From contig MWDO01000014.1 in NCBI GenBank assembly GCA_002070605.1, positions 1 through 55,712 of the forward strand: a stretch of DNA of 55,712 nt, given 5' to 3'. Positions 1 through 55,712 of the stretch are shown here, piece after piece. The notes below the pieces were generated by a model. It saw only the letters and a list, made by a program, of their open reading frames with translations. It was not told the origin of the DNA and ran no database searches. Numbering within the stretch: the first letter of the stretch is position 1; every line of letters starts with the position of its first letter. Source of the DNA: Spirochaetes bacterium ADurb.Bin133. Lineage in GTDB: Bacteria; Spirochaetota; GWE2-31-10; MWDO01. Both the position numbers and the translations under genes were made by a program.

Positions 1-289
1 AAAAATAATTCTCAAACATAGATACGCCAAAAGTAAATTTGTCGTATTTTAGCCCCAACATAACTCTTCCGTTAAATCCGTCGCTTGCGTTTGAATACGA
101 CGGCTCAAAAACAAACGGATAAGCCCAAAAATCTATGATTGAAAAAAAAGAGACGCTCTTTCCCTTGTTAGCGCTCGGACTTTTGCTATCGATCAAAACG
201 TTATTTATATTTGTATTTGTATTCCCTTCCGGAAAGATAAAATTGTTAAAAATTATTATTAAAGAGAATAAAATGAAATATTTCTTCAT
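1..289 (-). CDS. Exported protein, N-terminal part (runs off window)
   Basis: An open frame on the minus strand starts with ATG at 289 and has no stop before the window edge. A good Shine-Dalgarno (GGAGG) lies 6 nt upstream, at 296-300. The first 20 residues (MKKYFILFSLIIIFNNFIFP) look like a signal peptide. The following 75 residues are rich in aromatic residues, Ser and Asn (for example FWAYPFVFEPSY, then GRVMLGLKYDKFTFGVSMFEN), which resembles the alternating strands of an outer-membrane beta-barrel. The family is not recognised. The call of a secreted or outer-membrane protein is an inference from the signal peptide and composition only. Confidence 0.6.
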   Translation of the reverse strand, partial: MKKYFILFSLIIIFNNFIFPEGNTNTNINNVLIDSKSPSANKGKSVSFFSIIDFWAYPFVFEPSYSNASDGFNGRVMLGLKYDKFTFGVSMFENYF

Positions 290-445
290 TAATAACCTCC
301 GTTTAATAATCCCCATTTCTTATATAATTATTATGATATTGTAAAATATCTGTCAATATAAATCTTTAAATTTATGGTATTTCGCAATTTTTTTGAATTT
401 TTTGGAAAATTAAAATTATTCCAAATACGTCTGCTAAATATACAA

Positions 446-475
446 ATAAAAAGCCGTCTCGAAAGAGACGGCTTA
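446..475 (-). terminator. Rho-independent terminator of the 494-2080 lipoprotein gene
   Basis: A perfect 8-bp stem (GCCGTCTC/GAGACGGC, loop of 4) lies at 453-472. On the minus strand it is followed by a T-run. It sits 20 bp after the lipoprotein stop codon. Confidence 0.85.
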
Positions 476-493
476 TTTTAAACTCCATTAGGG

Positions 494-2080
494 CTACTGT
501 TTTGTCCAAAGCGGAGTCGGTCCCCATATTACCGAGTTTTCGATTGCAGCTTTGGCTCTAAAAACATTTGGCTGATAAGCCGTTAAATATATTCCGCTTA
601 CCGGTTCGCCGGCTTGGCTAGGCTCCCAAGAAATTTTCATATTAAGACCGTTTATGGCGCTCCCGTTATATGTAAAATCGCTGTTGATTTTACATATAAC
701 GTATTGTTGTTCATTATCATACGAAACTATATCTCCGCCTATAAAAGTTGTAGTGCCATTATATTTAATAGTCAACTTTCCATCAGCTGATACGTCAAAA
801 CTCGCAGATATATCCCCTTGACCTCCCGTCTTGGGATTTAGATTCTCTATCTTCCAAGTTCCTAGTATATCAATATCATCGGGGATTGTTGTAGTTGTTG
901 TCGCCGAAGTCGTAGCCGCCTTCGCAACCTTAACAGAAAATACCAACGGTATACTGTTGCTCTTGTCGCCTACCGATACGGTCGCCGTTAATGTTACGAA
1001 TTTGTCTGAATTTTTATCGTGCGTTACAACGCCGGTCGTTGCAGATAATACCGAATTGTCGCCGGAGTTCCATGAAATATCTATCGTATTGTCAAGATAC
1101 TTAAAGGAAGTCGGCAGATATATACGATCATACTCGTTAGACAGCGTAAAAGCTCCCGAAGCTTTAACGTCAACGGAATTTACCCCCGAAAAGCCCAACA
1201 ATTTATCAAACAACAAAGAAACCGCGTCGGCTAAAATATCTGCGCTTAAGTCGGTCGGACCAAGCTGCGTAACGTCTACGCCGCCAACGCTACCTCTAAT
1301 CGCGTCTGGATTAACCGCCGCCAAACTACCGACAAACCCGGTTATATTTAAAGTGATATCATTATCCGCTAACGCCGTTATCGCGTCAATTGTACTATCG
1401 ATATTTAAAGATAAATCTGACGGTAATTGCAGGATATTAACATTTGTAGTCTTAACGTCGATTGTCATATTAGCCGCGCCGCCGGACGAAGCGACGTTTA
1501 TAAAAATGGTAGTAACCTTGCCCTCGCCCGTATCGCCCGTCTGATCTAAGGAGCAATTTGCCGTTAACACAGCCTTATTGATACTAACCTGGGCGGACAA
1601 TTTAACGCTTACGCCGGCTTTGTTCACCTTCATAACGCCCTTGACGTTACTTGTTCCGGATAAATAGACGCTGTTAGCTCCGCCGCCGTTAATTATAAAC
1701 TGGTCGTTGATTGCGATATTCTGAATTTTACAATCTCCATCCCCTACTCCCGACGCAACCTCCACGGTATTTGCCGAAAACCCGTCTAACTCTACGCCGC
1801 TTCTATTTATAACTAGTCCGTTAACGGAAGTCCCCGAAGAGCCGTTAATCGCGACCGCGCTATTGACGCTATACGAACCGTTAAACGACGTTCCCGAAAG
1901 ATTTATCGTTTCCAAATCCGTTCGAGCTAAAGCGGCTTTAAATCCGGCGTCGGTAGTAACGCTCGCGATTTTGCCGTCGACCTCTATACCGTCGTCGGTA
2001 GTCGGTATCTTCTTTATATCGCATCCTAAAAACAGAGCGAATATAACTATCGCCGAAATAATAAACCTAATTTTATACAT
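494..2080 (-). CDS. Large surface lipoprotein with beta-helix-like repeats
   Basis: A 528-aa predicted lipoprotein. A hydrophobic signal ends in the lipobox LFLGC, with the lipidated Cys at residue 20. Residues about 40-300 consist of short Ser/Thr/Asn/Val-rich turns (NLSGTSFNGSYSVNSAVAI and similar), typical of a right-handed beta-helix. Residues about 310-385 (DISWNSGDNSVLSATTG onwards) resemble a bacterial Ig-like domain. A Thr-rich linker (ATTSATTTTTIP) leads to a C-terminal domain of about 125 aa starting near DILGTWKI, which could be a lipocalin-like barrel. The start is supported by GGAGG 8 nt before ATG. The gene is monocistronic with its own terminator. The function is unknown; a surface or adhesin-like role is an inference. 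Confidence 0.7.
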   Translation of the reverse strand: MYKIRFIISAIVIFALFLGCDIKKIPTTDDGIEVDGKIASVTTDAGFKAALARTDLETINLSGTSFNGSYSVNSAVAINGSSGTSVNGLVINRSGVELDGFSANTVEVASGVGDGDCKIQNIAINDQFIINGGGANSVYLSGTSNVKGVMKVNKAGVSVKLSAQVSINKAVLTANCSLDQTGDTGEGKVTTIFINVASSGGAANMTIDVKTTNVNILQLPSDLSLNIDSTIDAITALADNDITLNITGFVGSLAAVNPDAIRGSVGGVDVTQLGPTDLSADILADAVSLLFDKLLGFSGVNSVDVKASGAFTLSNEYDRIYLPTSFKYLDNTIDISWNSGDNSVLSATTGVVTHDKNSDKFVTLTATVSVGDKSNSIPLVFSVKVAKAATTSATTTTTIPDDIDILGTWKIENLNPKTGGQGDISASFDVSADGKLTIKYNGTTTFIGGDIVSYDNEQQYVICKINSDFTYNGSAINGLNMKISWEPSQAGEPVSGIYLTAYQPNVFRAKAAIENSVIWGPTPLWTKQ

Positions 2081-2176
2081 TTTGACCTCCGAAAAAAAAG
2101 ATTAACTATTAAGACATTATAGCGCCTTTTTCTACATTTTTCAATATAAAAAAGAATTTTATTCGATAAAATAAGA

Positions 2177-2215
2177 AAGCATAAAAAAATATTTTTTTTC
2201 TATTTTTTTATGCTT
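2177..2215. terminator. AT-rich inverted repeat between atpK and the lipoprotein gene
   Basis: Fifteen-base arms (AAGCATAAAAAAATA and its complement) at 2177-2191 and 2201-2215 are separated by 9 nt. The repeat lies 10 bp downstream of the atpK stop and may terminate the V-ATPase operon, although the stem is AT-rich and weak. Confidence 0.4.
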
Positions 2216-2224
2216 AAACAAATA

Positions 2225-2686
2225 CTATTGGGCTAAATTTTTCAATAATATAGACGCGACTAACGCTAAAATAGCGTAGAATTCGGGTAGAGCTCCAAAA
2301 ACTAACCCCTGTCCAAGAACCTCGTGTCCCGACCCTATAGCGGAAGCGCTCGAAGCGCAAATCTTCCCTTGATAAATCGCTGAAACCAACGCCACGATAC
2401 CAAGCATCAATCCCGCTCCCAACACTAAACTTGCGTTAAACATAGAAATATCGGGCGTTACCAAATCTGAATATATAAAATACCCTACGAAGCCGTAAAT
2501 ACCTTGAGTAGACGGCAATATGGACGCTACAAGCAGCGCTCCAAACGCCTCCGGTCTTTTTTTAAGAGACCCCATCGCGCTGCTCCCGCTTATAACCAAT
2601 CCGATAGCGCTGCCGGATCCGGATAGTCCTATCATCAATCCCAAACCTATAGCGGCTACTATAAAAGCCGAATTCATTTCCCCCAT
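2225..2686 (-). CDS. atpK: V-type ATP synthase subunit K (c-ring proteolipid)
   Basis: A 153-aa membrane proteolipid with four transmembrane helices, formed from two fused hairpins. It is the rotor ring that carries the coupling ion through the Vo sector. The ion-binding carboxylate is E135 in GALPEFYAIL. Residues L57, T60, Q61 (ILPSTQGIYGF) and Q106 (YQGK) sit exactly four positions before the Na+ ligands described for Enterococcus hirae NtpK (L61, T64, Q65, Q110, E139), so a Na+-binding ring is likely. It is the last gene of the operon, 71 bp after atpI. GGAG precedes the chosen ATG; the second Met (residue 4) is an alternative start. Confidence 0.93.
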   Translation of the reverse strand: MGEMNSAFIVAAIGLGLMIGLSGSGSAIGLVISGSSAMGSLKKRPEAFGALLVASILPSTQGIYGFVGYFIYSDLVTPDISMFNASLVLGAGLMLGIVALVSAIYQGKICASSASAIGSGHEVLGQGLVFGALPEFYAILALVASILLKNLAQ

Positions 2687-2757
2687 ATAATTAATCTCCT
2701 TACTCTATTCTTAAAAACTATATACTAAACCCAATAACATTGGATTATTTCCCGTCG

Positions 2758-4635
2758 TTACGCCGCGCCCTTTCTAAACGGATCGTAAGCCTTGCCGCCG
2801 CCTACAAAACCGTACGCTTTATAAAATTCCAGCAATATCAAGCGCAAAGGGTGAACAAACGCGCTTAGCGCAGATAAACTAATATTTATTATATGCCCCG
2901 CTAAAAGTATCGCAATCATTCCGATATAATTGATCCCGATAGGAGCCGAATCTCTTACCATAAAAGCGATCATATTAAAAGCTCCGCCGAGTAGTCCTCC
3001 GGCAAGTCCCAGCGCAAATAGACGAATATACGATAATACGTCGCCCGGAATTCCCGTAACTATTCCATACATCTCCCAAAGTCCCAAAAAAGGGCGTACA
3101 AATATTTTTTTATCTATATTATTAAATAACAGTATCAACGCTACTCCGGCAATAATTAACGTTGCGCCTACGTTAAAACCGTGAGGGATAGACGTTATAA
3201 TCTTTTTGACCGGCATAGGTCCTATTGAAAAATCCCCTTTCAGCCCATACCCTACTCCGAGAATAACCGTTCCGGTAATAAGAAGAAAAACGCCCAAAGG
3301 TTGTAGTCCCGCTTTTATTCCTCCAAATTTAATTTTACTAATCGTCTGTAAAAAATAACCAAACAAAATTTGAATAACTCCCAGCATAATCGCAAACGAC
3401 ATTTGGGTATTCATATCTGTAAATATAGCCGTTTTTTTTAAGGCTTTTGGAAGTAAAGTCATCTCCGTTATCTTAAAACCAAAAAAACTATCCAAGACTG
3501 CGCCGGCAATTATCGTCGATAAACTAAGAAAAAATCCCAAATATAAAATAGGACGTATTTTTTTATTTTTCCCAAATAAAATAGCGACTATTACGGTAAT
3601 AAATAAAACCAGCCCGTATCCGGCGTCTCCCAAGCATAATCCGAAAAATGCGGCAAAAAACGGAGCAAAAAACGGAGTAGGATCCATCTCGCCGTAATTT
3701 GGCATACTGTGCATCTTGGTTATCGGCTCAAAAAGCCTGTTAAAAGCGTTGTTGCGCAACTTTATCGGAATCTCGTCCCCCTCTGCCGGATCGTCGACGA
3801 TATAAGCGACGTCCTCCTTTTCCAAAAACTCCTCGACAAATTTTAATACTCTTTTTGGAACCCATCCCCGAATAAACAAAGCCTTCCCTTCGACCTCCGG
3901 ACTTAAACTCGAATCTACCACATTATATTGCAAACTATCTTCAAGATCGACTCTATATTTATCAAATTCGTCCATTAATTCCGCGTAGGAACTTTTAGAT
4001 TTTTCGAGAACGCCGATACTCTCTTCTATACGGGCGGCCTCTTTTTTCAAACGCTTCAAACTTTTAAGAGGAATTTTCTCCTCGGAAGCTCTAACGCTTT
4101 CTAACGACGCCGGGTTTTTGTAAAATACCGCGAAAAAAACCTTAGATTTCTCTTCGATAATCTTTTCAACAAAAACGTCGTTAGAAATACCTGAAACTAT
4201 ATCGTCGTAATCCTTATCTCTGGCGTAAAACAGTTTGAGTTTATAGCCGGATCTTTCCTCAATCGCTCTAATCGTATCGGGATCAAAATCGCCCCATTTA
4301 GTTAAAAGCTCTATCTCTTTTCTGATATTATCCAAACGAGATTTTTCCGCGCCAAGTCTATTTTCAATGTTCTCTATCTCGCTAAGATACTGTTCAATAT
4401 CGCCGCCGTCGCGCGATTTTTGAACGACCTTACTATTTTTCGTTTTATTCGACAAAACTATCTTTTTACACTTATCCAGCTTGGACAATCTGTTTTTTAT
4501 ATCTTGAATAGCGTCGCTCTGAATATTATCGCCCGTATCTAAATGAACGACGCCGATCTTTTGAAGCCGCTCCAGAAACTCGTCTTTGGATTGATGATAT
4601 ATCAATAGATACAACTTCTTCATCTTCTCAATCAT
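2758..4635 (-). CDS. atpI: V-type ATP synthase subunit I (a subunit)
   Basis: A 625-aa membrane subunit forming the stator ion path opposite the K ring. The N-terminal half (residues about 1-310) is cytoplasmic and rich in charged helices and coiled coil. The C-terminal half has about seven transmembrane segments beginning near PFFAPFFAAFFGLCLGDAGYG. It includes the conserved stretch GDVLSYIRLFALGLAGG, which carries the essential Arg, and ends in HPLRLILLEFYKAYGF, as in the family. Its ATG overlaps the atpD stop (ATGA), indicating translational coupling. The length is normal for bacterial V-ATPases. Confidence 0.93.
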   Translation of the reverse strand: MIEKMKKLYLLIYHQSKDEFLERLQKIGVVHLDTGDNIQSDAIQDIKNRLSKLDKCKKIVLSNKTKNSKVVQKSRDGGDIEQYLSEIENIENRLGAEKSRLDNIRKEIELLTKWGDFDPDTIRAIEERSGYKLKLFYARDKDYDDIVSGISNDVFVEKIIEEKSKVFFAVFYKNPASLESVRASEEKIPLKSLKRLKKEAARIEESIGVLEKSKSSYAELMDEFDKYRVDLEDSLQYNVVDSSLSPEVEGKALFIRGWVPKRVLKFVEEFLEKEDVAYIVDDPAEGDEIPIKLRNNAFNRLFEPITKMHSMPNYGEMDPTPFFAPFFAAFFGLCLGDAGYGLVLFITVIVAILFGKNKKIRPILYLGFFLSLSTIIAGAVLDSFFGFKITEMTLLPKALKKTAIFTDMNTQMSFAIMLGVIQILFGYFLQTISKIKFGGIKAGLQPLGVFLLITGTVILGVGYGLKGDFSIGPMPVKKIITSIPHGFNVGATLIIAGVALILLFNNIDKKIFVRPFLGLWEMYGIVTGIPGDVLSYIRLFALGLAGGLLGGAFNMIAFMVRDSAPIGINYIGMIAILLAGHIINISLSALSAFVHPLRLILLEFYKAYGFVGGGKAYDPFRKGAA

Positions 4636-5234
4636 TCATACATCTCCTTAGACGCCTGAATATTTTTAGTGATTTTTTGAGCGGCTTTTTCAAGATTGTC
4701 GACGTCCTCAAGAAATCTTTTTATCTTCAAAATAGCTTCTGAATATTGAGGTATTTGCACTTTTTCGTAAAGATTAACCTTTTGCGTAGTTTTTTTTCTG
4801 GCGTATTCAAGTATCTCTATCTTTTCTCTCTCAATCTCAATTTTTGACAAAAATTCGGACAAAGTTTTAAGAATTTCTACCCCTTCGCTAAACCAAATCG
4901 GATTGTTAAATTTAGAAAAATTTTCAACTTTATAATCAATCTTTTCTAATTCGGGAGCTTTAATACCGGCTATTTTCTTTGTTTCCAAATGTATTTGACT
5001 TATCGTAAATATTGAGTCCGGAAATTCGCGCCACAATCTTACGGATTGTTTTATGCCCGTCTCAAACTCCCTATATTTCGCCTCCATCTCTTTAAGAATT
5101 TGCTTCTCTTTTTTCACGGTCAATCTCAACGCGGCTTCCTTACTTTTAAGAGTAGGCAGAGCCGCCGTTCTAATCTTTAACTGCTTCTGCAAGAACTGCA
5201 TATCGACTTTGTTAAACTGATATTTTAAAGCCAT
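4632..5234 (-). CDS. atpD: V-type ATP synthase subunit D (central stalk)
   Basis: A 200-aa coiled-coil central shaft that couples rotation of the A3B3 head to the K ring. The N-terminal MALKYQFNKVDMQFLQKQLKIR and the long helical heptads are typical. The open frame extends upstream into atpB in another frame, but ATG at 5234 has GAGG 8 nt before it and gives the family's usual N-terminus and length, so I chose it. It lies 52 bp after atpB and overlaps atpI by 4 nt. Confidence 0.93.
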   Translation of the reverse strand: MALKYQFNKVDMQFLQKQLKIRTAALPTLKSKEAALRLTVKKEKQILKEMEAKYREFETGIKQSVRLWREFPDSIFTISQIHLETKKIAGIKAPELEKIDYKVENFSKFNNPIWFSEGVEILKTLSEFLSKIEIEREKIEILEYARKKTTQKVNLYEKVQIPQYSEAILKIKRFLEDVDNLEKAAQKITKNIQASKEMYE

Positions 5235-5286
5235 AAATAATCCTCGTATCGCCTTCTTATCTCTACGTATAAAAGTCGCCCAAAAT

Positions 5287-6615
5287 TCACTTTTCGCCGC
5301 CGACCCAATACTTATCCATAACAGACTTTTTGATCCCCACCTCCGACTGAGAAAAAAACTTCCCAAAAAGCGCCCACGCGGTATCAAGCATCTCGTCGAC
5401 TTCGATGTTTACGTCGATAGCCAATAACTTATCCGAATATTCCGAGGAAAACTTAATCGCTCTCTCGTCGTATTCCGTTAAATCAAAACCGTTATCCCTT
5501 TTAGTTTTAGCGTTCGCCGCGTCCGCGTACAATCTTACCGCGGCGTTCATAACCTGAGGGTGATCTTCGCGAGTTTTTTTTCCTATAACCAACTGTTTCA
5601 ACCTCGACAAAGACCTAAAAGGATCGACTATTACTTTATTAATTTCAGAATCCTTTCTCAAAAACAGTTGCCCCTCGGTAATATAACCGGTATTATCCGG
5701 TATTGCGTGAGTAATATCCCCCCCCGAAAGCGTAGTAACGGCTATAATGGTTATAGAGCCGCCGTCCGGAAACTGAACGGCTTTCTCATACAATTTCGCA
5801 AGGTCGGAATAAAGAGACCCAGGCATAGAGTCTTTCGAGGGAATCTGATCCATTTTATTGGAAACTATAGCCAAAGCGTCCGCAAACAGCGTCATATCGG
5901 TAAGAAGCACCAAAACTTTCTGTTTTTTATCCACCGCGTAATATTCCGCCGCAGTCAAAGCCATATCCGGAATCAAAAGTCTTTCAACAGGCGGATCTTC
6001 GGTCGTATTGATAAAGCAAACTATCTTATCCAACGCTCCCGCGTTATCAAAGAGATGTTTATAATACAGATAATCGTCGTTTGACAGCCCCATGCCGGCT
6101 AATATAATCTTATCGGCTTCGGCTCTAAGAGCTACGTCCGCCATAACCTGGTTGTAAGGCTGATCCGGATCGGCGAAAAAAGGAATTTTTTGCCCCGTTA
6201 CTAAAGTATTATTCAGATCTATACCGGCGATTCCGGTTTTAATTAATTCGGAAGGTTGCTTCCTTCTGACGGGATTTACGGACGGTCCGCCAATCTCCCG
6301 CTCCTCCCCCTCTATATCGGGCCCGCCGTCGATAGGACGTCCGTAAGCGTTGAAAAATCTTCCCGAAAGTTGATCCGATACTTTTAAAGTCGGCGGCTTG
6401 CCGGTAAAAATCACCTCGGCGTCCGTCCCGATACCTTCCGTTCCCTGAAATATCTGTAGAGTTACCTCGTCGCCGGCAATTTTAACTACCTGAGCCGGAC
6501 GTTCGTTTACGTAAGCCATCTCCTCGTTGCCGACGCCGACAGCTTTAATACTGCACGTAGCTTTCGTTATCTTTGTAATCTTTGTGTATATTTTCTGAAA
6601 CGCTTCTGTCGTCAT
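5287..6615 (-). CDS. atpB: V-type ATP synthase subunit B
   Basis: A 442-aa non-catalytic nucleotide-binding subunit of the V1 head, alternating with A. It shows the usual order of an N-terminal beta-barrel (residues 1-75), a central nucleotide-binding fold (KTGIAGIDLNNTLVTGQKIPFF, then VLLTDMTLFADALAIVSNKMDQIP and SMPGSLYSDLAKLYEKA) and a helical C-terminus. As expected for B it lacks a canonical P-loop. Its ATG directly abuts the atpA stop (TAGATG), with AGGAGGGG inside the end of atpA as ribosome site. Confidence 0.95.
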   Translation of the reverse strand: MTTEAFQKIYTKITKITKATCSIKAVGVGNEEMAYVNERPAQVVKIAGDEVTLQIFQGTEGIGTDAEVIFTGKPPTLKVSDQLSGRFFNAYGRPIDGGPDIEGEEREIGGPSVNPVRRKQPSELIKTGIAGIDLNNTLVTGQKIPFFADPDQPYNQVMADVALRAEADKIILAGMGLSNDDYLYYKHLFDNAGALDKIVCFINTTEDPPVERLLIPDMALTAAEYYAVDKKQKVLVLLTDMTLFADALAIVSNKMDQIPSKDSMPGSLYSDLAKLYEKAVQFPDGGSITIIAVTTLSGGDITHAIPDNTGYITEGQLFLRKDSEINKVIVDPFRSLSRLKQLVIGKKTREDHPQVMNAAVRLYADAANAKTKRDNGFDLTEYDERAIKFSSEYSDKLLAIDVNIEVDEMLDTAWALFGKFFSQSEVGIKKSVMDKYWVGGEK

Positions 6616-8367
6616 CTATCCCCTCCTCTCGCTTGAGATATTCTCCAGTTCCCTTTTGAAACTGTAGAAACTTTCCGATTCGTATTCGCTGTAATTCATC
6701 TGTTTTAAAACATTGATAATTTTTTTAAAAAACGGAGCTACCTTATCAAAAGATTCGAATTTATACTCGGCGTCGCATATCTGCATTACCAACTCCAGCA
6801 TATATTTTTGACGCGACATTGGAGTTATAGAGTCGATTTTATCAAAAGCGTCCTGTTGCATAAGAACAAAATCGATAGTCTCGGATTTCCAGAACGTAGT
6901 GTGATAATCTATCGGAACTCCGTCGTCCCCCAAAATATTAATCTGATCGTACGCTTCTTTTCCTCTCAAATTCCAGTTTTTGGCTTTTAACACGCTTTTG
7001 ACCCAATTTTCTCCAACATTCTTAGCCAAATACCGCTGAATCTCGGGATATTCAAGATATTTTGAATAACTGTCGATCGGATCGACGGCGGGGTATCTTT
7101 TTGAATCGGCTCTGGATTGAGCCAAAGCGTAAAAGCATCGAGCCGCTTTTTTGGTAGATTCGGTTACCGGCTCTTTCAAATTTCCTCCCGCGGGCGATAC
7201 CGTGCCGATAAACGTAACCGAACCGGTTTGACCGTTATTTAGATACACTATGCCGGCTCTTGAATAGAAATTAGATATAATCGCAGTTAGATCCATAGGG
7301 AAAGCGTCGGGACCGGGAAGTTCTTCCAATCTATTAGACATCTCGCGGAGAGCCTGAGCCCATCGGGAAGTAGAGTCCGCAAGAAGCAACACCTTTAGCC
7401 CCATCGCTCTATAATATTCCGCTATAGTCATCGCCGTGTAGACCGACGCTTCTCTCGCCGCAACCGGCATATTTGAAGTATTGCATATTATAGTAGTTCT
7501 CTCCATGAGTTTTCGACCGGTTCGCGGATCTATCAATTCCGGGTACTCCGTAAATATCTCTACTACTTCGTTCGCCCGCTCTCCGCAAGCGGCGACTATA
7601 ATCATATCCGCTTCCGCATTCTTAGATATAGCGTGCTGTAAAACCGTCTTACCGCAACCAAAAGGTCCCGGTATGAATCCCGTGCCGCCTTCAGCCATGG
7701 GATTGAAAGTATCAATTATTCGGACTCCCGTTTCCATTATTTTAAAAGGTCTCGGTTTATCTTTGTAACACTTGACAGCTCTTTTAACGGGCCATTTTTG
7801 CGTCATAGTAACGATTTGTTCTTCGCCGGCGTCGTTTGTCAAAACGCACAATTTATCATAAATTCCGTAGTTGCCGGAAGAGACTATAGATTTTATCTTC
7901 CATCTCCCCTCAAACTTGAACGGAACCATAATCTTGTGATCGATCCAGTTCTCTTTAACGCTTCCAATCCAGTCTCCGGCGGAAACTACGTCGCCCTCTT
8001 TTAATAAGGGCTTAAAATCAAATTTTTTATCCTTATCGAGCGGCGGAGTATAATCGCCCCTCTTCAGAAAAACGCCGACTTTTTTATCGAGATCGTTTTG
8101 CAATCCGTCAAAATTTTTTGACAAAAGCCCGGGTCCAAGCTCGACCTCCAGCATAGTTCCGACAAACTCGGCAGACATACCGACGGACAACCCCCTCGCG
8201 CTTTCAAAAACTTGAGCGTAAGCGACGTCCCCGACAATTTTTATAACCTCCGCCATCAGTTTTTCATCTTTGGCAATTATATAACAAATTTCATTTTGCG
8301 AAACAGTTCCTTCTACTTTAATCGTTATAAGATTACTTACAATACCGGTTATTATACCTTTAACCAT
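6616..8367 (-). CDS. atpA: V-type ATP synthase catalytic subunit A
   Basis: A 583-aa catalytic ATPase subunit. The P-loop is GPFGCGKT at residues 234-241. The A-specific non-homologous insert (residues about 95-190) is present, followed by the Walker B region (LKVLLLADSTSRWAQALREMS) and the A-type motif GPDAFPMDLTAIIS. The start has GGAGG 9 nt upstream. It sits between the DUF2764 gene and atpB, the order seen in Borrelia, Treponema and Bacteroides-type V-ATPase operons. The length is normal. Confidence 0.96.
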   Translation of the reverse strand: MVKGIITGIVSNLITIKVEGTVSQNEICYIIAKDEKLMAEVIKIVGDVAYAQVFESARGLSVGMSAEFVGTMLEVELGPGLLSKNFDGLQNDLDKKVGVFLKRGDYTPPLDKDKKFDFKPLLKEGDVVSAGDWIGSVKENWIDHKIMVPFKFEGRWKIKSIVSSGNYGIYDKLCVLTNDAGEEQIVTMTQKWPVKRAVKCYKDKPRPFKIMETGVRIIDTFNPMAEGGTGFIPGPFGCGKTVLQHAISKNAEADMIIVAACGERANEVVEIFTEYPELIDPRTGRKLMERTTIICNTSNMPVAAREASVYTAMTIAEYYRAMGLKVLLLADSTSRWAQALREMSNRLEELPGPDAFPMDLTAIISNFYSRAGIVYLNNGQTGSVTFIGTVSPAGGNLKEPVTESTKKAARCFYALAQSRADSKRYPAVDPIDSYSKYLEYPEIQRYLAKNVGENWVKSVLKAKNWNLRGKEAYDQINILGDDGVPIDYHTTFWKSETIDFVLMQQDAFDKIDSITPMSRQKYMLELVMQICDAEYKFESFDKVAPFFKKIINVLKQMNYSEYESESFYSFKRELENISSERRG

Positions 8368-8373
8368 ATCGTT

Positions 8374-9195
8374 CTACCTCCAGTTTTGCATATCTCGAGA
8401 AAAATTAATTTTCTCTTTTATCTGCTCTATAAGTTTGTTAAAAATAAGTTCTCCGCTCTCCGGCGTCATAGAATACCATCTCTCCACGGAGGCAAGTTTT
8501 ATTCCATAAACAAAGACCAGATTCTTTGTAAAAAAATCTTCTAAAGAGTACTGATCCAGCCAATCCCATCTTATCTCCTCGATTTTTTTCTCTATCAGCG
8601 CCAAATCGTTTAATTCGTAAACTTCGTTGAGCTTTTCTATAAAAGAGAACTCTTTTGACAATCCAAAATCAGAATTTGTATTTTTTAAGAGATTTTGGCA
8701 ATAATCGCCGTTATTTATAATATAGTTAGACGCGTCTAGCTCTCTTTTTCTCATCGATATCGCAATCGAAATATTTCTAAGACTCAATTCAAAATTGAAA
8801 TAATCGTATATAAAACCTTTTCCAAAAGTATCAAGATTTTGATAAAAATGATAAAGCAGTTCGTCCTCTTCCGTCGTTTCCGGAAACAGCCGCTTATCCT
8901 GCTTTTTGTAATAATAAAAATCGGATAAAAATTGAAAAAAGGAGTCGGTATCTTTCAAATTTTCATTAAATTCGTCAACCGAATAGTACGAAGGGGTTAA
9001 ATATTTTTCGGTAATTTTATAATTAACAACGTTTTTAATATCGTTGAAAATATAAATTTTTTTTAACTCGTCAAAATCCTCGACGCTCAACTCCCCTTCG
9101 CATAGATCTAAAAACTCCCGACTCGTTGCCGGTATCTTTTCGCTATCAAGTATAAGATCGAATAATCCGGATATTAAAAAGTAGTATCGATTCAC
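8374..9195 (-). CDS. DUF2764 protein of the V-ATPase operon
   Basis: A 273-aa soluble helical protein found between subunits E and A in V-ATPase operons of spirochaetes and Bacteroidetes. The C-terminal part (LVFVYGIKLASVERWYSMTP, then GELIFNKLIEQI) recalls the end of archaeal subunit C, and no separate C gene occurs in this operon. It is therefore plausibly the C-like socket linking the shaft to the K ring; that role is inferred. The frame is open from a TTG at 9210, but a GTG at 9195 gives MNRYYFLISGLFDL, matches the short N-terminus usual in the family, follows the atpE stop by 1 nt and has GGCGGAG just upstream, so I chose it. Confidence 0.8.
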   Translation of the reverse strand: MNRYYFLISGLFDLILDSEKIPATSREFLDLCEGELSVEDFDELKKIYIFNDIKNVVNYKITEKYLTPSYYSVDEFNENLKDTDSFFQFLSDFYYYKKQDKRLFPETTEEDELLYHFYQNLDTFGKGFIYDYFNFELSLRNISIAISMRKRELDASNYIINNGDYCQNLLKNTNSDFGLSKEFSFIEKLNEVYELNDLALIEKKIEEIRWDWLDQYSLEDFFTKNLVFVYGIKLASVERWYSMTPESGELIFNKLIEQIKEKINFSRDMQNWR

Positions 9196-9196
9196 A

Positions 9197-9811
9197 TTAT
9201 TCTCCGCCAAAAAGAGCGTCTTTGATTTGCGGTTTTAAAAACGAGTAAAAAAATTGATAAAAATCTTTATCCGTAAAGGAAAGTATAAAGGTTTTATCCT
9301 TCGGTCCGATTTTAAATCCGTTTGTCATTCTGGATTCAAAGAAGACCTCGATCCCCTCTTTCAAAACGCTATTGGATTTTGATTTGAAAAAATCGACAAA
9401 CTCCTCTTTTTTGTTTTCCGGAAGAATTATATTCAAATCAAGAGACCCGCTATTTGAATCCCACCTTGATACGATATCCTTAATGAGATTTTTTATAAAA
9501 TCCGTTTCATTCAAACTTTTTTTCAAAGTTTCCGAAAAGACTTTATCAAAAATAACGTTTGTTATCTCCTGCTTCAACAAAGAGACGGACTGGGCGGCGG
9601 CCATTTTTAATTCCTGATTAGCGCGGCTTTTAAACTCCGCCGCCTCTTTTTGAGCGTTTTGGATAATTCTCTCGGCTTCTATTTTAGCGTTTCTCATTAT
9701 CCCGTCGCTTTCGATCCGAGCCTTTTCTACAATCTCGGCGCCTTCCTTTTTAGATTTCTCGATCCCTTCGCTATATATCTTATTAGTTAATTCGCTGATT
9801 TTTGAGTCCAT
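9197..9811 (-). CDS. atpE: V-type ATP synthase subunit E (peripheral stalk)
   Basis: A 204-aa subunit and the first gene of the operon. Residues 1-90 form a long charged helix (IYSEGIEKSKKEGAEIVEKA and on) that would pair with a second stalk subunit. The C-terminal globular part (about 100-200) binds the head. GAGGTGATAG precedes ATG. No separate G/H-type partner or F gene is visible in the operon, as is also the case in Borrelia-type operons. Confidence 0.88.
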   Translation of the reverse strand: MDSKISELTNKIYSEGIEKSKKEGAEIVEKARIESDGIMRNAKIEAERIIQNAQKEAAEFKSRANQELKMAAAQSVSLLKQEITNVIFDKVFSETLKKSLNETDFIKNLIKDIVSRWDSNSGSLDLNIILPENKKEEFVDFFKSKSNSVLKEGIEVFFESRMTNGFKIGPKDKTFILSFTDKDFYQFFYSFLKPQIKDALFGGE

Positions 9812-9973
9812 AAACTATCACCTCTTATTTTTGATGCGAAATATTAAAACGCAAGTTAAAGAATAAAATATTTTTTTAAAATTTCAAAGAGTTTTTTTTA
9901 TTTTTTTTTATTTTTATTAATTATTTAATTTGTTTTTTATATCCGCAAAATAGTAAAATATTTTAAATTTGCG
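9812..9973. promoter_or_regulatory. Upstream region of the V-ATPase operon
   Basis: A very AT-rich 160-bp stretch with runs of T and A. It must hold the operon promoter, but no clear -35/-10 pair stands out on the minus strand; TTGAAA near 9890 is the best -35 candidate. Confidence 0.35.
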
Positions 9974-10125
9974 CCCGTCGGTTTTTTGGAAATTGACGCA
10001 TATGTGTCAAAAATAAAAATCGACGCATATTGAACAGTTTTTTTTAGTTAGTAAATTATTCGTCTTAATCCAACGCATATACGTCATTCGTCTCAAAAGT
10101 TGTCATTCCCCAAAAAACCGACGGG
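9974..10125. repeat. Dispersed inverted-repeat element, complete gene-less copy
   Basis: It begins CCCGTCGGTTTTTTGG and ends CCCCAAAAAACCGACGGG (10108-10125), giving arms of about 16-18 bp that face each other. Inside are several TGACGCATATG-like boxes, one of them a near-palindrome (TTGACGCATATGTGTCAA). The interior TTAGTAAATTATTCGTC stretch also occurs upstream of the 171-aa genes, tying this small copy to the gene-bearing element. Confidence 0.8.
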
Positions 10126-10151
10126 GTTACGTAAAGAGTAATTAGAGACTA

Positions 10152-10180
10152 TTGACTAATTATTAAATTTTTATTATATT
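10152..10180 (+). promoter_or_regulatory. Promoter of the Uma2-family gene
   Basis: TTGACT (10152-10157), a 17-bp spacer, then TATATT (10175-10180). The predicted start is near 10187, leaving a leader of about 17 nt before the ATG at 10204. Confidence 0.65.
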
Positions 10181-10203
10181 ACAAAGATATATGGGGTAAG
10201 ATT

Positions 10204-10788
10204 ATGGGGTATGCGCTAAAGAAAGAGATTGAAAAATATACGTATTACGACTATAAAAACTGGAACGACGGGGAGAGGTATGAACTTATAGACGGAGAGG
10301 TTTACAATATGAGCCCCGCGCCAAGAAAATCTCATCAAATAATTAGTATGAATTTATCAAGAATCTTTTCCAGTTATTTAAAAGGGAAGTCTTGTAAGGT
10401 ATTTGCAGCCCCTTTCGACGTTCGCTTTCCGGAATATCAGGATCAGAACGACGACGATATAGAGACCGTCGTTCAGCCCGATATATCTATAATCTGCGAT
10501 AATGACAAACTTGACGACGCGGGATGCAAAGGCGCGCCCGATCTAATTGTTGAGATTTTATCTCCCCATACTTCCCGAAAAGACCTTAACGAAAAGTTCT
10601 ATCTCTATGAAAAACATAAAGTAAAAGAATATTGGGTAATCTACTCTTACGAACGGCTTCTTCACGTCTATAAACTTGGAGAAGACGGCAAATACGGCTC
10701 TTCGGTAATATACGGGCTCGACGATAAACTCAGCCCGACAATTTTTCCCGAACTTATTGTCGATATAAACGAAGTTTTTGAGGAATAA
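10204..10788 (+). CDS. Uma2 family (DUF820) putative endonuclease
   Basis: A 194-aa protein with the PD-(D/E)XK-like core of the Uma2 family. It has YELIDGEVYNMSPAP near the N-terminus, the acidic strand QPDISIIC, then PDLIVEILSPHTSRKDLNEKFYLYEKHKVKEYW, which contains the conserved D, E and K positions. These proteins are abundant in cyanobacteria and some other phyla, often near mobile DNA; their biological role is not settled. GGGGTAAG lies before the ATG. It is flanked on both sides by dispersed repeat elements. Confidence 0.85.
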   Translation: MGYALKKEIEKYTYYDYKNWNDGERYELIDGEVYNMSPAPRKSHQIISMNLSRIFSSYLKGKSCKVFAAPFDVRFPEYQDQNDDDIETVVQPDISIICDNDKLDDAGCKGAPDLIVEILSPHTSRKDLNEKFYLYEKHKVKEYWVIYSYERLLHVYKLGEDGKYGSSVIYGLDDKLSPTIFPELIVDINEVFEE

Positions 10789-10796
10789 ATTCTTAA

Positions 10797-10905
10797 TTTC
10801 GGACGTCCTTGTCCTCAAAAGTCGTTGCGCCGCGCTTTAGACGCATATGTGTCAAAAAAAAATTGACACATATGGGACAGTTGCTCTTACCAAAAAACCG
10901 ACGGG
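10797..10905. repeat. Dispersed element, right half
   Basis: The module TTTCGGACGTCCTTGTCC at its left end, extending to GTTGCGCCG, recurs almost exactly at 20001-20036. It is followed by two TGACACATATG-type boxes and the right arm CCAAAAAACCGACGGG (10890-10905). No left arm CCCGTCGG is visible. Confidence 0.7.
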
Positions 10906-10912
10906 ATACGCG

Positions 10913-11070
10913 CATCGCTTATTTTTGGAAAAACAGCGGAGGCGATACTTCATCGCTTATTTTTGGAAAAACAGCGGAGGCGATACTTCATCGCTTATTT
11001 TTGAAATAAATAGTGGAAGCGATACACGCATCGCCTTTTTTGAAATAAATATGGAAGCGATACTTGCTTT
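10913..11070. repeat. Four tandem 38-40 bp repeats
   Basis: Units start at 10913, 10951, 10989 and 11029 (periods 38, 38, 40). Each begins CATCGCTTATTTTTG and ends GGAGGCGATACTT or a variant, so ATCGC and GCGAT can pair within and between units. The period is not a multiple of three and the frames are not preserved, so it is non-coding. Together with the element at 10797 it fills the 365-bp gap between genes. Confidence 0.75.
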
Positions 11071-11153
11071 ATTCTAAAAAATATAGTATTTTATAGAGGA
11101 TAAAATCTTTTGACTCTTATCTTATTATCAAACTCAAAATGAGGAAAGGTTGA

Positions 11154-12335
11154 ATGTTAGACCAGACGGCTTTAGACAACTTAATTAAGCAAAATATGAC
11201 TCTTATTTTGATAATATCTTCAATAATCGGAATAATCCCGGCTCTTATTGCCAAAAAAAAGGGGAGAAACTTCTTTTTATGGTGGATATACGGCTTTATG
11301 ATGTTTATCGTCGCTCTAATCCATTCGCTCCTAATTAAACCGCTTTATCAATCGTCCGATAGCGGGACCCCCGCTCAGGAGCGCGAGCTCCCCAAATTTG
11401 ACGGCAAACAATTTTTTACCGGTATCAAAAGAAAACCCCTATCCGACCATAAAAATTATAACCTCTCTTTAATATTTATAATCGTAATGGTTACGATGTA
11501 TATTTTTAACAAAATGTCCGCTACGGCGTTTATGAAATTATTTGTTATACATAGTCCCGATTTTTTTCACATTTTTCCTTGGCGGTTTATCACTTACGTT
11601 TTTTATTTTCCTGAAAATATATTCTTCTTTTTCTTTACGGTCTTGATTTTTTTTATGTTTTCTACAAATCTCGAAAATTTATGGGGATCTTTTCATTATA
11701 CTCTGTTTCTTATAATAACGATTGTAGGGAAAAGTCTGGCGGTTTTCTTGTTTGGCGGAAATTTCCCTTTGGCCGATAATATGGCTTTATATACCGTTTT
11801 AATGGTAGCGTTCGGTTTTAATTATCCCGATCAAACGATCTATCTCTTCTTTGCGATACCTATAAGAATAAAAGTATTGGCGATAATATCTTTGGCGATT
11901 GCAGGAGTTCAAATAATCGTAAACTCATTATTTCCTATTTTAGATAATTTTCAGAGCGGAATAATAAAAATACACCCCAATTTAGCTCTATTTCTATCAA
12001 ATATACTAAGTTACGTCTCGATACTTATTTATTTCAAAAAGATATTTGGCGAAGAAACTTTTAGAAAAATATTCAACTCGGTAAAAACGCATAAAAGCGA
12101 TATAGAATACCAAAAAAACATCAAATCGATAAAATCAATGAATTTAGACGAAACGAAACAAAGCGACGATTTGGAAAAAAATCTAATCGGAAACAATTGT
12201 GATAATTTAAATAGCGCGTACCCTAAAAATTTAATTATGTGTCCTGAAGAAGATTTTGAACAAAACTCCGAATATTGTTTAACTTGCAGAAATTATAAAA
12301 AATGTTTGGATAGAAATTTGAAGATTTCAAATTAA
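11154..12335 (+). CDS. Rhomboid-like membrane protein lacking the catalytic serine
   Basis: A 393-aa multi-span membrane protein. Residues 15-62 form two N-terminal helices around the motif KKKGRNFFLWWIYGF. Residues about 105-300 look like a rhomboid fold: PWRFITYVFYF, a NLENLWGSFHYTLF turn, and NYPDQTIYLFFAIPIRIKVLAI, which follows the serine helix in true rhomboids. The GxSG motif is replaced by Asp-Asn-Met-Ala (208-211) and no matching His is seen, so protease activity is unlikely. The tail has a Cys cluster (CPEEDF, CLTCRNYKKC) that may bind metal. GAGGAAAGG precedes the ATG. The function is unknown. Confidence 0.6.
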   Translation: MLDQTALDNLIKQNMTLILIISSIIGIIPALIAKKKGRNFFLWWIYGFMMFIVALIHSLLIKPLYQSSDSGTPAQERELPKFDGKQFFTGIKRKPLSDHKNYNLSLIFIIVMVTMYIFNKMSATAFMKLFVIHSPDFFHIFPWRFITYVFYFPENIFFFFFTVLIFFMFSTNLENLWGSFHYTLFLIITIVGKSLAVFLFGGNFPLADNMALYTVLMVAFGFNYPDQTIYLFFAIPIRIKVLAIISLAIAGVQIIVNSLFPILDNFQSGIIKIHPNLALFLSNILSYVSILIYFKKIFGEETFRKIFNSVKTHKSDIEYQKNIKSIKSMNLDETKQSDDLEKNLIGNNCDNLNSAYPKNLIMCPEEDFEQNSEYCLTCRNYKKCLDRNLKISN

Positions 12336-12413
12336 AGTAATATTTTATATACAAAAAAATAAAAATTCATTATAATTCTTATTAATTATTTATAGATTTA
12401 TTAGGATTGTATT

Positions 12414-13553
12414 ATGCAAAAAGAGAGACCAATTGTGATTCCTATAGCAAGCGGCAAGGGCGGAGTAGGGAAGACTTTTGTATCGGTAAATATTTCTTAC
12501 GCATTGGCGGAACTCGGTAAAAAAACGGTATTGCTCGATTTGGATTTTGGCGGAGCAAATATTCATACCTGTATGGGATACGATACCGCTCCGGACGGCG
12601 TGGGTAATTTCTTAAACCAAAGAAATATGAAATTACCTGATTATTTACTAACGACGACAAACGACAATCTAAAATTTATTCCCGGCGACGCCGAAATGGT
12701 AGGCATTGCGAATATCTCCGCGGCTCAAAAGCGGAAGTTGATAAATCAGATAATGAATCTTGACGCGGATTATGTAGTATTAGACCTTGGAGCCGGTTCG
12801 ACTTACAACACGATAGATTTCTTTATGATGAGCTCTTTTGGAGTTATCGTCGCCACTCCGGAAATAACGTCTATATTAAACGCTTACGCCTTATTGAAAA
12901 ACTCAATTTTCAGACTATTATTTGTGGGGTTAAAAAAGTACCCCGAAGCAAAAGAAGTTTTTACGGGTCTAATGAAAAAAGGGGGCGAGTCGGCATGGAA
13001 GATTAACGAATTGTTGGATATGTTATTTGAAATCGATCCCGAAATTCACGCAGAAACCGCTACGATAATTGATACTTTTAATCCAAAAATAATTATAAAT
13101 ATGGCAAATAAGCCGCAAGACCTCGCTATGGGGGAAAAATTGAGAAAAATTTCAAAAAATTACCTAAATATAGAGATGGAGTATATCGGTTTTCTATATA
13201 GAGATAAAATTGTCGAACGCTCTATTGAGGAGAGAAAACCGTTATATCAGATAGCTCCGGATAGTCAAACGTATCAGACGGTAGTCCGTATGGCTTATAA
13301 GATAGTTAACGCAAAAAAAATGCCGTATTTTTTACTTGATATTGATAGTTACGACGAGTCTTTGGAAATACTTATGGAAGAAGCTACCGACGATCTTGCG
13401 ACAAAAATAGACGGATATAATGAGCTGGCTGATGAAAACCTTATCTCAATAAACGAACTCTTATCTATAGTAAAAAATCTGGAATACGAAAACATTAGTT
13501 TAAAAAGGAAAATTGAGGAGTTAGAACAAGCGTTGTTAAAAGTAAAAAGATAA
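12414..13553 (+). CDS. MinD/ParA family ATPase, FlhG-like
   Basis: A 379-aa deviant Walker ATPase. The P-loop SGKGGVGKT is at residues 13-21 and the Walker A' strand LDLDFGGAN at 41-49; VLDLGAGSTYNTIDFF gives the Walker B region. The general layout resembles FlhG/YlxH, which sets flagellar number and position, and MinD-like proteins. The C-terminal 60 residues form a coiled coil, longer than in plain MinD. No flhF or other flagellar gene lies beside it, so the target it positions cannot be named. The HDOD gene follows after 44 bp, possibly in one operon. AGGA precedes the ATG. Confidence 0.75.
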   Translation: MQKERPIVIPIASGKGGVGKTFVSVNISYALAELGKKTVLLDLDFGGANIHTCMGYDTAPDGVGNFLNQRNMKLPDYLLTTTNDNLKFIPGDAEMVGIANISAAQKRKLINQIMNLDADYVVLDLGAGSTYNTIDFFMMSSFGVIVATPEITSILNAYALLKNSIFRLLFVGLKKYPEAKEVFTGLMKKGGESAWKINELLDMLFEIDPEIHAETATIIDTFNPKIIINMANKPQDLAMGEKLRKISKNYLNIEMEYIGFLYRDKIVERSIEERKPLYQIAPDSQTYQTVVRMAYKIVNAKKMPYFLLDIDSYDESLEILMEEATDDLATKIDGYNELADENLISINELLSIVKNLEYENISLKRKIEELEQALLKVKR

Positions 13554-13597
13554 ATAATTATATTGATATTTTTGATAATTTTTGTTAATAAAATGGT

Positions 13598-14464
13598 ATG
13601 ATTGATAAAGAAGAACAGATCGCTATATCCCGGTTTATTAAAAATATGCCGCCTTTGCCGGTTTCGGTAAGCAAAATACTCGAAGTAACCAAAAACGCTA
13701 ACGTAGACGCTAAAGAACTTAATAATATTATAAGTCTCGATCCCGTATTAACCGGAAGAGTGCTGAAACTCATTAATTCGGCTTATTATTCTTTAACTAA
13801 TCAGGTAACCTCTATTGTTAGGGCGATCGTTATGTTGGGGATAAATACCGTTAAGAATCTGCTCCTCTCTACGGCGGTTCTCTCTACGGTAAACGATAAA
13901 AAAAATTTTAGTTCTTTAGATACGGACGCCTTTTGGAGGCACTCCATTTGCGTCGGAATCATGGCTAAAAGTTTTGCTTTAAAAGAGAATGTAGATCCCA
14001 AATTTGTCGAAGAGTACTTTGTCGCGGGGTTGCTTCACGATATTGGTAAAATTCCGTTGAATTCGGTAGTGTCGGAGAATTATTTGAAGGTAATGACCTA
14101 TTCCAGACAAAATAAACTGCCGCTTTACAAGGTCGAAAAAAAATATTTTGGGTTTGATCATTGCGACTTGGGTATCAGGATTGCCGATTTGTGGCAGTTG
14201 AATAAAAACCTATCATGCGCTATCGGATATCATCACCGGTTAGACTCGGTCGAGCCGGAATACAAAAAATTTACCGCCACGATAGCTTTAGCCGATATTG
14301 TAACCAACAAACTTGAAATTGGCTTTAGCGGCAATAAAAATCCTGAAAACCTCGAAGAAGAGATTTTTAAAATCACGGGTTTGACTTGGGACGACGTCGA
14401 TAGCGCGGAAGATAACGTCGAAGAGGGAATTAAGAAAGCCGAGGTTTTTTTAAAAGTTTCTTGA
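13598..14464 (+). CDS. HDOD domain signalling protein
   Basis: A 288-aa protein consisting almost entirely of an HDOD domain. The signature NMPPLPVSVSKILEV and DPVLTGRVLKLINSAYY opens it. The HD-type helices contain FWRHSICVGIMA, an HD pair in AGLLHDIGKI, and GYHHRL. HDOD proteins act in bacterial signalling and stress responses; many have lost catalysis, while this one retains several HD-type residues. The ATG at 13598 has only a weak ribosome site. folD follows after 21 bp, so the two are probably co-transcribed. Confidence 0.85.
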   Translation: MIDKEEQIAISRFIKNMPPLPVSVSKILEVTKNANVDAKELNNIISLDPVLTGRVLKLINSAYYSLTNQVTSIVRAIVMLGINTVKNLLLSTAVLSTVNDKKNFSSLDTDAFWRHSICVGIMAKSFALKENVDPKFVEEYFVAGLLHDIGKIPLNSVVSENYLKVMTYSRQNKLPLYKVEKKYFGFDHCDLGIRIADLWQLNKNLSCAIGYHHRLDSVEPEYKKFTATIALADIVTNKLEIGFSGNKNPENLEEEIFKITGLTWDDVDSAEDNVEEGIKKAEVFLKVS

Positions 14465-14485
14465 AAACTGAATGGAGCGTTATTT

Positions 14486-15373
14486 TTGTCCGATAAAATA
14501 ATAAAACTTACCGAGCTTTCCAACCAAATATCTTCAGAATTAACGGATATTATTTTAGAGAATAATATAAAAGCGTATATTACTTCTATTATGGTAGGAG
14601 ACGATCCTTCGAGTTTGAGCTATCTTTCGGGTATTGATAAACGTTCAAAGAAACTTGGCGTTGCTCTAAATATAGAAAATTTTGACGCGGACGTTTCCGA
14701 AGATACTTTGGTAAATTTGATTGATAGATTGAATAAGGATAACAATTGTATCGGTATTATTATTCAGATGCCCTTACCCAAACAGATCTCTGCGGACAAG
14801 TTATTGAACGCTATCGATTATAGAAAAGACATAGACGGTTTGAGCTATTTAAATCAAGGAAGGCTGTTTTCAGGCAATCCGTTCATCATTCCTGCGACCG
14901 CATGGGCGGTAGATATATTCCTCGCTAATTTTGAAAAAAAATATAATTTTAATCTTGCCGGTAAAACCGCCACGATAATAGGCAGATCAAATACGGTTGG
15001 TAAACCGACCTTTCATCTGGCGTTAAAAAGAAATATGACGATTAACGTCGTCCACACAAAAACGGTCGCCGCCGAAAAAGTATCGAGTCAATCGGATATA
15101 GTCGTCGCCGCTTGCGGAGTTCCTCAACTTATCGACGATAAATGGATAAAAAAAGAGGCTCTATTGATAGACGTGGGGATTCATTGCGTCGACGGTCAAT
15201 GCAAATTATGCGGCGACGTTAACGTCGAAAAAGCTCTGGAAAAAGCGGCTTATATTACGGCGGTTCCGGGCGGCATAGGCTCGCTTACAAATTCGCTTTT
15301 ATTTGCCAACTCAATTAAAAGTTTCTTTATGATAAATCGAAACAAAGAGTTCAAATTCAATTTTGAAACGTGA
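14486..15373 (+). CDS. folD: FolD-like methylenetetrahydrofolate dehydrogenase, divergent
   Basis: A 295-aa protein of the bifunctional 5,10-methylene-THF dehydrogenase/cyclohydrolase family, supplying one-carbon units. Recognisable motifs are IGIIIQMPLP (Gln94), KDIDGLSYLNQGRL (Asp117), the dinucleotide-binding GRSNTVGKPTFHLAL and AVPGGIGSLTNSLL. The catalytic lysine of the YxxxK motif is replaced: Tyr46 is followed by Leu-Ser-Gly-Ile50, and the usual PCTP is PATA. That lysine is needed for cyclohydrolase activity in studied enzymes, so this protein may be dehydrogenase-only or altered. It starts at TTG 14486, with GGAGCG upstream. It converges on mutS2. Confidence 0.88.
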   Translation: MSDKIIKLTELSNQISSELTDIILENNIKAYITSIMVGDDPSSLSYLSGIDKRSKKLGVALNIENFDADVSEDTLVNLIDRLNKDNNCIGIIIQMPLPKQISADKLLNAIDYRKDIDGLSYLNQGRLFSGNPFIIPATAWAVDIFLANFEKKYNFNLAGKTATIIGRSNTVGKPTFHLALKRNMTINVVHTKTVAAEKVSSQSDIVVAACGVPQLIDDKWIKKEALLIDVGIHCVDGQCKLCGDVNVEKALEKAAYITAVPGGIGSLTNSLLFANSIKSFFMINRNKEFKFNFET

Positions 15374-15435
15374 TATTTTACGCCGGCCAAATTGGCTTGG
15401 GTTAAGCTCGGCGCGAATTGTCCGCCGACATAAAT

Positions 15436-17781
15436 TTATCTCATTTTTACTACCGTTACGCCGTAATTTTTACCCTGTCTATCGTTTTCTTCGTATGCGA
15501 AACTCTTTGCCAGCGGATTGTTTTTCAGGTAGTTGTGTACAAAGTTCCTAAGAGCTCCCGCGCCCATACCGTGGATTATTCTTACGTCGGCAAAATTGTT
15601 TAGGAGCGAGTCTTCCAGAAATTTATCCAGCTTCGGTTCCGCCTCTACGCATTTATACCCTCTCAAATCCAACGTCATACTTTTTGAAGACGCGCTTACG
15701 TTATGATTTATGTTTTTGTTTTGATACTCTTTTTTTTCGTCGCCGGATAATTTTAAATCGTCCGCTTCGACAATCATTTTTAGAGTCCCGGTTTGAACGA
15801 GATACTTGTCCTGTTTGTTTTCTATTCTGATTATTTTACCTTTTACGTCCTTTGATATGATTTTTACAGAAGAACCCGCCTTGAACGTTTGGGGGTTTGC
15901 CGGGGCGTCGTTAAGATCGGAGACGGAGCCGTCTTTTTCAAGTTTATCGAAAAAATCTTTGCCGGATTTTATCGCCTCCTTAGAAGCGTCGGATGTTTTG
16001 ATCTCTTTTATAATATTCTCAAACTCTTTTCTGGCTTCTTTGAGAAAATCGTATTTTTTGTCGGATATTATCTTTTTTAACTCCTTATCTTTTAAATCAA
16101 TATCTTTTATCTTTTTATCGAGCTCTTCTCTCATTGTTTCAACTGCTTCTTTTGTTTTCTCGATTTCGTAGGATTTATCTTCCAACGCTTTTTTTTCAGA
16201 GTTTAAACTGTCGATCAATTTTTCAATCTGCAGATACCCCTTGTTTATTATTAATTTTGCTTCGTTTAATATCGACGCCGGCATACCCAATTGCGCCGCT
16301 ATTTCAAACGCCTTACTGCTCCCCGAAGAGCCTATTTTTAATTTGTAAGTAGGTTTTAACAGAGCGTCGTCAAATTCCATAGCGGCGTTTTTAATCAAAT
16401 CTTCCTGATTTGCAAAATATTTAAGTCCGTTAAAATGCGACGTTATCAAAGCGAGAGATTTATTTGCTTTAATATATTTGATTATACTTACCGCGAGGGC
16501 TTCGCCTTCGTTGGGGTCGGTGCCCGTTCCCATCTCGTCTATCAATATCAGAGAGTCTTTTCCGGAATTATTCAAGATATTAATTATGTTTTTGATATGA
16601 CCTGAATACGTCGATAAAGAGTCCTGAATTGATTGAGAGTCGCCGATGTCGGCAAATATCTCCTGAAATACAAAAAATTTTGAATCGGCGTCCGCCGGAA
16701 TTCCAATACCGCTCTGCGCCATTAAGCAAAACAGCCCGACGGTTTTGAGAACGACGGTTTTACCGCCGGTATTAGGACCTGTGATAACAAGAATATTATA
16801 ATCTTCTCCAATATCAAGATTTAACGGAACGGCTTTATCGCCTAAGAACGGATGCCGTCCGTTTAAAATACGAAGCCCCTTAACGTCGGTTATGTCCGGG
16901 GAATTGGCGTTATGCGCGATAGACCACCTCGATTTGGAATTCGCAATATCAAATTGTATAAGTTCGTCGTCTATGGTCAAAAGAGAGTAATAATCGGAAA
17001 GAAGCCGTTCGGTATACTCTTTTCTGATCTTATACAACTCCTCCGCCTCTTTTTCCCGATAATTTTTTAGTTCGCCGTTCAGTTCGAGGACGATTTTTGG
17101 AATAATATAGACCGTCTGCCCCGTTTGAGAGGAGTCTAAGACTATCCCTTCGACAGAATTTTTGTAATTAGATTTAACTGCGACGCACGGAAGTCCGTCT
17201 CTGTAGGTAATAGAGTCAAAAGTCGAGTAATTTGATTTTTTTAGTTGATTCAGGTAATTATTTAGACTTGATACTATTTTTTCTTCAATTTTCGCAATAT
17301 TATCTCTTATCTCGCGGAGTTCGCTTGAAGCCGAACTTTCCACGTATCCTTCGGCGTCTATGTATTTAAGGATTTTAGTATAGACGTCGTCGGAAAGCCG
17401 GTCTACTGTAAACATTTTTTTTAGGGTCGTCATTTTATCGTTATTATGAATAAGTTTAAAGAGATAAAAGTAGTATTTTATCGAGTTTGCGACATCATAT
17501 AACTTTTTTGACTCTAATACGCTTCCTTTTTGCGACAATTCTATATCTTTTTTGAAATTATATATTATTTCGGATTTGATCTTACGATCGTCGTTTCTAT
17601 AATGAGCGAGCAACTCTTTTAAAATATCGAGAGCTTCTTTAACCTTTTCAAATTCTTTACAGTAAGTAAGTTCAAGGAGAGCCGCTTTACCGGACTCGGA
17701 CATAGCGTAAGACGCGACTTGATCGAGTATTTTATCGAATTCAAGTTTGTTGTAATAGTTTTTAATATTTATACTTTGCAT
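15436..17781 (-). CDS. mutS2: Endonuclease MutS2
   Basis: A 781-aa MutS-family ATPase without the mismatch-binding N-terminal domain. The core and lever region fills residues 1-300, followed by a P-loop GPNTGGKT at 335-342 and Walker B LILIDEMGTGTDPNEGEAL. A coiled coil lies at about 510-620. A C-terminal Smr domain (LDLRGYKCVEAEPKLDKFLE, then IIHGMGAGALR) would provide nuclease activity. Family members suppress recombination or rescue collided ribosomes. Its ATG overlaps the end of the kinase gene upstream by 20 bp, so the two are an operon. Length and motifs are normal. Confidence 0.94.
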   Translation of the reverse strand: MQSINIKNYYNKLEFDKILDQVASYAMSESGKAALLELTYCKEFEKVKEALDILKELLAHYRNDDRKIKSEIIYNFKKDIELSQKGSVLESKKLYDVANSIKYYFYLFKLIHNNDKMTTLKKMFTVDRLSDDVYTKILKYIDAEGYVESSASSELREIRDNIAKIEEKIVSSLNNYLNQLKKSNYSTFDSITYRDGLPCVAVKSNYKNSVEGIVLDSSQTGQTVYIIPKIVLELNGELKNYREKEAEELYKIRKEYTERLLSDYYSLLTIDDELIQFDIANSKSRWSIAHNANSPDITDVKGLRILNGRHPFLGDKAVPLNLDIGEDYNILVITGPNTGGKTVVLKTVGLFCLMAQSGIGIPADADSKFFVFQEIFADIGDSQSIQDSLSTYSGHIKNIINILNNSGKDSLILIDEMGTGTDPNEGEALAVSIIKYIKANKSLALITSHFNGLKYFANQEDLIKNAAMEFDDALLKPTYKLKIGSSGSSKAFEIAAQLGMPASILNEAKLIINKGYLQIEKLIDSLNSEKKALEDKSYEIEKTKEAVETMREELDKKIKDIDLKDKELKKIISDKKYDFLKEARKEFENIIKEIKTSDASKEAIKSGKDFFDKLEKDGSVSDLNDAPANPQTFKAGSSVKIISKDVKGKIIRIENKQDKYLVQTGTLKMIVEADDLKLSGDEKKEYQNKNINHNVSASSKSMTLDLRGYKCVEAEPKLDKFLEDSLLNNFADVRIIHGMGAGALRNFVHNYLKNNPLAKSFAYEENDRQGKNYGVTVVKMR

Positions 17782-19714
17782 TTTCTTTAATGACTTTTAT
17801 TTTAACGTCGTCGCCGCTTGCAAGAACAAGTTTTTTTTCGGGACCTTTTGCGGTTACTTTGAAAGTATAATTACCGGGAGGGACGGGGATTTTTATCGAA
17901 TACGAGTTTTTATCTATTTTATTTGAGGCAACGTTAGAATATTTTTTGAAAACGTAGTTATCTTTTTCTAAAACGAGCCCTTTTGAGCTGTTATTTAAGA
18001 AAATTTGTAAATTCTGCTTTGGCGAATAAACTTCTATAACCGCCGGCGTTTGAGTAAGAGTTATGTGAGTTACTACGCTTCTCTCCTCCAACTCAAAATC
18101 CAAAGCAAACTCCTTATTGAGATATTTGATATTTCCTCTTTTAAAGTCGTCTACTTTAAAATTATACGTATAACCGGAGTAAAAAGGCGCTCTTTTGTAT
18201 GTTTTTCTTTCCTGATAAATAAAATCTTTTAGCCGGATATACTGCCCTTTAATCCGTATTTTAAGATTGTCTTCTTCTCTCTTAACCTCGTCGATTTTCA
18301 TTTGAGTGTAATTATCGAAAAGAAATAGAAATTGTTTTGGATTGATCGAATCCCAAAATCTAAAATATACCGTTACATCTTGATGCCAGAGATTAGCAAT
18401 CGGAATATCGCATAATTGTTCATTATTGGCGTTTTTTTCGCTTGTATGGGCGTTTAGGGGATATATATACATATATTTGCTATTTATATACGATCCCGAT
18501 GAAACCGTAAATTTATGCTCCCCTTTTTTAAGATAAAAGATTTTTGAGTATCTTTCCGATTTGAAATTAGCTTTGAATTTACGGCTGTCTATTGTAATGT
18601 AGATGTTGTCCGGATCCATATTTTTTTTATCGAATACAAGGTTGACTTTACCGTACGAGGCGCGGGCGAACCATTCGTAAAATCTATTTGTATATAGAAA
18701 AGAACCAATCAATACCGCTAATAAAATACCCGCCGCGCAAAAAAACGCCGCTCTATACGACGCCTTTTTTTTGGCTTCATAGCGCCTTATAAACTGCGAA
18801 TCAAGGAGATTTTTGTCAAAACCGACAAGTTTTTTGATAGCGTCTTTTATCTCAAAGACGTTGTAGGAAATAAAAAAAGCGTTAAGCGTCTTGATAAGAG
18901 GTAAAAGCGTTTTGTATCTTTTATTTTTATTGGGATTAAAAGTTTTTTTTAATATTTTTATAACCGTCGGAGGGACGTTTTTCACAATTTTTTTAACCGG
19001 CGTATATTTACCGTTTATTATGGAGGCTATAACTTCGGAGGAGTATTCGTTTTTAAACGGTCTAACTCCGGTAATCATCTCGTAAAAAACTACTCCAAGA
19101 GAGTAGATATCGGTTTGGATTGTTATATCTTTAGAAGCTCCGAATTGTTCGGGCGACATATACGCCGGCGTGCCGATTACCGTTCCCGGCTTAGTCAAAT
19201 TACTTTCCCTGTCGGTTTTAGCGGCGATCCCAAAATCTACTAACTTTACCTCTCCGTATGTTGAAAGAAGTATATTATGAGGCTTGATATCTCTATGAAT
19301 AACCTTCTTTTTGTGAGCGTGATGAAGCCCCAGAGCCGTTTGATACAAAATAAACAGCGCTAACGGAACGGGAATATTACCTTTGCCGTATATTTTTTCT
19401 CTCTCTTTTATTATAAAATTGAGATCGCGCCCTTTTACGTATTCCATAGCGATATAAGTAGATTTGCCCTCTTTAAAATGATCGAAAACTTGAGCTATAT
19501 TTTCGTGTCTGAAATCCATCATTACGCCGGCTTCATGTAAAAATCGCTCCTGACTCTCTTTGTTTCTTATCAGCAAACTCTTGAGAATAACGTCCCTTTT
19601 CAGCGTGGGGTGCTTTGCGAGATAAACCGCCCCCATACCGCCTTTGCCTATGCGTTGAATAATGGGGTAGTCCTTGATCATTTTTGGCAAATTGCCGGAA
19701 TTTTGAGCGCTCAT
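17762..19714 (-). CDS. Transmembrane Ser/Thr protein kinase
   Basis: A 650-aa Hanks-type kinase. Residues 15-285 hold the kinase domain: glycine loop GKGGMGAV (23-30), Lys45, Glu61, catalytic HRDIKPHN (140-147), DFG (160-162) and the activation segment GTPAYMSPEQF. One transmembrane helix at about 322-342 is followed by an extracytoplasmic region of about 300 aa. Its C-terminus (IKIPVPPGNYTFKVTAKGPEKK) resembles a PEGA-type beta repeat; the sensor part is otherwise not recognised. All catalytic residues are present, so an active kinase is expected. AAGG lies upstream of the ATG. mutS2 follows with overlap. Confidence 0.9.
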   Translation of the reverse strand: MSAQNSGNLPKMIKDYPIIQRIGKGGMGAVYLAKHPTLKRDVILKSLLIRNKESQERFLHEAGVMMDFRHENIAQVFDHFKEGKSTYIAMEYVKGRDLNFIIKEREKIYGKGNIPVPLALFILYQTALGLHHAHKKKVIHRDIKPHNILLSTYGEVKLVDFGIAAKTDRESNLTKPGTVIGTPAYMSPEQFGASKDITIQTDIYSLGVVFYEMITGVRPFKNEYSSEVIASIINGKYTPVKKIVKNVPPTVIKILKKTFNPNKNKRYKTLLPLIKTLNAFFISYNVFEIKDAIKKLVGFDKNLLDSQFIRRYEAKKKASYRAAFFCAAGILLAVLIGSFLYTNRFYEWFARASYGKVNLVFDKKNMDPDNIYITIDSRKFKANFKSERYSKIFYLKKGEHKFTVSSGSYINSKYMYIYPLNAHTSEKNANNEQLCDIPIANLWHQDVTVYFRFWDSINPKQFLFLFDNYTQMKIDEVKREEDNLKIRIKGQYIRLKDFIYQERKTYKRAPFYSGYTYNFKVDDFKRGNIKYLNKEFALDFELEERSVVTHITLTQTPAVIEVYSPKQNLQIFLNNSSKGLVLEKDNYVFKKYSNVASNKIDKNSYSIKIPVPPGNYTFKVTAKGPEKKLVLASGDDVKIKVIKENAKYKY

Positions 19715-20092
19715 AAAAAACCTTGAAACGTCTAATAAAATATAAATTAGATTTTAAATCTCTGCGATAATTTTAAAATAAATTTGACTAAAAATCAAGG
19801 GTTATTTATTGAGGATTAAATTTAACGCATGCGCGTCGCGTCGATTAAAGAACGCGCGACAATTGTCGCATAGAAATTCGACGCATATGCGTTAAAAAAA
19901 ATTGACACATATGGAGGAGCTATATGCGCCGCGCCGCTTCCCGAGAGAATTTCGACGCATATGATATGCGTCGCAAGCGCTCCTCGATGAAAAATCGACA
20001 TTTCGGACGTCCTTGTCCTCAAAAGTCGTTGCGCCGTCCGCGAAATTTATAATAATATAATTATTCATCCTTCGACAATTCCTTTTAAATCT
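19715..20092. repeat. Intergenic mosaic of dispersed-element modules
   Basis: This 378-bp gap holds no gene. Between 19822 and 20040 it carries TGACACATATG-type boxes, the 14-bp perfect palindrome GCGACAATTGTCGC (19856-19869, repeated at 52267-52280), and a module beginning TTTCGGACGTCCTTGTCC (20001-20036) shared with 10797-10832. The CCCGTCGG arms are missing, so it looks like a decayed or rearranged copy. Confidence 0.7.
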
Positions 20093-21316
20093 CTACTCCG
20101 ACGTCATCAGATCGGCGAATACTTTTGCGTCTTTGATAGTATTTTTGATAGAGGAGTATTCGTTAGGAGAGTGCATAGTATTATCGACGGTAGACCACAG
20201 CGCCGCCGGGAAGTTTTTCATTCTAAAGTAGGCGGCGACCGTCCCGCCTCCGATGCCGGTTAGTTCGGGCTCGGTTCCGGTAATTTTTTTTATTGAGTTT
20301 TTCAGTTTTACGACGACTTCGGCGTTTTCCGGCGTCGGAGGCGGGGCTTGTAAAAATTGCGGCGTCGTTATAGTTATTTTTACGCCGAATTCAGTTTCAA
20401 CGGACGACGCAATTTTTTTCATCTCTTCCAATATTTCCAAAATATTATATTGCGGCAATATTCTACAATCAAAAGCGAGCGTCTCTTCGCCGGGAATAGT
20501 ATTAATATTTGTTACCGCGCTCGCTCTTCTCGTAGGTTCAAAGGTCGAATACGGAACGTCGTAAAGATCGTCTATTCCGTTATATTTGAATCTCAAATTG
20601 TCTATTCTTATCGCCAGATGAGACGAAGCCCTCGCGGCGTTTATAGCTTTATCCGGCCTGGAACCGTGAGATTGCTCGCCGACTATTTTAAATTCTACCC
20701 ATAAGATAGATTTCTCCGCTATCTCGATATATCGTCCGTCCGGATCGCCGACGTCCGGCGTAATAATCAAATCGTCTTTTTTAAACAGATCGACTCTGTT
20801 TTTTAAAATCCAATCTATACCGTAACCGCTGCCGACCTCTTCGTCCGCAACGAAAACCAGCTTGACGTCGTAATGCGGCTTTATACGATTATCCAATAAA
20901 GTTTTTGCCGCTAAAAGAGCGCTGACTAAACTTTGCTGATTATCTTCAGTCCCTCTGCCGAAAATTTTATCCCCGTCGACTACCGCCTCAAACGGTTCGG
21001 TATCCCAAAGAGCGATTTCTCCAACCGGCACAACGTCGAGATGAGTTATTAACCACAAAGTTTTTTCGGAACAAATTCCGTTTATGGTCGTTATAAGCGT
21101 CGGTCTGACCCCCGAAGCGATTCTCAAATCGGGAACGAGTATTTCTTCAGTCTTATCAAATCCCCAATCTTTTATATAGTTTTTTAGCCATATAAATTTG
21201 TCGTACTCCCCTTCTCCGCCGTTTTCCGGAGCAATCGCCGGTATCCGCGTGAGCCCTTTTTGAAGTTCGATGATAAAATCCCTTCCGTTCTCGATTTGAT
21301 CTAATATCCTTTTCAT
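20093..21316 (-). CDS. M20 family metallopeptidase (Sapep/DapE/ArgE-like)
   Basis: A 407-aa two-metal hydrolase of the M20 family. Metal ligands are visible in LITHLDVVPVG, FGRGTEDNQQS and FVADEEVGSGYG, and the late His in TMHSPNEYS. A lid/dimer domain lies between (SILWVEFKIVGEQSHGSRPDKA). Family substrates include dipeptides, acyl-ornithine and succinyl-diaminopimelate; the substrate here cannot be told from sequence alone. It is monocistronic between two repeat-rich gaps. GAGGTG precedes the ATG. Confidence 0.88.
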   Translation of the reverse strand: MKRILDQIENGRDFIIELQKGLTRIPAIAPENGGEGEYDKFIWLKNYIKDWGFDKTEEILVPDLRIASGVRPTLITTINGICSEKTLWLITHLDVVPVGEIALWDTEPFEAVVDGDKIFGRGTEDNQQSLVSALLAAKTLLDNRIKPHYDVKLVFVADEEVGSGYGIDWILKNRVDLFKKDDLIITPDVGDPDGRYIEIAEKSILWVEFKIVGEQSHGSRPDKAINAARASSHLAIRIDNLRFKYNGIDDLYDVPYSTFEPTRRASAVTNINTIPGEETLAFDCRILPQYNILEILEEMKKIASSVETEFGVKITITTPQFLQAPPPTPENAEVVVKLKNSIKKITGTEPELTGIGGGTVAAYFRMKNFPAALWSTVDNTMHSPNEYSSIKNTIKDAKVFADLMTSE

Positions 21317-21620
21317 AAAACACCTCGGTTATAAAAAACGTTTTAATATTTTTCTTTCCTTGTTTAAAGGATATTAAAAATTTATATATAAGTCAAGTTT
21401 GTTGTAAACTTGCGCCGTTAAACAAATTTTAGCGCGGCAATTGTCTAGGTTATTGCGCAACAAATGCGTCAATTTATGACAACAAATGTGTCAATTTACA
21501 TTAACAAACGCGCGGATCTAAAATATGCGCGAGCGTCTGTCTTTAAAATGTTATGATTATATAATTTTTAAAAATATTGCGTTTTTTTCATTTTTTTTTC
21601 AACAAATTTAGACGCTATAT
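21317..21620. other. Gene-free AT-rich gap with weak box repeats
   Basis: Nothing coding is seen. Near 21466-21520 two direct copies of CAACAAATGYGTCAATTTA resemble the TGACACATATG boxes read on the other strand but lack the CATATG centre. No arms CCCGTCGG were found. Confidence 0.4.
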
Positions 21621-21621
21621 T

Positions 21622-21650
21622 TGACTTTTTTTACAATATGCGCTAGAATA
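21622..21650 (+). promoter_or_regulatory. Promoter of the 21667 lipoprotein gene
   Basis: TTGACT (21622-21627), a 17-bp spacer, then TAGAAT (21645-21650). The predicted start is near 21657, giving a very short leader that carries the ribosome site TAGGAAA. Confidence 0.7.
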
Positions 21651-21666
21651 TACGATAGGAAATCTT

Positions 21667-22947
21667 ATGGATTTAATTAAAAAGATTGGTTGTTTTTTTA
21701 TTTTTATCATTTTTCTTCTGGGATGTTCTACTAACGAGGACGATAAAGAAGCGCCTCTAGAGATAAAGGATATTAGCATTAATGAAGTTATCGATAGAGT
21801 TCCTAAAGCAGGCAAATATCAGGTCGACGTCGAGTTATTCGCTCAGCTTAACGAAAAAAATGTAGAGCAGGATATTTTTTACGAATGGTTTGTCGAATCG
21901 ATAGAGCTTGATATTCGCGATTTGACCTCTATAGAAAATATTGCCGTAAAAGACCGACCGGCTACGACTATAAAAAAAATTGAGTCTAAAAATTACTTCC
22001 TTGAAGTGGGTAAAAACCCGTTAAACGTCCTTTTGTCTGTATATAAACCGGGATACTATAAGATAAGCTTGGTTGCGACAAATCTGGAAGAGACTACGGA
22101 AAAGTCTATTTTATTAAAAATCGGCGAACCGGAGATACCTCATCTATTCCTTAAATTTAATATTCCTAACGCAAAAGACTTGTCGGCCGACAACTTTAAA
22201 GGAGAATTTTTTATTCAGGTAGTTAACGATAATAAGATTGCAAAAAACGCCAAAATTACGCCGATAAAAGCGCGCGACGTTAATTCAGGTTGGTTCGATA
22301 CAAGTATCGACATTAATCCTCTATTATCTTTTGGAATTAACGCCGGCACTCACCTTGTAAAAGACGAGGAATCGATTAATCTGTGCTCTTTAGGGAGAAA
22401 CGGGATGCCTACGGGTTACGACGGCTTAAAGTACGACATATCGGACGTTTTAGGCAAGGAGGTTTTTATATCTCCTATACTTTTAAAGAATATCGAGAAC
22501 AATTCTATTTTTAAAATATACAAATCCGGCAATAAAACATGGAGCGCGGGCGTTATATATTTGAGTTTGCTTATGTGGGGATACGACAAAAAAGGCAAAG
22601 ACGAATTTACTTTCATTGAAAACAGCGTTACCGCGCAGAATAAAGAAATAACGAACTTTTTGAGTAACAAATTTTTAGCTAAAGCGTTTGTCGGCTCTAT
22701 AGGGCATAAAGCTCCCTTAAACGATTACTATATTTATTTTAGTCCGGAGGGGCTTGATTCGGAAGAGTTGGACGCAAATAAAAAGAGAGAATTTTCGAGT
22801 CTTCCATACGGTTGTCTTATCGGCAAACTGGGAGAGAATGGAACAAGTTTTCCGATCGGTTCCAAATACGTATATACGGAAACCTCAGAGTTGCCTATAT
22901 ATGAGAAAAACGAACTGAATAGTTATACGGCTCGAAATATTAAATAA
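21667..22947 (+). CDS. Lipoprotein of unknown function
   Basis: A 426-aa protein with a signal peptide ending in the lipobox FLLGC (Cys at residue 20), followed by an acidic linker (STNEDDKEAPLE). The N-terminal part (about 30-160) contains alternating strands suggestive of Ig-like or PKD-like folds (YQVDVELFAQL, YKISLVATNLEE). The C-terminal part is not recognised. AGGAAA lies 6 nt before the ATG. Two more exported proteins follow on the same strand, each with its own leader, forming a small envelope-protein cluster. Confidence 0.65.
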   Translation: MDLIKKIGCFFIFIIFLLGCSTNEDDKEAPLEIKDISINEVIDRVPKAGKYQVDVELFAQLNEKNVEQDIFYEWFVESIELDIRDLTSIENIAVKDRPATTIKKIESKNYFLEVGKNPLNVLLSVYKPGYYKISLVATNLEETTEKSILLKIGEPEIPHLFLKFNIPNAKDLSADNFKGEFFIQVVNDNKIAKNAKITPIKARDVNSGWFDTSIDINPLLSFGINAGTHLVKDEESINLCSLGRNGMPTGYDGLKYDISDVLGKEVFISPILLKNIENNSIFKIYKSGNKTWSAGVIYLSLLMWGYDKKGKDEFTFIENSVTAQNKEITNFLSNKFLAKAFVGSIGHKAPLNDYYIYFSPEGLDSEELDANKKREFSSLPYGCLIGKLGENGTSFPIGSKYVYTETSELPIYEKNELNSYTARNIK

Positions 22948-23008
22948 TTGCGTATTTTAGCGCTAAAAAAATGATTTCATCTATATTGGATATTAGATAC
23001 GGATATTT

Positions 23009-23545
23009 ATGAGTAGGTTATATCTGAGCGGTCTTTTGTTTTTATCGTTTTTCACGTCTTTTTGCGCTCAAACTAAATTTGATTTTTCTCTGCAAGATAA
23101 TTCCCGAAAAGATTTTTCTTACAAAAATCTCTCTTCTTCAAATTTTACGAAGTCAAATTTTTCAAAATCCAATTTTGAATACTCGACGCTAAAAAAAGCA
23201 AATTTTACCGAAGCCGATCTTAGCTATTCAAATTTAAGCCATACGGATTTACGAAATTCAACAATGAAAAACGCTATTTTATACAATGCCGATTTTAGCT
23301 ATTCAAATCTGGAAAATCTTGATCTATCCGGTCTTGATTTAAGCAATGTAAATTTTAACGGCGCAAATTTAAAAAAAGCGGATTTTTCAAATTCAAATTT
23401 AACGGGCGCTACGTTTTATGGGGCGGATTTGTCTTCGGCGGCGTTTGTAAATTCTACCGTCGATTTAAAACAGCTATACGACGCTAAAACTCTTGATAAG
23501 GCTATTCTTCCTTTCGGTACAAAGTATATCAAAAAAGGCAAATAA
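23009..23545 (+). CDS. Exported pentapeptide-repeat protein
   Basis: A 178-aa protein. Residues 1-20 form a signal peptide ending SFCAQ; Cys19 could be lipidated, although the lipobox is imperfect. Residues about 40-150 consist of pentapeptide repeats of the A(D/N)LXX type (SNFTKSNFSKSNFEYSTLKKANFTEADL shortened: units SNFTK, SNFSK, ANFTE, ADLSY), which fold as a right-handed square helix. Export is unusual, as most such proteins are cytoplasmic. The partner is unknown. Confidence 0.8.
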   Translation: MSRLYLSGLLFLSFFTSFCAQTKFDFSLQDNSRKDFSYKNLSSSNFTKSNFSKSNFEYSTLKKANFTEADLSYSNLSHTDLRNSTMKNAILYNADFSYSNLENLDLSGLDLSNVNFNGANLKKADFSNSNLTGATFYGADLSSAAFVNSTVDLKQLYDAKTLDKAILPFGTKYIKKGK

Positions 23546-23597
23546 ACGTTAGAGCCGTAAAAACATTAAAAATATTGTAAAATATTCATATACTTAC

Positions 23598-23625
23598 TTG
23601 TAAATGAATTTTTTCAGACTATAAT
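23598..23625 (+). promoter_or_regulatory. Promoter of the 23635 lipoprotein gene
   Basis: TTGTAA (23598-23603), a 16-bp spacer, then TATAAT (23620-23625), 9 bp before the ATG. The transcript would be almost leaderless. Confidence 0.5.
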
Positions 23626-23634
23626 AATATAACT

Positions 23635-24534
23635 ATGCAAAGAATTATAAAACCGTTTTTTTTATTATTATTCGTTTCTTTATTATCTTGCGGCGCTCCG
23701 CCGGAACGAGCTGTTGAAACTTCTCTTTTCAGTAGAATATCAACGTTATTATCAAGACTTAACGCGGCGGTCGGAAACGCGAAAGAACAAAAAAATATTT
23801 TAAACGAAATAGGCGCCGATGAAAATATTTTGTCGTTTTATAAAAACTCCGAAATTAGAATTTATAGCAAAAAAGAAAAAGTTTCCGATCTTTTTTATTC
23901 TCTCGATAACAACTCTTTTATTATAAAAAGGCAGTTTTATATTACCTTTATAAAAAATGATATATATTTATCGTTAGATAGTAAAAATTGGTTGATTTTT
24001 AAAATGAACGACGCCAATCAAAATGAAAATACCAATGAAGAATATTTTTTTGGAGATTATTATTTTGACGTAAAACATGACGAAATCAATAAATTATTAA
24101 ACATTATCTATACAATATCTTTTAAATTAAAAGAAGATAAACTTAAAACGGCAAAATTTAAAAAAATTAAAGACGCCAGGGAGATAGTTTTCTTAGAAAA
24201 AGGAATGGTATTTAACGATAAATCAAAAAAAGCGATTACGGTTGATTTAAAAAAGAAAATATTATTTATTCCGGAAGATACGATTTTAACCGGAAAATTA
24301 AAACTAAAAGGCAACATTTTTGAAAGCTTCTGCGCCGATAAAGCTATTTGCATTAAATCTTTAAAAGACATTTATATATACGCGAAAAACAAATTAATAT
24401 CGATAAGTTTTAATAAAATCGATTGGAACGTTTCAATCTTATCTTTTAAAATATCTCCCAATTTTGTTATTAAAACAACCGGTTCAAAAGATATTCTATT
24501 CGATTTTAATATAGAAGTGAATTATAAAGAGTAA
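23635..24534 (+). CDS. Lipoprotein of unknown function
   Basis: A 299-aa protein with a signal peptide and lipobox LLSC (Cys at residue 19), followed by GAPPERAVETS. The rest is Lys-, Ile- and Asn-rich with repeated beta strands. No domain is recognised. It ends 36 bp before a tandem array of TGACACATATGG boxes, and the next gene is convergent. Confidence 0.65.
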   Translation: MQRIIKPFFLLLFVSLLSCGAPPERAVETSLFSRISTLLSRLNAAVGNAKEQKNILNEIGADENILSFYKNSEIRIYSKKEKVSDLFYSLDNNSFIIKRQFYITFIKNDIYLSLDSKNWLIFKMNDANQNENTNEEYFFGDYYFDVKHDEINKLLNIIYTISFKLKEDKLKTAKFKKIKDAREIVFLEKGMVFNDKSKKAITVDLKKKILFIPEDTILTGKLKLKGNIFESFCADKAICIKSLKDIYIYAKNKLISISFNKIDWNVSILSFKISPNFVIKTTGSKDILFDFNIEVNYKE

Positions 24535-24539
24535 TAGTT

Positions 24540-24690
24540 CCCCGTCGCTTTTTTTGGCGCGGTGTGGGAGAAAATGACACATATGGAGCAAATAAAATGA
24601 CACATATGGAGCAAATAAAATGACACATATGGAACAAATAAAATGACACATATGGAACAAATAAAATGACACATATGGAACAAATATCTT
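24540..24690. repeat. Five tandem 23-bp copies of the TGACACATATGG box
   Basis: It opens with an arm-like CCCCGTCGCTTTTTTTGG, then five perfect or near-perfect 23-bp units start at 24571, 24594, 24617, 24640 and 24663, each AAAATGACACATATGG followed by AGCAAAT or AACAAAT. It lies between convergent genes. Confidence 0.85.
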
Positions 24691-24704
24691 TACTCCCCTA
24701 TCTT

Positions 24705-25391
24705 CTACTCTTCTTTCGCCTCGTTTTCGAGATATGCTTGAGCAAAGGTCATAACGCACATATAGTTGTAAACGGCGTGTTTGCCGCAAGCGACGCCGAC
24801 CGTAGTAAAACGGGGATTGAAAATATTTTTTCGATGTCCTCGACTCCTTACTCCGTCGTCGATTATCAAGGAAAATACTATTTCCCGAGCAACTTTATTG
24901 CCGTAGTCGATATTTTCTCCGGCGTAGAACTGCCATTTTCCGTATCTGTTCACTCTATCAAAGGGACTGCTTCCGTCGGAGCCGTTATGCCCCGTAGCTC
25001 CGGTCGGTCCTTGATCTGTAACGTGGTCTTTAGCGCCGAGAGACATTCCTTTAGAAAATCTGAAAGGATTTAATTCCGGCTGTTTTTTTAAGAATTGGAT
25101 CGCTTCGTCTACCGCTCTAGTCCCCTCGTTTGTCGCAATAGTAACCCGACCGGGGATATCCAGATATTTACCGGAATAATATTTTCTATACTCGGTCAAT
25201 AAGTCTGCGTAAAATTTGGGATGAGTTCTTGCGATATTAAGCTCGTTTATAACTTCGATTTCAAGATCGGACGCGAAAGAATAGTCCGTTAAATTGTCGT
25301 TGAGTTCGGGAAGTATTTTTTCGTCTTCCGCAAAAATGTTTAATGAGACAAAAACAGTCAATAATACGTAAAATAATACTATTTTTTTCAT
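24705..25391 (-). CDS. Secreted CAP (SCP/PR-1) domain protein
   Basis: A 228-aa protein. A cleavable signal peptide (residues 1-21) is followed by a CAP domain: INELNIARTHPKFYADLL, the pocket residues in TGHNGSDGSSPFDRV, FYAGENIDYG and GHRKNIFNPRFTTVGVACG, and the final strand YMCVMTFAQAY. The two His and Glu expected in the CAP cavity are present. Bacterial CAP proteins are exported; their activities vary. CTGGAG precedes the ATG. The 3' end abuts the box array. Confidence 0.85.
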   Translation of the reverse strand: MKKIVLFYVLLTVFVSLNIFAEDEKILPELNDNLTDYSFASDLEIEVINELNIARTHPKFYADLLTEYRKYYSGKYLDIPGRVTIATNEGTRAVDEAIQFLKKQPELNPFRFSKGMSLGAKDHVTDQGPTGATGHNGSDGSSPFDRVNRYGKWQFYAGENIDYGNKVAREIVFSLIIDDGVRSRGHRKNIFNPRFTTVGVACGKHAVYNYMCVMTFAQAYLENEAKEE

Positions 25392-25394
25392 AAT

Positions 25395-26465
25395 TTACTC
25401 CAGAGTTATAAAATTATATTCAACGCTACCCAAACCGATAGCTTTTGCGTGATCAAATTGAATTTGCGAATCAATATGCGGATAGACTTTCCCAAACGGG
25501 TCTTCCCCTCCGCAATTTTTGATAACCAGATCGTAACTAGCGCGGTCTATCGCGACCGGATCGAGCGACGCCAAAAAACCGATATCCCCCGTAACGGGCG
25601 CGCTATTGCCGGGGTAACAATCGCATCCGTCGCTTATTGCGGTCAAGATATTTACAAAAACTACTCTATGTTTAAGCGCCGTTACCGTTCCATAAGCGTA
25701 CTCCGCCATTTTCTTTTGGACGCTGTCGCTCGAAGCGTTCCAATCGATCCGTATAGCCCCGACGGGACAAATTGATACGCATCGGGCGCATCCGACGCAT
25801 ATATCGCTACGAATAAACGCCTTCTCGCGCGCCTCGATAGCGGCTACTTGGCACGACGAAACGCATTTTTTACAGGAAGTACAGTTTTTCTCTTTAACAA
25901 ATGGACGCGCGTTGGAGTGCATATCAAGTTTGCCCTGCCTGCTTGCGCACCCCATGCTGAGATTCTTTATCGCGCCGCCTATTCGGGATATCTCGTGCGC
26001 TTTAAAGTGAGATACGCAAACCATTCCGTCCGAGTGAATAATATCCGAAGCAAGTTTTACCTTTTTGCATAACGGAAGATTTACCTCAAAATCGACGCTG
26101 TTCTCTCCTCGAAGCCCGTCGGCTATAATCGTCGGAATTTGTAGGGTCGAATAGTTAAATCCGTTAACCGTCGAACAATGAAGATGATCGACGCTGTTTG
26201 CGCGCATACCGGCGTACAAAGTGTTTGTATCTGTCAAAAACGGCTTTGTCCCCATCTCCTTCAATATTTCGATAACCGGTCTTAAAAAAATCGGTCTAAT
26301 AAACGCCGTATTGCCGTATTCCCCAAAATGCCCTTTAACGGCTATGAGCTCGTTTTTTTGAAACCTTTTTTTAATTTCGCACTTATTTAAAAGTTTTTTG
26401 ATCTTTTCCAACGGAGATTTGTATCTTTTATTCTCCATCGAGCAAAAATAAACGTCGCTTGGCAT
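25395..26465 (-). CDS. DUF362 protein with two 4Fe-4S ferredoxin motifs
   Basis: A 356-aa protein. The DUF362 domain (about 20-180 and 270-350) surrounds a ferredoxin module with two Cys clusters: CTSCKKCVSSC and CVGCARCVSICP, each a CxxCxxCxxxC pattern. Related proteins are annotated as iron-sulfur redox proteins of unknown partner in anaerobes. The open frame extends 18 codons upstream, but ATG at 26465 has GGGAGCGG just before it, so I use it. It is followed 3 bp later by the CAP gene, which may be co-transcribed. Confidence 0.82.
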   Translation of the reverse strand: MPSDVYFCSMENKRYKSPLEKIKKLLNKCEIKKRFQKNELIAVKGHFGEYGNTAFIRPIFLRPVIEILKEMGTKPFLTDTNTLYAGMRANSVDHLHCSTVNGFNYSTLQIPTIIADGLRGENSVDFEVNLPLCKKVKLASDIIHSDGMVCVSHFKAHEISRIGGAIKNLSMGCASRQGKLDMHSNARPFVKEKNCTSCKKCVSSCQVAAIEAREKAFIRSDICVGCARCVSICPVGAIRIDWNASSDSVQKKMAEYAYGTVTALKHRVVFVNILTAISDGCDCYPGNSAPVTGDIGFLASLDPVAIDRASYDLVIKNCGGEDPFGKVYPHIDSQIQFDHAKAIGLGSVEYNFITLE

Positions 26466-26610
26466 ATCCGCTCCCTGATTGATATTATTAAGAATGGCGC
26501 AATCGTCTATTTTAGTCAAGAATTTTAAGAAAAATTGACGAATTTTTATATATCAATAAAAATAATTTTCAAAATTAAACATTTTTTTAAATTTATCCGC
26601 ATTAAGTACT

Positions 26611-27318
26611 CCGTCGGTTTTTTGTGGGACGGGGAAATGACACATATGGCGCTAAGAATAAATTGACACATATGGGATAAATATTTTTAATTAGCAAAAT
26701 ATTTATCATTTTTTAAAATTTATCCAAATTTTTGTAAAGAGTTTTCTACTTTTAGTTGTTATATATATTAAAGAAAAAGGAGAAAACTTTATGAAAAACA
26801 AAAAACATCTATTCCATTTTATAGTATCAGAGTCTATGAATAAGAACGTCATAGATTTTTTACTAAAAGAGTTCAAAGTTAATACGTTCAGTAAACTATT
26901 TGAAACAATGTTTTGCCTTATTGACAAAAAAATCCTAAAAATGAAAAGGATAATAGGGAATCATCGCTCCGAATACGCTGTTATAGATAATATCGACGAT
27001 AAAAGGTTAAACAAATACCTCAGGATTAGCGAAGCGGATTATCTTCAAATTAAAAGATGGCATTCTTTGTATAATGAATTTGGTATGGCTTCGACAGTCC
27101 GCGATATTATCTTGTTTTTCTATAACGGCGTTATGAAATACGGGTTGGAAGGATTTCTTGAGCTTATTGGTAAGAAATTGAGGATGGATAAATTGAAAAA
27201 CGACTTTTTGGATAAAATGACACAACTGTTAAACATCAACGCTCGAAAACAGCTGTTATACACGCTCCTGATCGAAAATTATCCCAGATACGTCTACTCT
27301 ACGTAAAAACTGAGGGGG
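26611..27318 (+). mobile_element. Gene-bearing copy 1 of the dispersed element
   Basis: The left arm CCGTCGGTTTTTTG starts at 26611, followed by two TGACACATATGG boxes, a conserved 90-bp leader, the 171-aa gene, and a right-arm remnant AAAAACTGAGGGGG (27305-27318) fused to the stop codon. The arrangement matches the intact copy at 52213-53054. It fills the 325-bp gap after the DUF362 gene. Confidence 0.6.
26791..27306 (+). CDS. Element-borne 171-aa protein, copy 1, RHH-like
   Basis: A 171-aa protein, one of three close paralogues here (others at 35820 and 52508). Two segments look like ribbon-helix-helix units: residues 6-48 (strand HLFHFIVS, then two helices) and 75-118 (strand KYLRIS, helix EADYLQIKRWHSLYNEFG, helix MASTVRDIILFFYNGVMKYG). 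It may therefore be a single-chain double RHH DNA-binding protein; this is inferred from the pattern. It also recalls the Leptospira DUF1564 proteins (from memory, weak). No nuclease or HUH motif is seen. AGGAGAAAAC precedes the ATG. The last third of the protein differs most between copies, while residues 56-122 are almost fixed. Confidence 0.65.
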   Translation: MKNKKHLFHFIVSESMNKNVIDFLLKEFKVNTFSKLFETMFCLIDKKILKMKRIIGNHRSEYAVIDNIDDKRLNKYLRISEADYLQIKRWHSLYNEFGMASTVRDIILFFYNGVMKYGLEGFLELIGKKLRMDKLKNDFLDKMTQLLNINARKQLLYTLLIENYPRYVYST

Positions 27319-27340
27319 ACAAATTTCTTTCCTTTTTTTG

Positions 27341-27369
27341 TTGTAATAATTCAATTTATTTATTATAAT
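27341..27369 (+). promoter_or_regulatory. Promoter of pta
   Basis: TTGTAA (27341-27346), a 17-bp spacer, then TATAAT (27364-27369). The start is expected near 27376, about 30 nt before the ATG. Confidence 0.6.
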
Positions 27370-27406
27370 TTTTGCGAAATAGAAAAATTATAATTGGAGC
27401 AGGCAT

Positions 27407-28393
27407 ATGAACTTTTTAGAAAAATTGGCTTCGGAATGTAAAAAAAATCTTCGAACGATTATATTCCCGGAAGGAAAAGACGCTAAGATCCTCGAAGCGG
27501 CTTACAGACTAAAAAAAGAGGGACTTCTCGCTAAATCTATAGTGATGGGCGATAAAAGCGAAATTGAAGCGGCGGCAAAAATTTGCGGCGCCGATTTGAG
27601 TTTTGTCGAGATCATAGAACCTTTAAAAGACAAGGACTACGATAAATATTGCGCCGAGTATTTTGAACTTAGAAAACATAAAAATATTACTATGGACTTT
27701 GCCAAAGAGCAGATGAAAAAAACGCATTTTTTCGGAGCTATGGCTGTCAGAATGGACAGAGCCGACGGCATGGTGTCGGGAATTAATTCTGAAACCAAAC
27801 CTTTTATACCCTCTTTTGAGATTATCAAAACCGCTAAAGGGATTTCCCGCGTTTCAAGCCTGTTTTTCGAAGTTTTCCCCGATAAAGTTCTGTTTTACTC
27901 CGATTGCGGCGTCAATATAGATCCGGACGAGGATACTCTCGCTGAAATAGCGATAACGACGGCGATAACGGCAAAACAGTTTTGGCATGAACCGAGAGTG
28001 GCGATGCTCTCCTTTTCGACGAGAGACTCCGCCAAGCACCCCTTTGTCGATAAGATGAAAAACGCTACCGCTAAAGCGAAACAAAAAGCTCGGGATATGG
28101 GATTATCGGCGGTTATCGACGGAGAACTTCAGTTCGACGCGGCTTTTATTCCCGAAGTAGCGCTAAAAAAAGCTCCGGATTCTCCGTTTACGAAGGAAAG
28201 AGCCAACGTATTTATCTTCCCCGATCTTAACGCCGGCAATATCTGTTATAAAGTAACTGAAAGATTGGCCGGCGCTCAGGCTTTCGGACCGATTATGCAG
28301 GGACTTAACAAACCCGTAAACGATTTGTCGAGAGGGGCAAAAGTTACAGATATTATGAACGCCGCTTTGATAACGGTAATTCAATCTTTATAA
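27407..28393 (+). CDS. pta: Phosphate acetyltransferase
   Basis: A 328-aa enzyme interconverting acetyl-CoA and acetyl phosphate, giving ATP through acetate kinase in fermenters. The family signature is clear: FPDLNAGNICYKVTERLAGAQAFGPIMQGLNKPVNDLSRG in pieces, DGELQFDAA, and MLSFSTRDSAKHP, where the usual STRGSA glycine is Asp. The length matches the short, single-domain Pta type. No ackA lies next to it. GGAG precedes the ATG. A PpiC-like lipoprotein gene follows after 16 bp, so they may share a transcript. Confidence 0.93.
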   Translation: MNFLEKLASECKKNLRTIIFPEGKDAKILEAAYRLKKEGLLAKSIVMGDKSEIEAAAKICGADLSFVEIIEPLKDKDYDKYCAEYFELRKHKNITMDFAKEQMKKTHFFGAMAVRMDRADGMVSGINSETKPFIPSFEIIKTAKGISRVSSLFFEVFPDKVLFYSDCGVNIDPDEDTLAEIAITTAITAKQFWHEPRVAMLSFSTRDSAKHPFVDKMKNATAKAKQKARDMGLSAVIDGELQFDAAFIPEVALKKAPDSPFTKERANVFIFPDLNAGNICYKVTERLAGAQAFGPIMQGLNKPVNDLSRGAKVTDIMNAALITVIQSL

Positions 28394-28409
28394 AAAACTG
28401 GAATTAACT

Positions 28410-29786
28410 TTGAAAAAACATAGCTTTCGTAACAAACCGGCTTTTCTGCTCTATTTGGTTTTAATCTGTCTATTTGTAGGTTGCGGCTCAAACGATAATC
28501 GAATTGTCGCGACCTACGACGGCGGATTTATTACTTTCAAGGATATGAAAGTCGAAATCGACGGTTATACGAACAAAGAAAAATCCGAGTTATCGTCAAA
28601 TAACGATTTTGTGAAAGTAGCCCGGAAACTTGCTCTGGAAAATATTTTGCTTGAAGAGGCTATTAATTCCGGTATCTCTCAAGAATCTGAATTTAAGGAA
28701 AAACTTCAAGATTCAAGAAACAATATTGGTTTTGAAATTTTGAAGAAAAAGAACGTATTGGATAAGATATTTATCGTAGAAGCGGATTACCATAGGTATA
28801 AAAAAATATACTCTCTATACCAGATTGTTAAAAGAACGGATATACCGGACGAATCAAAAATAGCTTCCTCAAAAAATCTTCTAAATAGTTTATCAAAATC
28901 TATTAAAACTTTGGATCAGTTTAAAAACGCCGCGGCCAAATATTCGGACGACGTTACTTCCGTCAAGGGCGGATTTGTCGGGGAGATCAAACTGGGCGTT
29001 ATGGAAGAGGAGATTGATAGAGCGCTCGAAAAAATAACGGTAGGTAAAGTTAGCGGCATTGTAGAGACGTCGGCCGGGCTTCACCTTTTATACGTCGATA
29101 ATATCCGGGAAGTCGAGCTTGGAGAGTTGTTGTCGGACAAACGAATCGGAGACGATATTTATAAAGCTAAGGAAGAGTATTATGAGAACGAATGGTACGA
29201 AAAGCTACTATCGGACTCAAAATATAAATTGAATATCGAAACGCTCAAGAAAAAGGTTTACGACGACGAGATTGTAGCCCAATACGAAGACAAAATTATA
29301 ACGAGAAAAAACGCTTTTGAGTCCGTCGATAAACTCAGGCAAAACGGGGCGTTTCCGGAACCGACGTTTGAAGAACTTATAAGATTAGTTAAAAATTTAT
29401 CGCTGGGTATAATAATAAAAAAGAAATTAAACTCCGATTCTCTATTAAATTCCGCAGAATACAAAGATAGGATAAAGAAGGAAGAAGAATTTCTTTTAAG
29501 AAACGAATATATCGCCAGAAATGTAAAAAACAGATCTATTACCGACTTAGAAATAGTAAGTTTTTATAACAATAATAAAAAAACTTTGTTCACATTTACG
29601 CTTGATAACGGTAAAGAATACGTTCAGCCTATAAATGAAGTAAAAGAATTTATTGTTCAAAAAATATCGGACAGTTATTCCGCCGAATCAAAATATGATT
29701 TTTATCGCGACGTAATTGAAAAAAATAATTTTAAGGTCGACGAAAAAAAAATAGATTTATTTATCGCTTCTTTAAAGAAAAAATAA
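28410..29786 (+). CDS. SurA/PpiC-like peptidyl-prolyl isomerase lipoprotein
   Basis: A 458-aa protein. A signal peptide ends in the lipobox LFVGC (Cys at about 25). An N-terminal SurA-like helical region (about 30-120) is followed by a parvulin domain at about 130-235: YSLYQIVKRTD, FKNAAAKYSDDVTSVKGGFVGEI, AGLHLLYVDNI. A long helical C-terminus follows. It would act in the periplasm in folding outer-membrane proteins. It starts at TTG 28410; an upstream GGA gives only weak ribosome-site support. murI follows after 10 bp. Confidence 0.82.
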   Translation: MKKHSFRNKPAFLLYLVLICLFVGCGSNDNRIVATYDGGFITFKDMKVEIDGYTNKEKSELSSNNDFVKVARKLALENILLEEAINSGISQESEFKEKLQDSRNNIGFEILKKKNVLDKIFIVEADYHRYKKIYSLYQIVKRTDIPDESKIASSKNLLNSLSKSIKTLDQFKNAAAKYSDDVTSVKGGFVGEIKLGVMEEEIDRALEKITVGKVSGIVETSAGLHLLYVDNIREVELGELLSDKRIGDDIYKAKEEYYENEWYEKLLSDSKYKLNIETLKKKVYDDEIVAQYEDKIITRKNAFESVDKLRQNGAFPEPTFEELIRLVKNLSLGIIIKKKLNSDSLLNSAEYKDRIKKEEEFLLRNEYIARNVKNRSITDLEIVSFYNNNKKTLFTFTLDNGKEYVQPINEVKEFIVQKISDSYSAESKYDFYRDVIEKNNFKVDEKKIDLFIASLKKK

Positions 29787-29796
29787 GACAAACTTT

Positions 29797-30621
29797 ATGA
29801 TAACAAAAGAGACAAAAGAGAGAGAATTTATTTTATTTATCGACTCCGGTATAGGCGGTTTGTCAATATTAAAATATTTTTTATCGTTAAAGCAAAACGC
29901 CAACGTGATATATTTTGCCGATAATTACAATTTTCCTTACGGGGTAAAATCTGAAGGCGATATAGCCGAAATTCTTTTGAGCATTTATTTTACTTTGAAA
30001 GATGAATTTAAGATTTCATTAATCGCGATCGCATGCAATACCGCCTCGGTAAACGCAATCGATATACTAAGATCCGCCAACGGAGTTCCTCAAATTGTAG
30101 GCACAGTTCCGGCTATAAAGACGGCGGCTTCGCTAACAAAAAATAATAAAATCGGCGTCATAGCGACCGAGTCGACAATCAAGCAGAATTATATTCAAAA
30201 TCTAATAACAAAATTTGCAAAAAATAAGGAAGTGTTTTTAAAATCGTCGCGTAAATTAGTCGAAGCCGCCGAGAATTTTTATCCGACCAATACCATAAAA
30301 AACATTGTCGCAGAAGAGTTGTCGTATTTTAAAGAGGTTGGAATAGATGCGCTGGCATTAGGATGCACGCATTACTCATTTTTATTCGAGGAAATAGAAG
30401 ATTTTTTCGGACCCAACGTCAGAATTATTGATTCAAGAGAGGGGGTCGCAAAAAGAATAAATTCCATCGCTCCAAGTTCGGTATTCAGCGAAGATCCTGA
30501 AAAAATATTACTGTTAAGTAAGATTGACAAAGAAGCGCTAAAAAAATATGTCAAATTCAATGAAATATTAGATATTTTCAATAAAATTGACTTTAAAGAG
30601 ATACGTCATTTTAAATCGTAA
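29797..30621 (+). CDS. murI: Glutamate racemase
   Basis: A 274-aa enzyme making D-glutamate for peptidoglycan. The two catalytic cysteines lie in IACNTASVNAI and LGCTHYSFL, and the N-terminal FIDSGIGGLSILK carries the acidic residue of the active site. The expected PYG motif is present as FPYGVKSEG. It is closely spaced after the PpiC-like gene, and its 3' end overlaps the convergent lipoprotein gene by 16 bp. Confidence 0.93.
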   Translation: MITKETKEREFILFIDSGIGGLSILKYFLSLKQNANVIYFADNYNFPYGVKSEGDIAEILLSIYFTLKDEFKISLIAIACNTASVNAIDILRSANGVPQIVGTVPAIKTAASLTKNNKIGVIATESTIKQNYIQNLITKFAKNKEVFLKSSRKLVEAAENFYPTNTIKNIVAEELSYFKEVGIDALALGCTHYSFLFEEIEDFFGPNVRIIDSREGVAKRINSIAPSSVFSEDPEKILLLSKIDKEALKKYVKFNEILDIFNKIDFKEIRHFKS

Positions 30622-31967
30622 GGATAAATCATCTCGTTTGCGCATGTTATACCGCAAGTTCTTAATTTGACGACAACGTTTTCATATTCTTTTTCATTAA
30701 TAGGACCGTAAAGTATTCTTATTTTTTGCCCGCCGGTTTTAATATACTCAAAAAAGATGATTTTAACCGATAAACTTTCTCCTTTCTCGTTATAAAACAA
30801 TTTCGCCCCGTCGCTCTTATTAATATGATCGAATATTAACGACAACTTTATCTTTGAAAAATCAAGTTTGTTATCTGTCAAGACGTCGTCTATGTTTAAG
30901 TAATCATCGGTATATATCTGACCGATAGATTTTATTAGCGCATATACCCCTTTAGAATTTATTATTTCCGTATAGCTCTTAAATTCAAAATTTTCCAATA
31001 AAATCTTTTTCTCTTTTTTCAAAGAATAACCGGTTAAACATTCGTCGAATACTATTTTTTTATCGTTAATTCCGGTTTTTATTTCGTCAAAAATCAGATC
31101 CGGAAAGATAACCTGTTTTTCCAAAACAATTGTCGCGCCTTCTCCGACTAACGAACTTAAAAAAGTTACTTCAAATTCCAATTTCTTAGTATCTTCGGTT
31201 AAGAACGGTTTTACATAATACAATTGAGCGTAATCGTAAACGCCGCGATCAATTTTATCGTCAAAATAACTTTTAGGATCGGCGGTTATTTTATCTATGT
31301 CTGTAATTCTTGTATTTGACTCAACCAAATCGAATTTTCTATTAGAGTTAGCTTCGACAAACTTTACTAACGCCGTCCTGAAATTTGTCTGAGACCAATT
31401 TTTATATAGACTATAATCAATATCCAGTTCGATTAAGCTTTCTAGTTCTTTTCCCCAGGATAAAATCGACTTAACTTCCGTTATTTTTTTATTTTTTAGT
31501 ATCGCATTTAGTTTTTTTTCTACGTCCTCAAACCCCTTAACCGCGTCCGTTGAGGAATCGTTTTTGTTCGGATCAGAGTTTGTAGTTCCTAACGAAACCA
31601 GATACTCCATCTTTTGAGAATATCTGTTTTTATACGGTTTTATCGCTATAATTGTCCCAATTTTTTTTTTGCCTTTTGAAACTCCGTCGATATACGTTCT
31701 TGGATTCTTTAAAAATTCATCGTATCCTTTTTCTTTTACAATTGTTTCATATTCTATCGAGGCATCTTGTTTAGATTTAACGTAACTCTTTATTTTGTTT
31801 ATAAAACTGCCGCATTTTTCATTTTTTTCAACGGAGTTATCTACAATTATCAAAACTTTTTCTTTACAACTTGAAAACGCAAAAATTATAACGATCAAAC
31901 ATATAAAAATAAAATTTCTTCTATTGAGTATACATTTTTTTAGAAAATCCTTTATCCTTAACGGCAT
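30606..31967 (-). CDS. Lipoprotein of unknown function
   Basis: A 453-aa protein with a basic N-terminus, a hydrophobic signal and lipobox FSSC (Cys about residue 34). The mature part is rich in Lys, Asp and Ile with short predicted strands. A stretch at about 75-130 (KGKKKIGTIIAIKPYKNRYSQ) may be a small beta domain. No family is recognised. Its ATG overlaps the stop of the SPOR-domain gene (TAATG), so the two are translationally coupled and probably work together in the envelope. Confidence 0.6.
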   Translation of the reverse strand: MPLRIKDFLKKCILNRRNFIFICLIVIIFAFSSCKEKVLIIVDNSVEKNEKCGSFINKIKSYVKSKQDASIEYETIVKEKGYDEFLKNPRTYIDGVSKGKKKIGTIIAIKPYKNRYSQKMEYLVSLGTTNSDPNKNDSSTDAVKGFEDVEKKLNAILKNKKITEVKSILSWGKELESLIELDIDYSLYKNWSQTNFRTALVKFVEANSNRKFDLVESNTRITDIDKITADPKSYFDDKIDRGVYDYAQLYYVKPFLTEDTKKLEFEVTFLSSLVGEGATIVLEKQVIFPDLIFDEIKTGINDKKIVFDECLTGYSLKKEKKILLENFEFKSYTEIINSKGVYALIKSIGQIYTDDYLNIDDVLTDNKLDFSKIKLSLIFDHINKSDGAKLFYNEKGESLSVKIIFFEYIKTGGQKIRILYGPINEKEYENVVVKLRTCGITCANEMIYPYDLK

Positions 31968-34075
31968 TATCTATACTCCTCAAAAGCGCTTTGACTTACC
32001 ATAAACGCGTCCTCCGCTAAAAGATAGACGTTAGGCAGATAGCTTTCGGCGACGTTATAATCAAACGGTCCCAACAACAGCGCTAAATATTTTTCTCCTT
32101 CTACGTCTTTATACGCTACTTTTGGATTGTTTTCAAAATTTTTACCGTATTTACTTTTATATTCGGCTATAAAAAAGTCGCCAAAACATTCGATATAATA
32201 GACGTTTTCTTTTCTCAATTTGTAAGAAGCTATCTGAATATAAAACGAATTTTTACCGTCTTTTTTTATAGATTGAAATTTAATAGGAATATAACCGCTA
32301 TCGTAGTCTGCTTTTTTTTGAATATTTTTACTTTCCGAATTTTCTACAACTGTTTTATCTGTTGTCGCTTCGACTTTATCTCTACTTGGAACGATTTTAT
32401 CGGCAGTTAAATCGTTTTCGGTCTTTTCGATTTTGTCGCTTTTATTTTCAATATCCGGCGTAAAAATATTTTCTTCCTCTTTTTTCGTTAAATTTTTCGT
32501 TAAATCTAAATCAACGTCAATATCCTCTTTTATTTCCGATTCGTCCGGAGAAGCGTCGGCGGATATTAACGGATTCTTCTTTTTACCGACCGTTTCTCTA
32601 TTAAACTCGATATACGGAATCGAAGTTTCATTCTTTTGAAAATATTTTATATCGGAAATATATCTCTTAGATTTTGGGTCTGAAAACTCGACTACGCTCT
32701 CCTCGGTAACGTAATTCACCAGTAAAGTTCTTTCGTCTTTTTCATACCAATACGCTACAAACGCATATTTACCATAATCCAAATTGTCAAAAAATATCGG
32801 AGTCTCCCCTATCTCCTTATATTCGCCGTTAGCTTCAGAATATATAGGATCGAGGAGTTTGTATTTTATTTTGGTTCTTATAGGCGAAGACAATATCGCA
32901 AAAGGCGTTTTATTAAAATCCGGCTTGATATAAATAGAGCCGTCTTCAAGTATCTCCGCATTCGGATATTCATAACTAATTCTTTTACCTATTTCAATCG
33001 CTTTCATATCCGAAGACAAATAGCAGTTAATTAACGTAGTTGGATTTTTTAGGTATTTAACGGCAAAATCTTTAGCAATCAAGCAAATTTTAAGGTTTTT
33101 ACCGCCGTTTTCCTTGATAGATATTGATAACGGCGAACTATCGTATCTGTTTACGTCGCCGTCGTCGAATGAATATTCCAAATTGTAAAGATTTTTATCA
33201 AATTTAAAGTCGATGAAATACCCGTCGTCGACAAATATTAATTCCTGTTCGTACATCGTATCCCATACCTCGGCAAAATGAATAAAAGTATCGGTTTTTT
33301 CCTCTTTATCGACGACTATTGAATGCAGTATATACCTCTCTTTCAAACTTTCAGTTTCGATTTTGTACGGAGCAAGCCCGACGATTATATCGTAATTTAT
33401 AGGAATAATAAACGAGTTAATACTGTCGGCATTTTCAGAAGAACCTAAATCGTTAACGTCGTCTTTTTTAATAAGTTTTATATTGATTTTATAATCGTCG
33501 GTTATTTTAGTATAACTTCCGTTAGCGTTTTTTATTTTCCCCAGAAATTTAACCTTACGCATCCTCTCTTTCAACATAAAATCTTCGCCGTTATAGTCTT
33601 TCAAAAAATAAATATTAGTACCCGGGCTTCTGGCAAATTTTTTCTCCAGATTATTCTCTTTTATCTCTTTTGGCAACGCTTTTGAGGGCTCGTATACGAC
33701 AACGACGTCGTCGTCGTCAAAATAAACGCTAAACGAATATATCGGGATATTAATTGTATTGCCGTTTATTAATTGAGGTTTGTATAAAACAATTTTATAT
33801 TTGTAATCGACAATATTTCTTTCGTTTGGTGATTTTTTAACCAAAAAAATATGAGCGTTCCCATTCTCGATTTTAGACATTATATAATCGGTGTTGTTTT
33901 CGTCAGTTTTGTCTTTATTATCGGGAAATACTTTTAGCAGAAGATCTTCGGGGCCAAATCTAAAAAATATAAGTCTATAATCTTTCTGAAGATTTCCGGT
34001 AAATAACAGGAAAAAAGCGCATAGAGAGAGCAGTTTTATAATCTTCTTAGCAATATTATAATAATTGTTTAACAC
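31967..34075 (-). CDS. Exported protein with C-terminal SPOR-like domain
   Basis: A 702-aa protein. The N-terminal hydrophobic stretch (about 12-27) is a signal peptide or anchor. Residues 30-500 are beta-rich and not recognised. An acidic, Lys/Glu/Thr-rich linker (about 510-610) leads to a C-terminal segment of about 85 aa. In it, SFYIQIASYKLRKE, KYLALLLGPFDYNVAE and DAFMVSQSA match the beta-alpha-beta-beta pattern of SPOR domains, which bind denuded septal peptidoglycan. A role at the septum or in envelope organisation is inferred. It is coupled to the following lipoprotein gene. Confidence 0.65.
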   Translation of the reverse strand: MLNNYYNIAKKIIKLLSLCAFFLLFTGNLQKDYRLIFFRFGPEDLLLKVFPDNKDKTDENNTDYIMSKIENGNAHIFLVKKSPNERNIVDYKYKIVLYKPQLINGNTINIPIYSFSVYFDDDDVVVVYEPSKALPKEIKENNLEKKFARSPGTNIYFLKDYNGEDFMLKERMRKVKFLGKIKNANGSYTKITDDYKINIKLIKKDDVNDLGSSENADSINSFIIPINYDIIVGLAPYKIETESLKERYILHSIVVDKEEKTDTFIHFAEVWDTMYEQELIFVDDGYFIDFKFDKNLYNLEYSFDDGDVNRYDSSPLSISIKENGGKNLKICLIAKDFAVKYLKNPTTLINCYLSSDMKAIEIGKRISYEYPNAEILEDGSIYIKPDFNKTPFAILSSPIRTKIKYKLLDPIYSEANGEYKEIGETPIFFDNLDYGKYAFVAYWYEKDERTLLVNYVTEESVVEFSDPKSKRYISDIKYFQKNETSIPYIEFNRETVGKKKNPLISADASPDESEIKEDIDVDLDLTKNLTKKEEENIFTPDIENKSDKIEKTENDLTADKIVPSRDKVEATTDKTVVENSESKNIQKKADYDSGYIPIKFQSIKKDGKNSFYIQIASYKLRKENVYYIECFGDFFIAEYKSKYGKNFENNPKVAYKDVEGEKYLALLLGPFDYNVAESYLPNVYLLAEDAFMVSQSAFEEYR

Positions 34076-34217
34076 AATAATCCTCGATAAAATAAAAGTT
34101 CTCTAAATTATCGGATAAGGATATATTATAACTTAAATAGTCTTATGTTTAAAATTTTATAGATTTATTAAGTATATCTAAAATTTTAAAATATATATCG
34201 GTTAATTTTCTTAGCGT
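34076..34217. other. AT-rich divergent intergenic region
   Basis: No gene is seen. It must hold the minus-strand promoter of the SPOR gene, but no confident -35/-10 pair is visible. Confidence 0.3.
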
Positions 34218-34449
34218 CCCGTCGGTTTTTTGGGGCGAGAAAATAACGCCATATGTGTCAAATTTATTCTTAGCGTCATATGTGTCAATTTTACCCCTCA
34301 ACTTCCCCTTTGCCTTGTCATTCTAAGCTTGTCGAAGAATCAGGACTACAGCTCGCGCGTACCCGATGCGCGCGATGTTAAAGATAAAAATCGACGCATA
34401 TGAGACAGATATTTTAATCGGTAAATTATCTCCCCAAAAAACCGACGGG
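34218..34449. repeat. Dispersed inverted-repeat element, complete gene-less copy (232 bp)
   Basis: The left arm CCCGTCGGTTTTTTGGGG (34218-34235) and right arm CCCCAAAAAACCGACGGG (34432-34449) are exact reverse complements over 18 bp. The interior has three CATATG boxes and a GC-richer central insert that includes GAAGAATCAGGACTACAG. Confidence 0.9.
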
Positions 34450-34527
34450 CGCATTTTCTTAAATAATAACTATTTACTTTTATCAATTTTTTTGGTAAAA
34501 AATATCATAACATTTTTTGGAGATTTT

Positions 34528-35286
34528 ATGAATAACAATTTGATAACTATTGATAACTACTCGGATACTATAGGTATTTTTAATATGAAAGACGCCATTA
34601 ATAAAAATACTTTTACCGAAGAATTTATAGAAGAAATGATACTCAAACTAAACGAAGTCATTGAAAATAAAAACTTTAAAGCCGTGATTTTCAAAGGACT
34701 ACCCGATATTTTCTGCGCCGGAGCCGCAAAAAGCGAGTTAATGAAACTTTTTAAAGGAAATTTATCCGTAAAAGACCTTGTTTTATCAGAATTAATCCTG
34801 CAAATTCCGGTTCCGACTATCGCCGCTATGGAAGGGGGAGCGGTAGGAGGCGGACTGGTAGTAGGACTGTGTTGCGATATGATCGTTATGTCTGAAAGAA
34901 TGATGTACGGCGGAGGGTTTACAGATCTAGGATTTACACCCGGTATGGGGTTTACGCGCTTTCTTCAGAGTTTGGTCGGCGAGTTTATTGCAAACGAGAT
35001 GATATTTACCGGAAAACTTTATAAAGGCAGATTTTTTGGTCAAAAATCGCTTGTTAACTACGTTTTACCCAAAGACGAAGTTATGCCTAAAGCGATCGAA
35101 TTGGCTCAAATAATATCGGAAAAACCGCGCGGAACAACCGAAATTTTAAAGTATTCTATGAATCTAAAGAAAAGGCAGCTGCTTCAAGAAGCCCGCGTTC
35201 ATGAAGATTTTATGCATAAAATATCTTTTAATCAACCTGAGGTAAAAAATATCATAGAAAAGATGTACACTAGTAAATTATTGTAG
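34528..35286 (+). CDS. Crotonase similar to PksI-type polyketide enoyl-CoA hydratase/decarboxylase
   Basis: A 252-aa crotonase-fold protein. FCAGAAKSELMKLF, then PVPTIAAMEGGAVGGGLVVG (oxyanion hole), DMIVMSERMMYGGGFTDLGFTPGMG and AIELAQIISEKPR closely follow the PksI/BaeI branch that decarboxylates beta-branched acyl-ACP in trans-AT polyketide pathways (from memory of that family). The frame is open further upstream through the repeat element, but ATG at 34528 has TTGGAG just before it. An acyl carrier protein gene follows after 69 bp. No HMG synthase or PKS is seen, so the substrate is unknown; a plain enoyl-CoA hydratase is the alternative. Confidence 0.72.
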   Translation: MNNNLITIDNYSDTIGIFNMKDAINKNTFTEEFIEEMILKLNEVIENKNFKAVIFKGLPDIFCAGAAKSELMKLFKGNLSVKDLVLSELILQIPVPTIAAMEGGAVGGGLVVGLCCDMIVMSERMMYGGGFTDLGFTPGMGFTRFLQSLVGEFIANEMIFTGKLYKGRFFGQKSLVNYVLPKDEVMPKAIELAQIISEKPRGTTEILKYSMNLKKRQLLQEARVHEDFMHKISFNQPEVKNIIEKMYTSKLL

Positions 35287-35293
35287 TTTCTTA

Positions 35294-35322
35294 TTGATTT
35301 TTTTTAATATTAATTATATAAA
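35294..35322 (+). promoter_or_regulatory. Possible promoter of the acyl carrier protein gene
   Basis: TTGATT (35294-35299), a 17-bp spacer, then TATAAA (35317-35322), 34 bp before the ATG. Confidence 0.45.
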
Positions 35323-35355
35323 CTACAGATATATTTTATACAAGGAGATGTTTTA

Positions 35356-35610
35356 ATGACAAAAGATCAAGTTTTTTCAGTTTTAAAAAAATATATCATG
35401 GAACAACTGGAAGATGAGGTAGAAGAAAAAGATATCGTTATTACAAAATCTATGGTTGATTTGGGAGCTAACAGTCTCGATATAGTCGAAATAGTATCTA
35501 ATACAATGAGAGAATTAAAAATAAAGATCCCAAGAGACGAACTTGCTAAAATTGATACTATGGACGGTTTAGTAGCCAGAATGGCCGAATATACCGAAAC
35601 TAATGCGTAG
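35356..35610 (+). CDS. Acyl carrier protein
   Basis: An 84-aa protein with the four-helix ACP pattern and the phosphopantetheine site GANSLDIVEIV (Ser40; DSL is replaced by NSL). It is more divergent than a housekeeping AcpP and resembles the stand-alone ACPs of polyketide or specialised acyl pathways. It sits between a PksI-like crotonase and a gene set with PlsC and AcpS, pointing to a dedicated acyl-modifying role. AAGGAGATG precedes the ATG, and a terminator follows directly. Confidence 0.9.
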   Translation: MTKDQVFSVLKKYIMEQLEDEVEEKDIVITKSMVDLGANSLDIVEIVSNTMRELKIKIPRDELAKIDTMDGLVARMAEYTETNA

Positions 35611-35629
35611 TATAAACTAAAGCATAATC

Positions 35630-35661
35630 CAAGTCCGGCGTATAACCGGGCTTTTTTTTTA
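35630..35661 (+). terminator. Rho-independent terminator after the acyl carrier protein gene
   Basis: The stem AAGTCCGG/CCGGGCTT (one G-T pair) is followed by a run of ten T. Confidence 0.85.
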
Positions 35662-35690
35662 TTAATAGTTCTCGCCTCTTATTATTCAAA

Positions 35691-36372
35691 TTGACACATA
35701 TGGAGCATTTTTCCTAATTTAATAAATTATTCGTCATTTTCTAAAAATTTATCCAAATTTTTGTAAAGAGTTTTCTACTTTTAGTTGTTATATATATTAA
35801 AGAAAAAGGAGAAAACTTTATGAAAAACAAAAAACATCTATTTCATTTTATAGTGTCTGAATCTATGAATAATAACGTCATAGATTTTTTACTAAAAGAG
35901 TTCAAAATTAATACGTTCAGCGAGTTATTTGAAACTATGTTTCGTCTCATTAACAAAAAAATCCCAAAAATGAAAAGAATAATCGGAAATCATCGCTCCG
36001 AATACGCCGTTATAGACAATACCGACGATAAAAGGCTGGATAAATACCTTAGGATCAGCGAAGCGGACTATCTTCAAATAAAAAGATGGCATTCTTTGTA
36101 TAACGAATTCGGTATGGCTTCGACGGTCCGCGATATTATACTGTTTTTTTATAACGGCGTTATGAAATACGGGTTGGAAAGATTTCTTGAGATTATTGGT
36201 AAGAAATTGAAGGTCGATAAATTAAAAAACGACTTTTTGGGTAAAATGACACAACTGTTAAATATCGCCGATCAAAAACGGCTATTATACGCCCTCGTAA
36301 TCGAAAATTATCCCAAATACGTCTACTCTACTTAGAATTATTTTTCTATTCCGCCAAGAAAAACCATCGAGG
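35691..36372 (+). mobile_element. Gene-bearing copy 2 of the dispersed element, degraded ends
   Basis: It has one TTGACACATATGG box at 35691, the conserved 90-bp leader, the 171-aa gene, and a decayed right arm (CCAAGAAAAACCATCGAGG, 36354-36372). No left arm was found, so this copy is probably fixed. Confidence 0.5.
35820..36335 (+). CDS. Element-borne 171-aa protein, copy 2, RHH-like
   Basis: A 171-aa protein that differs from the copy at 52508 at about 13 positions by eye. The central block from GNHRSEYAVIDN to FFYNGVMKYGLE is almost unchanged, while changes cluster after residue 125. The 90 bp upstream, including TTGTAAAGAGTTTTCTAC and the ribosome site AAGGAGAAAAC, are also nearly identical to the other two copies, so the unit was duplicated with its expression signals. 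The likely ribbon-helix-helix layout is described for copy 1. It lies between the acyl carrier protein and PlsC genes and interrupts that set. Confidence 0.65.
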   Translation: MKNKKHLFHFIVSESMNNNVIDFLLKEFKINTFSELFETMFRLINKKIPKMKRIIGNHRSEYAVIDNTDDKRLDKYLRISEADYLQIKRWHSLYNEFGMASTVRDIILFFYNGVMKYGLERFLEIIGKKLKVDKLKNDFLGKMTQLLNIADQKRLLYALVIENYPKYVYST

Positions 36373-36469
36373 CTCAACTCCCGCGTAATATTGTTTTGAC
36401 AATTTTCTTATTTTTTTATATAAATTGCTTATTAGGAGACGTAAAAATTCGGTATTTTCGGAGATATGT

Positions 36470-37387
36470 ATGGGCGATACGACAAAGAAAAAAAGCGCTT
36501 ACATTAAGGATAAAATTAAAATAACACATATTTTATATTCATTTATAGGATATTTAACTTTTATCAGCGTTAATTTAGTATTGATCGCGTTTATACCTTT
36601 GATATTAATAATATCTTTAATTTTTGATCGCGATAAAGTTTTGTTTTCTTACGCTATAAAGATATTTTACAGGATTTTTTATTTTTTAAATTTTGTACAG
36701 AGACACAAAATAAATATGAACGGGCTCAAAAAACCCAAAATTGGTCAAAGAAGGATATATATTCTCAATCACGCTTCCATATTCGACGTTATTCTCATGT
36801 CTATGCTACCCGGGGCGATAAAAGGAGTTATGAAAGAGTCATACGTGAAACTTCCATTGATTGGTTGGATCGCCGTAATATCTGGAAATATTATATTAAA
36901 AGAATATATGGACGCCGGAGAGCAATACGACTTCTTTGTAAAATTACAGGAGAAATTAGAGAGAGGCATACCGATAGTTATATATCCCGAAGGAACGAGA
37001 AGCAAAGACGGAAAAATTGCCAAATTTTACGACGGGGCGTTTAAACTCGCCTTGGACGCAAAGGCCGATATAGTTCCGGTCGTTTTAGACACATGGAACG
37101 TTATCAGACCGGGGGCTTATTGGATCAGAGACGTTATAACGTCGTTTGAGGTTTTGGATACTATTCCTTACGATGAGATTAAAGAGAGAAGTTATCGCGA
37201 AAACGCAAAAATTATAAGAACTATGATGATCAAAGGACTGCTGGATTTACGGGACAAAAGAAGAAGTTCTGAAAAAAATTATTATAGAAAAGCGGATTTA
37301 TACGAACAAATCGATAACGAGATGAGAGAAGAGTATAGAGAACTTGAAAAAAAATACTTCTATGAGATTGAAAAGGCAAAATCGTGA
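36470..37387 (+). CDS. 1-acylglycerol-3-phosphate acyltransferase (PlsC family)
   Basis: A 305-aa membrane-bound acyltransferase making phosphatidic acid for phospholipids. An N-terminal hydrophobic segment (about 28-60) precedes the catalytic NHASIFD (NHx4D) and the second motif PEGTRSKDG. The frame is open from a TTG at 36425, but the ATG at 36470 has CGGAGA 6 nt upstream and I prefer it. Its last bases overlap the GTG start of acpS, so the two are coupled. The position beside ACP and AcpS fits acyl-ACP-dependent lipid synthesis. Confidence 0.87.
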   Translation: MGDTTKKKSAYIKDKIKITHILYSFIGYLTFISVNLVLIAFIPLILIISLIFDRDKVLFSYAIKIFYRIFYFLNFVQRHKINMNGLKKPKIGQRRIYILNHASIFDVILMSMLPGAIKGVMKESYVKLPLIGWIAVISGNIILKEYMDAGEQYDFFVKLQEKLERGIPIVIYPEGTRSKDGKIAKFYDGAFKLALDAKADIVPVVLDTWNVIRPGAYWIRDVITSFEVLDTIPYDEIKERSYRENAKIIRTMMIKGLLDLRDKRRSSEKNYYRKADLYEQIDNEMREEYRELEKKYFYEIEKAKS

Positions 37388-37776
37388 GCGCCGAATTAAA
37401 CATACTAACGGGAATTGATATTGTTAAAAATTCCAGAATAAAAAGAATGCTTGAAAGAAATCCCGACGCGGTAAAAGATATTTTCTCTCCATTAGAGATA
37501 GAATATTGCGAAAAAAAAAGATTTTACGAACAATCTTACGGAGCGAGGTTTGCCGTTAAAGAAGCGATAATAAAAGCTCTGGATCTTGGCATTTTATCTG
37601 CAGAATTGCCAAAAATTGAGATGGTCAATTCTGGTTCCGGCAAACCGATTATAAACATTCATTCAGACAAGATAAAACAAAAGATTTATTCCATGTTGGG
37701 AAAAGATCGCTATACCATAAAAGTTTCCGTAGCTCACGAGAAAGAATACAGCGTCGCATCCGTAATAATATACTAG
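37384..37776 (+). CDS. acpS: Holo-[acyl-carrier-protein] synthase
   Basis: A 130-aa phosphopantetheinyl transferase that activates acyl carrier proteins using CoA. It shows the two acidic Mg2+-binding motifs: GIDIVKNSRI near the N-terminus and RFAVKEAIIKAL. The GSGKPII loop and the final strand VSVAHEKEYSVASVII are typical. The GTG start overlaps the plsC stop by 4 nt. A substrate ACP lies 1.8 kb upstream. Confidence 0.92.
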   Translation: MSAELNILTGIDIVKNSRIKRMLERNPDAVKDIFSPLEIEYCEKKRFYEQSYGARFAVKEAIIKALDLGILSAELPKIEMVNSGSGKPIINIHSDKIKQKIYSMLGKDRYTIKVSVAHEKEYSVASVIIY

Positions 37777-37781
37777 CATAC

Positions 37782-38032
37782 CCCGTCGGTTTTTTTGAGG
37801 GCGCGTAATGAAAATAATTTGACACATATGCGTCGCGCTGAACCCTCGATTTCCCCTCGCATACGCGCGGGACGCGAAATCGAGGGTTCAATAGTCGCGC
37901 GTATATAGCTCCATATGTGTCAAATTTTTAAAACAGTAGAGCGCACCCCGCCGTTTGTCGGTATCATATGTGTCAATTTCTCTCAGGGGCGGCGCATATA
38001 GCTCCATATGTGTCAATTTCAAAAAACCGGCG
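37782..38032. repeat. Dispersed element with nested 15-bp inverted repeat
   Basis: The left arm CCCGTCGGTTTTTTTG (from 37782) and right arm CAAAAAACCGGCG (38020-38032) enclose four CATATG boxes. Nested inside are TGAACCCTCGATTTC (37839-37853) and its perfect complement (37876-37890), able to form a strong hairpin. It explains most of the 400-bp gap between acpS and the OmpA gene. Confidence 0.8.
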
Positions 38033-38058
38033 TAGCGCGTTTTTCAATTTGGTTATTA

Positions 38059-38087
38059 TTGACTTTACGACGAATGCGGTTTATAAT
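38059..38087 (+). promoter_or_regulatory. Promoter of the OmpA-like gene
   Basis: TTGACT (38059-38064), a 17-bp spacer, then TATAAT (38082-38087). It predicts a leader of about 83 nt. Confidence 0.75.
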
Positions 38088-38176
38088 TTTGTATAATTAT
38101 TATCGGATAAATACCGTTTTGAAGAAGTCGGCGAAATTAGAGTTAAAGGAGTTACGATTAGGTATAGCGTTTTAAA

Positions 38177-39409
38177 ATGAGAAAGTTTTTTATTGGTTTT
38201 TATATTCTATATTCTTTAGCGTTGAATTCTTCTGAAAAAGAGATAAATTTTATCTTAAATATGGAATTTAGTTCCGTTCCTATGACTTATGAAGGATTTA
38301 GCGAAAATTATATAATATCTTTCAACGGAATAGTTCAACCCGGATTTCAATATAGTTTTTTTGAATTAGGATTTTCATTCGACGAAATTTATTTTTCCTA
38401 TACAAACAGGCACTTTTTATCAAATTGCGGAATGAATATCTTAAAATTTAGAATTCTACCTAAATTCAATATAAATCCTTATATTTCTATCGAATTCGGC
38501 TCGGGTATAGGGTTATTTAACCAATCTCTCGAATATTCTCAAATAAAAAGATTTAGTAACGTATACGCGCTTGATATCTCTTCTACTTTCAATTTATATC
38601 TGAAAATTAACAATCGATATATAAATTTTCAGATTAACAACGAGGCGGATATTTGCATAGAAAATTCTCGCATATCTGGAATTTATAACGCATTTTTACG
38701 TATAAATATCAATCCTAACATCAATTTTATCAATCTTTTTTCAGATTTGGGGCTGGTTTATCAAAACAACTCTTATTATACCCTTAATACGGTATTTTTT
38801 AGCTGGAAATCCGGAATTTCTCTAAATCTTAAAATTCCGAGATTTATTGACGATTACGGCGTAGTAAACAGACGATATGTAGAATTGTCGCATAACGAGC
38901 CGTTGAATATCGAATCCTCAGAGGACGTCGATTCCTCCTTTATGATTACAGAAAAAGATGCGACCGAAGATATAAGCGTTCCTATTGCCTCCATAGACGA
39001 ATCCGGCGACGACGGCGCGATGGCCGCTCTATTCGAACCAAGCTTGTTTGACGTTACTTACGGGCTATTTATTAATTCAAAAATAGGCGATACAATTCCT
39101 ATACGAAGAATATCTTTTAAGCAAAATTCCGGAACGCCGATAGAAAATTCGTTTGAACAAATCGATATAATTTATGAGATTTTACGGCAAACGCGTATCG
39201 GTATCGCGATCTCATGCTATTCGGACTATCAAGGGGACCCCGACAAAGAGATAGAATTATCAAAAAGCAGAGCCAACTATATTAGAAACTACCTTATCAA
39301 ACGCGGCGTGATGCCAAAAAGAGTAAGGATCATGGCAAGCGCGCGTATCTACAAAAACGACGTGCCGGATAACGAACGCTTTATCGAAGTAAAAATTATC
39401 GAAAAATAA
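38177..39409 (+). CDS. OmpA-family outer membrane protein
   Basis: A 410-aa protein. Residues 1-20 form a signal peptide. Residues about 25-235 contain amphipathic strands rich in Tyr, Phe and Asn (YISIEFGSGIGLFN, YINFQINNEADI) that fit a beta-barrel. A linker with acidic residues (about 250-295) leads to a C-terminal OmpA-like peptidoglycan-binding domain (RISFKQNSGTPIENSFEQID, ELSKSRANYIRNYLIKRGV, RFIEVKII). The protein should tie the outer membrane to the cell wall. The ribosome site is weak. Confidence 0.8.
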   Translation: MRKFFIGFYILYSLALNSSEKEINFILNMEFSSVPMTYEGFSENYIISFNGIVQPGFQYSFFELGFSFDEIYFSYTNRHFLSNCGMNILKFRILPKFNINPYISIEFGSGIGLFNQSLEYSQIKRFSNVYALDISSTFNLYLKINNRYINFQINNEADICIENSRISGIYNAFLRININPNINFINLFSDLGLVYQNNSYYTLNTVFFSWKSGISLNLKIPRFIDDYGVVNRRYVELSHNEPLNIESSEDVDSSFMITEKDATEDISVPIASIDESGDDGAMAALFEPSLFDVTYGLFINSKIGDTIPIRRISFKQNSGTPIENSFEQIDIIYEILRQTRIGIAISCYSDYQGDPDKEIELSKSRANYIRNYLIKRGVMPKRVRIMASARIYKNDVPDNERFIEVKIIEK

Positions 39410-39425
39410 AGTTATCAACATAACT

Positions 39426-39566
39426 CGTCAGTTTTTTGGGGAGGAATGACAACTTTTGGGACAGTTCCTTTAAAATGACACATATGCGTCGGATTGAGAC
39501 AAATAATTCACTGATTAAAATATTTGTTTCATATGTGTCAATTTTCCCACCCCAAAAACTGACGGG
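39426..39566. repeat. Dispersed inverted-repeat element, CGTCAG variant
   Basis: The arms CGTCAGTTTTTTGGGG (39426-39441) and CCCCAAAAACTGACGGG (39550-39566) enclose two CATATG boxes. Read on the minus strand the interior parallels the copy at 9974 (ATTTTAATCAGTGAATTATT). Confidence 0.85.
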
Positions 39567-39574
39567 ATACATCC

Positions 39575-40483
39575 TCAACTATGAGTATGATATTTTTTGT
39601 AAGACTCTTTGAGATTAGAAAAATCGAGATGGGTATATATCTCGGTAGTATTAATACTTTTATGCCCCAATAACAACTGAATTGCCCGAACGTCCGCTCC
39701 GTTTTGGATCAGATGCGTAGCAAAGCTGTGTCTAAGCGAATGAACGCAAAACTCCTTATCTATTCCGGCTAGTTTGCCGGCAATTTTCAAATTTTTCCAT
39801 ATCCCTTTTCTGGTAAGCCGTTCGCCGCGGTAATTTAAAAATAAAGCGTCGGTTTTCTTATTCTTCAACAACAACGGTCTGGATTTTTCAAGATAAATCT
39901 TAAGATCCCCCAATCCTCTTTCGCCGATTGGAACGTAACGCTCTCTTCCTCCCTTACCGAATACTTGAAGTAAATTATCTTTAAATCGAACCGATCCGAC
40001 GTCCAAATCCGAGAGCTCGCTAACTCGCAAGCCGCAGCTATAAATCAATTCAACAATAGTTCTATCTCTAACCCCTTCGGGCTTTGATAAATCAAAATAA
40101 TTTATCAGTTTTTCCACCTCGTCCAGCGATAAGTAAACCGGATTTTTCTTAGAATATTTAGGGCGGTTAATTAATCCCGAAGGATTGTCGTCGATGATTT
40201 TCTCAATTTTAAGAAATTTCAAAAACAAAGATAGCGACGAAAGTTTACGGGCTATCGAACGCGCCGATAAGCCTTTTTTTAAAATCCATACCAAAAAACC
40301 GTCTATACTTTCTAAAGTAAAATAATCTAACATCTCGCCCGCTTTTTTTTCTTTAAGATATTCGTAAAACTGTAATACGTCTTCGTAATAAGCGTAATTA
40401 GTGTTATCTGACAACTTCTTTTCGGATATCAAATAATCCTTAAACTGAAATATCAGATCTTTTAACTTCGTATATAAATCCAA
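39575..40483 (-). CDS. xerD: Tyrosine recombinase XerD/XerC-like
   Basis: A 302-aa site-specific recombinase. The core-binding domain (about 5-95) is followed by the catalytic domain with Arg in SCGLRVSELSDLD, Lys in FGKGGRERYVP, HSLRHSFATHL (His and Arg), LLGHKSINTTEIYTH (His) and the nucleophile Tyr in EIYTHL. Length and motifs match chromosomal-dimer-resolving Xer proteins. No dif site was recognised. The frame is open to a TTG at 40498, but TTG 40483 lies just after GAGGGGAG and gives the usual short N-terminus, so I prefer it; the choice is uncertain. Confidence 0.87.
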   Translation of the reverse strand: MDLYTKLKDLIFQFKDYLISEKKLSDNTNYAYYEDVLQFYEYLKEKKAGEMLDYFTLESIDGFLVWILKKGLSARSIARKLSSLSLFLKFLKIEKIIDDNPSGLINRPKYSKKNPVYLSLDEVEKLINYFDLSKPEGVRDRTIVELIYSCGLRVSELSDLDVGSVRFKDNLLQVFGKGGRERYVPIGERGLGDLKIYLEKSRPLLLKNKKTDALFLNYRGERLTRKGIWKNLKIAGKLAGIDKEFCVHSLRHSFATHLIQNGADVRAIQLLLGHKSINTTEIYTHLDFSNLKESYKKYHTHS

Positions 40484-40513
40484 AAACTCCCCTCTCAAAT
40501 AACGCCGGCCGTA

Positions 40514-41008
40514 TTATATTTTACTCCATTCCGGCGACTCCCTCGTTTTCTCTTCCATATAAATATCGGTCTCCTTGGCGGAAATCTTACGCAACTGATT
40601 ATCTTCATAATTTTTATAATATTCCGTCTTGAATAAAGGTTTTTGCGTTTTACATTTTTTTCCTCTGTTTTTAGAAAGGTAAGCGTTCATATCTTCGTCC
40701 GAAGAAAATATTTTAAAAAACTTCCTCCCCTTATCGTTTTCAATTTCATAAATTCCGCAAGCTTTTTCTAATATAACTTCAGCCGAACGTAGATACAACT
40801 TAGCTATTTCTAGAGTTTTGAAGGGGAAAAGCGCTCTAAATCTACCATTACCGTCTATATCCGCGCAAATATGTCTACCGCAAGTTGAACATATATATTG
40901 TCTATGATTTCGTAGACAACTTTCCGGGTTTATTAAAGGGGTGATTCTTTTATACTTTGAATAACACTCTTGACAAATATTGTTGTCGTCCGAGTTTTTT
41001 ACTTTCAC
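40514..41008 (-). CDS. Cys-rich protein of unknown function
   Basis: A 164-aa protein. The N-terminal third has metal-binding pairs CQEC, CLRNH, CSTCGRHIC, suggesting a zinc ribbon. It is followed by a conserved-looking stretch ALFPFKTLEIAKLYLRSAEVILEKACGIYEI and a charged C-terminus. Similar uncharacterised proteins occur in gut anaerobes as far as I recall. It lies 30 bp upstream of xerD on the same strand and may share its transcript. Confidence 0.65.
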   Translation of the reverse strand: MKVKNSDDNNICQECYSKYKRITPLINPESCLRNHRQYICSTCGRHICADIDGNGRFRALFPFKTLEIAKLYLRSAEVILEKACGIYEIENDKGRKFFKIFSSDEDMNAYLSKNRGKKCKTQKPLFKTEYYKNYEDNQLRKISAKETDIYMEEKTRESPEWSKI

Positions 41009-41079
41009 AATTATCTCCTCATAAAATTTATAGTTTATTTTTTAAGAAAACTCAAGAGTATTATCTGAAAATTAGCGTT

Positions 41080-41183
41080 CCGTCGGTTTTTGGGGATGGA
41101 GAAATAAAATGACACATATGATACCGAAAATAAATTGACACATATGAAACAGGTATTTTCTCTCGCCCCAAAAAACCGACGGG
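41080..41183. repeat. Dispersed inverted-repeat element (104 bp)
   Basis: The arms CCGTCGGTTTTTGGGG and CCCCAAAAAACCGACGGG enclose two boxes. The interior from AAATAAAATGACACATATG to TATTTTCTCTCGCCCC is nearly identical to the copies at 42701 and 43931. Confidence 0.85.
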
Positions 41184-41206
41184 ATACAAAAAGAAGAAAA
41201 ATAGCC

Positions 41207-41272
41207 ATGTCAATCGAAATAACCGTAGATAATAGCGAAATCAATGCGCGTTCGTTGCGGCTTGATTTTTGA
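41207..41272 (+). other. Mini-ORF ending in a solitary CRISPR repeat, copy A
   Basis: ATG to TGA, encoding 21 aa that begin MSIEITVDNSE and end LRLDF. The last codons lie inside the degenerate CRISPR repeat at 41254. The sequence is similar at the amino-acid level to copies B (41592) and D (44062). The start resembles the N-terminus of phage HK97-gp10-like proteins; translation is unproven. Confidence 0.4.
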
Positions 41273-41289
41273 TTTTGATATGGTATAAT
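41254..41289 (+). repeat. Solitary degenerate CRISPR repeat A
   Basis: 36 nt matching the array repeat with two changes; it keeps the TGGTATAAT end and so a possible promoter. It has no second repeat beside it. The RNA gene on the opposite strand (41352-41441) points toward it. Confidence 0.85.
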
Positions 41290-41350
41290 TATAATAAAAT
41301 ACTAAGATATACCCGCGAGGATATATTAAAATGGTTGTAAAAATAAAAAA

Positions 41351-41441
41351 ACCCTCTACAAGAGGGCTTTTGGGGTCTGGAGTTTTCTCATGTATCCTCC
41401 CTACCAGTACTAAAGATAAGACTTTTTTTATTAAAAGTCAA
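41351..41441 (-). ncRNA. Small terminated transcript with an 11-codon ORF
   Basis: On the minus strand: TTGACT (41441-41436), a 17-bp spacer and TATCTT (41418-41413), with a predicted start near 41406. The RNA has GGGAGG 4 nt before an ATG at 41391. The ORF of 11 codons, MRKLQTPKALL, has its stop (41358-41356) inside the terminator stem CCCTCT/AGAGGG (41352-41366), which is followed by seven T. It could be a regulatory RNA, a leader-peptide attenuator cut off from its operon, or a small-peptide gene. Confidence 0.55.
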
Positions 41442-41467
41442 GGCGATTAAATAAAAAAAAGGGTAAT

Positions 41468-41567
41468 CCGTCAGTTTTTTGGGATATGGAAATGGATAAC
41501 GCGAGCCTGTCTCAAAAAAATTGACACATATGGAACAAATATTTTTTATTCCCCAAGAAACTGACGG
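41468..41567. repeat. Dispersed inverted-repeat element (100 bp)
   Basis: The arms CCGTCAGTTTTTTGGG and CCCCAAGAAACTGACGG enclose one TTGACACATATGG box. Confidence 0.8.
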
Positions 41568-41591
41568 AATACAAAAAAAAGAAAAATAGCC

Positions 41592-41648
41592 ATGCCAATC
41601 GAAGTAACCATAGATAATAGCGAAGCCATGTTGCGGTTTGATCTTTGA
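41592..41648 (+). other. Mini-ORF ending in a solitary CRISPR repeat, copy B
   Basis: Encodes MPIEVTIDNSEAMLRFDL, 18 aa, with the last six codons supplied by the CRISPR repeat at 41630. It is the same unit as copies A and D. Confidence 0.4.
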
Positions 41649-41665
41649 TTTTGATATGGTATAAT
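41630..41665 (+). repeat. Solitary CRISPR repeat B
   Basis: An exact copy of the 36-nt array repeat, including the internal promoter elements. Its promoter would drive RNA antisense to the two minus-strand genes at 41688-42651. Confidence 0.9.
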
Positions 41666-41687
41666 TTCAAGTCGTTTAATTAGGCGA

Positions 41688-41969
41688 TTATTTTACAATA
41701 ACATCTTCTTCTTTCTGTTTTGTAGACGACGCTTTCCGGCGTTTGTCATATTTATTTTTATTATCAATTTTCTCGACTAATCTTTCAATCACATCGTTTG
41801 ACAGTTTGTTGAAAATATAATTTCCTTCTTGATTTGGTAAAACATTATTGTGATCAACTTTACCGATTGAGATATCAAAAGGAATTCCTTTTGGAAACGC
41901 CTTACAAGTACGGTCTAATTTATAATGGTTATAATATTCACAGTCAAAACAAGTATAAGTTGACAACAT
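41688..41969 (-). CDS. Small Cys-containing protein, phage-type
   Basis: A 93-aa protein. Its opening CFDCEYYN, then CKAFPKGIPFDISIGKVDHNNVLPNQEGNYIF, resembles small proteins with a CxxC and a GIP-GKVDH motif that are common beside phage head-morphogenesis genes (from memory). The basic tail (KYDKRRKASSTKQK) is unusual. It starts 4 bp after the metallopeptidase-like gene upstream, so the two form a pair. The solitary CRISPR repeat lies 22 bp beyond its stop. Confidence 0.55.
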   Translation of the reverse strand: MLSTYTCFDCEYYNHYKLDRTCKAFPKGIPFDISIGKVDHNNVLPNQEGNYIFNKLSNDVIERLVEKIDNKNKYDKRRKASSTKQKEEDVIVK

Positions 41970-41973
41970 TTTT

Positions 41974-42651
41974 TTAAAAATCCTTTATAATATTAATATA
42001 CAAATCTTTTATCTTTTTGTCAATAATATAATTAAAGAAAATTAAAGTATCGACTTCAGCAATAAATTCAATTTTATTTTCAGCGGCATAACTACTCAAA
42101 TTATCTAAAATTAGTTTTTGTTCTTTATCTGTAAAATTCTCCTTTTCTAATTTTAAATAAATATCTTTATTTTTATTAAACCATTTATAATGACTATATT
42201 CATGTATAAAAAAATGCGATTTCTCGCGAGTAGACCACATTTTGTCTATTTTCATTTTTATTATTTTATTATTTAAATTTTCAAATAATTCGGCATCAGT
42301 ATTAATATAAATAAAATTATCTTCTTTGTGAAATGCCGCAGGGAAAATTATATATTTTTTCCCAAATCCTTTTTTGAAAATATTTACATCAAAAACAACC
42401 TTTTTGGGTAAAACTTCTTTTTTGTTCTTTATCAACTCTAGCGCCTCGTTTACATAATTTGAGACTTTTAGGTCGTTATAAACGACGTCTACTCCCATTT
42501 TATTAGCAATAGACTCCGCTTCTTTAATTGTTTTAGCCGCTTTTATCGGAGAGAGTAAATTTTCTTCCATACTTTTACTTGTATCATAGTTTTTAATATC
42601 TTTCAATAAATCCTTTTTCTTAGTCAGGAGGAAGCCTAACGCCGTCGGCAA
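41974..42651 (-). CDS. Metallopeptidase-like protein, probably 5'-truncated phage gene
   Basis: A 225-aa frame with a zinc-protease motif HEYSH (FIHEYSHYKWF). The upstream KTIKEAESIANKMGVDVVYNDLKVSNYVNEALE is like the C-terminal metallopeptidase-type domain of phage MuF-like head proteins. The only start is a TTG at 42651 without a ribosome site (ATG 42570 also lacks one), and the sequence just upstream passes into a dispersed element. The real gene may therefore have lost its 5' part, leaving a remnant. A toxin-like role with the neighbour at 41688 as partner is an alternative. Confidence 0.5.
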   Translation of the reverse strand: MPTALGFLLTKKKDLLKDIKNYDTSKSMEENLLSPIKAAKTIKEAESIANKMGVDVVYNDLKVSNYVNEALELIKNKKEVLPKKVVFDVNIFKKGFGKKYIIFPAAFHKEDNFIYINTDAELFENLNNKIIKMKIDKMWSTREKSHFFIHEYSHYKWFNKNKDIYLKLEKENFTDKEQKLILDNLSSYAAENKIEFIAEVDTLIFFNYIIDKKIKDLYINIIKDF

Positions 42652-42700
42652 ACTCTTTTTTATTTTCTGTTGATGTTGAGTAAAGAGTTTTCAAGATAGT

Positions 42701-42800
42701 TGCGGTTTTTGGGGATGGGAAATAAAATGACACATATGATACCGAAAATAAATTGACACATATGAAACAGGTATTTTCTCTCGCCCCAAAAAACTAACGG
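42701..42800. repeat. Dispersed inverted-repeat element (100 bp), block C
   Basis: The left end GCGGTTTTTGGGG is atypical (it follows GTT, recalling the CRISPR repeat start); the right end is CCCCAAAAAACTAACGG. The interior is nearly identical to the copy at 41080. The unit that elsewhere leads into a mini-ORF and CRISPR repeat is cut after about 15 nt (ATAGCTACGTCAATC). Confidence 0.75.
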
Positions 42801-42832
42801 AATACAAAAAATAGCTACGTCAATCATACCCG

Positions 42833-43789
42833 TTATTCCAAACGTTTAAAAATTTGATAGCAAAGGTATGTTAAATAAGGGGACGGCGCTTTCTTCTGTC
42901 CAAAATCCCAGTCTTTCAATTTCAGGTATACCGATTCGGGCGTGAAAAAACCATTCTTATCTTGTTTACTTTTTATATGATTAATCATTTCAAGAAAACG
43001 CGGGTCTTCTCGCGCAAATTCGTATTTACTAAGAACTCCGGCTACGCCGACGATATCATACCAGAGCGAAGGCGCTTTCAACTTACGAAAATCAGAGCCC
43101 ATATAGAACATATACGGATGCCAATCAAGGCTATTTTCCCATAAATTTAGCAGCGCTTTTACAGAGAAAGCGGCAACCCGGGAATCCCTATATTCCGGAA
43201 TATGCGACATTAAATCGGCCATAATCAACGTCGCATATGGACAGCAGTCGTCCTTTTTCCCCGGTCCGCGAAACTTGCCCAGCTCGGGCGATACGGCGCA
43301 AGGAAATCCGTTATCGCGGCATAGGGATGCCAGATAATCAACGCCGGGTTTGATGTATTTATGATAATCCGCCCCCGCCTTTAGCAGAGCAAGCAAAAGC
43401 AAAGGCGCGTCGCACAAACACCAGCTGAATACGTCTTCGCCCGCGCCGCCAAAATGCTTTGGAATATTAGTCATGGATTGATAAACGCCGCGCTCATCCC
43501 GGCGTTGAAGTATTTCATTAATAGCCGTTTTGATTTCCGGAACTTTCGCATCAAATCCGAGGTCAAGCAGAAACAGTAGTTTTTGTATCGGCAAATCGGG
43601 ATTCTTATGATTCGTTACCGGGATTCCATGAAAGTTTGCAATATCCGCAAGATTTCTTTTTATACGGCTATCAGCCAACGCCGCGTTTCTGATTTCAACG
43701 AGATCGTCTTTAGGTTCATCCCCTAGGTTGAGACGGATTGCATATTTTAGCCAATCATCGCTTATATCCAATAGTTTTTGATAATCCAT
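42833..43789 (-). CDS. Alpha/alpha-toroid (prenyltransferase/cyclase-like) protein
   Basis: A 318-aa protein, predicted all-helical, with repeated units resembling terpenoid cyclase or prenyltransferase toroids: YQSMTNIPKHFGGAGEDVFSW, YHKYIKPGVDYLASLCRDNGFPCA, and HIKSKQDKNGFFTPESVY. No DxDD or zinc-ligand set that would name an enzyme is obvious. Its base composition is more GC-rich than the neighbouring AT-rich genes, which suggests transfer. Its promoter region is a copy of the cas9 promoter (TGTTATAAT at about 43862-43854). A ribosome site AGATAGGAAA precedes the ATG. Confidence 0.6.
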   Translation of the reverse strand: MDYQKLLDISDDWLKYAIRLNLGDEPKDDLVEIRNAALADSRIKRNLADIANFHGIPVTNHKNPDLPIQKLLFLLDLGFDAKVPEIKTAINEILQRRDERGVYQSMTNIPKHFGGAGEDVFSWCLCDAPLLLLALLKAGADYHKYIKPGVDYLASLCRDNGFPCAVSPELGKFRGPGKKDDCCPYATLIMADLMSHIPEYRDSRVAAFSVKALLNLWENSLDWHPYMFYMGSDFRKLKAPSLWYDIVGVAGVLSKYEFAREDPRFLEMINHIKSKQDKNGFFTPESVYLKLKDWDFGQKKAPSPYLTYLCYQIFKRLE

Positions 43790-43853
43790 TTTCCTATCTC
43801 CCCCCTTTTTTTTATTTCATCTTTATAAAGAAACGTATCGTCTTAATCTAATT

Positions 43854-43919
43854 ATTATAACATAATAAATGAAAAATAATTTATTAAATTTTATTGATTT
43901 TTCTAGATGTTTTTATTAC
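43854..43919. repeat. Second copy of the cas9/tracrRNA promoter segment
   Basis: 66 bp closely matching 52038-52103 (for example AATAATTTATTAAATTTTAT in both). It keeps the minus-strand extended -10 (TGTTATAAT) that would serve the 42833 gene, while the plus-strand -10 is altered to TATTAC and no tracrRNA follows. Confidence 0.8.
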
Positions 43920-43930
43920 CATTGGTAAAT

Positions 43931-44039
43931 TAACGCATATGCGCCGCGCCGCTCATCGATGGAAATGACACATATGATACCGAAAATAAATTGACACATA
44001 TGAAACAGATATTTTCTCTCGCCCCAAAAAACTGGCGGG
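43931..44039. repeat. Dispersed element next to the array, left arm lost
   Basis: Boxes at 43931, about 43966 and 43990 are followed by a right arm CCCCAAAAAACTGGCGGG (44022-44039). The interior matches 41080 and 42701. Confidence 0.75.
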
Positions 44040-44061
44040 ATACAAAAAAAAGGAAAAAACC

Positions 44062-44118
44062 ATGCCAATCGAAGTAACCATAGATAATAGCGAAGTCATG
44101 CTACGGTTTGATCTTTGA
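44062..44118 (+). other. Mini-ORF ending in the first array repeat, copy D
   Basis: Encodes MPIEVTIDNSEVMLRFDL, with AAGGAAAAAACC before the ATG as a plausible ribosome site. The last codons are in the degenerate first CRISPR repeat. Confidence 0.4.
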
Positions 44119-46771
44119 TTTTGATATGGTATAATCGAAAGGAGTTTTGTGATGTATAGCGAAGAGTTGCGGTTTGATCTTTGATTTTGATATGGTATAA
44201 TCCGATTACGCTAGACACGATTTTGAAGTGCGTTGCGGTTTGATCTTTGATTTTGATATGGTATAATGCCGACAGAGGTAGAGTCTAAACTAATGGAGTT
44301 GCGGTTTGATCTTTGATTTTGATATGGTATAATCTTGAGGTGAAGCTCAATTCGTTTGTGAAGTTGCGGTTTGATCTTTGATTTTGATATGGTATAATTA
44401 ATTTCGCGAGTTTTTCTTCTTCGCTTAGTTGCGGTTTGATCTTTGATTTTGATATGGTATAATCTAAATAAAGGAAGAACAAAGCAACTAAAAGTTGCGG
44501 TTTGATCTTTGATTTTGATATGGTATAATAAGGCGATAAACTGCTAATTATATTGGGAAGTTGCGGTTTGATCTTTGATTTTGATATGGTATAATCTTAA
44601 ATAGCAAAATACCGGAAACCGCTCTGTTGCGGTTTGATCTTTGATTTTGATATGGTATAATTAATATTTCTGTCGAAATTATGAAAACTTTGTTGCGGTT
44701 TGATCTTTGATTTTGATATGGTATAATTGAGAATGGCGAGCGAATGAGTTCTGAGGTGTTGCGGTTTGATCTTTGATTTTGATATGGTATAATGGATTGC
44801 ATCTGTTAGAGAGTTGTATATCGTTGCGGTTTGATCTTTGATTTTGATATGGTATAATTTGCCTCCAAAATAATACTCTCTTCGAGTAGTTGCGGTTTGA
44901 TCTTTGATTTTGATATGGTATAATGAGGTCAAAACTTTGGACAAAAAAAATCTAGTTGCGGTTTGATCTTTGATTTTGATATGGTATAATAATTCTGAAT
45001 AGTTGTTGTCTTTGTCGTAGGTTGCGGTTTGATCTTTGATTTTGATATGGTATAATGAGGTTTTAAAAATGGAAGTCACACTGGAAGGTTGCGGTTTGAT
45101 CTTTGATTTTGATATGGTATAATAAAGAAACTCAAAGCAGCTATAGAATCTAGTTGCGGTTTGATCTTTGATTTTGATATGGTATAATTTATTTGCCGGA
45201 GGGAATAAAAGACGCTGGGTTGCGGTTTGATCTTTGATTTTGATATGGTATAATTCAAGAATTTCTTTCTGTTGTTCTATATAGGTTGCGGTTTGATCTT
45301 TGATTTTGATATGGTATAATTCTAAAAGAGGGCTCTGCTATTCACGCAATGTTGCGGTTTGATCTTTGATTTTGATATGGTATAATTAATCCGACACCAG
45401 CAACAACAGAACCTAAGTTGCGGTTTGATCTTTGATTTTGATATGGTATAATCAACAGGAAGAAGAGAAGAAAAGAATCGAAGTTGCGGTTTGATCTTTG
45501 ATTTTGATATGGTATAATGAAATATTCAGATTGAAAGTTTGCCGGCGGGTTGCGGTTTGATCTTTGATTTTGATATGGTATAATTAAAATATTGGATAAG
45601 TGTCCATTTTTCAAGTTGCGGTTTGATCTTTGATTTTGATATGGTATAATAGCATAACTTATGAGGTGTCTTGTAGCGTGGTTGCGGTTTGATCTTTGAT
45701 TTTGATATGGTATAATTTAAAAAATAATATTAAAATATTAAATGAAGTTGCGGTTTGATCTTTGATTTTGATATGGTATAATAAAATCAACAGTTTTAAT
45801 TAATTTCTTGCAGTTGCGGTTTGATCTTTGATTTTGATATGGTATAATCGGCGACTATTACAAGCGATACGACAGTAAGTTGCGGTTTGATCTTTGATTT
45901 TGATATGGTATAATTGACCTTTTGCGACGAAGTCCGCTATATCTGTTGCGGTTTGATCTTTGATTTTGATATGGTATAATGTTCTGATTTTCTATATCTT
46001 GATGAATATGTTGCGGTTTGATCTTTGATTTTGATATGGTATAATAGCGAAAATGATATATGCGGAAGATTGCTAGTTGCGGTTTGATCTTTGATTTTGA
46101 TATGGTATAATTAAAAAATATCGCAAAGAATATTAGAAATAGTTGCGGTTTGATCTTTGATTTTGATATGGTATAATACTAAAAAGCGGTATATAATTAA
46201 GCTCCGAGTTGCGGTTTGATCTTTGATTTTGATATGGTATAATTTTGGCTATCTCGCGAATAGTTACGCGGAGTTGCGGTTTGATCTTTGATTTTGATAT
46301 GGTATAATTCTTGAAATACAGCTCCTCGCCTTGACACTGTTGCGGTTTGATCTTTGATTTTGATATGGTATAATTCCGATGTAGTGTTGTCGTCTATATC
46401 TCTTTGTTGCGGTTTGATCTTTGATTTTGATATGGTATAATAATAGAAAGGCGTTTATCCTGCGCTGAGAAGTTGCGGTTTGATCTTTGATTTTGATATG
46501 GTATAATAAATCGGGCGGCGTTTGAGGCGGCTTATTAGTTGCGGTTTGATCTTTGATTTTGATATGGTATAATTTATGACACCTTCCCAACGGCTCAGAC
46601 TGGGTTGCGGTTTGATCTTTGATTTTGATATGGTATAATAAAATTATTGCCTTTGTTATAAATTTTTGGGTTGCGGTTTGATCTTTGATTTTGATATGGT
46701 ATAATCGTGAAAGGCGGCAAGCGTGAAGGATCGGGGTTGCGGTTTGATCTTTGATTTTGATATGGTATAAT
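44100..46771 (+). CRISPR. Type II-C CRISPR array, 41 repeats and 40 spacers
   Basis: By hand count, 41 repeats of 36 bp (start GTTGCGGTTTGATC, end GATATGGTATAAT) run from 44100 to 46771 with spacers of 29-31 nt, mostly 30. The first repeat (44100-44135) has two changes; the others looked identical. Each repeat contains TTGATC (positions 9-14), 16 bp, and TATAAT (31-36) preceded by TG, an extended -10 promoter. Transcription is therefore expected to start inside each spacer on the plus strand, as described for Neisseria II-C arrays. The orientation agrees with the tracrRNA anti-repeat. Frames reading LYHIKIKDQTAT repeats across it are artefacts of the 66-bp period. Confidence 0.98.
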
Positions 46772-46944
46772 AGTCGTATTGTAACTATATATCTTATCGT
46801 TAATTGCAGCGCGATTCGCTTTAAAAAAAAGCCAAGTTTTTGTGAGATTTACCATGTCGCAGTCAAGTTTTTCGCTATATTTCATTGTATTAATTCCGAT
46901 TAATACGGAAATATAGCGCTTTTTTTGAAATATGTCAAATTCGG
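46772..46944. other. Region between the array and cas2
   Basis: 173 bp with no gene. It follows the last, perfect repeat and may act as the adaptation leader, because the degenerate repeat lies at the other end. No clear terminator is seen. Confidence 0.4.
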
Positions 46945-47283
46945 CTAAAAAAGTTCTAATTGAACCGGTTGACGCGGTTTAGGCGCCTCTTTTTGCCCCC
47001 AAAAATTAATTATATCGCCGTATTGTTTGTCCGTTATCGAAACCATACTAACCGAGCCTTTCGGCGGTATAAACGCCTCTATTCTCTGAACGTGAGTCTT
47101 CATCGCCTCTTTACTTGCGCAATGCCTGATATAAACGGAAAATTGCATCATTGTAAAGCCGTCGTTTAATAAATTTTTTCTGAATTTAGCGGCGTTTTTC
47201 TGATCCTTTTTATTTGCAACGGGCAAATCAAAAAACACAAATAACCACATAATTTTATAAGCGTTTAAACAATTCTGCGCCAT
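46945..47283 (-). CDS. cas2: CRISPR-associated endonuclease Cas2
   Basis: A 112-aa protein with the ferredoxin-like Cas2 fold: IMWLFVFFDLPVANKKDQKNA (with the acidic residue after the first strand), DGFTMMQFSVYIRHCASKE and VSMVSITDKQYGDIINFWG. It pairs with Cas1 to integrate spacers. It is the last cas gene, 4 bp after cas1. The C-terminal QPVQLELF is typical of type II Cas2. Confidence 0.95.
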   Translation of the reverse strand: MAQNCLNAYKIMWLFVFFDLPVANKKDQKNAAKFRKNLLNDGFTMMQFSVYIRHCASKEAMKTHVQRIEAFIPPKGSVSMVSITDKQYGDIINFWGQKEAPKPRQPVQLELF

Positions 47284-47287
47284 CCTC

Positions 47288-48184
47288 CTACTCCAAAGTC
47301 GGATAAATTATCTTTTTATCTTCTCCCGAAAAACATCTCGCTAACGAAGCGGTAGTCTGCGACAATCCGACCATAAAAGGTCTTTTAACGTTAGGATATT
47401 CAGCGTCTACTGTCAAAATTTCAAGCAGTTTTTTCTTCATATCGCTTGTTAATCCGGTAGCGTCGGGGCGTTCCACAGATATATTGTAAACCGCCTCGTC
47501 CACAAACGGCCTAAACGGCTCCATAATATCGTCCGCTAGACAAAAGGCGTTATATCTATTACAATGATGTATCCCAAGCGTCGGCAATAATCCCGATCCC
47601 GTTAAACTTCTGGCGACCGCCGATCTCACTACGGCGTAACCGTAATTTAGAGCGCAGTTAGGAAACTCTCCTCCGACATCTCTTTTAAACTCGATATCTG
47701 AAAATAGCCGTTTCCAATAAACTCTAGCCGCTACCGCTTCGCGATTGTCCGCGTCGCCGCTTTTAACTGAGTTTTTATATTCGTAAAGTTTGATATAATC
47801 TTTATTCAATTTTTTGAGTAATCTTATCTGATTGTCTATTTTTGCTTCGACAGTCTGTTTCCACAACTTTTTCTTTAGCGGTTCGGATGCGTTGATCTGA
47901 TTTGAGAATATTTCGCTCTGTATATGGTTGCCGTCGAGATTTAGCAACAAACTTTTTGGATTATGAGTCGAATCGCAAAAAACGACGGCGACGTTGTTCT
48001 CTATCAGTAACTCCAAAACCGACATCGATACGCTAATTTGCCTATTGTCTATAACGACAAATCCGATATCCTCTACCGGAAAAGTCGTCTCCGGTTTTTC
48101 GTCAGTATGCGGTTTATATACCAACTGGGAGTTCTTGATATGAAGATAACAAGGCGTGGAGAAAAAAATCGTCTTCTTTAACAT
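47288..48184 (-). CDS. cas1: CRISPR-associated integrase Cas1
   Basis: A 298-aa type II Cas1. The metal-binding residues are Glu149 (DNREAVAARVYW), His206 (LGIHHCNRYNAF) and Glu222 (DDIMEPFRPFVDE). The N-terminal beta domain (1-75) is complete. It catalyses spacer integration with Cas2. It lies 47 bp after cas9; no csn2 or cas4 is present, which is what defines subtype II-C. Confidence 0.97.
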   Translation of the reverse strand: MLKKTIFFSTPCYLHIKNSQLVYKPHTDEKPETTFPVEDIGFVVIDNRQISVSMSVLELLIENNVAVVFCDSTHNPKSLLLNLDGNHIQSEIFSNQINASEPLKKKLWKQTVEAKIDNQIRLLKKLNKDYIKLYEYKNSVKSGDADNREAVAARVYWKRLFSDIEFKRDVGGEFPNCALNYGYAVVRSAVARSLTGSGLLPTLGIHHCNRYNAFCLADDIMEPFRPFVDEAVYNISVERPDATGLTSDMKKKLLEILTVDAEYPNVKRPFMVGLSQTTASLARCFSGEDKKIIYPTLE

Positions 48185-48231
48185 AACTTTTTCCCGATTA
48201 TTCCGTAAATTTCATAATCGGAATACAAAAG

Positions 48232-51200
48232 TTAAAAAATAAATTTTATCTTCCCGTCGTTAGTTATCAGGAAATCTTTATTCTCGATTAAGGCCTTGAA
48301 TTGAGAATGTAACAACATTCTTTGCGGAATATACTCCTCATTATTTTTAAAAGAGATATTTATTTCTTTTAATTCTATACTTGCTCTGGATTCTAAATGA
48401 TGCCTCAAAGAAATTCTACCATATTCGTACTTCTTTTGCGCGGTCATAGACGAAAAACCGATAATTTTATACAATCTTTTTGACAGTTCTTTTACATTAT
48501 CTTTGATGCTATCAATTTCTCCTTTACTGTTTTCATATAACAATACCATCATTCCTCTTTTTAATTTCTGACGTAATTGAAGCCCGTTTTTTTCATCGGG
48601 CAGTTTTGTATTTTTTGACTTTGCGAGTTCAAAGTTACTAACAAGTATAAAATCTTTTTTCGGTTTATTGGCGATTGTCCCTTCGTATATCCCCATCATA
48701 TAATTACTATCGTTCGTTACATAGATATTTTCTTTATACTCCTGTCCATCCTTAGATTTATCTCTATGATTCTTTAAGATTATCGGATTTGCAATATTCG
48801 TCATTTGATATCTAACTTTATTTATCGGGATTTTTTTCTCTTCATTCATCCAGATAGTTTCCGATATCGCCTCGGCAAAACTTTTACCGTCAGTCGTTCG
48901 GCGCTCAATAACCGCCCTAATTTTTCTTCTAATTCCTTCGTCGACAATATTATCTATCTCTTTTTCGTTTTTCAGACTATTTACAGGTTTTCTTACGACA
49001 TAACGCAATTTTTCGTTATTATTTTCGTCTTTTCTTTTAATAGCGCCGTAGAAAGTATCAAGATGCAACGAACCTCGAAAAGTATCTCCCTGCATATAGA
49101 TTGGCTTATTCTTGCCGTCGTTACCTTCCGGATACTTTATTTTACCTCTAATTCTTAATTTCTTCTTACTTTGTTTAAGCGTTTTATCTTCAAAATGATG
49201 TTTTACTATGATTTCATCCTCGATTTTTTTTATATCTTCGACAAATGTAGCCCATGGCTTTTTGAATGTCGGTCTTAAACCTCGCTCGGCATCTTTATAA
49301 AAGGTAGATAACAAATTGTATTTCGGTCCGGTAATACTTGCCAATACAATAGCGTCGACGGTATGATGACTATGTTTATTTCTAGATTTTATATCATATT
49401 CGTTCTGTACTCCCCATATTTTCCTAAATTGAGCGGTCATACTCCCTTTTATTGAGTTTACATCGTCAAATACGGTTTTTAGATAAGCCCTTGCATATTT
49501 TGTTATAATGGCGGTATCGCGTAACTGTCTATTTGTAAATCCTGAAGGAATATCTTTTATTAAAAATCTGTCGTATTTTTGTTTGAGATAATCCTTTTTT
49601 AATATCAAATAATTTTTCCATTGGATAGCTTTGTCCTTATCTTCCTTAGAACTAGAGTTTTTTGAAGAATTTTTTGCCTTATTAATCTGTTTTTCAAAAT
49701 TTTGATATTCTTCTTTCCAATGTTCTATTCTCAATAAAATTTCCTCTATATTTGGAAGTTGTTGAGGAATCATATTTTTCTTAATATTCCTATTAAAATC
49801 GTTATGGCATAACGTCAGATTAACTTGCGAATCGTCAAAAGATAAACTTCGAGGAATAGTATGCTCAATATCATAAATGGGATTGTCGGATAAGAAATCT
49901 GAAATATTTATCTTTTTTCCCGTATATAGACACATATGGCGCTGTTCCTCCCATAATTGATATTTTAGTATATCTGTTTCAGTAGGTTCAATTTTGAGGG
50001 TATCTTTAATTTTTTGAGCGCATTCTTTTTTGTTTTTTTCCAGTTCGTTTTGATATCTTTTTATAGCCGCTCGCATATTTGCATCGTTAAGTTCTCGCGT
50101 CAGTTCAATATTTATTGTATCGTTAGACGATATTTTGTTTTCTTTAATTAAAGTATTTATTAGTTTTTTTAATTGATGTAGAGTTTTCATCGCCATAGGA
50201 TTTCTAACAGATTGAGTACGAGGAGACCCCAAATATTTTTTTCCATCCGGAGCCGGTTTAGCGTCCGGATATATATCTAAGTCGGATGGATGAAATAATT
50301 TAGTTAAATTTTGTTCGGGAATATCGTATTTATCCTTTAATAACTCGATTATCTTCTCGTCAAGTCGTTTTATCTTGATAAAATCGTTCCTTTTAATCAT
50401 TTTTTCCAATAAAGAAAAATATTCATCGATAAAGGTTACCCTTTCCGATTCATTCAAAGATATAAAATCTTCGCCCAGCTCAGAATCTAACTTTTTTATA
50501 AAATCTTCTTTTTCTATTTTTAAACTAAAATGATTTTCTCTGTATTTGTAAATATATGAATTTATTATGTTTTCTACTTTTTTAGAATTTCTAAAAACGT
50601 CTATTAGAGATTTAATATCCTCTTTTATTTCGCTAAGCTTATTTTTATTTTTCTCATCAACCGCCTTGCCAAGATTCGCAAAATACGCGGAGTAAGAATA
50701 CAAAAGCCCTTCTTTAAGATATGGTAATATTTTTCTGATTGCGCATAAACTGAGACTTCCGTATCCCTGTTTTAGTTTTATCTTACTGAGTTTATTCGCT
50801 TTGTCTTCATCGAGTTTTAGTCGATTAATCCCAAATTCTTTGATTTTTTCAACGCTGTCGAAATTAAATAGTACATGCCAAATAGTTTCATAATTTATTA
50901 TGGATTTTTTATTATCTTTTTCTCTGATGTATTCAAAATTAATATTTATCCAATCGTCTCCAAATATTTCTATCAACTGAGAAATAGTCGGACACCCGGA
51001 TACTAAAGTCCAATCTGTATAATTTAACGTCATATCTCTATTTTTATTAGTTATCCTTTTTCTAATTTCTTCAAAATCAAAATTTGGTTTTGACTTTCTC
51101 AAAAACAGAGGTTTTATCATCAATTTTTCTTCGTCGTTTAAGAACCTTTTTTCATTTATAACTTTTATCGAGTTTATAAATTGTAAAGCTCTGAATTCTT

Positions 51201-52008
51201 CAAATAATGGATGGGAAATAGGACATCTTGGTTTTGATTTTTCAAAAACGCATTTCCCAACTAATCCTTTTTGGGATTTTAACGGTCGTTGAAAAAAAAT
51301 CGCTTTTTCCAGCTTTATAGATAATTCTTTTGAAAATTGTTGAATTTCGCATATTTTTTTGAATTCTGATAAATAATGTTGTTCTCTTGACGTGTATTTG
51401 CTTCGTATCTTGTCTCCCTTTTTATACAATTCGTAAAAATATTCGCCTAAAGTAAGAGTTCCGATATTTTTATTTATTTCGTTTATACCGCTGTTTACTT
51501 TTCCGTCCTCATTTGCTTTTGTCGTTTCTAATCGATTGCTTTTATATCCTCTTCTTTGAGCTATATGATATAACGCTCTGCCAACTTCGTATAACGGTAA
51601 TTTACTTTTTGCAGACATCGCTCTAAAATAATAAGGATTTTTGTTTGTCGCTTCGTCAGTTTTTAGCCACTCCAAAAAATCTTTACTCTTAGGATACTCT
51701 CTTTTAAAACCTTTTTTATATTTTGCCCATTTTTCAAGTTCTTCTAAAGTCAAAGGAGACATTTTGTTTTCTATTAATACTTTTAAAGTTTCATACTTTC
51801 TCAATCTTCTTCTGAATTTTTGTCTTCGAGCAAGTCTAAAGGACGTTCTTTCCGCCGCTTTTGACGATTCGACTCCCTTTTCAATTTTTACCCCCTCTGA
51901 AAAAATAAATACGCCGCTATCGATTAGTTTATGTTCACCCCTCTCCTCTTCGACAATCGCCCAGCCGATCGAATTTGTTCCGAGATCGAGTCCTAAAACT
52001 TTTCCCAT
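48232..52008 (-). CDS. cas9: Cas9, type II-C RNA-guided nuclease
   Basis: A 1258-aa protein. RuvC-I MGKVLGLDLGTNSIGWAIVE has Asp8, and the Arg-rich bridge helix is RRQKFRRRLRKYETLK. RuvC-II IELTREL has Glu635. The HNH domain DIEHTIPRSLSFDDSQVNLTL has His716. RuvC-III HSHHTVDAIVLA has His882 and Asp885. All catalytic residues are present, so it should be active. It is longer than the about 1080-aa Neisseria enzyme, with an enlarged recognition lobe. The C-terminal PAM-interacting region is not assignable. The promoter TGTTATAAT lies about 30 bp upstream. Confidence 0.97.
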   Translation of the reverse strand: MGKVLGLDLGTNSIGWAIVEEERGEHKLIDSGVFIFSEGVKIEKGVESSKAAERTSFRLARRQKFRRRLRKYETLKVLIENKMSPLTLEELEKWAKYKKGFKREYPKSKDFLEWLKTDEATNKNPYYFRAMSAKSKLPLYEVGRALYHIAQRRGYKSNRLETTKANEDGKVNSGINEINKNIGTLTLGEYFYELYKKGDKIRSKYTSREQHYLSEFKKICEIQQFSKELSIKLEKAIFFQRPLKSQKGLVGKCVFEKSKPRCPISHPLFEEFRALQFINSIKVINEKRFLNDEEKLMIKPLFLRKSKPNFDFEEIRKRITNKNRDMTLNYTDWTLVSGCPTISQLIEIFGDDWININFEYIREKDNKKSIINYETIWHVLFNFDSVEKIKEFGINRLKLDEDKANKLSKIKLKQGYGSLSLCAIRKILPYLKEGLLYSYSAYFANLGKAVDEKNKNKLSEIKEDIKSLIDVFRNSKKVENIINSYIYKYRENHFSLKIEKEDFIKKLDSELGEDFISLNESERVTFIDEYFSLLEKMIKRNDFIKIKRLDEKIIELLKDKYDIPEQNLTKLFHPSDLDIYPDAKPAPDGKKYLGSPRTQSVRNPMAMKTLHQLKKLINTLIKENKISSNDTINIELTRELNDANMRAAIKRYQNELEKNKKECAQKIKDTLKIEPTETDILKYQLWEEQRHMCLYTGKKINISDFLSDNPIYDIEHTIPRSLSFDDSQVNLTLCHNDFNRNIKKNMIPQQLPNIEEILLRIEHWKEEYQNFEKQINKAKNSSKNSSSKEDKDKAIQWKNYLILKKDYLKQKYDRFLIKDIPSGFTNRQLRDTAIITKYARAYLKTVFDDVNSIKGSMTAQFRKIWGVQNEYDIKSRNKHSHHTVDAIVLASITGPKYNLLSTFYKDAERGLRPTFKKPWATFVEDIKKIEDEIIVKHHFEDKTLKQSKKKLRIRGKIKYPEGNDGKNKPIYMQGDTFRGSLHLDTFYGAIKRKDENNNEKLRYVVRKPVNSLKNEKEIDNIVDEGIRRKIRAVIERRTTDGKSFAEAISETIWMNEEKKIPINKVRYQMTNIANPIILKNHRDKSKDGQEYKENIYVTNDSNYMMGIYEGTIANKPKKDFILVSNFELAKSKNTKLPDEKNGLQLRQKLKRGMMVLLYENSKGEIDSIKDNVKELSKRLYKIIGFSSMTAQKKYEYGRISLRHHLESRASIELKEINISFKNNEEYIPQRMLLHSQFKALIENKDFLITNDGKIKFIF

Positions 52009-52037
52009 TAAACGCCCCCAAAATTATCAAATAAACT

Positions 52038-52106
52038 ATTATAACATAATGAATAAAAAATAATTTATTAAATTTTATTGATTTTTATAAATATTTTTAT
52101 TATTAT
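52038..52106. promoter_or_regulatory. Divergent promoters of cas9 (minus) and tracrRNA (plus)
   Basis: Minus strand: extended -10 TGTTATAAT at 52046-52038 for cas9. Plus strand: TTGATT (52078-52083), 17 bp, then TATTAT (52101-52106) for the tracrRNA. The segment is duplicated at 43854-43919. Confidence 0.75.
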
Positions 52107-52112
52107 CTCTTT

Positions 52113-52190
52113 ATCAAAGATCTTATCGCAATAAGGCTATATGCCGAAGGTCGTTTCGACCTATGTCTCCGCTTAGGCGGAGTTTTTTTT
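52113..52190 (+). ncRNA. tracrRNA
   Basis: A predicted transcript of about 78 nt. The anti-repeat ATCAAAGATC (52113-52122) and CGCAA (52127-52131) pair with the 5' half of the CRISPR repeat, separated by a TTAT bulge as in known duplexes. Then come a nexus hairpin GGC/GCC (52135-52145), a hairpin AGGTCG/CGACCT (52148-52162), and a terminator CTCCGC/GCGGAG (52167-52182) with eight T. It lies divergently upstream of cas9, with the promoter described for 52038-52106. Confidence 0.92.
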
Positions 52191-52212
52191 ATAAACGGTC
52201 ATTGTTTTTGCG

Positions 52213-53054
52213 CCCGTCGGTTTTTTGAAAAGAGAATTTGACACATATGAGTCGCGTCGATAACGCGCGACAATTGTCGCGCGGCGCTCCTCGATAAAAA
52301 ATTGACACATATGGAACAGATATTTTCGGATAAAGTAACTTCATTACCCTTAGCGCTTTGGAAAGTAGAGGGAAAATTGACGCATATGTGTCATTTTTTT
52401 TAATTAGTAAATTAATTATCATTTTCTAAAAATTTATGCAAATTTTTGTAAAGAGTTTTCTACTTTTAGGTGTTATATATATATACAAAGAAAAAGGAGA
52501 AAACTTTATGAAAAACAAAAAACATCTATTTCACTTTATAGTATCCGAATCTATGAATAAGAATGTCATAGATTTTTTACTAAAAGAGTTCAAAATTAAT
52601 ACGTTCAGCAAACTGTTTGAAACTATGTTTCGGCTTATTGACAAAAAAATCCCAAAAATGAAGAGAGTAATCGGAAATCATCGCTCCGAATACGCCGTTA
52701 TAGACAATACCGACGATAAAAGGTTGGATAAATACCTTAGAATCAGCGAAGCGGACTATCTTCAAATAAAAAGATGGCATTCCTTGTATAACGAATTCGG
52801 TATGGCTTCAACGGTTCGAGATATTATCTTGTTTTTTTATAACGGCGTTATGAAATACGGGTTGGAAGGATTTCTTGAGATTGTTGGTAAGAAATTAAGG
52901 ATTGATAAATTGAAAAATGACTTTTTGGGTAAAATGACACAACTGTTGAGTATCGCCGTCAAAAAACGACTATTATACGAGCTCGTAATCGAAAATTATC
53001 CCAAATACGTCTGCTCTACATAAAACTATTTTTTATTCCCCAAAAACTGACGGG
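52213..53054 (+). mobile_element. Gene-bearing copy 3 of the dispersed element, both arms present
   Basis: The left arm CCCGTCGGTTTTTTGAAA (from 52213) and right arm CCCCAAAAACTGACGGG (53038-53054) enclose about 842 bp. Inside are four CATATG boxes, the palindrome GCGACAATTGTCGC (52267-52280), the conserved leader and one 171-aa gene. The left end begins just after the tracrRNA terminator. This is the most complete copy and the reference for the family. Confidence 0.7.
52508..53023 (+). CDS. Element-borne 171-aa protein, copy 3, RHH-like
   Basis: A 171-aa protein, about 92 percent identical to copy 2 by eye. The frame is open 24 codons further upstream, but the ATG at 52508 follows AAGGAGAAAAC and gives the same N-terminus (MKNKKHLFHFIVSES) as the other two copies. 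It carries the same two strand-helix-helix units as copy 1. No catalytic motif is seen. Its place inside inverted repeats suggests either a DNA-binding repressor of the element or a factor acting on the element ends; which of these is not decidable from sequence. Confidence 0.68.
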   Translation: MKNKKHLFHFIVSESMNKNVIDFLLKEFKINTFSKLFETMFRLIDKKIPKMKRVIGNHRSEYAVIDNTDDKRLDKYLRISEADYLQIKRWHSLYNEFGMASTVRDIILFFYNGVMKYGLEGFLEIVGKKLRIDKLKNDFLGKMTQLLSIAVKKRLLYELVIENYPKYVCST

Positions 53055-53076
53055 ATACTTTTTTACAAAATTTATC

Positions 53077-53105
53077 TTGACATTTTCCAACCCTTTAACT
53101 ATACT
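53077..53105 (+). promoter_or_regulatory. Promoter of the XRE-cupin/leuCD operon
   Basis: TTGACA (53077-53082), a 17-bp spacer, then TATACT (53100-53105), the strongest promoter in the window. The -10 lies inside the operator palindrome. Confidence 0.85.
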
Positions 53106-53129
53106 TCACCGAATTAAGTATAGTTAAAG
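53093..53129. promoter_or_regulatory. Operator palindrome over the -10 box
   Basis: CTTTAACTATACTT (53093-53106) and its perfect complement AAGTATAGTTAAAG (53116-53129) are separated by 9 nt. Binding there would block both the promoter and the start site. The likely ligand is the HTH protein encoded next. Confidence 0.8.
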
Positions 53130-53139
53130 GCGCGGGATA

Positions 53140-53712
53140 ATGAAGTATTATTTTGGCGATAAAATAAGAGCTGTTCGAAAAAGGAAGGAGTATACGCTGA
53201 AATATTTAGCTGAAAAAGCGGGAGTGAGCGATAGCCTTATTTCGCAAATAGAGAGAAATAAGGTATCGCCGGCAATCGATACGCTTTTGTCTATAGCAGA
53301 CGTTCTTGATATCGACCTCGAGTATCTTTTTGCGGATTATAAGAAATCTAAAAAGGTCGTTATCTCAAACGAAGGCAAAAGAAAAATCGTCGCGGCTGAC
53401 GGCGTCGTTTACGAACAGATATCGAGAACAACCGACGAGAAAGAGAGATTCGCTTTTGAAACATATGTTATTAAGATTCAAGCCGGCTCTAAAAGCGGAA
53501 GCTCGGAATACGGGCATCCCGGTAAAGAGACGGGGTATATTATGGAAGGGAGAGCCGAATTTGTTACCGGAGCCGACTCTTATATTTTAGAAAAGGGAGA
53601 TAGCGTTTCATTTGATTCGGACATACCGCATATTTTGAAAAATATTGGCGATAAGGAGTTAATAGCTTTTTGGGCGGTAACTCCGCCGAAAAATTTTATG
53701 GATAAAATCTAA
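53140..53712 (+). CDS. XRE-family regulator with C-terminal cupin
   Basis: A 190-aa protein. The N-terminal helix-turn-helix (residues 6-62: IRAVRKRKEYTLKYLAEKAGVSDSL and ISQIERNKVSPAIDTLLSIA) is followed by a cupin domain (about 95-185: HPGKETGYIMEGRAEFV, YILEKGDSVSFDSDIPH). Proteins of this kind sense a small ligand in the cupin pocket and control nearby metabolic genes. It has a perfect 14-bp palindrome over its own promoter and lies 17 bp upstream of leuC, so autoregulation and control of leuCD are likely. AAAGG at the operator edge may be the ribosome site. Confidence 0.88.
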   Translation: MKYYFGDKIRAVRKRKEYTLKYLAEKAGVSDSLISQIERNKVSPAIDTLLSIADVLDIDLEYLFADYKKSKKVVISNEGKRKIVAADGVVYEQISRTTDEKERFAFETYVIKIQAGSKSGSSEYGHPGKETGYIMEGRAEFVTGADSYILEKGDSVSFDSDIPHILKNIGDKELIAFWAVTPPKNFMDKI

Positions 53713-53729
53713 TTTTAGGGGGAATTATT

Positions 53730-55025
53730 ATGGGTAAAACTATTGCGGAAAAAATATTCGACGCGCATTTGGTCGACGAGCCGTTCGAAGGGGCTTACGC
53801 TTTGAAACTCGACGCTGTGTTTTGTCACGAGATAACTACGCCGATAGCGATAGAAGATCTAAAGGCGAGAGGGATCGATAAGGTATTCGATCCAAATAAG
53901 ATCAAAGCGGTCATCGACCACGTAACGCCGGCGAAGGACTCAAAAACCGCCGAGCAGGGTAAAATAATGCGCGAATGGGCTAGAAGGCATAATATTAAAG
54001 ACTTCTTCGACATCGGAAATAACGGCGTATGCCACGCTATATTTCCGGAAAAGGGATTTGTCCGACCCGGTTATACGATAATTATGGGCGACTCGCATAC
54101 CTGCACGCACGGCGCGTTCGGGGCGTTTGCCGCCGGAGTCGGGACCACCGATCTGGAAGTTGGCATATTAAAAGGGGTATGCGCTTTTAAATATCCCAAA
54201 ACTATAAAATTTGAGTTGACGGGTAGTTTGAGACCGGGGGTTTACGCAAAGGACGTTATTCTGAATATAATAAAAGAGATTGGCGTAAACGGCGCAACCG
54301 ATTGCGTTATGGAATTTACCGGAAGCGTTATAAGCGATATGTCTATGGAGTCGCGCATGACGCTTTGCAATATGGCGATCGAAGCGGGCGGCACCGTCGG
54401 AATATGTTATCCAGACTCAAAAACGGTCGATTATCTCTGGGATTTCATAAAAAACGACTATAAAGATAAAGAATCTGCAATTAAAGAATATAGTAAGTGG
54501 GTATCGGATAAAGACGCCGAATATGAGAAAATCGTCAAGATCGACGTATCCAAAATCGAGCCGTCTGTAACGTTCGGATATAAACCGGATCAGGTAAAGA
54601 CCGTAGCCGAAATGAAAGGGACGAAAGTCGATCAGATTTATATCGGCTCTTGCACCAACGGCAGAATAGAAGACTTGAGGATTGCCGCCGAAGTTTTGAA
54701 GGGGAATAAAATATCTCCGTCGGTAAGAGGCATACTGTCGCCGGCGACGCCCCTTATTTACAGGACGGCGATGAAAGAGGGGATAATCGATATATTTATG
54801 GAAGCCGGTTTCTGCGTAACCAATCCGACTTGCGGAGCGTGTCTCGGTATGAGTAACGGCGTATTGGCCGAAGGAGAAGTGTGCATATCGACGACCAACA
54901 GGAATTTTAATGGCAGAATGGGCAAAGGCGGAATGGTCCATCTTGCGAGTCCGGCGACCGCGGCGGCTTCGGCTATAACGGGCGAGATAACCAATTCAAA
55001 ATTGTACAAAGGGGGCGAAAAATGA
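53730..55025 (+). CDS. leuC: 3-isopropylmalate dehydratase large subunit family
   Basis: A 431-aa aconitase-family hydro-lyase. The 4Fe-4S ligands are Cys308 (GSCTNGR), Cys368 and Cys371 (NPTCGACLG). MGDSHTCTHGAFGAFAAGVGTTDLE and the arginine motif NRNFNGRMG are present. The short length is that of the LeuC2/homoaconitase-like group, so isopropylmalate, citramalate-type or homoaconitate substrates are all possible. It is coupled to leuD by an ATGA overlap and preceded by the XRE-cupin gene. AGGGGGAA lies before the ATG. Confidence 0.92.
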   Translation: MGKTIAEKIFDAHLVDEPFEGAYALKLDAVFCHEITTPIAIEDLKARGIDKVFDPNKIKAVIDHVTPAKDSKTAEQGKIMREWARRHNIKDFFDIGNNGVCHAIFPEKGFVRPGYTIIMGDSHTCTHGAFGAFAAGVGTTDLEVGILKGVCAFKYPKTIKFELTGSLRPGVYAKDVILNIIKEIGVNGATDCVMEFTGSVISDMSMESRMTLCNMAIEAGGTVGICYPDSKTVDYLWDFIKNDYKDKESAIKEYSKWVSDKDAEYEKIVKIDVSKIEPSVTFGYKPDQVKTVAEMKGTKVDQIYIGSCTNGRIEDLRIAAEVLKGNKISPSVRGILSPATPLIYRTAMKEGIIDIFMEAGFCVTNPTCGACLGMSNGVLAEGEVCISTTNRNFNGRMGKGGMVHLASPATAAASAITGEITNSKLYKGGEK

Positions 55026-55546
55026 AGAATTTTGACGGAAAAGTATTATTTTTAGATAGATCCGATATAAATACCGACGAAATAATTCCGGCTAAATACC
55101 TGACGGAAATAACTAAAGCGGCGCTGAAGCCGTATCTACTGGAAGATCTAAAACTAGCCGGCTTTGATCCGAAAAAAGACGTATCCGGTAAGAGAGCGGT
55201 CGTAACGAGAGAAAACTTCGGTTGCGGCTCTTCGCGCGAACATGCGCCGTGGGCTTTGGAAGTCAACGATATCAACGTAGTATTTGCGGTAAACTTCGCG
55301 CGTATTTTCAGGCAAAATATGTCAAACTGCGGAATGCTCGCCGCCGAAATGACAAAAGAGGATATCGACGATATTTTCAACAACTTTGGCGGCAAAGAAA
55401 CTGTCGTAAAAGTAAATATTAACGATAAAACCGCCGAGTTTAGCGCCTCCGGAAAATCTAAGAACTACAACTTCAAGATTACAGACTTTGATCAAGCGCT
55501 TATCGAAGCCGGCGGCTGGGTTGACTTTGCGAATAAAAGATACTAA
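55022..55546 (+). CDS. leuD: 3-isopropylmalate dehydratase small subunit family
   Basis: A 174-aa swivel-domain partner of leuC. The start FLDRSDINTDEIIPAKYL and the substrate loop NFGCGSSREHAPWAL are characteristic. Its ATG overlaps the leuC stop by 4 nt. leuA and leuB are not in the window, so assignment to leucine synthesis is from family membership only. Confidence 0.92.
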   Translation: MKNFDGKVLFLDRSDINTDEIIPAKYLTEITKAALKPYLLEDLKLAGFDPKKDVSGKRAVVTRENFGCGSSREHAPWALEVNDINVVFAVNFARIFRQNMSNCGMLAAEMTKEDIDDIFNNFGGKETVVKVNINDKTAEFSASGKSKNYNFKITDFDQALIEAGGWVDFANKRY

Positions 55547-55551
55547 GGCGT

Positions 55552-55590
55552 CCCGTCGGTTTGAAAAAATAATTGTCCCATATGATGCTA
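55552..55590. repeat. Dispersed element, left end only
   Basis: CCCGTCGGTTTGAAAAAA and one diverged box (GTCCCATATGATGC). It may continue past the window or be truncated. Confidence 0.55.
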
Positions 55591-55601
55591 AGGTAAAAGT
55601 A

Positions 55602-55630
55602 TTGATTAAATCTGCTAAAGCGGTTATAAT
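55602..55630 (+). promoter_or_regulatory. Promoter near the window end
   Basis: TTGATT (55602-55607), a 17-bp spacer, then TATAAT (55625-55630). A frame from ATG 55673 (MSFELVHMINIFN) stays open to the edge, with AGGA just upstream, and may be the start of the next gene. Confidence 0.6.
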
Positions 55631-55712
55631 TGAACCTGTTTGGTTAAGTACGATGAAAGATTGTTAGGACGCATGAGCTTCGAGCTCGTACATATGATTA
55701 ATATATTTAATC

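Follow-up and report, generated by a model that had tools for sequence, protein, structure and literature searches.

A TGACRCATATG box family and the gene of a 171-aa, putatively DNA-binding protein within a mobile element of a Spirochaetes genome

The window (the whole stretch of 55,712 nucleotides analysed here) is contig C14 of the draft genome of Spirochaetes bacterium ADurb.Bin133 (G000; 2,985,136 bp in 103 contigs). It holds three copies of a gene for a 171-aa protein, the second of which served as the query, each within a gene-bearing element, and a number of shorter elements and clusters that carry the box TGACRCATATG (Table 1). The window further contains, at 44104-52008, a CRISPR array with a period of about 66 bp together with cas2, cas1 and cas9, one of the gene-bearing elements lying directly beyond cas9, and, at 10204-11065, a Uma2-type gene located between box elements and followed by a 38-bp tandem repeat.

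Table 1. Gene copies, elements and box clusters in the window (TIR, terminal inverted repeat; TSD, target duplication)
Feature	Positions	Strand	Remark
MITE with boxes	9970..10129	.	
Box cluster	10839..10904	.	right TIR only
Box cluster	19879..19963	.	without TIR
Left TIR-like sequence (24542) and five-unit 23-bp box array	24542..24686	+	partly degenerate; no right TIR adjoining
Gene-bearing element	26606..27321	+	TIR to TIR; matrix pair
171-aa gene, copy 1	26791..27306	+	
MITE with boxes	34214..34453	.	
Gene-bearing element copy	35689..36362	+	orthologous G001 site empty
171-aa gene, copy 2	35820..36335	+	query
MITE with boxes	37778..38038	.	
MITE with boxes	39420..39570	.	
MITE	41075..41187	+	two boxes 26 bp apart
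MITE	41463..41572	+	9-bp TSD with 8/9 matches
MITE	42694..42805	+	two boxes
Box cluster	43931..44038	.	right TIR only; beside CRISPR array
Gene-bearing element	52209..53058	+	TIR to TIR; adjoins cas9
171-aa gene, copy 3	52508..53023	+	called as 195-aa ORF from 52436

That dozens of boxes populate the window, as a preliminary description had stated, is borne out by 32 exact copies against a mean chance expectation of 0.04; the entire genome holds 1,238, and the reversed control pattern occurs 0 times. The boxes had also been placed nearly all between genes, which applies to 184 of the 230 exact boxes in 455,712 sampled bases when open reading frames (ORFs) of at least 80 aa are considered; the other 46 lie inside such ORFs, mostly short ones (83-120 aa) which are probably not genuine. 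Near-palindromic boxes, likewise reported, result from an overlap producing TGACRCATATGYGTCA, the commonest close pair (22 of the 184 pairs at most 120 bp apart). The array at 24571-24686, described as a perfect five-unit repeat, indeed comprises five boxes arranged head-to-tail in 23-bp units, with the box identical in 5/5; the units themselves, however, differ at a single base (GGAGC in units 1-2, GGAAC in units 3-5), and the 23-bp period is that of one case, 26 bp being the commonest same-direction spacing (11 ++ pairs vs 5 pairs at 23 bp). The sister species (MAG Go_SlDig_bin_318; G001) possesses a five-box run of its own with 22-bp steps on contig C6, and its alignment with the window begins only past the 24542..24686 element, at 24693. 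In the array of the window, the box unit has been multiplied locally within a degenerate element.

The boxes occur as components of mobile repeats, a family with inverted ends and 9-bp target duplications. Thirty gene copies read in one orientation share the same plan (inverted end, box or boxes, leader, gene, short tail and mirrored end), the terminal inverted repeats being GTAnYCCGTCRGTTTTTTGGGG and the element ends carrying GTAATCCGTCAGTTTTTTGGGG. Within the window and a further 400 kb, 51 end pairs are indicative of a 9-bp target duplication if the element is taken to begin 5 bp outside CCGTC, and the end matrix built from these pairs, when applied to a sample of 695,712 bp, matched 260 times over both strands, as against 3 matches for a single strand of block-shuffled sequence; exact TIR cores number 175 genome-wide and reversed ones 0. 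The sample contains 91 rows with paired terminal inverted repeats, as in MITEs (two rows, L122 12559 and 12560, are a single element read one base apart). Over the 91 rows, the mean identity of the 9-bp duplication is 0.471 vs 0.319 (sd 0.017) with permuted right flanks; the duplication is perfect in 14 and has 8 or 9 matches in 17, and none of the lengths from 5 to 12 but 9 bp is comparable, so that its length is constant as in MITEs. For the gene-sized elements alone the duplication is weak (at least 7/9 matches in 4/20 vs a permuted mean of 1.3 and maximum of 4), and these elements look older. An exact box is present in 84 of the 91 rows; paired-TIR elements account for 4.1% of the sample and contain 183 of its 339 exact boxes, and the 156 outside them, some of which lie beside single ends, likely belong to decayed elements. 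As most boxes form part of the interior of a mobile element and of its MITEs, their number and their intergenic position are explained.

Versions of the element that bear the gene measure 0.7-0.85 kb and those devoid of it 80-400 bp, the latter looking, by their sequence, like deletion derivatives (MITEs) of the former. Several elements of 99-130 bp consist of box and leader joined directly to the tail and right end of the gene element, with the deletion joint in or near AATTATTT, a sequence common to leader and tail. The 171-aa gene is the sole long ORF of the parent element; an ORF of its family is found in 16 of the 21 paired-TIR rows of at least 400 bp, and the remaining 5 have either different ORFs or no member of that family. 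Transposase models for the IS4/IS5 type (DDE_Tnp_1) and for IS66 each gave 0 matches in the genome, and the IS256 model gave two short fragments only, without the ends of the element. Viral contigs, scanned with the DNA pattern and the profile, and plasmids, scanned with the protein, yielded no match. At C9:45814-46910 of G000 (L112), the same ends enclose two ORFs between box clusters, a pair which we take to resemble a PIN toxin and an RHH antitoxin.

Comparison with G001 reveals empty sites. The gene copy at 35820 is absent there (718 bp in G000 vs about 26 bp in G001), and in a second 20-kb stretch all three MITEs examined face intact target sites with one target copy, one gene element of that stretch likewise facing a short G001 site; two gene elements are absent in all. 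The element would have been amplified at about the time when the two species diverged, or later. Exact boxes number 65 in G001 and 0-6 in the other 58 genomes, and are thus numerous only in the two genomes having close relatives of the gene, the very distribution for which the preliminary description had proposed to look. When a collection of genome contigs was scanned with the single 171-aa protein no match was obtained, and a profile scan of it matched only the sister MAG; a profile search of the nine genomes of the class detected the family in 6 (88, 25, 14, 7, 1 and 1 matches).

The genome of G000 has 83 matches to the protein, of which 55 cover almost its full length with at least 84% identity and many others are cut by contig ends, where the youngest copies may be hidden. 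For the 42 of 58 gathered copies that are exactly 513 nt long (three diverged copies and other lengths being excluded), mean dN is 0.057, mean dS 0.459 and dN/dS 0.124, with 0 stops; dN/dS is 0.15 for nearest pairs and 0.29 for codon changes private to one copy. The low dN/dS, the high dS and the lack of stops indicate old gene copies kept by selection. The closest pair has a dS of 0.18, and the mean dS between a G001 copy and the G000 copies is 0.58, with six orthologous genes of the two genomes at 0.59-1.2; copy dS being near ortholog dS, the copies are old, close in age to the species split. Identity is highest in the leaders (0.892), lower at fourfold sites (0.766) and lowest in the first 60 bases past the coding region, the tail (0.511); promoter and protein have thus been maintained while the element ends decayed. 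Of the 51 copies with a called upstream neighbour, 37 have it in divergent orientation, a proportion which, set without a genome baseline, is read as avoidance of operon damage.

The TGACACATATG boxes resemble sites recognised by a small DNA-binding protein, and they had been proposed to be the operators of the 171-aa gene, present upstream of every copy. The positional part of this proposal is upheld in all three copies of the window and, across the genome, in 48 of 49 close copies having TGACRCATATG within 250 bp upstream, mostly at about -125 and in either orientation (6 of the 58 gathered copies had less than 200 bp upstream; 49 of the remaining 52 were counted with a box, and 48 of 49 once three diverged copies are set aside). 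The operator function itself is favoured by the fact that the box stays in place even at 40-46% identity, the level at which ten of the 11 full-length G001 copies match the query: an exact box lies within 200 bp upstream in 9 of the 11, though that genome has only 65 boxes in total. It is also favoured by the different palindrome of other subfamilies, and is limited by the finding that most boxes are internal to the element and its MITEs.

In the diverged subfamily C (MKYDFS), GGGAATTCCC occupies the same upstream place in 8/11 copies and TGACRCATATG in 1/11, and in subfamily D (the MLHRYHF pair) TGCGCATATGCGC does so in 2/2, subfamilies and boxes 2 and 3 having been defined by eye and counted in the very same G000 and G001 sequences. 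The 49 close copies have GGGAATTCCC upstream in 2 cases and the third box in 0, and an exact copy of any of the three boxes is absent in 8 of 18 diverged paralogs (3/11 of subfamily C and 5/5 unassigned). These different boxes across paralog subfamilies suggest that box and protein are a cognate pair, which is probably autoregulatory. ACGGGAATTCCCG gave 122 strand hits in G000, 56 in G001 and 0-2 in the other 58 genomes, most sites being counted twice in this palindrome; it lies within a longer dispersed palindrome around AAAACGGGAATTCCCGTTTT (e.g., L076:11136 and L113:7370), which makes up a further repeat family, associated with a different paralog subfamily. An exact box was also seen inside the gene, near its 3' end, in 3/3 diverged G000 copies (C24:29107, C8:47432, C12:44046) and 6/10 diverged full-length G001 copies (C82, C144, C188, C221, C240, C308), and the close copies have TGACACAACTG at this intragenic position.

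The earlier assignment of the protein to the RHH class is plausible from its sequence, with Pfam matches at the N-terminus of relatives that lie below every curated cut-off (RHH_1, E 0.044 and 0.067; RHH_3, 0.041; CopG_antitoxin, 0.14). Its N-terminal and middle parts can be aligned in register, at an hhalign E of 0.00048 but with a probability of 32%, and together with the predicted secondary structure this alignment suggests two strand-helix-helix units; AlphaFold (AF2) models of ten relatives have a pLDDT of 43, too low for fold comparison. No catalytic domain was found, and the conserved residues, in our judgement, match no known catalytic motif. Sequence searches of the PDB gave nothing meaningful and PHROGs nothing convincing, and none of the libraries names the family. 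DUF1564, a multi-copy family of Leptospira, was rejected as an identity, not being among the Pfam hits at E<=5 or 10.

Taken together, we consider it fairly probable that the 171-aa RHH-like protein binds the box and regulates its own gene, the box having been spread by the mobile element and its MITEs. The protein, probably with two strand-helix-helix repeats, would bind the box, some 125 bp ahead of the start codon of its gene, and would control the promoter of that gene (TTTTTGTAAA...TTGTTATATATA, in the stretch from box to gene); gene, leader and box would travel within the inverted-end element, inserting with a 9-bp target duplication, and internal deletions would give rise to MITEs that keep ends and boxes and lose the gene, so that the box would have been scattered to over a thousand sites, with the surviving gene copies retained by selection. 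Binding, autoregulation and the RHH fold are what we infer for the protein from these patterns. It is possible, if rather doubtful, that the boxes are instead subterminal repeats bound in transposition, and that the protein is a transposition protein (a DNA-binding subunit, such as a transpososome or silencing factor) and not a promoter regulator. The 171-aa gene being the only long ORF of the parent, the persistence of boxes in 84/91 rows, and a genome with no IS4/IS5-type or IS66-type transposase and two short IS256-type fragments only would all fit this alternative. However, old G001 copies with decayed ends still have the upstream box, diverged subfamilies show another box at this position, where the upstream stretches that were read lack these TIRs apart from a single one near L164, and no catalytic domain was found in the protein.

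An improbable role is chromosome organisation, the protein coating the chromosome via its many boxes in the way that CdbA, an RHH protein of Myxococcus, does; the more than 1,000 dispersed sites recall the more than 500 sites bound by CdbA (PMC7156744), but G001 holds no more than 65 boxes, and for such a protein it would be odd to have dozens of gene copies under selection. The view underlying the preliminary description, a pure operator regulon with incidental repeats, does account for the association of box and gene and for the intergenic position, but has become very improbable and is largely refuted, since TIRs, 9-bp duplications and empty sites show that insertion placed many of the boxes. 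Least probable of all is that the box acts as the -35 element of outward promoters on the repeats: TTGACACATATG does start with TTGACA, the sigma-70 -35 consensus, and MITEs of Porphyromonas gingivalis contain promoters (PMC4596501), but ahead of the gene the box takes either orientation at one and the same position, and a conserved promoter-like stretch lies downstream of the box.

Among known systems, REP/RAYT elements rely on a Y1 (HUH) transposase and have no target duplication, and such an identity was rejected (no Y1 match at E<=5; duplication present here). RHH autorepressors of the CopG/Arc type autoregulate through short palindromic operators; the protein described here differs by two repeats in one 171-aa chain and by matches below the Pfam cut-offs. 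Mobile insertion cassettes (MICs) are defined by a passenger gene between IS ends. Described as IS-related elements lacking a transposase gene of their own (PMC3129680), they share with the present element inverted ends around one non-transposase gene; here, unlike in MICs, a cognate IS was not found among IS4/5, IS66 and IS256, and the putative binding site of the passenger is co-amplified. BrickBuilt, a P. gingivalis MITE holding a 23-nt minisatellite, is likewise intergenic, has inverted ends and encloses a 23-nt tandem array, but neither its repeat (AGAYCATARTATCCTCTCRTRTG) nor its ends (GAGACCTTCGCA) are related to those reported here, and its account, as far as available, gives uneven target duplication lengths and no gene-bearing parent, in contrast to 9 bp and a gene-bearing parent here (PMC4596501). 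MITEs of the Correia and ERIC type are similarly intergenic and reach up to hundreds of copies (PMC10969869), but differ from the present family in its co-mobile DNA-binding protein gene and cognate site. CdbA of Myxococcus xanthus is comparable as an RHH(-like) protein with hundreds of genomic sites and unlike in being encoded by one essential gene, with moderately specific sites mostly inside genes and not mobile (PMC7156744). A literature search revealed no account of this box-protein-element system, its nearest parallels being BrickBuilt, MICs and CdbA, and TGACACATATG was encountered in one unrelated plant paper only.

It is tempting, if unlikely and clearly speculative, to extend the autoregulatory reading further: the only gene of the element would encode a transposase-less DNA-binding protein that drives spread and persistence of the element via its box, in a class-wide pattern with one operator per paralog subfamily, at least two of which (TGACRCATATG and ACGGGAATTCCCG) would have been amplified genome-wide, and with dozens of regulator copies individually selected. 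Transposons carrying a regulator along with the operator that belongs to it could quickly rewire a chromosome, and such rewiring can be tested in the present genome on more than 1,000 sites and on dozens of gene copies under selection. Finally, the switch of the cognate box among paralogs may provide a natural series from which to read the DNA-recognition code of an unnamed protein family.

Follow-up and report, generated by a model that had tools for sequence, protein, structure and literature searches.

In the usual picture of insertion elements, most copies are dying. Mobile insertion cassettes, such as MIC231/IS231 of Bacillus cereus and mic-qnrD, are defined by inverted repeats, the lack of a transposase gene and a target duplication (PMC3913671). 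Prokaryotic MITEs of types I and II are short, possess terminal repeats and target duplications, lie between genes and reach hundreds of copies; normally, they derive from a transposase gene (PMC10969869). In RAYT/REPIN systems, a small gene is accompanied by many dispersed short palindromic units, which are thought to be moved by the gene product. There, the RAYT is an HUH/tyrosine transposase, usually present in one or few copies, and the REPINs are doublets of REP sequences that form hairpins (PMC3116915).

The locus described in the following lies in a window of 55,712 nucleotides, which is contig MWDO01000014.1 of Spirochaetes bacterium ADurb.Bin133. The genome of the window (G000) is a draft assembly of 2.985 Mb in 103 contigs, of which 2.553 Mb (86%) were read. 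The comparison set consisted of 41 genomes of relatives; among these, a sister species (G001) is the single genome of the same genus. The initial annotation had reported inverted-repeat arms around a 171-aa gene at 52213-53054, and both were recovered at these positions. Based on the genome-wide comparison of units, the ends of this unit were placed 4 nt beyond the arms (Table 1). Its target duplication is eroded past recognition, and the G001 contig for the orthologous locus begins inside the next gene. The perfect palindrome upstream of the gene, TGACGCATATGTGTCA, is the site that is conserved upstream of most gene copies.

Two additional copies in the window, at 26611-27318 and 35691-36372, had been described as decayed. 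This is true of their arms (in the third unit, the left arm was not found and the right one is decayed) but not of their genes: both ORFs are intact, encode 171 aa, and are 89-92% identical to the copy at 52508-53023. Both arms are present in each of the short units announced at 9974, 34218, 37782, 39426, 41080 and 41468, and the partial units at 10797, 42701, 43931 and 55552 proved to be real fragments. Between 41080 and 44150, a unit followed by a CRISPR repeat-like sequence occurs three times (at 41088, 42706, 43944 and at 41253, 41629, 44099, respectively). This triplicated segment adjoins a type II CRISPR array of 41 repeats (44100-46771), with cas1 and cas9 at 47288-52008; a comparison of the CRISPR spacers with the units gave no convincing match. 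Near the contig start, a relic of 37 nt (412-448) resembles the 3'-terminal part of the 171-aa gene (73-84%).

Table 1. Positions of units, gene and internal sites within the window
Feature	Position	Strand	Remarks
Complete gene-bearing unit, both terminal repeats	52209..53058	+	Arms and genome-wide comparison of units
Left arm of this unit	52213-52227		
Right arm of this unit	53040-53054		
171-aa gene, probable ribbon-helix-helix-type DNA-binding protein	52508..53023	+	Intact ORF; paralogues; weak RHH_1 match in homologues
Operator-like site TGACACATATGAGTCG	52239..52254	+	26 nt inward of left arm, unit 52209-53058
Operator-like site TGACACATATGGAACA	52303..52318	+	In unit 52209-53058
Half-site pair TGACGCATATGTGTCA, perfect palindrome	52378..52393	+	130 nt 5' of gene
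Second palindrome CGCGCGACAATTGTCGCGCG	52264..52283	.	Within unit 52209-53058; recurs in other units
Leader hairpin	52454..52505	+	AGTTTTCTACTTTT pairs with Shine-Dalgarno region AAAAGGAGAAAACT; loop contains TATATATATA
Second gene-bearing unit	26606..27319	+	Left arm retained but right one decayed; intact ORF 26791-27306
Third gene-bearing unit	35692..36372	+	Operator site kept; ORF 35820-36335 intact
Gene-less unit	9970..10129	.	
Gene-less unit	34214..34452	.	9-bp target duplication ATTTTCTTA at 34205-34213 and 34453-34461
Gene-less unit	37778..38038	.	Several operator sites
Gene-less unit	39420..39570	.	
Gene-less unit	41075..41187	.	
Gene-less unit of the 102-bp class	41463..41572	.	Flanks are A-rich duplication AAAAAAAAG, low complexity
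Partial unit	10835..10909	.	Right end and two operator sites
Partial unit	42706..42805	.	92% copy of segment 41088-41192
Partial unit	43944..44043	.	83% copy of segment 41088-41192
Left-arm relic	24541..24690	.	Five 23-bp operator repeats in tandem come after it (24571-24688)

A tblastn search with the 171-aa protein identified 83 places in G000. The 2.553 Mb contain 55 complete intact gene copies and 2 internal fragments; 13 further pieces abut contig ends. These pieces signal that the draft breaks at gene copies, and the true number of intact copies is probably 55-70. Allowing for at most 2 mismatches, G000 has 250 + 252 matches to the arm CCCGTCGGTTTTTTG (1 + 2 for a reversed-pattern control). 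A longer arm of 18 nt is found 210 + 222 times (432) in G000, 3 + 3 times in G001, and at background level in 39 other relatives. Arms and gene occur together throughout the genome: 35 of the 51 complete gene copies with enough flank possess both arms, each scored with at least 12/18 matches. Most or all intact gene copies sit in mobile cassettes. The units form two size classes of about 52-410 bp (mode 102) and, with the gene, about 694-842 bp; their sequences show that gene-less units of about 75-410 bp and one-gene units of 0.7-0.85 kb have common ends. In G001, there are 11 homologues of the gene, some of which are only about 40% identical; among the latter, L046 has both arms, and L039, L047 and L048 have the left arm. 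Copy number differs about five-fold between two species that belong to one genus and have about 90% protein identity. A close homologue in G001 (L032) and the L004 copy of G000 (C73) have one flank of 1.16 kb in common, which is located at opposite ends of the element and suggests a rearrangement or inversion there.

If extended outwards, the arm becomes a terminal inverted repeat of about 22 nt, GYRYYCCGTCRGTTTTTTGGGG; just outside of it stands a direct target duplication of 9 bp. This duplication agrees in at least 8 of 9 positions in 20 of 88 short units (0.31 expected), and when every pair of arms spaced by no more than 8 kb was considered, duplications were found in 59/1121 cases (3 in the reverse-complement control). 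The duplications of gene-bearing units are mostly eroded; 9 of 35 agree in at least 7 of 9 positions (1.8 expected), and those at C44:21740 and C18:33450 are complete (9/9). Moreover, three empty sites were found. The unit C8:47120-47229 of G000 is flanked by the 8-bp duplication ATTTATTT and splits a sequence that runs through without a break in G001 (L048), a 103-bp unit (C5:19246) is nested in another family member, which is found uninterrupted at many loci, and a 119-bp unit (C19:14689) lies between tandem paralogues, the other paralogous junction being without it. The sequence of the last unit is that of a gene-bearing unit from which the gene, together with the greater part of its leader, has been deleted. 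On the evidence of duplications and empty sites, the arms are the ends of real mobile units, and the gene-bearing units have transposed as well. The initial annotation had made its mobile-element idea dependent on the co-occurrence of arms and gene and on an occupied/empty polymorphism among related genomes; since arms and gene co-occur and an occupied/empty pair exists between the two species, the idea survives on both counts. Likewise, its picture of a gene-bearing element with MITE-like derivatives stands, except for the term "parent", which is uncertain, as the short units seem to be younger than the copies with the gene.

A palindromic site, TGACACATATG (full palindrome TGACACATATGTGTCA), is dispersed in 660 copies in G000 and in 69 copies in G001 (2 and 3 for controls). 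It is contained in 52/52 duplicated units up to 850 bp (0/52 after shuffling), where it is usually positioned 20-38 nt inward from a unit end; with 50/52 versus 47.1 expected, the operator-to-end distance is weak as a test of function. The site precedes 42 of 51 gene copies, in most cases by about 130 nt, and all 11 homologues of G001, even where the identity is as low as about 40%. About 85% of the sites lie between genes or at the edge of a segment (78% strictly between genes), compared to an expectation of about 10%. The sequence shows that most insertions of the units are located between genes and that insertion duplicates 9 bp of the target. Sites do not prefer promoters, nor convergent regions once the intergenic space on offer is taken into account, and so there is no direct sign that neighbour genes are regulated. 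This lack of preference argues against the assumption that the protein is a host factor, i.e. a nucleoid organiser or global regulator, and that the MITE-spread sites constitute a beneficial network under selection. The strong purifying selection on old copies and the wide dispersal of operators between genes would agree with such a role; so would the presence of 69 operators but 6 arm matches in G001, as sites seem to outlast arms. However, copy number differs by a factor of about five between the two congeneric species, and the gene-bearing units themselves transposed. We regard a host factor as quite improbable.

A second palindrome, (AAA)ACGGGAATTCCCGT(TTT), occurs 143 times in G000 (control 2), for example at C9:3246 and C9:3849, and some terminal-repeat units hold both palindromes. 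There is also a second small gene family with a similar leader, which consists of three copies of about 190 aa (C9:3367-3948, C33:28796-29365, C52:13406-13975); the second palindrome is located upstream of at least one of them (C9). With 143 sites and 3 genes, the number of operators per gene copy is strongly different from that of the first family.

The gene copies are evenly 84-94% identical in DNA, with a median of 89%. Their values of dN, dS and omega are 0.057, 0.45 and 0.12, and complete copies contain 0 stops, although the chance of finding no stop in a neutral copy at the observed divergence is about 0.04 per copy. This substitution pattern shows the amplified copies to be under purifying selection. 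An ordinary decayed IS/MITE family, with neutral copies of a host gene as passive hitch-hikers, would explain the terminal repeats, target duplications and MITEs, none of which is out of the ordinary; passenger genes in mobile insertion cassettes are indeed known (PMC3913671). Yet the low omega at this dS and the absence of pseudogenes among 55 complete copies exclude neutrality, and we consider passive carriage extremely unlikely. The amplified lineage is intact, unlike older lineages of the gene family in G000, which are decaying (stop in C12:44046, 315-bp deletion at C6:18538-18835). Because two pairs of orthologous old copies in G000 and G001 have dS values of 0.33 and 0.58, the amplification is roughly of the same age as the species split. 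A star phylogeny alone was ruled out as the cause of the even divergence, since the linkage between silent sites decays with distance, reaching background level within about 60 nt, and pairs have long tracts in common: identical tracts of 205-264 nt occur in some pairs that are 86-89% alike overall (shuffled maximum 97). These tracts show gene conversion between dispersed copies.

The initial annotation had noted that the protein has no transposase motif. Searches with Pfam, NCBIfam and PDB profiles confirmed this statement; they gave no family match at all, and none to transposase, nuclease or recombinase families in particular. Among the genomes compared, homologues are confined to one order of the phylum, that of G000 (they occur in G001, G004, G005 and G008), and those of G004 are related to the 171-aa family according to a profile comparison (97%, 4e-11, residues 3-111). 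The best match to RHH_1, found for a G004 homologue, has 16.2 bits versus a cut-off of 20.5, and the window protein itself does not match the RHH models. The structure model, based on the three near-identical window copies, has a pLDDT of 51.7 and contains the helix pairs 18-27/30-56 and 81-96/103-128, which are placed as this reading requires, and no strands. Although the matches lie below the cut-off and the structure model is poor, the former designation "RHH-like" is plausible. We infer that the protein is probably of the ribbon-helix-helix type, and we read its fold as two tandem beta-alpha-alpha units followed by C-terminal helices. In 16 homologues, M1, H9, F10, Y84, K88, H91, R104, G113 and G118 are invariant; these residues contain neither a conserved acidic triad nor an HUH motif, and for the latter there is no Pfam match either.

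The conservation of the leader matches that of the gene (0.89 versus 0.81 at third codon positions). Folding predictions indicate that the Shine-Dalgarno region is paired with a value of 0.73 in a long transcript but of 0.25 if the transcript starts after TATATATATA (TATATA; 47 copies). Leaders that hide the ribosome-binding site in read-through transcripts are known from IS10/IS50, and the predicted hairpin seems to resemble such an insertion-sequence guard against read-through.

Repeats break the G000 assembly, and the search for a transposase covered 86% of the genome. No transposase was contained in any of the duplicated units defined by arms no more than 8 kb apart (2.55 Mb, 86% of G000), and the few such units longer than 1 kb, considered as a transposase-bearing parent, were due to chance or local duplicates. 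DDE_Tnp_1 had no match in the search of G000. Two groups of candidate helpers were rejected: IS256-type relics (C3:99831, C36:17665) are not adjoined by an arm, and an rve/DDE-type IS, which is the only multicopy transposase-like ORF, has unrelated ends of its own, TGTCGTTCAACTTTGAGACTTGACGC. The five copies of this IS are all located at contig ends (C44:19-690, C2:155593, C31:32819, C17:52355, C39:8). A phage origin was discarded as well, because the exact arm in three viral contigs is due to chance (67% GC, no paired arm); viral relatives of the protein were not found.

Alternatively, the 171-aa protein might itself be the transposase, or at least a protein that is essential to transposition, and thereby define a novel class of insertion sequences; it would bind the subterminal sites and catalyze strand transfer via an active site outside known families. 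Its gene is the only one in the units, and the leader hairpin, by hiding the ribosome-binding site in read-through transcripts, follows an insertion-sequence design. The terminal repeats accompany even those G001 homologues that are only about 40% identical, which implies that ends and gene have long been together. Furthermore, the presumed site of the protein is kept in every duplicated unit; this could mean that a site-binding protein is essential for transposition, which comes nearer to this alternative. On the other hand, the protein resembles no transposase, nuclease or recombinase family and lacks a conserved acidic triad, the old G001 homologues are mostly without both ends, and many dead copies would be expected, of which there are none among the complete ones. 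Taken together, we deem a transposase function unlikely. We also doubt that the sole transposition protein encoded by the element is a small protein of the ribbon-helix-helix type that lacks known catalytic motifs, with tens of copies kept one by one through selection and homogenised by gene conversion.

The explanation we favor, with moderate confidence, is a family of mobile insertion cassettes and MITEs whose cargo is their own DNA-binding regulator and whose transposase acts in trans. In such a cassette family, the ribbon-helix-helix-type protein would recognise the TGACACATATG site, repress its own promoter and coat the other units, thus serving as family regulator and possibly as an accessory factor in transposition. 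Strand transfer would be accomplished by a DDE-type transposase encoded elsewhere, which may be lost or absent from the draft; it is this location of the transposase that would make the gene-bearing units mobile insertion cassettes and the short units MITEs. Each copy would be kept intact by small fitness gains that derive from the total dose of protein, this dose being matched to the about 660 sites, and gene conversion would homogenise the copies. Note that the ratio of 143 sites to 3 genes determined for the second palindrome counts against this explanation. Having 55-70 intact and individually constrained copies in a 3-Mb genome contradicts the usual picture of insertion elements, and offers a bacterial case for asking what keeps selfish genes alive: gene dose, repressor titration, or concerted evolution.

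With the known mobile insertion cassettes, the gene-bearing units have in common the inverted repeats around a non-transposase gene, the target duplication, and the lack of a transposase gene inside or nearby. They differ by their number of about 55-70 copies, by a cargo with a predicted dispersed binding site of its own, and by hundreds of gene-less derivatives; they fit the cassette definition with the qualification that a helper IS with matching ends was not found in 86% of the genome. The short units are, by their sequence features, MITEs: they are gene-less and intergenic, possess terminal repeats and target duplications, and exist in hundreds of copies. However, their gene-bearing relative encodes a probable DNA-binding protein instead of a transposase, and a transposase of their own, as required for an insertion sequence, was not recognised in the units by means of Pfam, NCBIfam and PDB profiles. 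Despite the combination of a small gene with many dispersed palindromic units, this is not a RAYT/REPIN system: there is no HUH motif, the duplications comprise 9 bp, and the gene itself has been multiplied to about 55-70 copies.

DUF1564 (PF07600) is an expanded paralogous family known from Leptospira; its occurrence in genomes that share the phylum of G000 makes Spirochaetota the probable phylum. Similarities are a size of some 150-200 aa, a multiplicity of tens of copies in one genome and a short, palindrome-like motif upstream that is also dispersed without the gene. Homology of the two families, which had been suspected by eye, was rejected by a profile comparison with hhalign (0.1% probability), and PF07600 had no match in G000. 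In G011 (L138-L148), which is only distantly related but belongs to the phylum of G000, DUF1564 has 49 copies, and 31 of these are preceded on their own strand by TGTGGGAACTCC at a distance of up to 600 bp (0.25 expected); 40 of the 84 exact motifs listed stand away from any DUF1564 copy. Terminal repeats were not seen in the alignments made for DUF1564. Gene and site may represent the same kind of co-amplification. The second, unlinked palindrome/gene pair of G000 and the parallel with DUF1564 make it possible that small DNA-binding gene families spreading with their own binding sites are a recurring, unnoticed pattern, and the co-spread of gene and binding site may explain the expansion of DUF1564.
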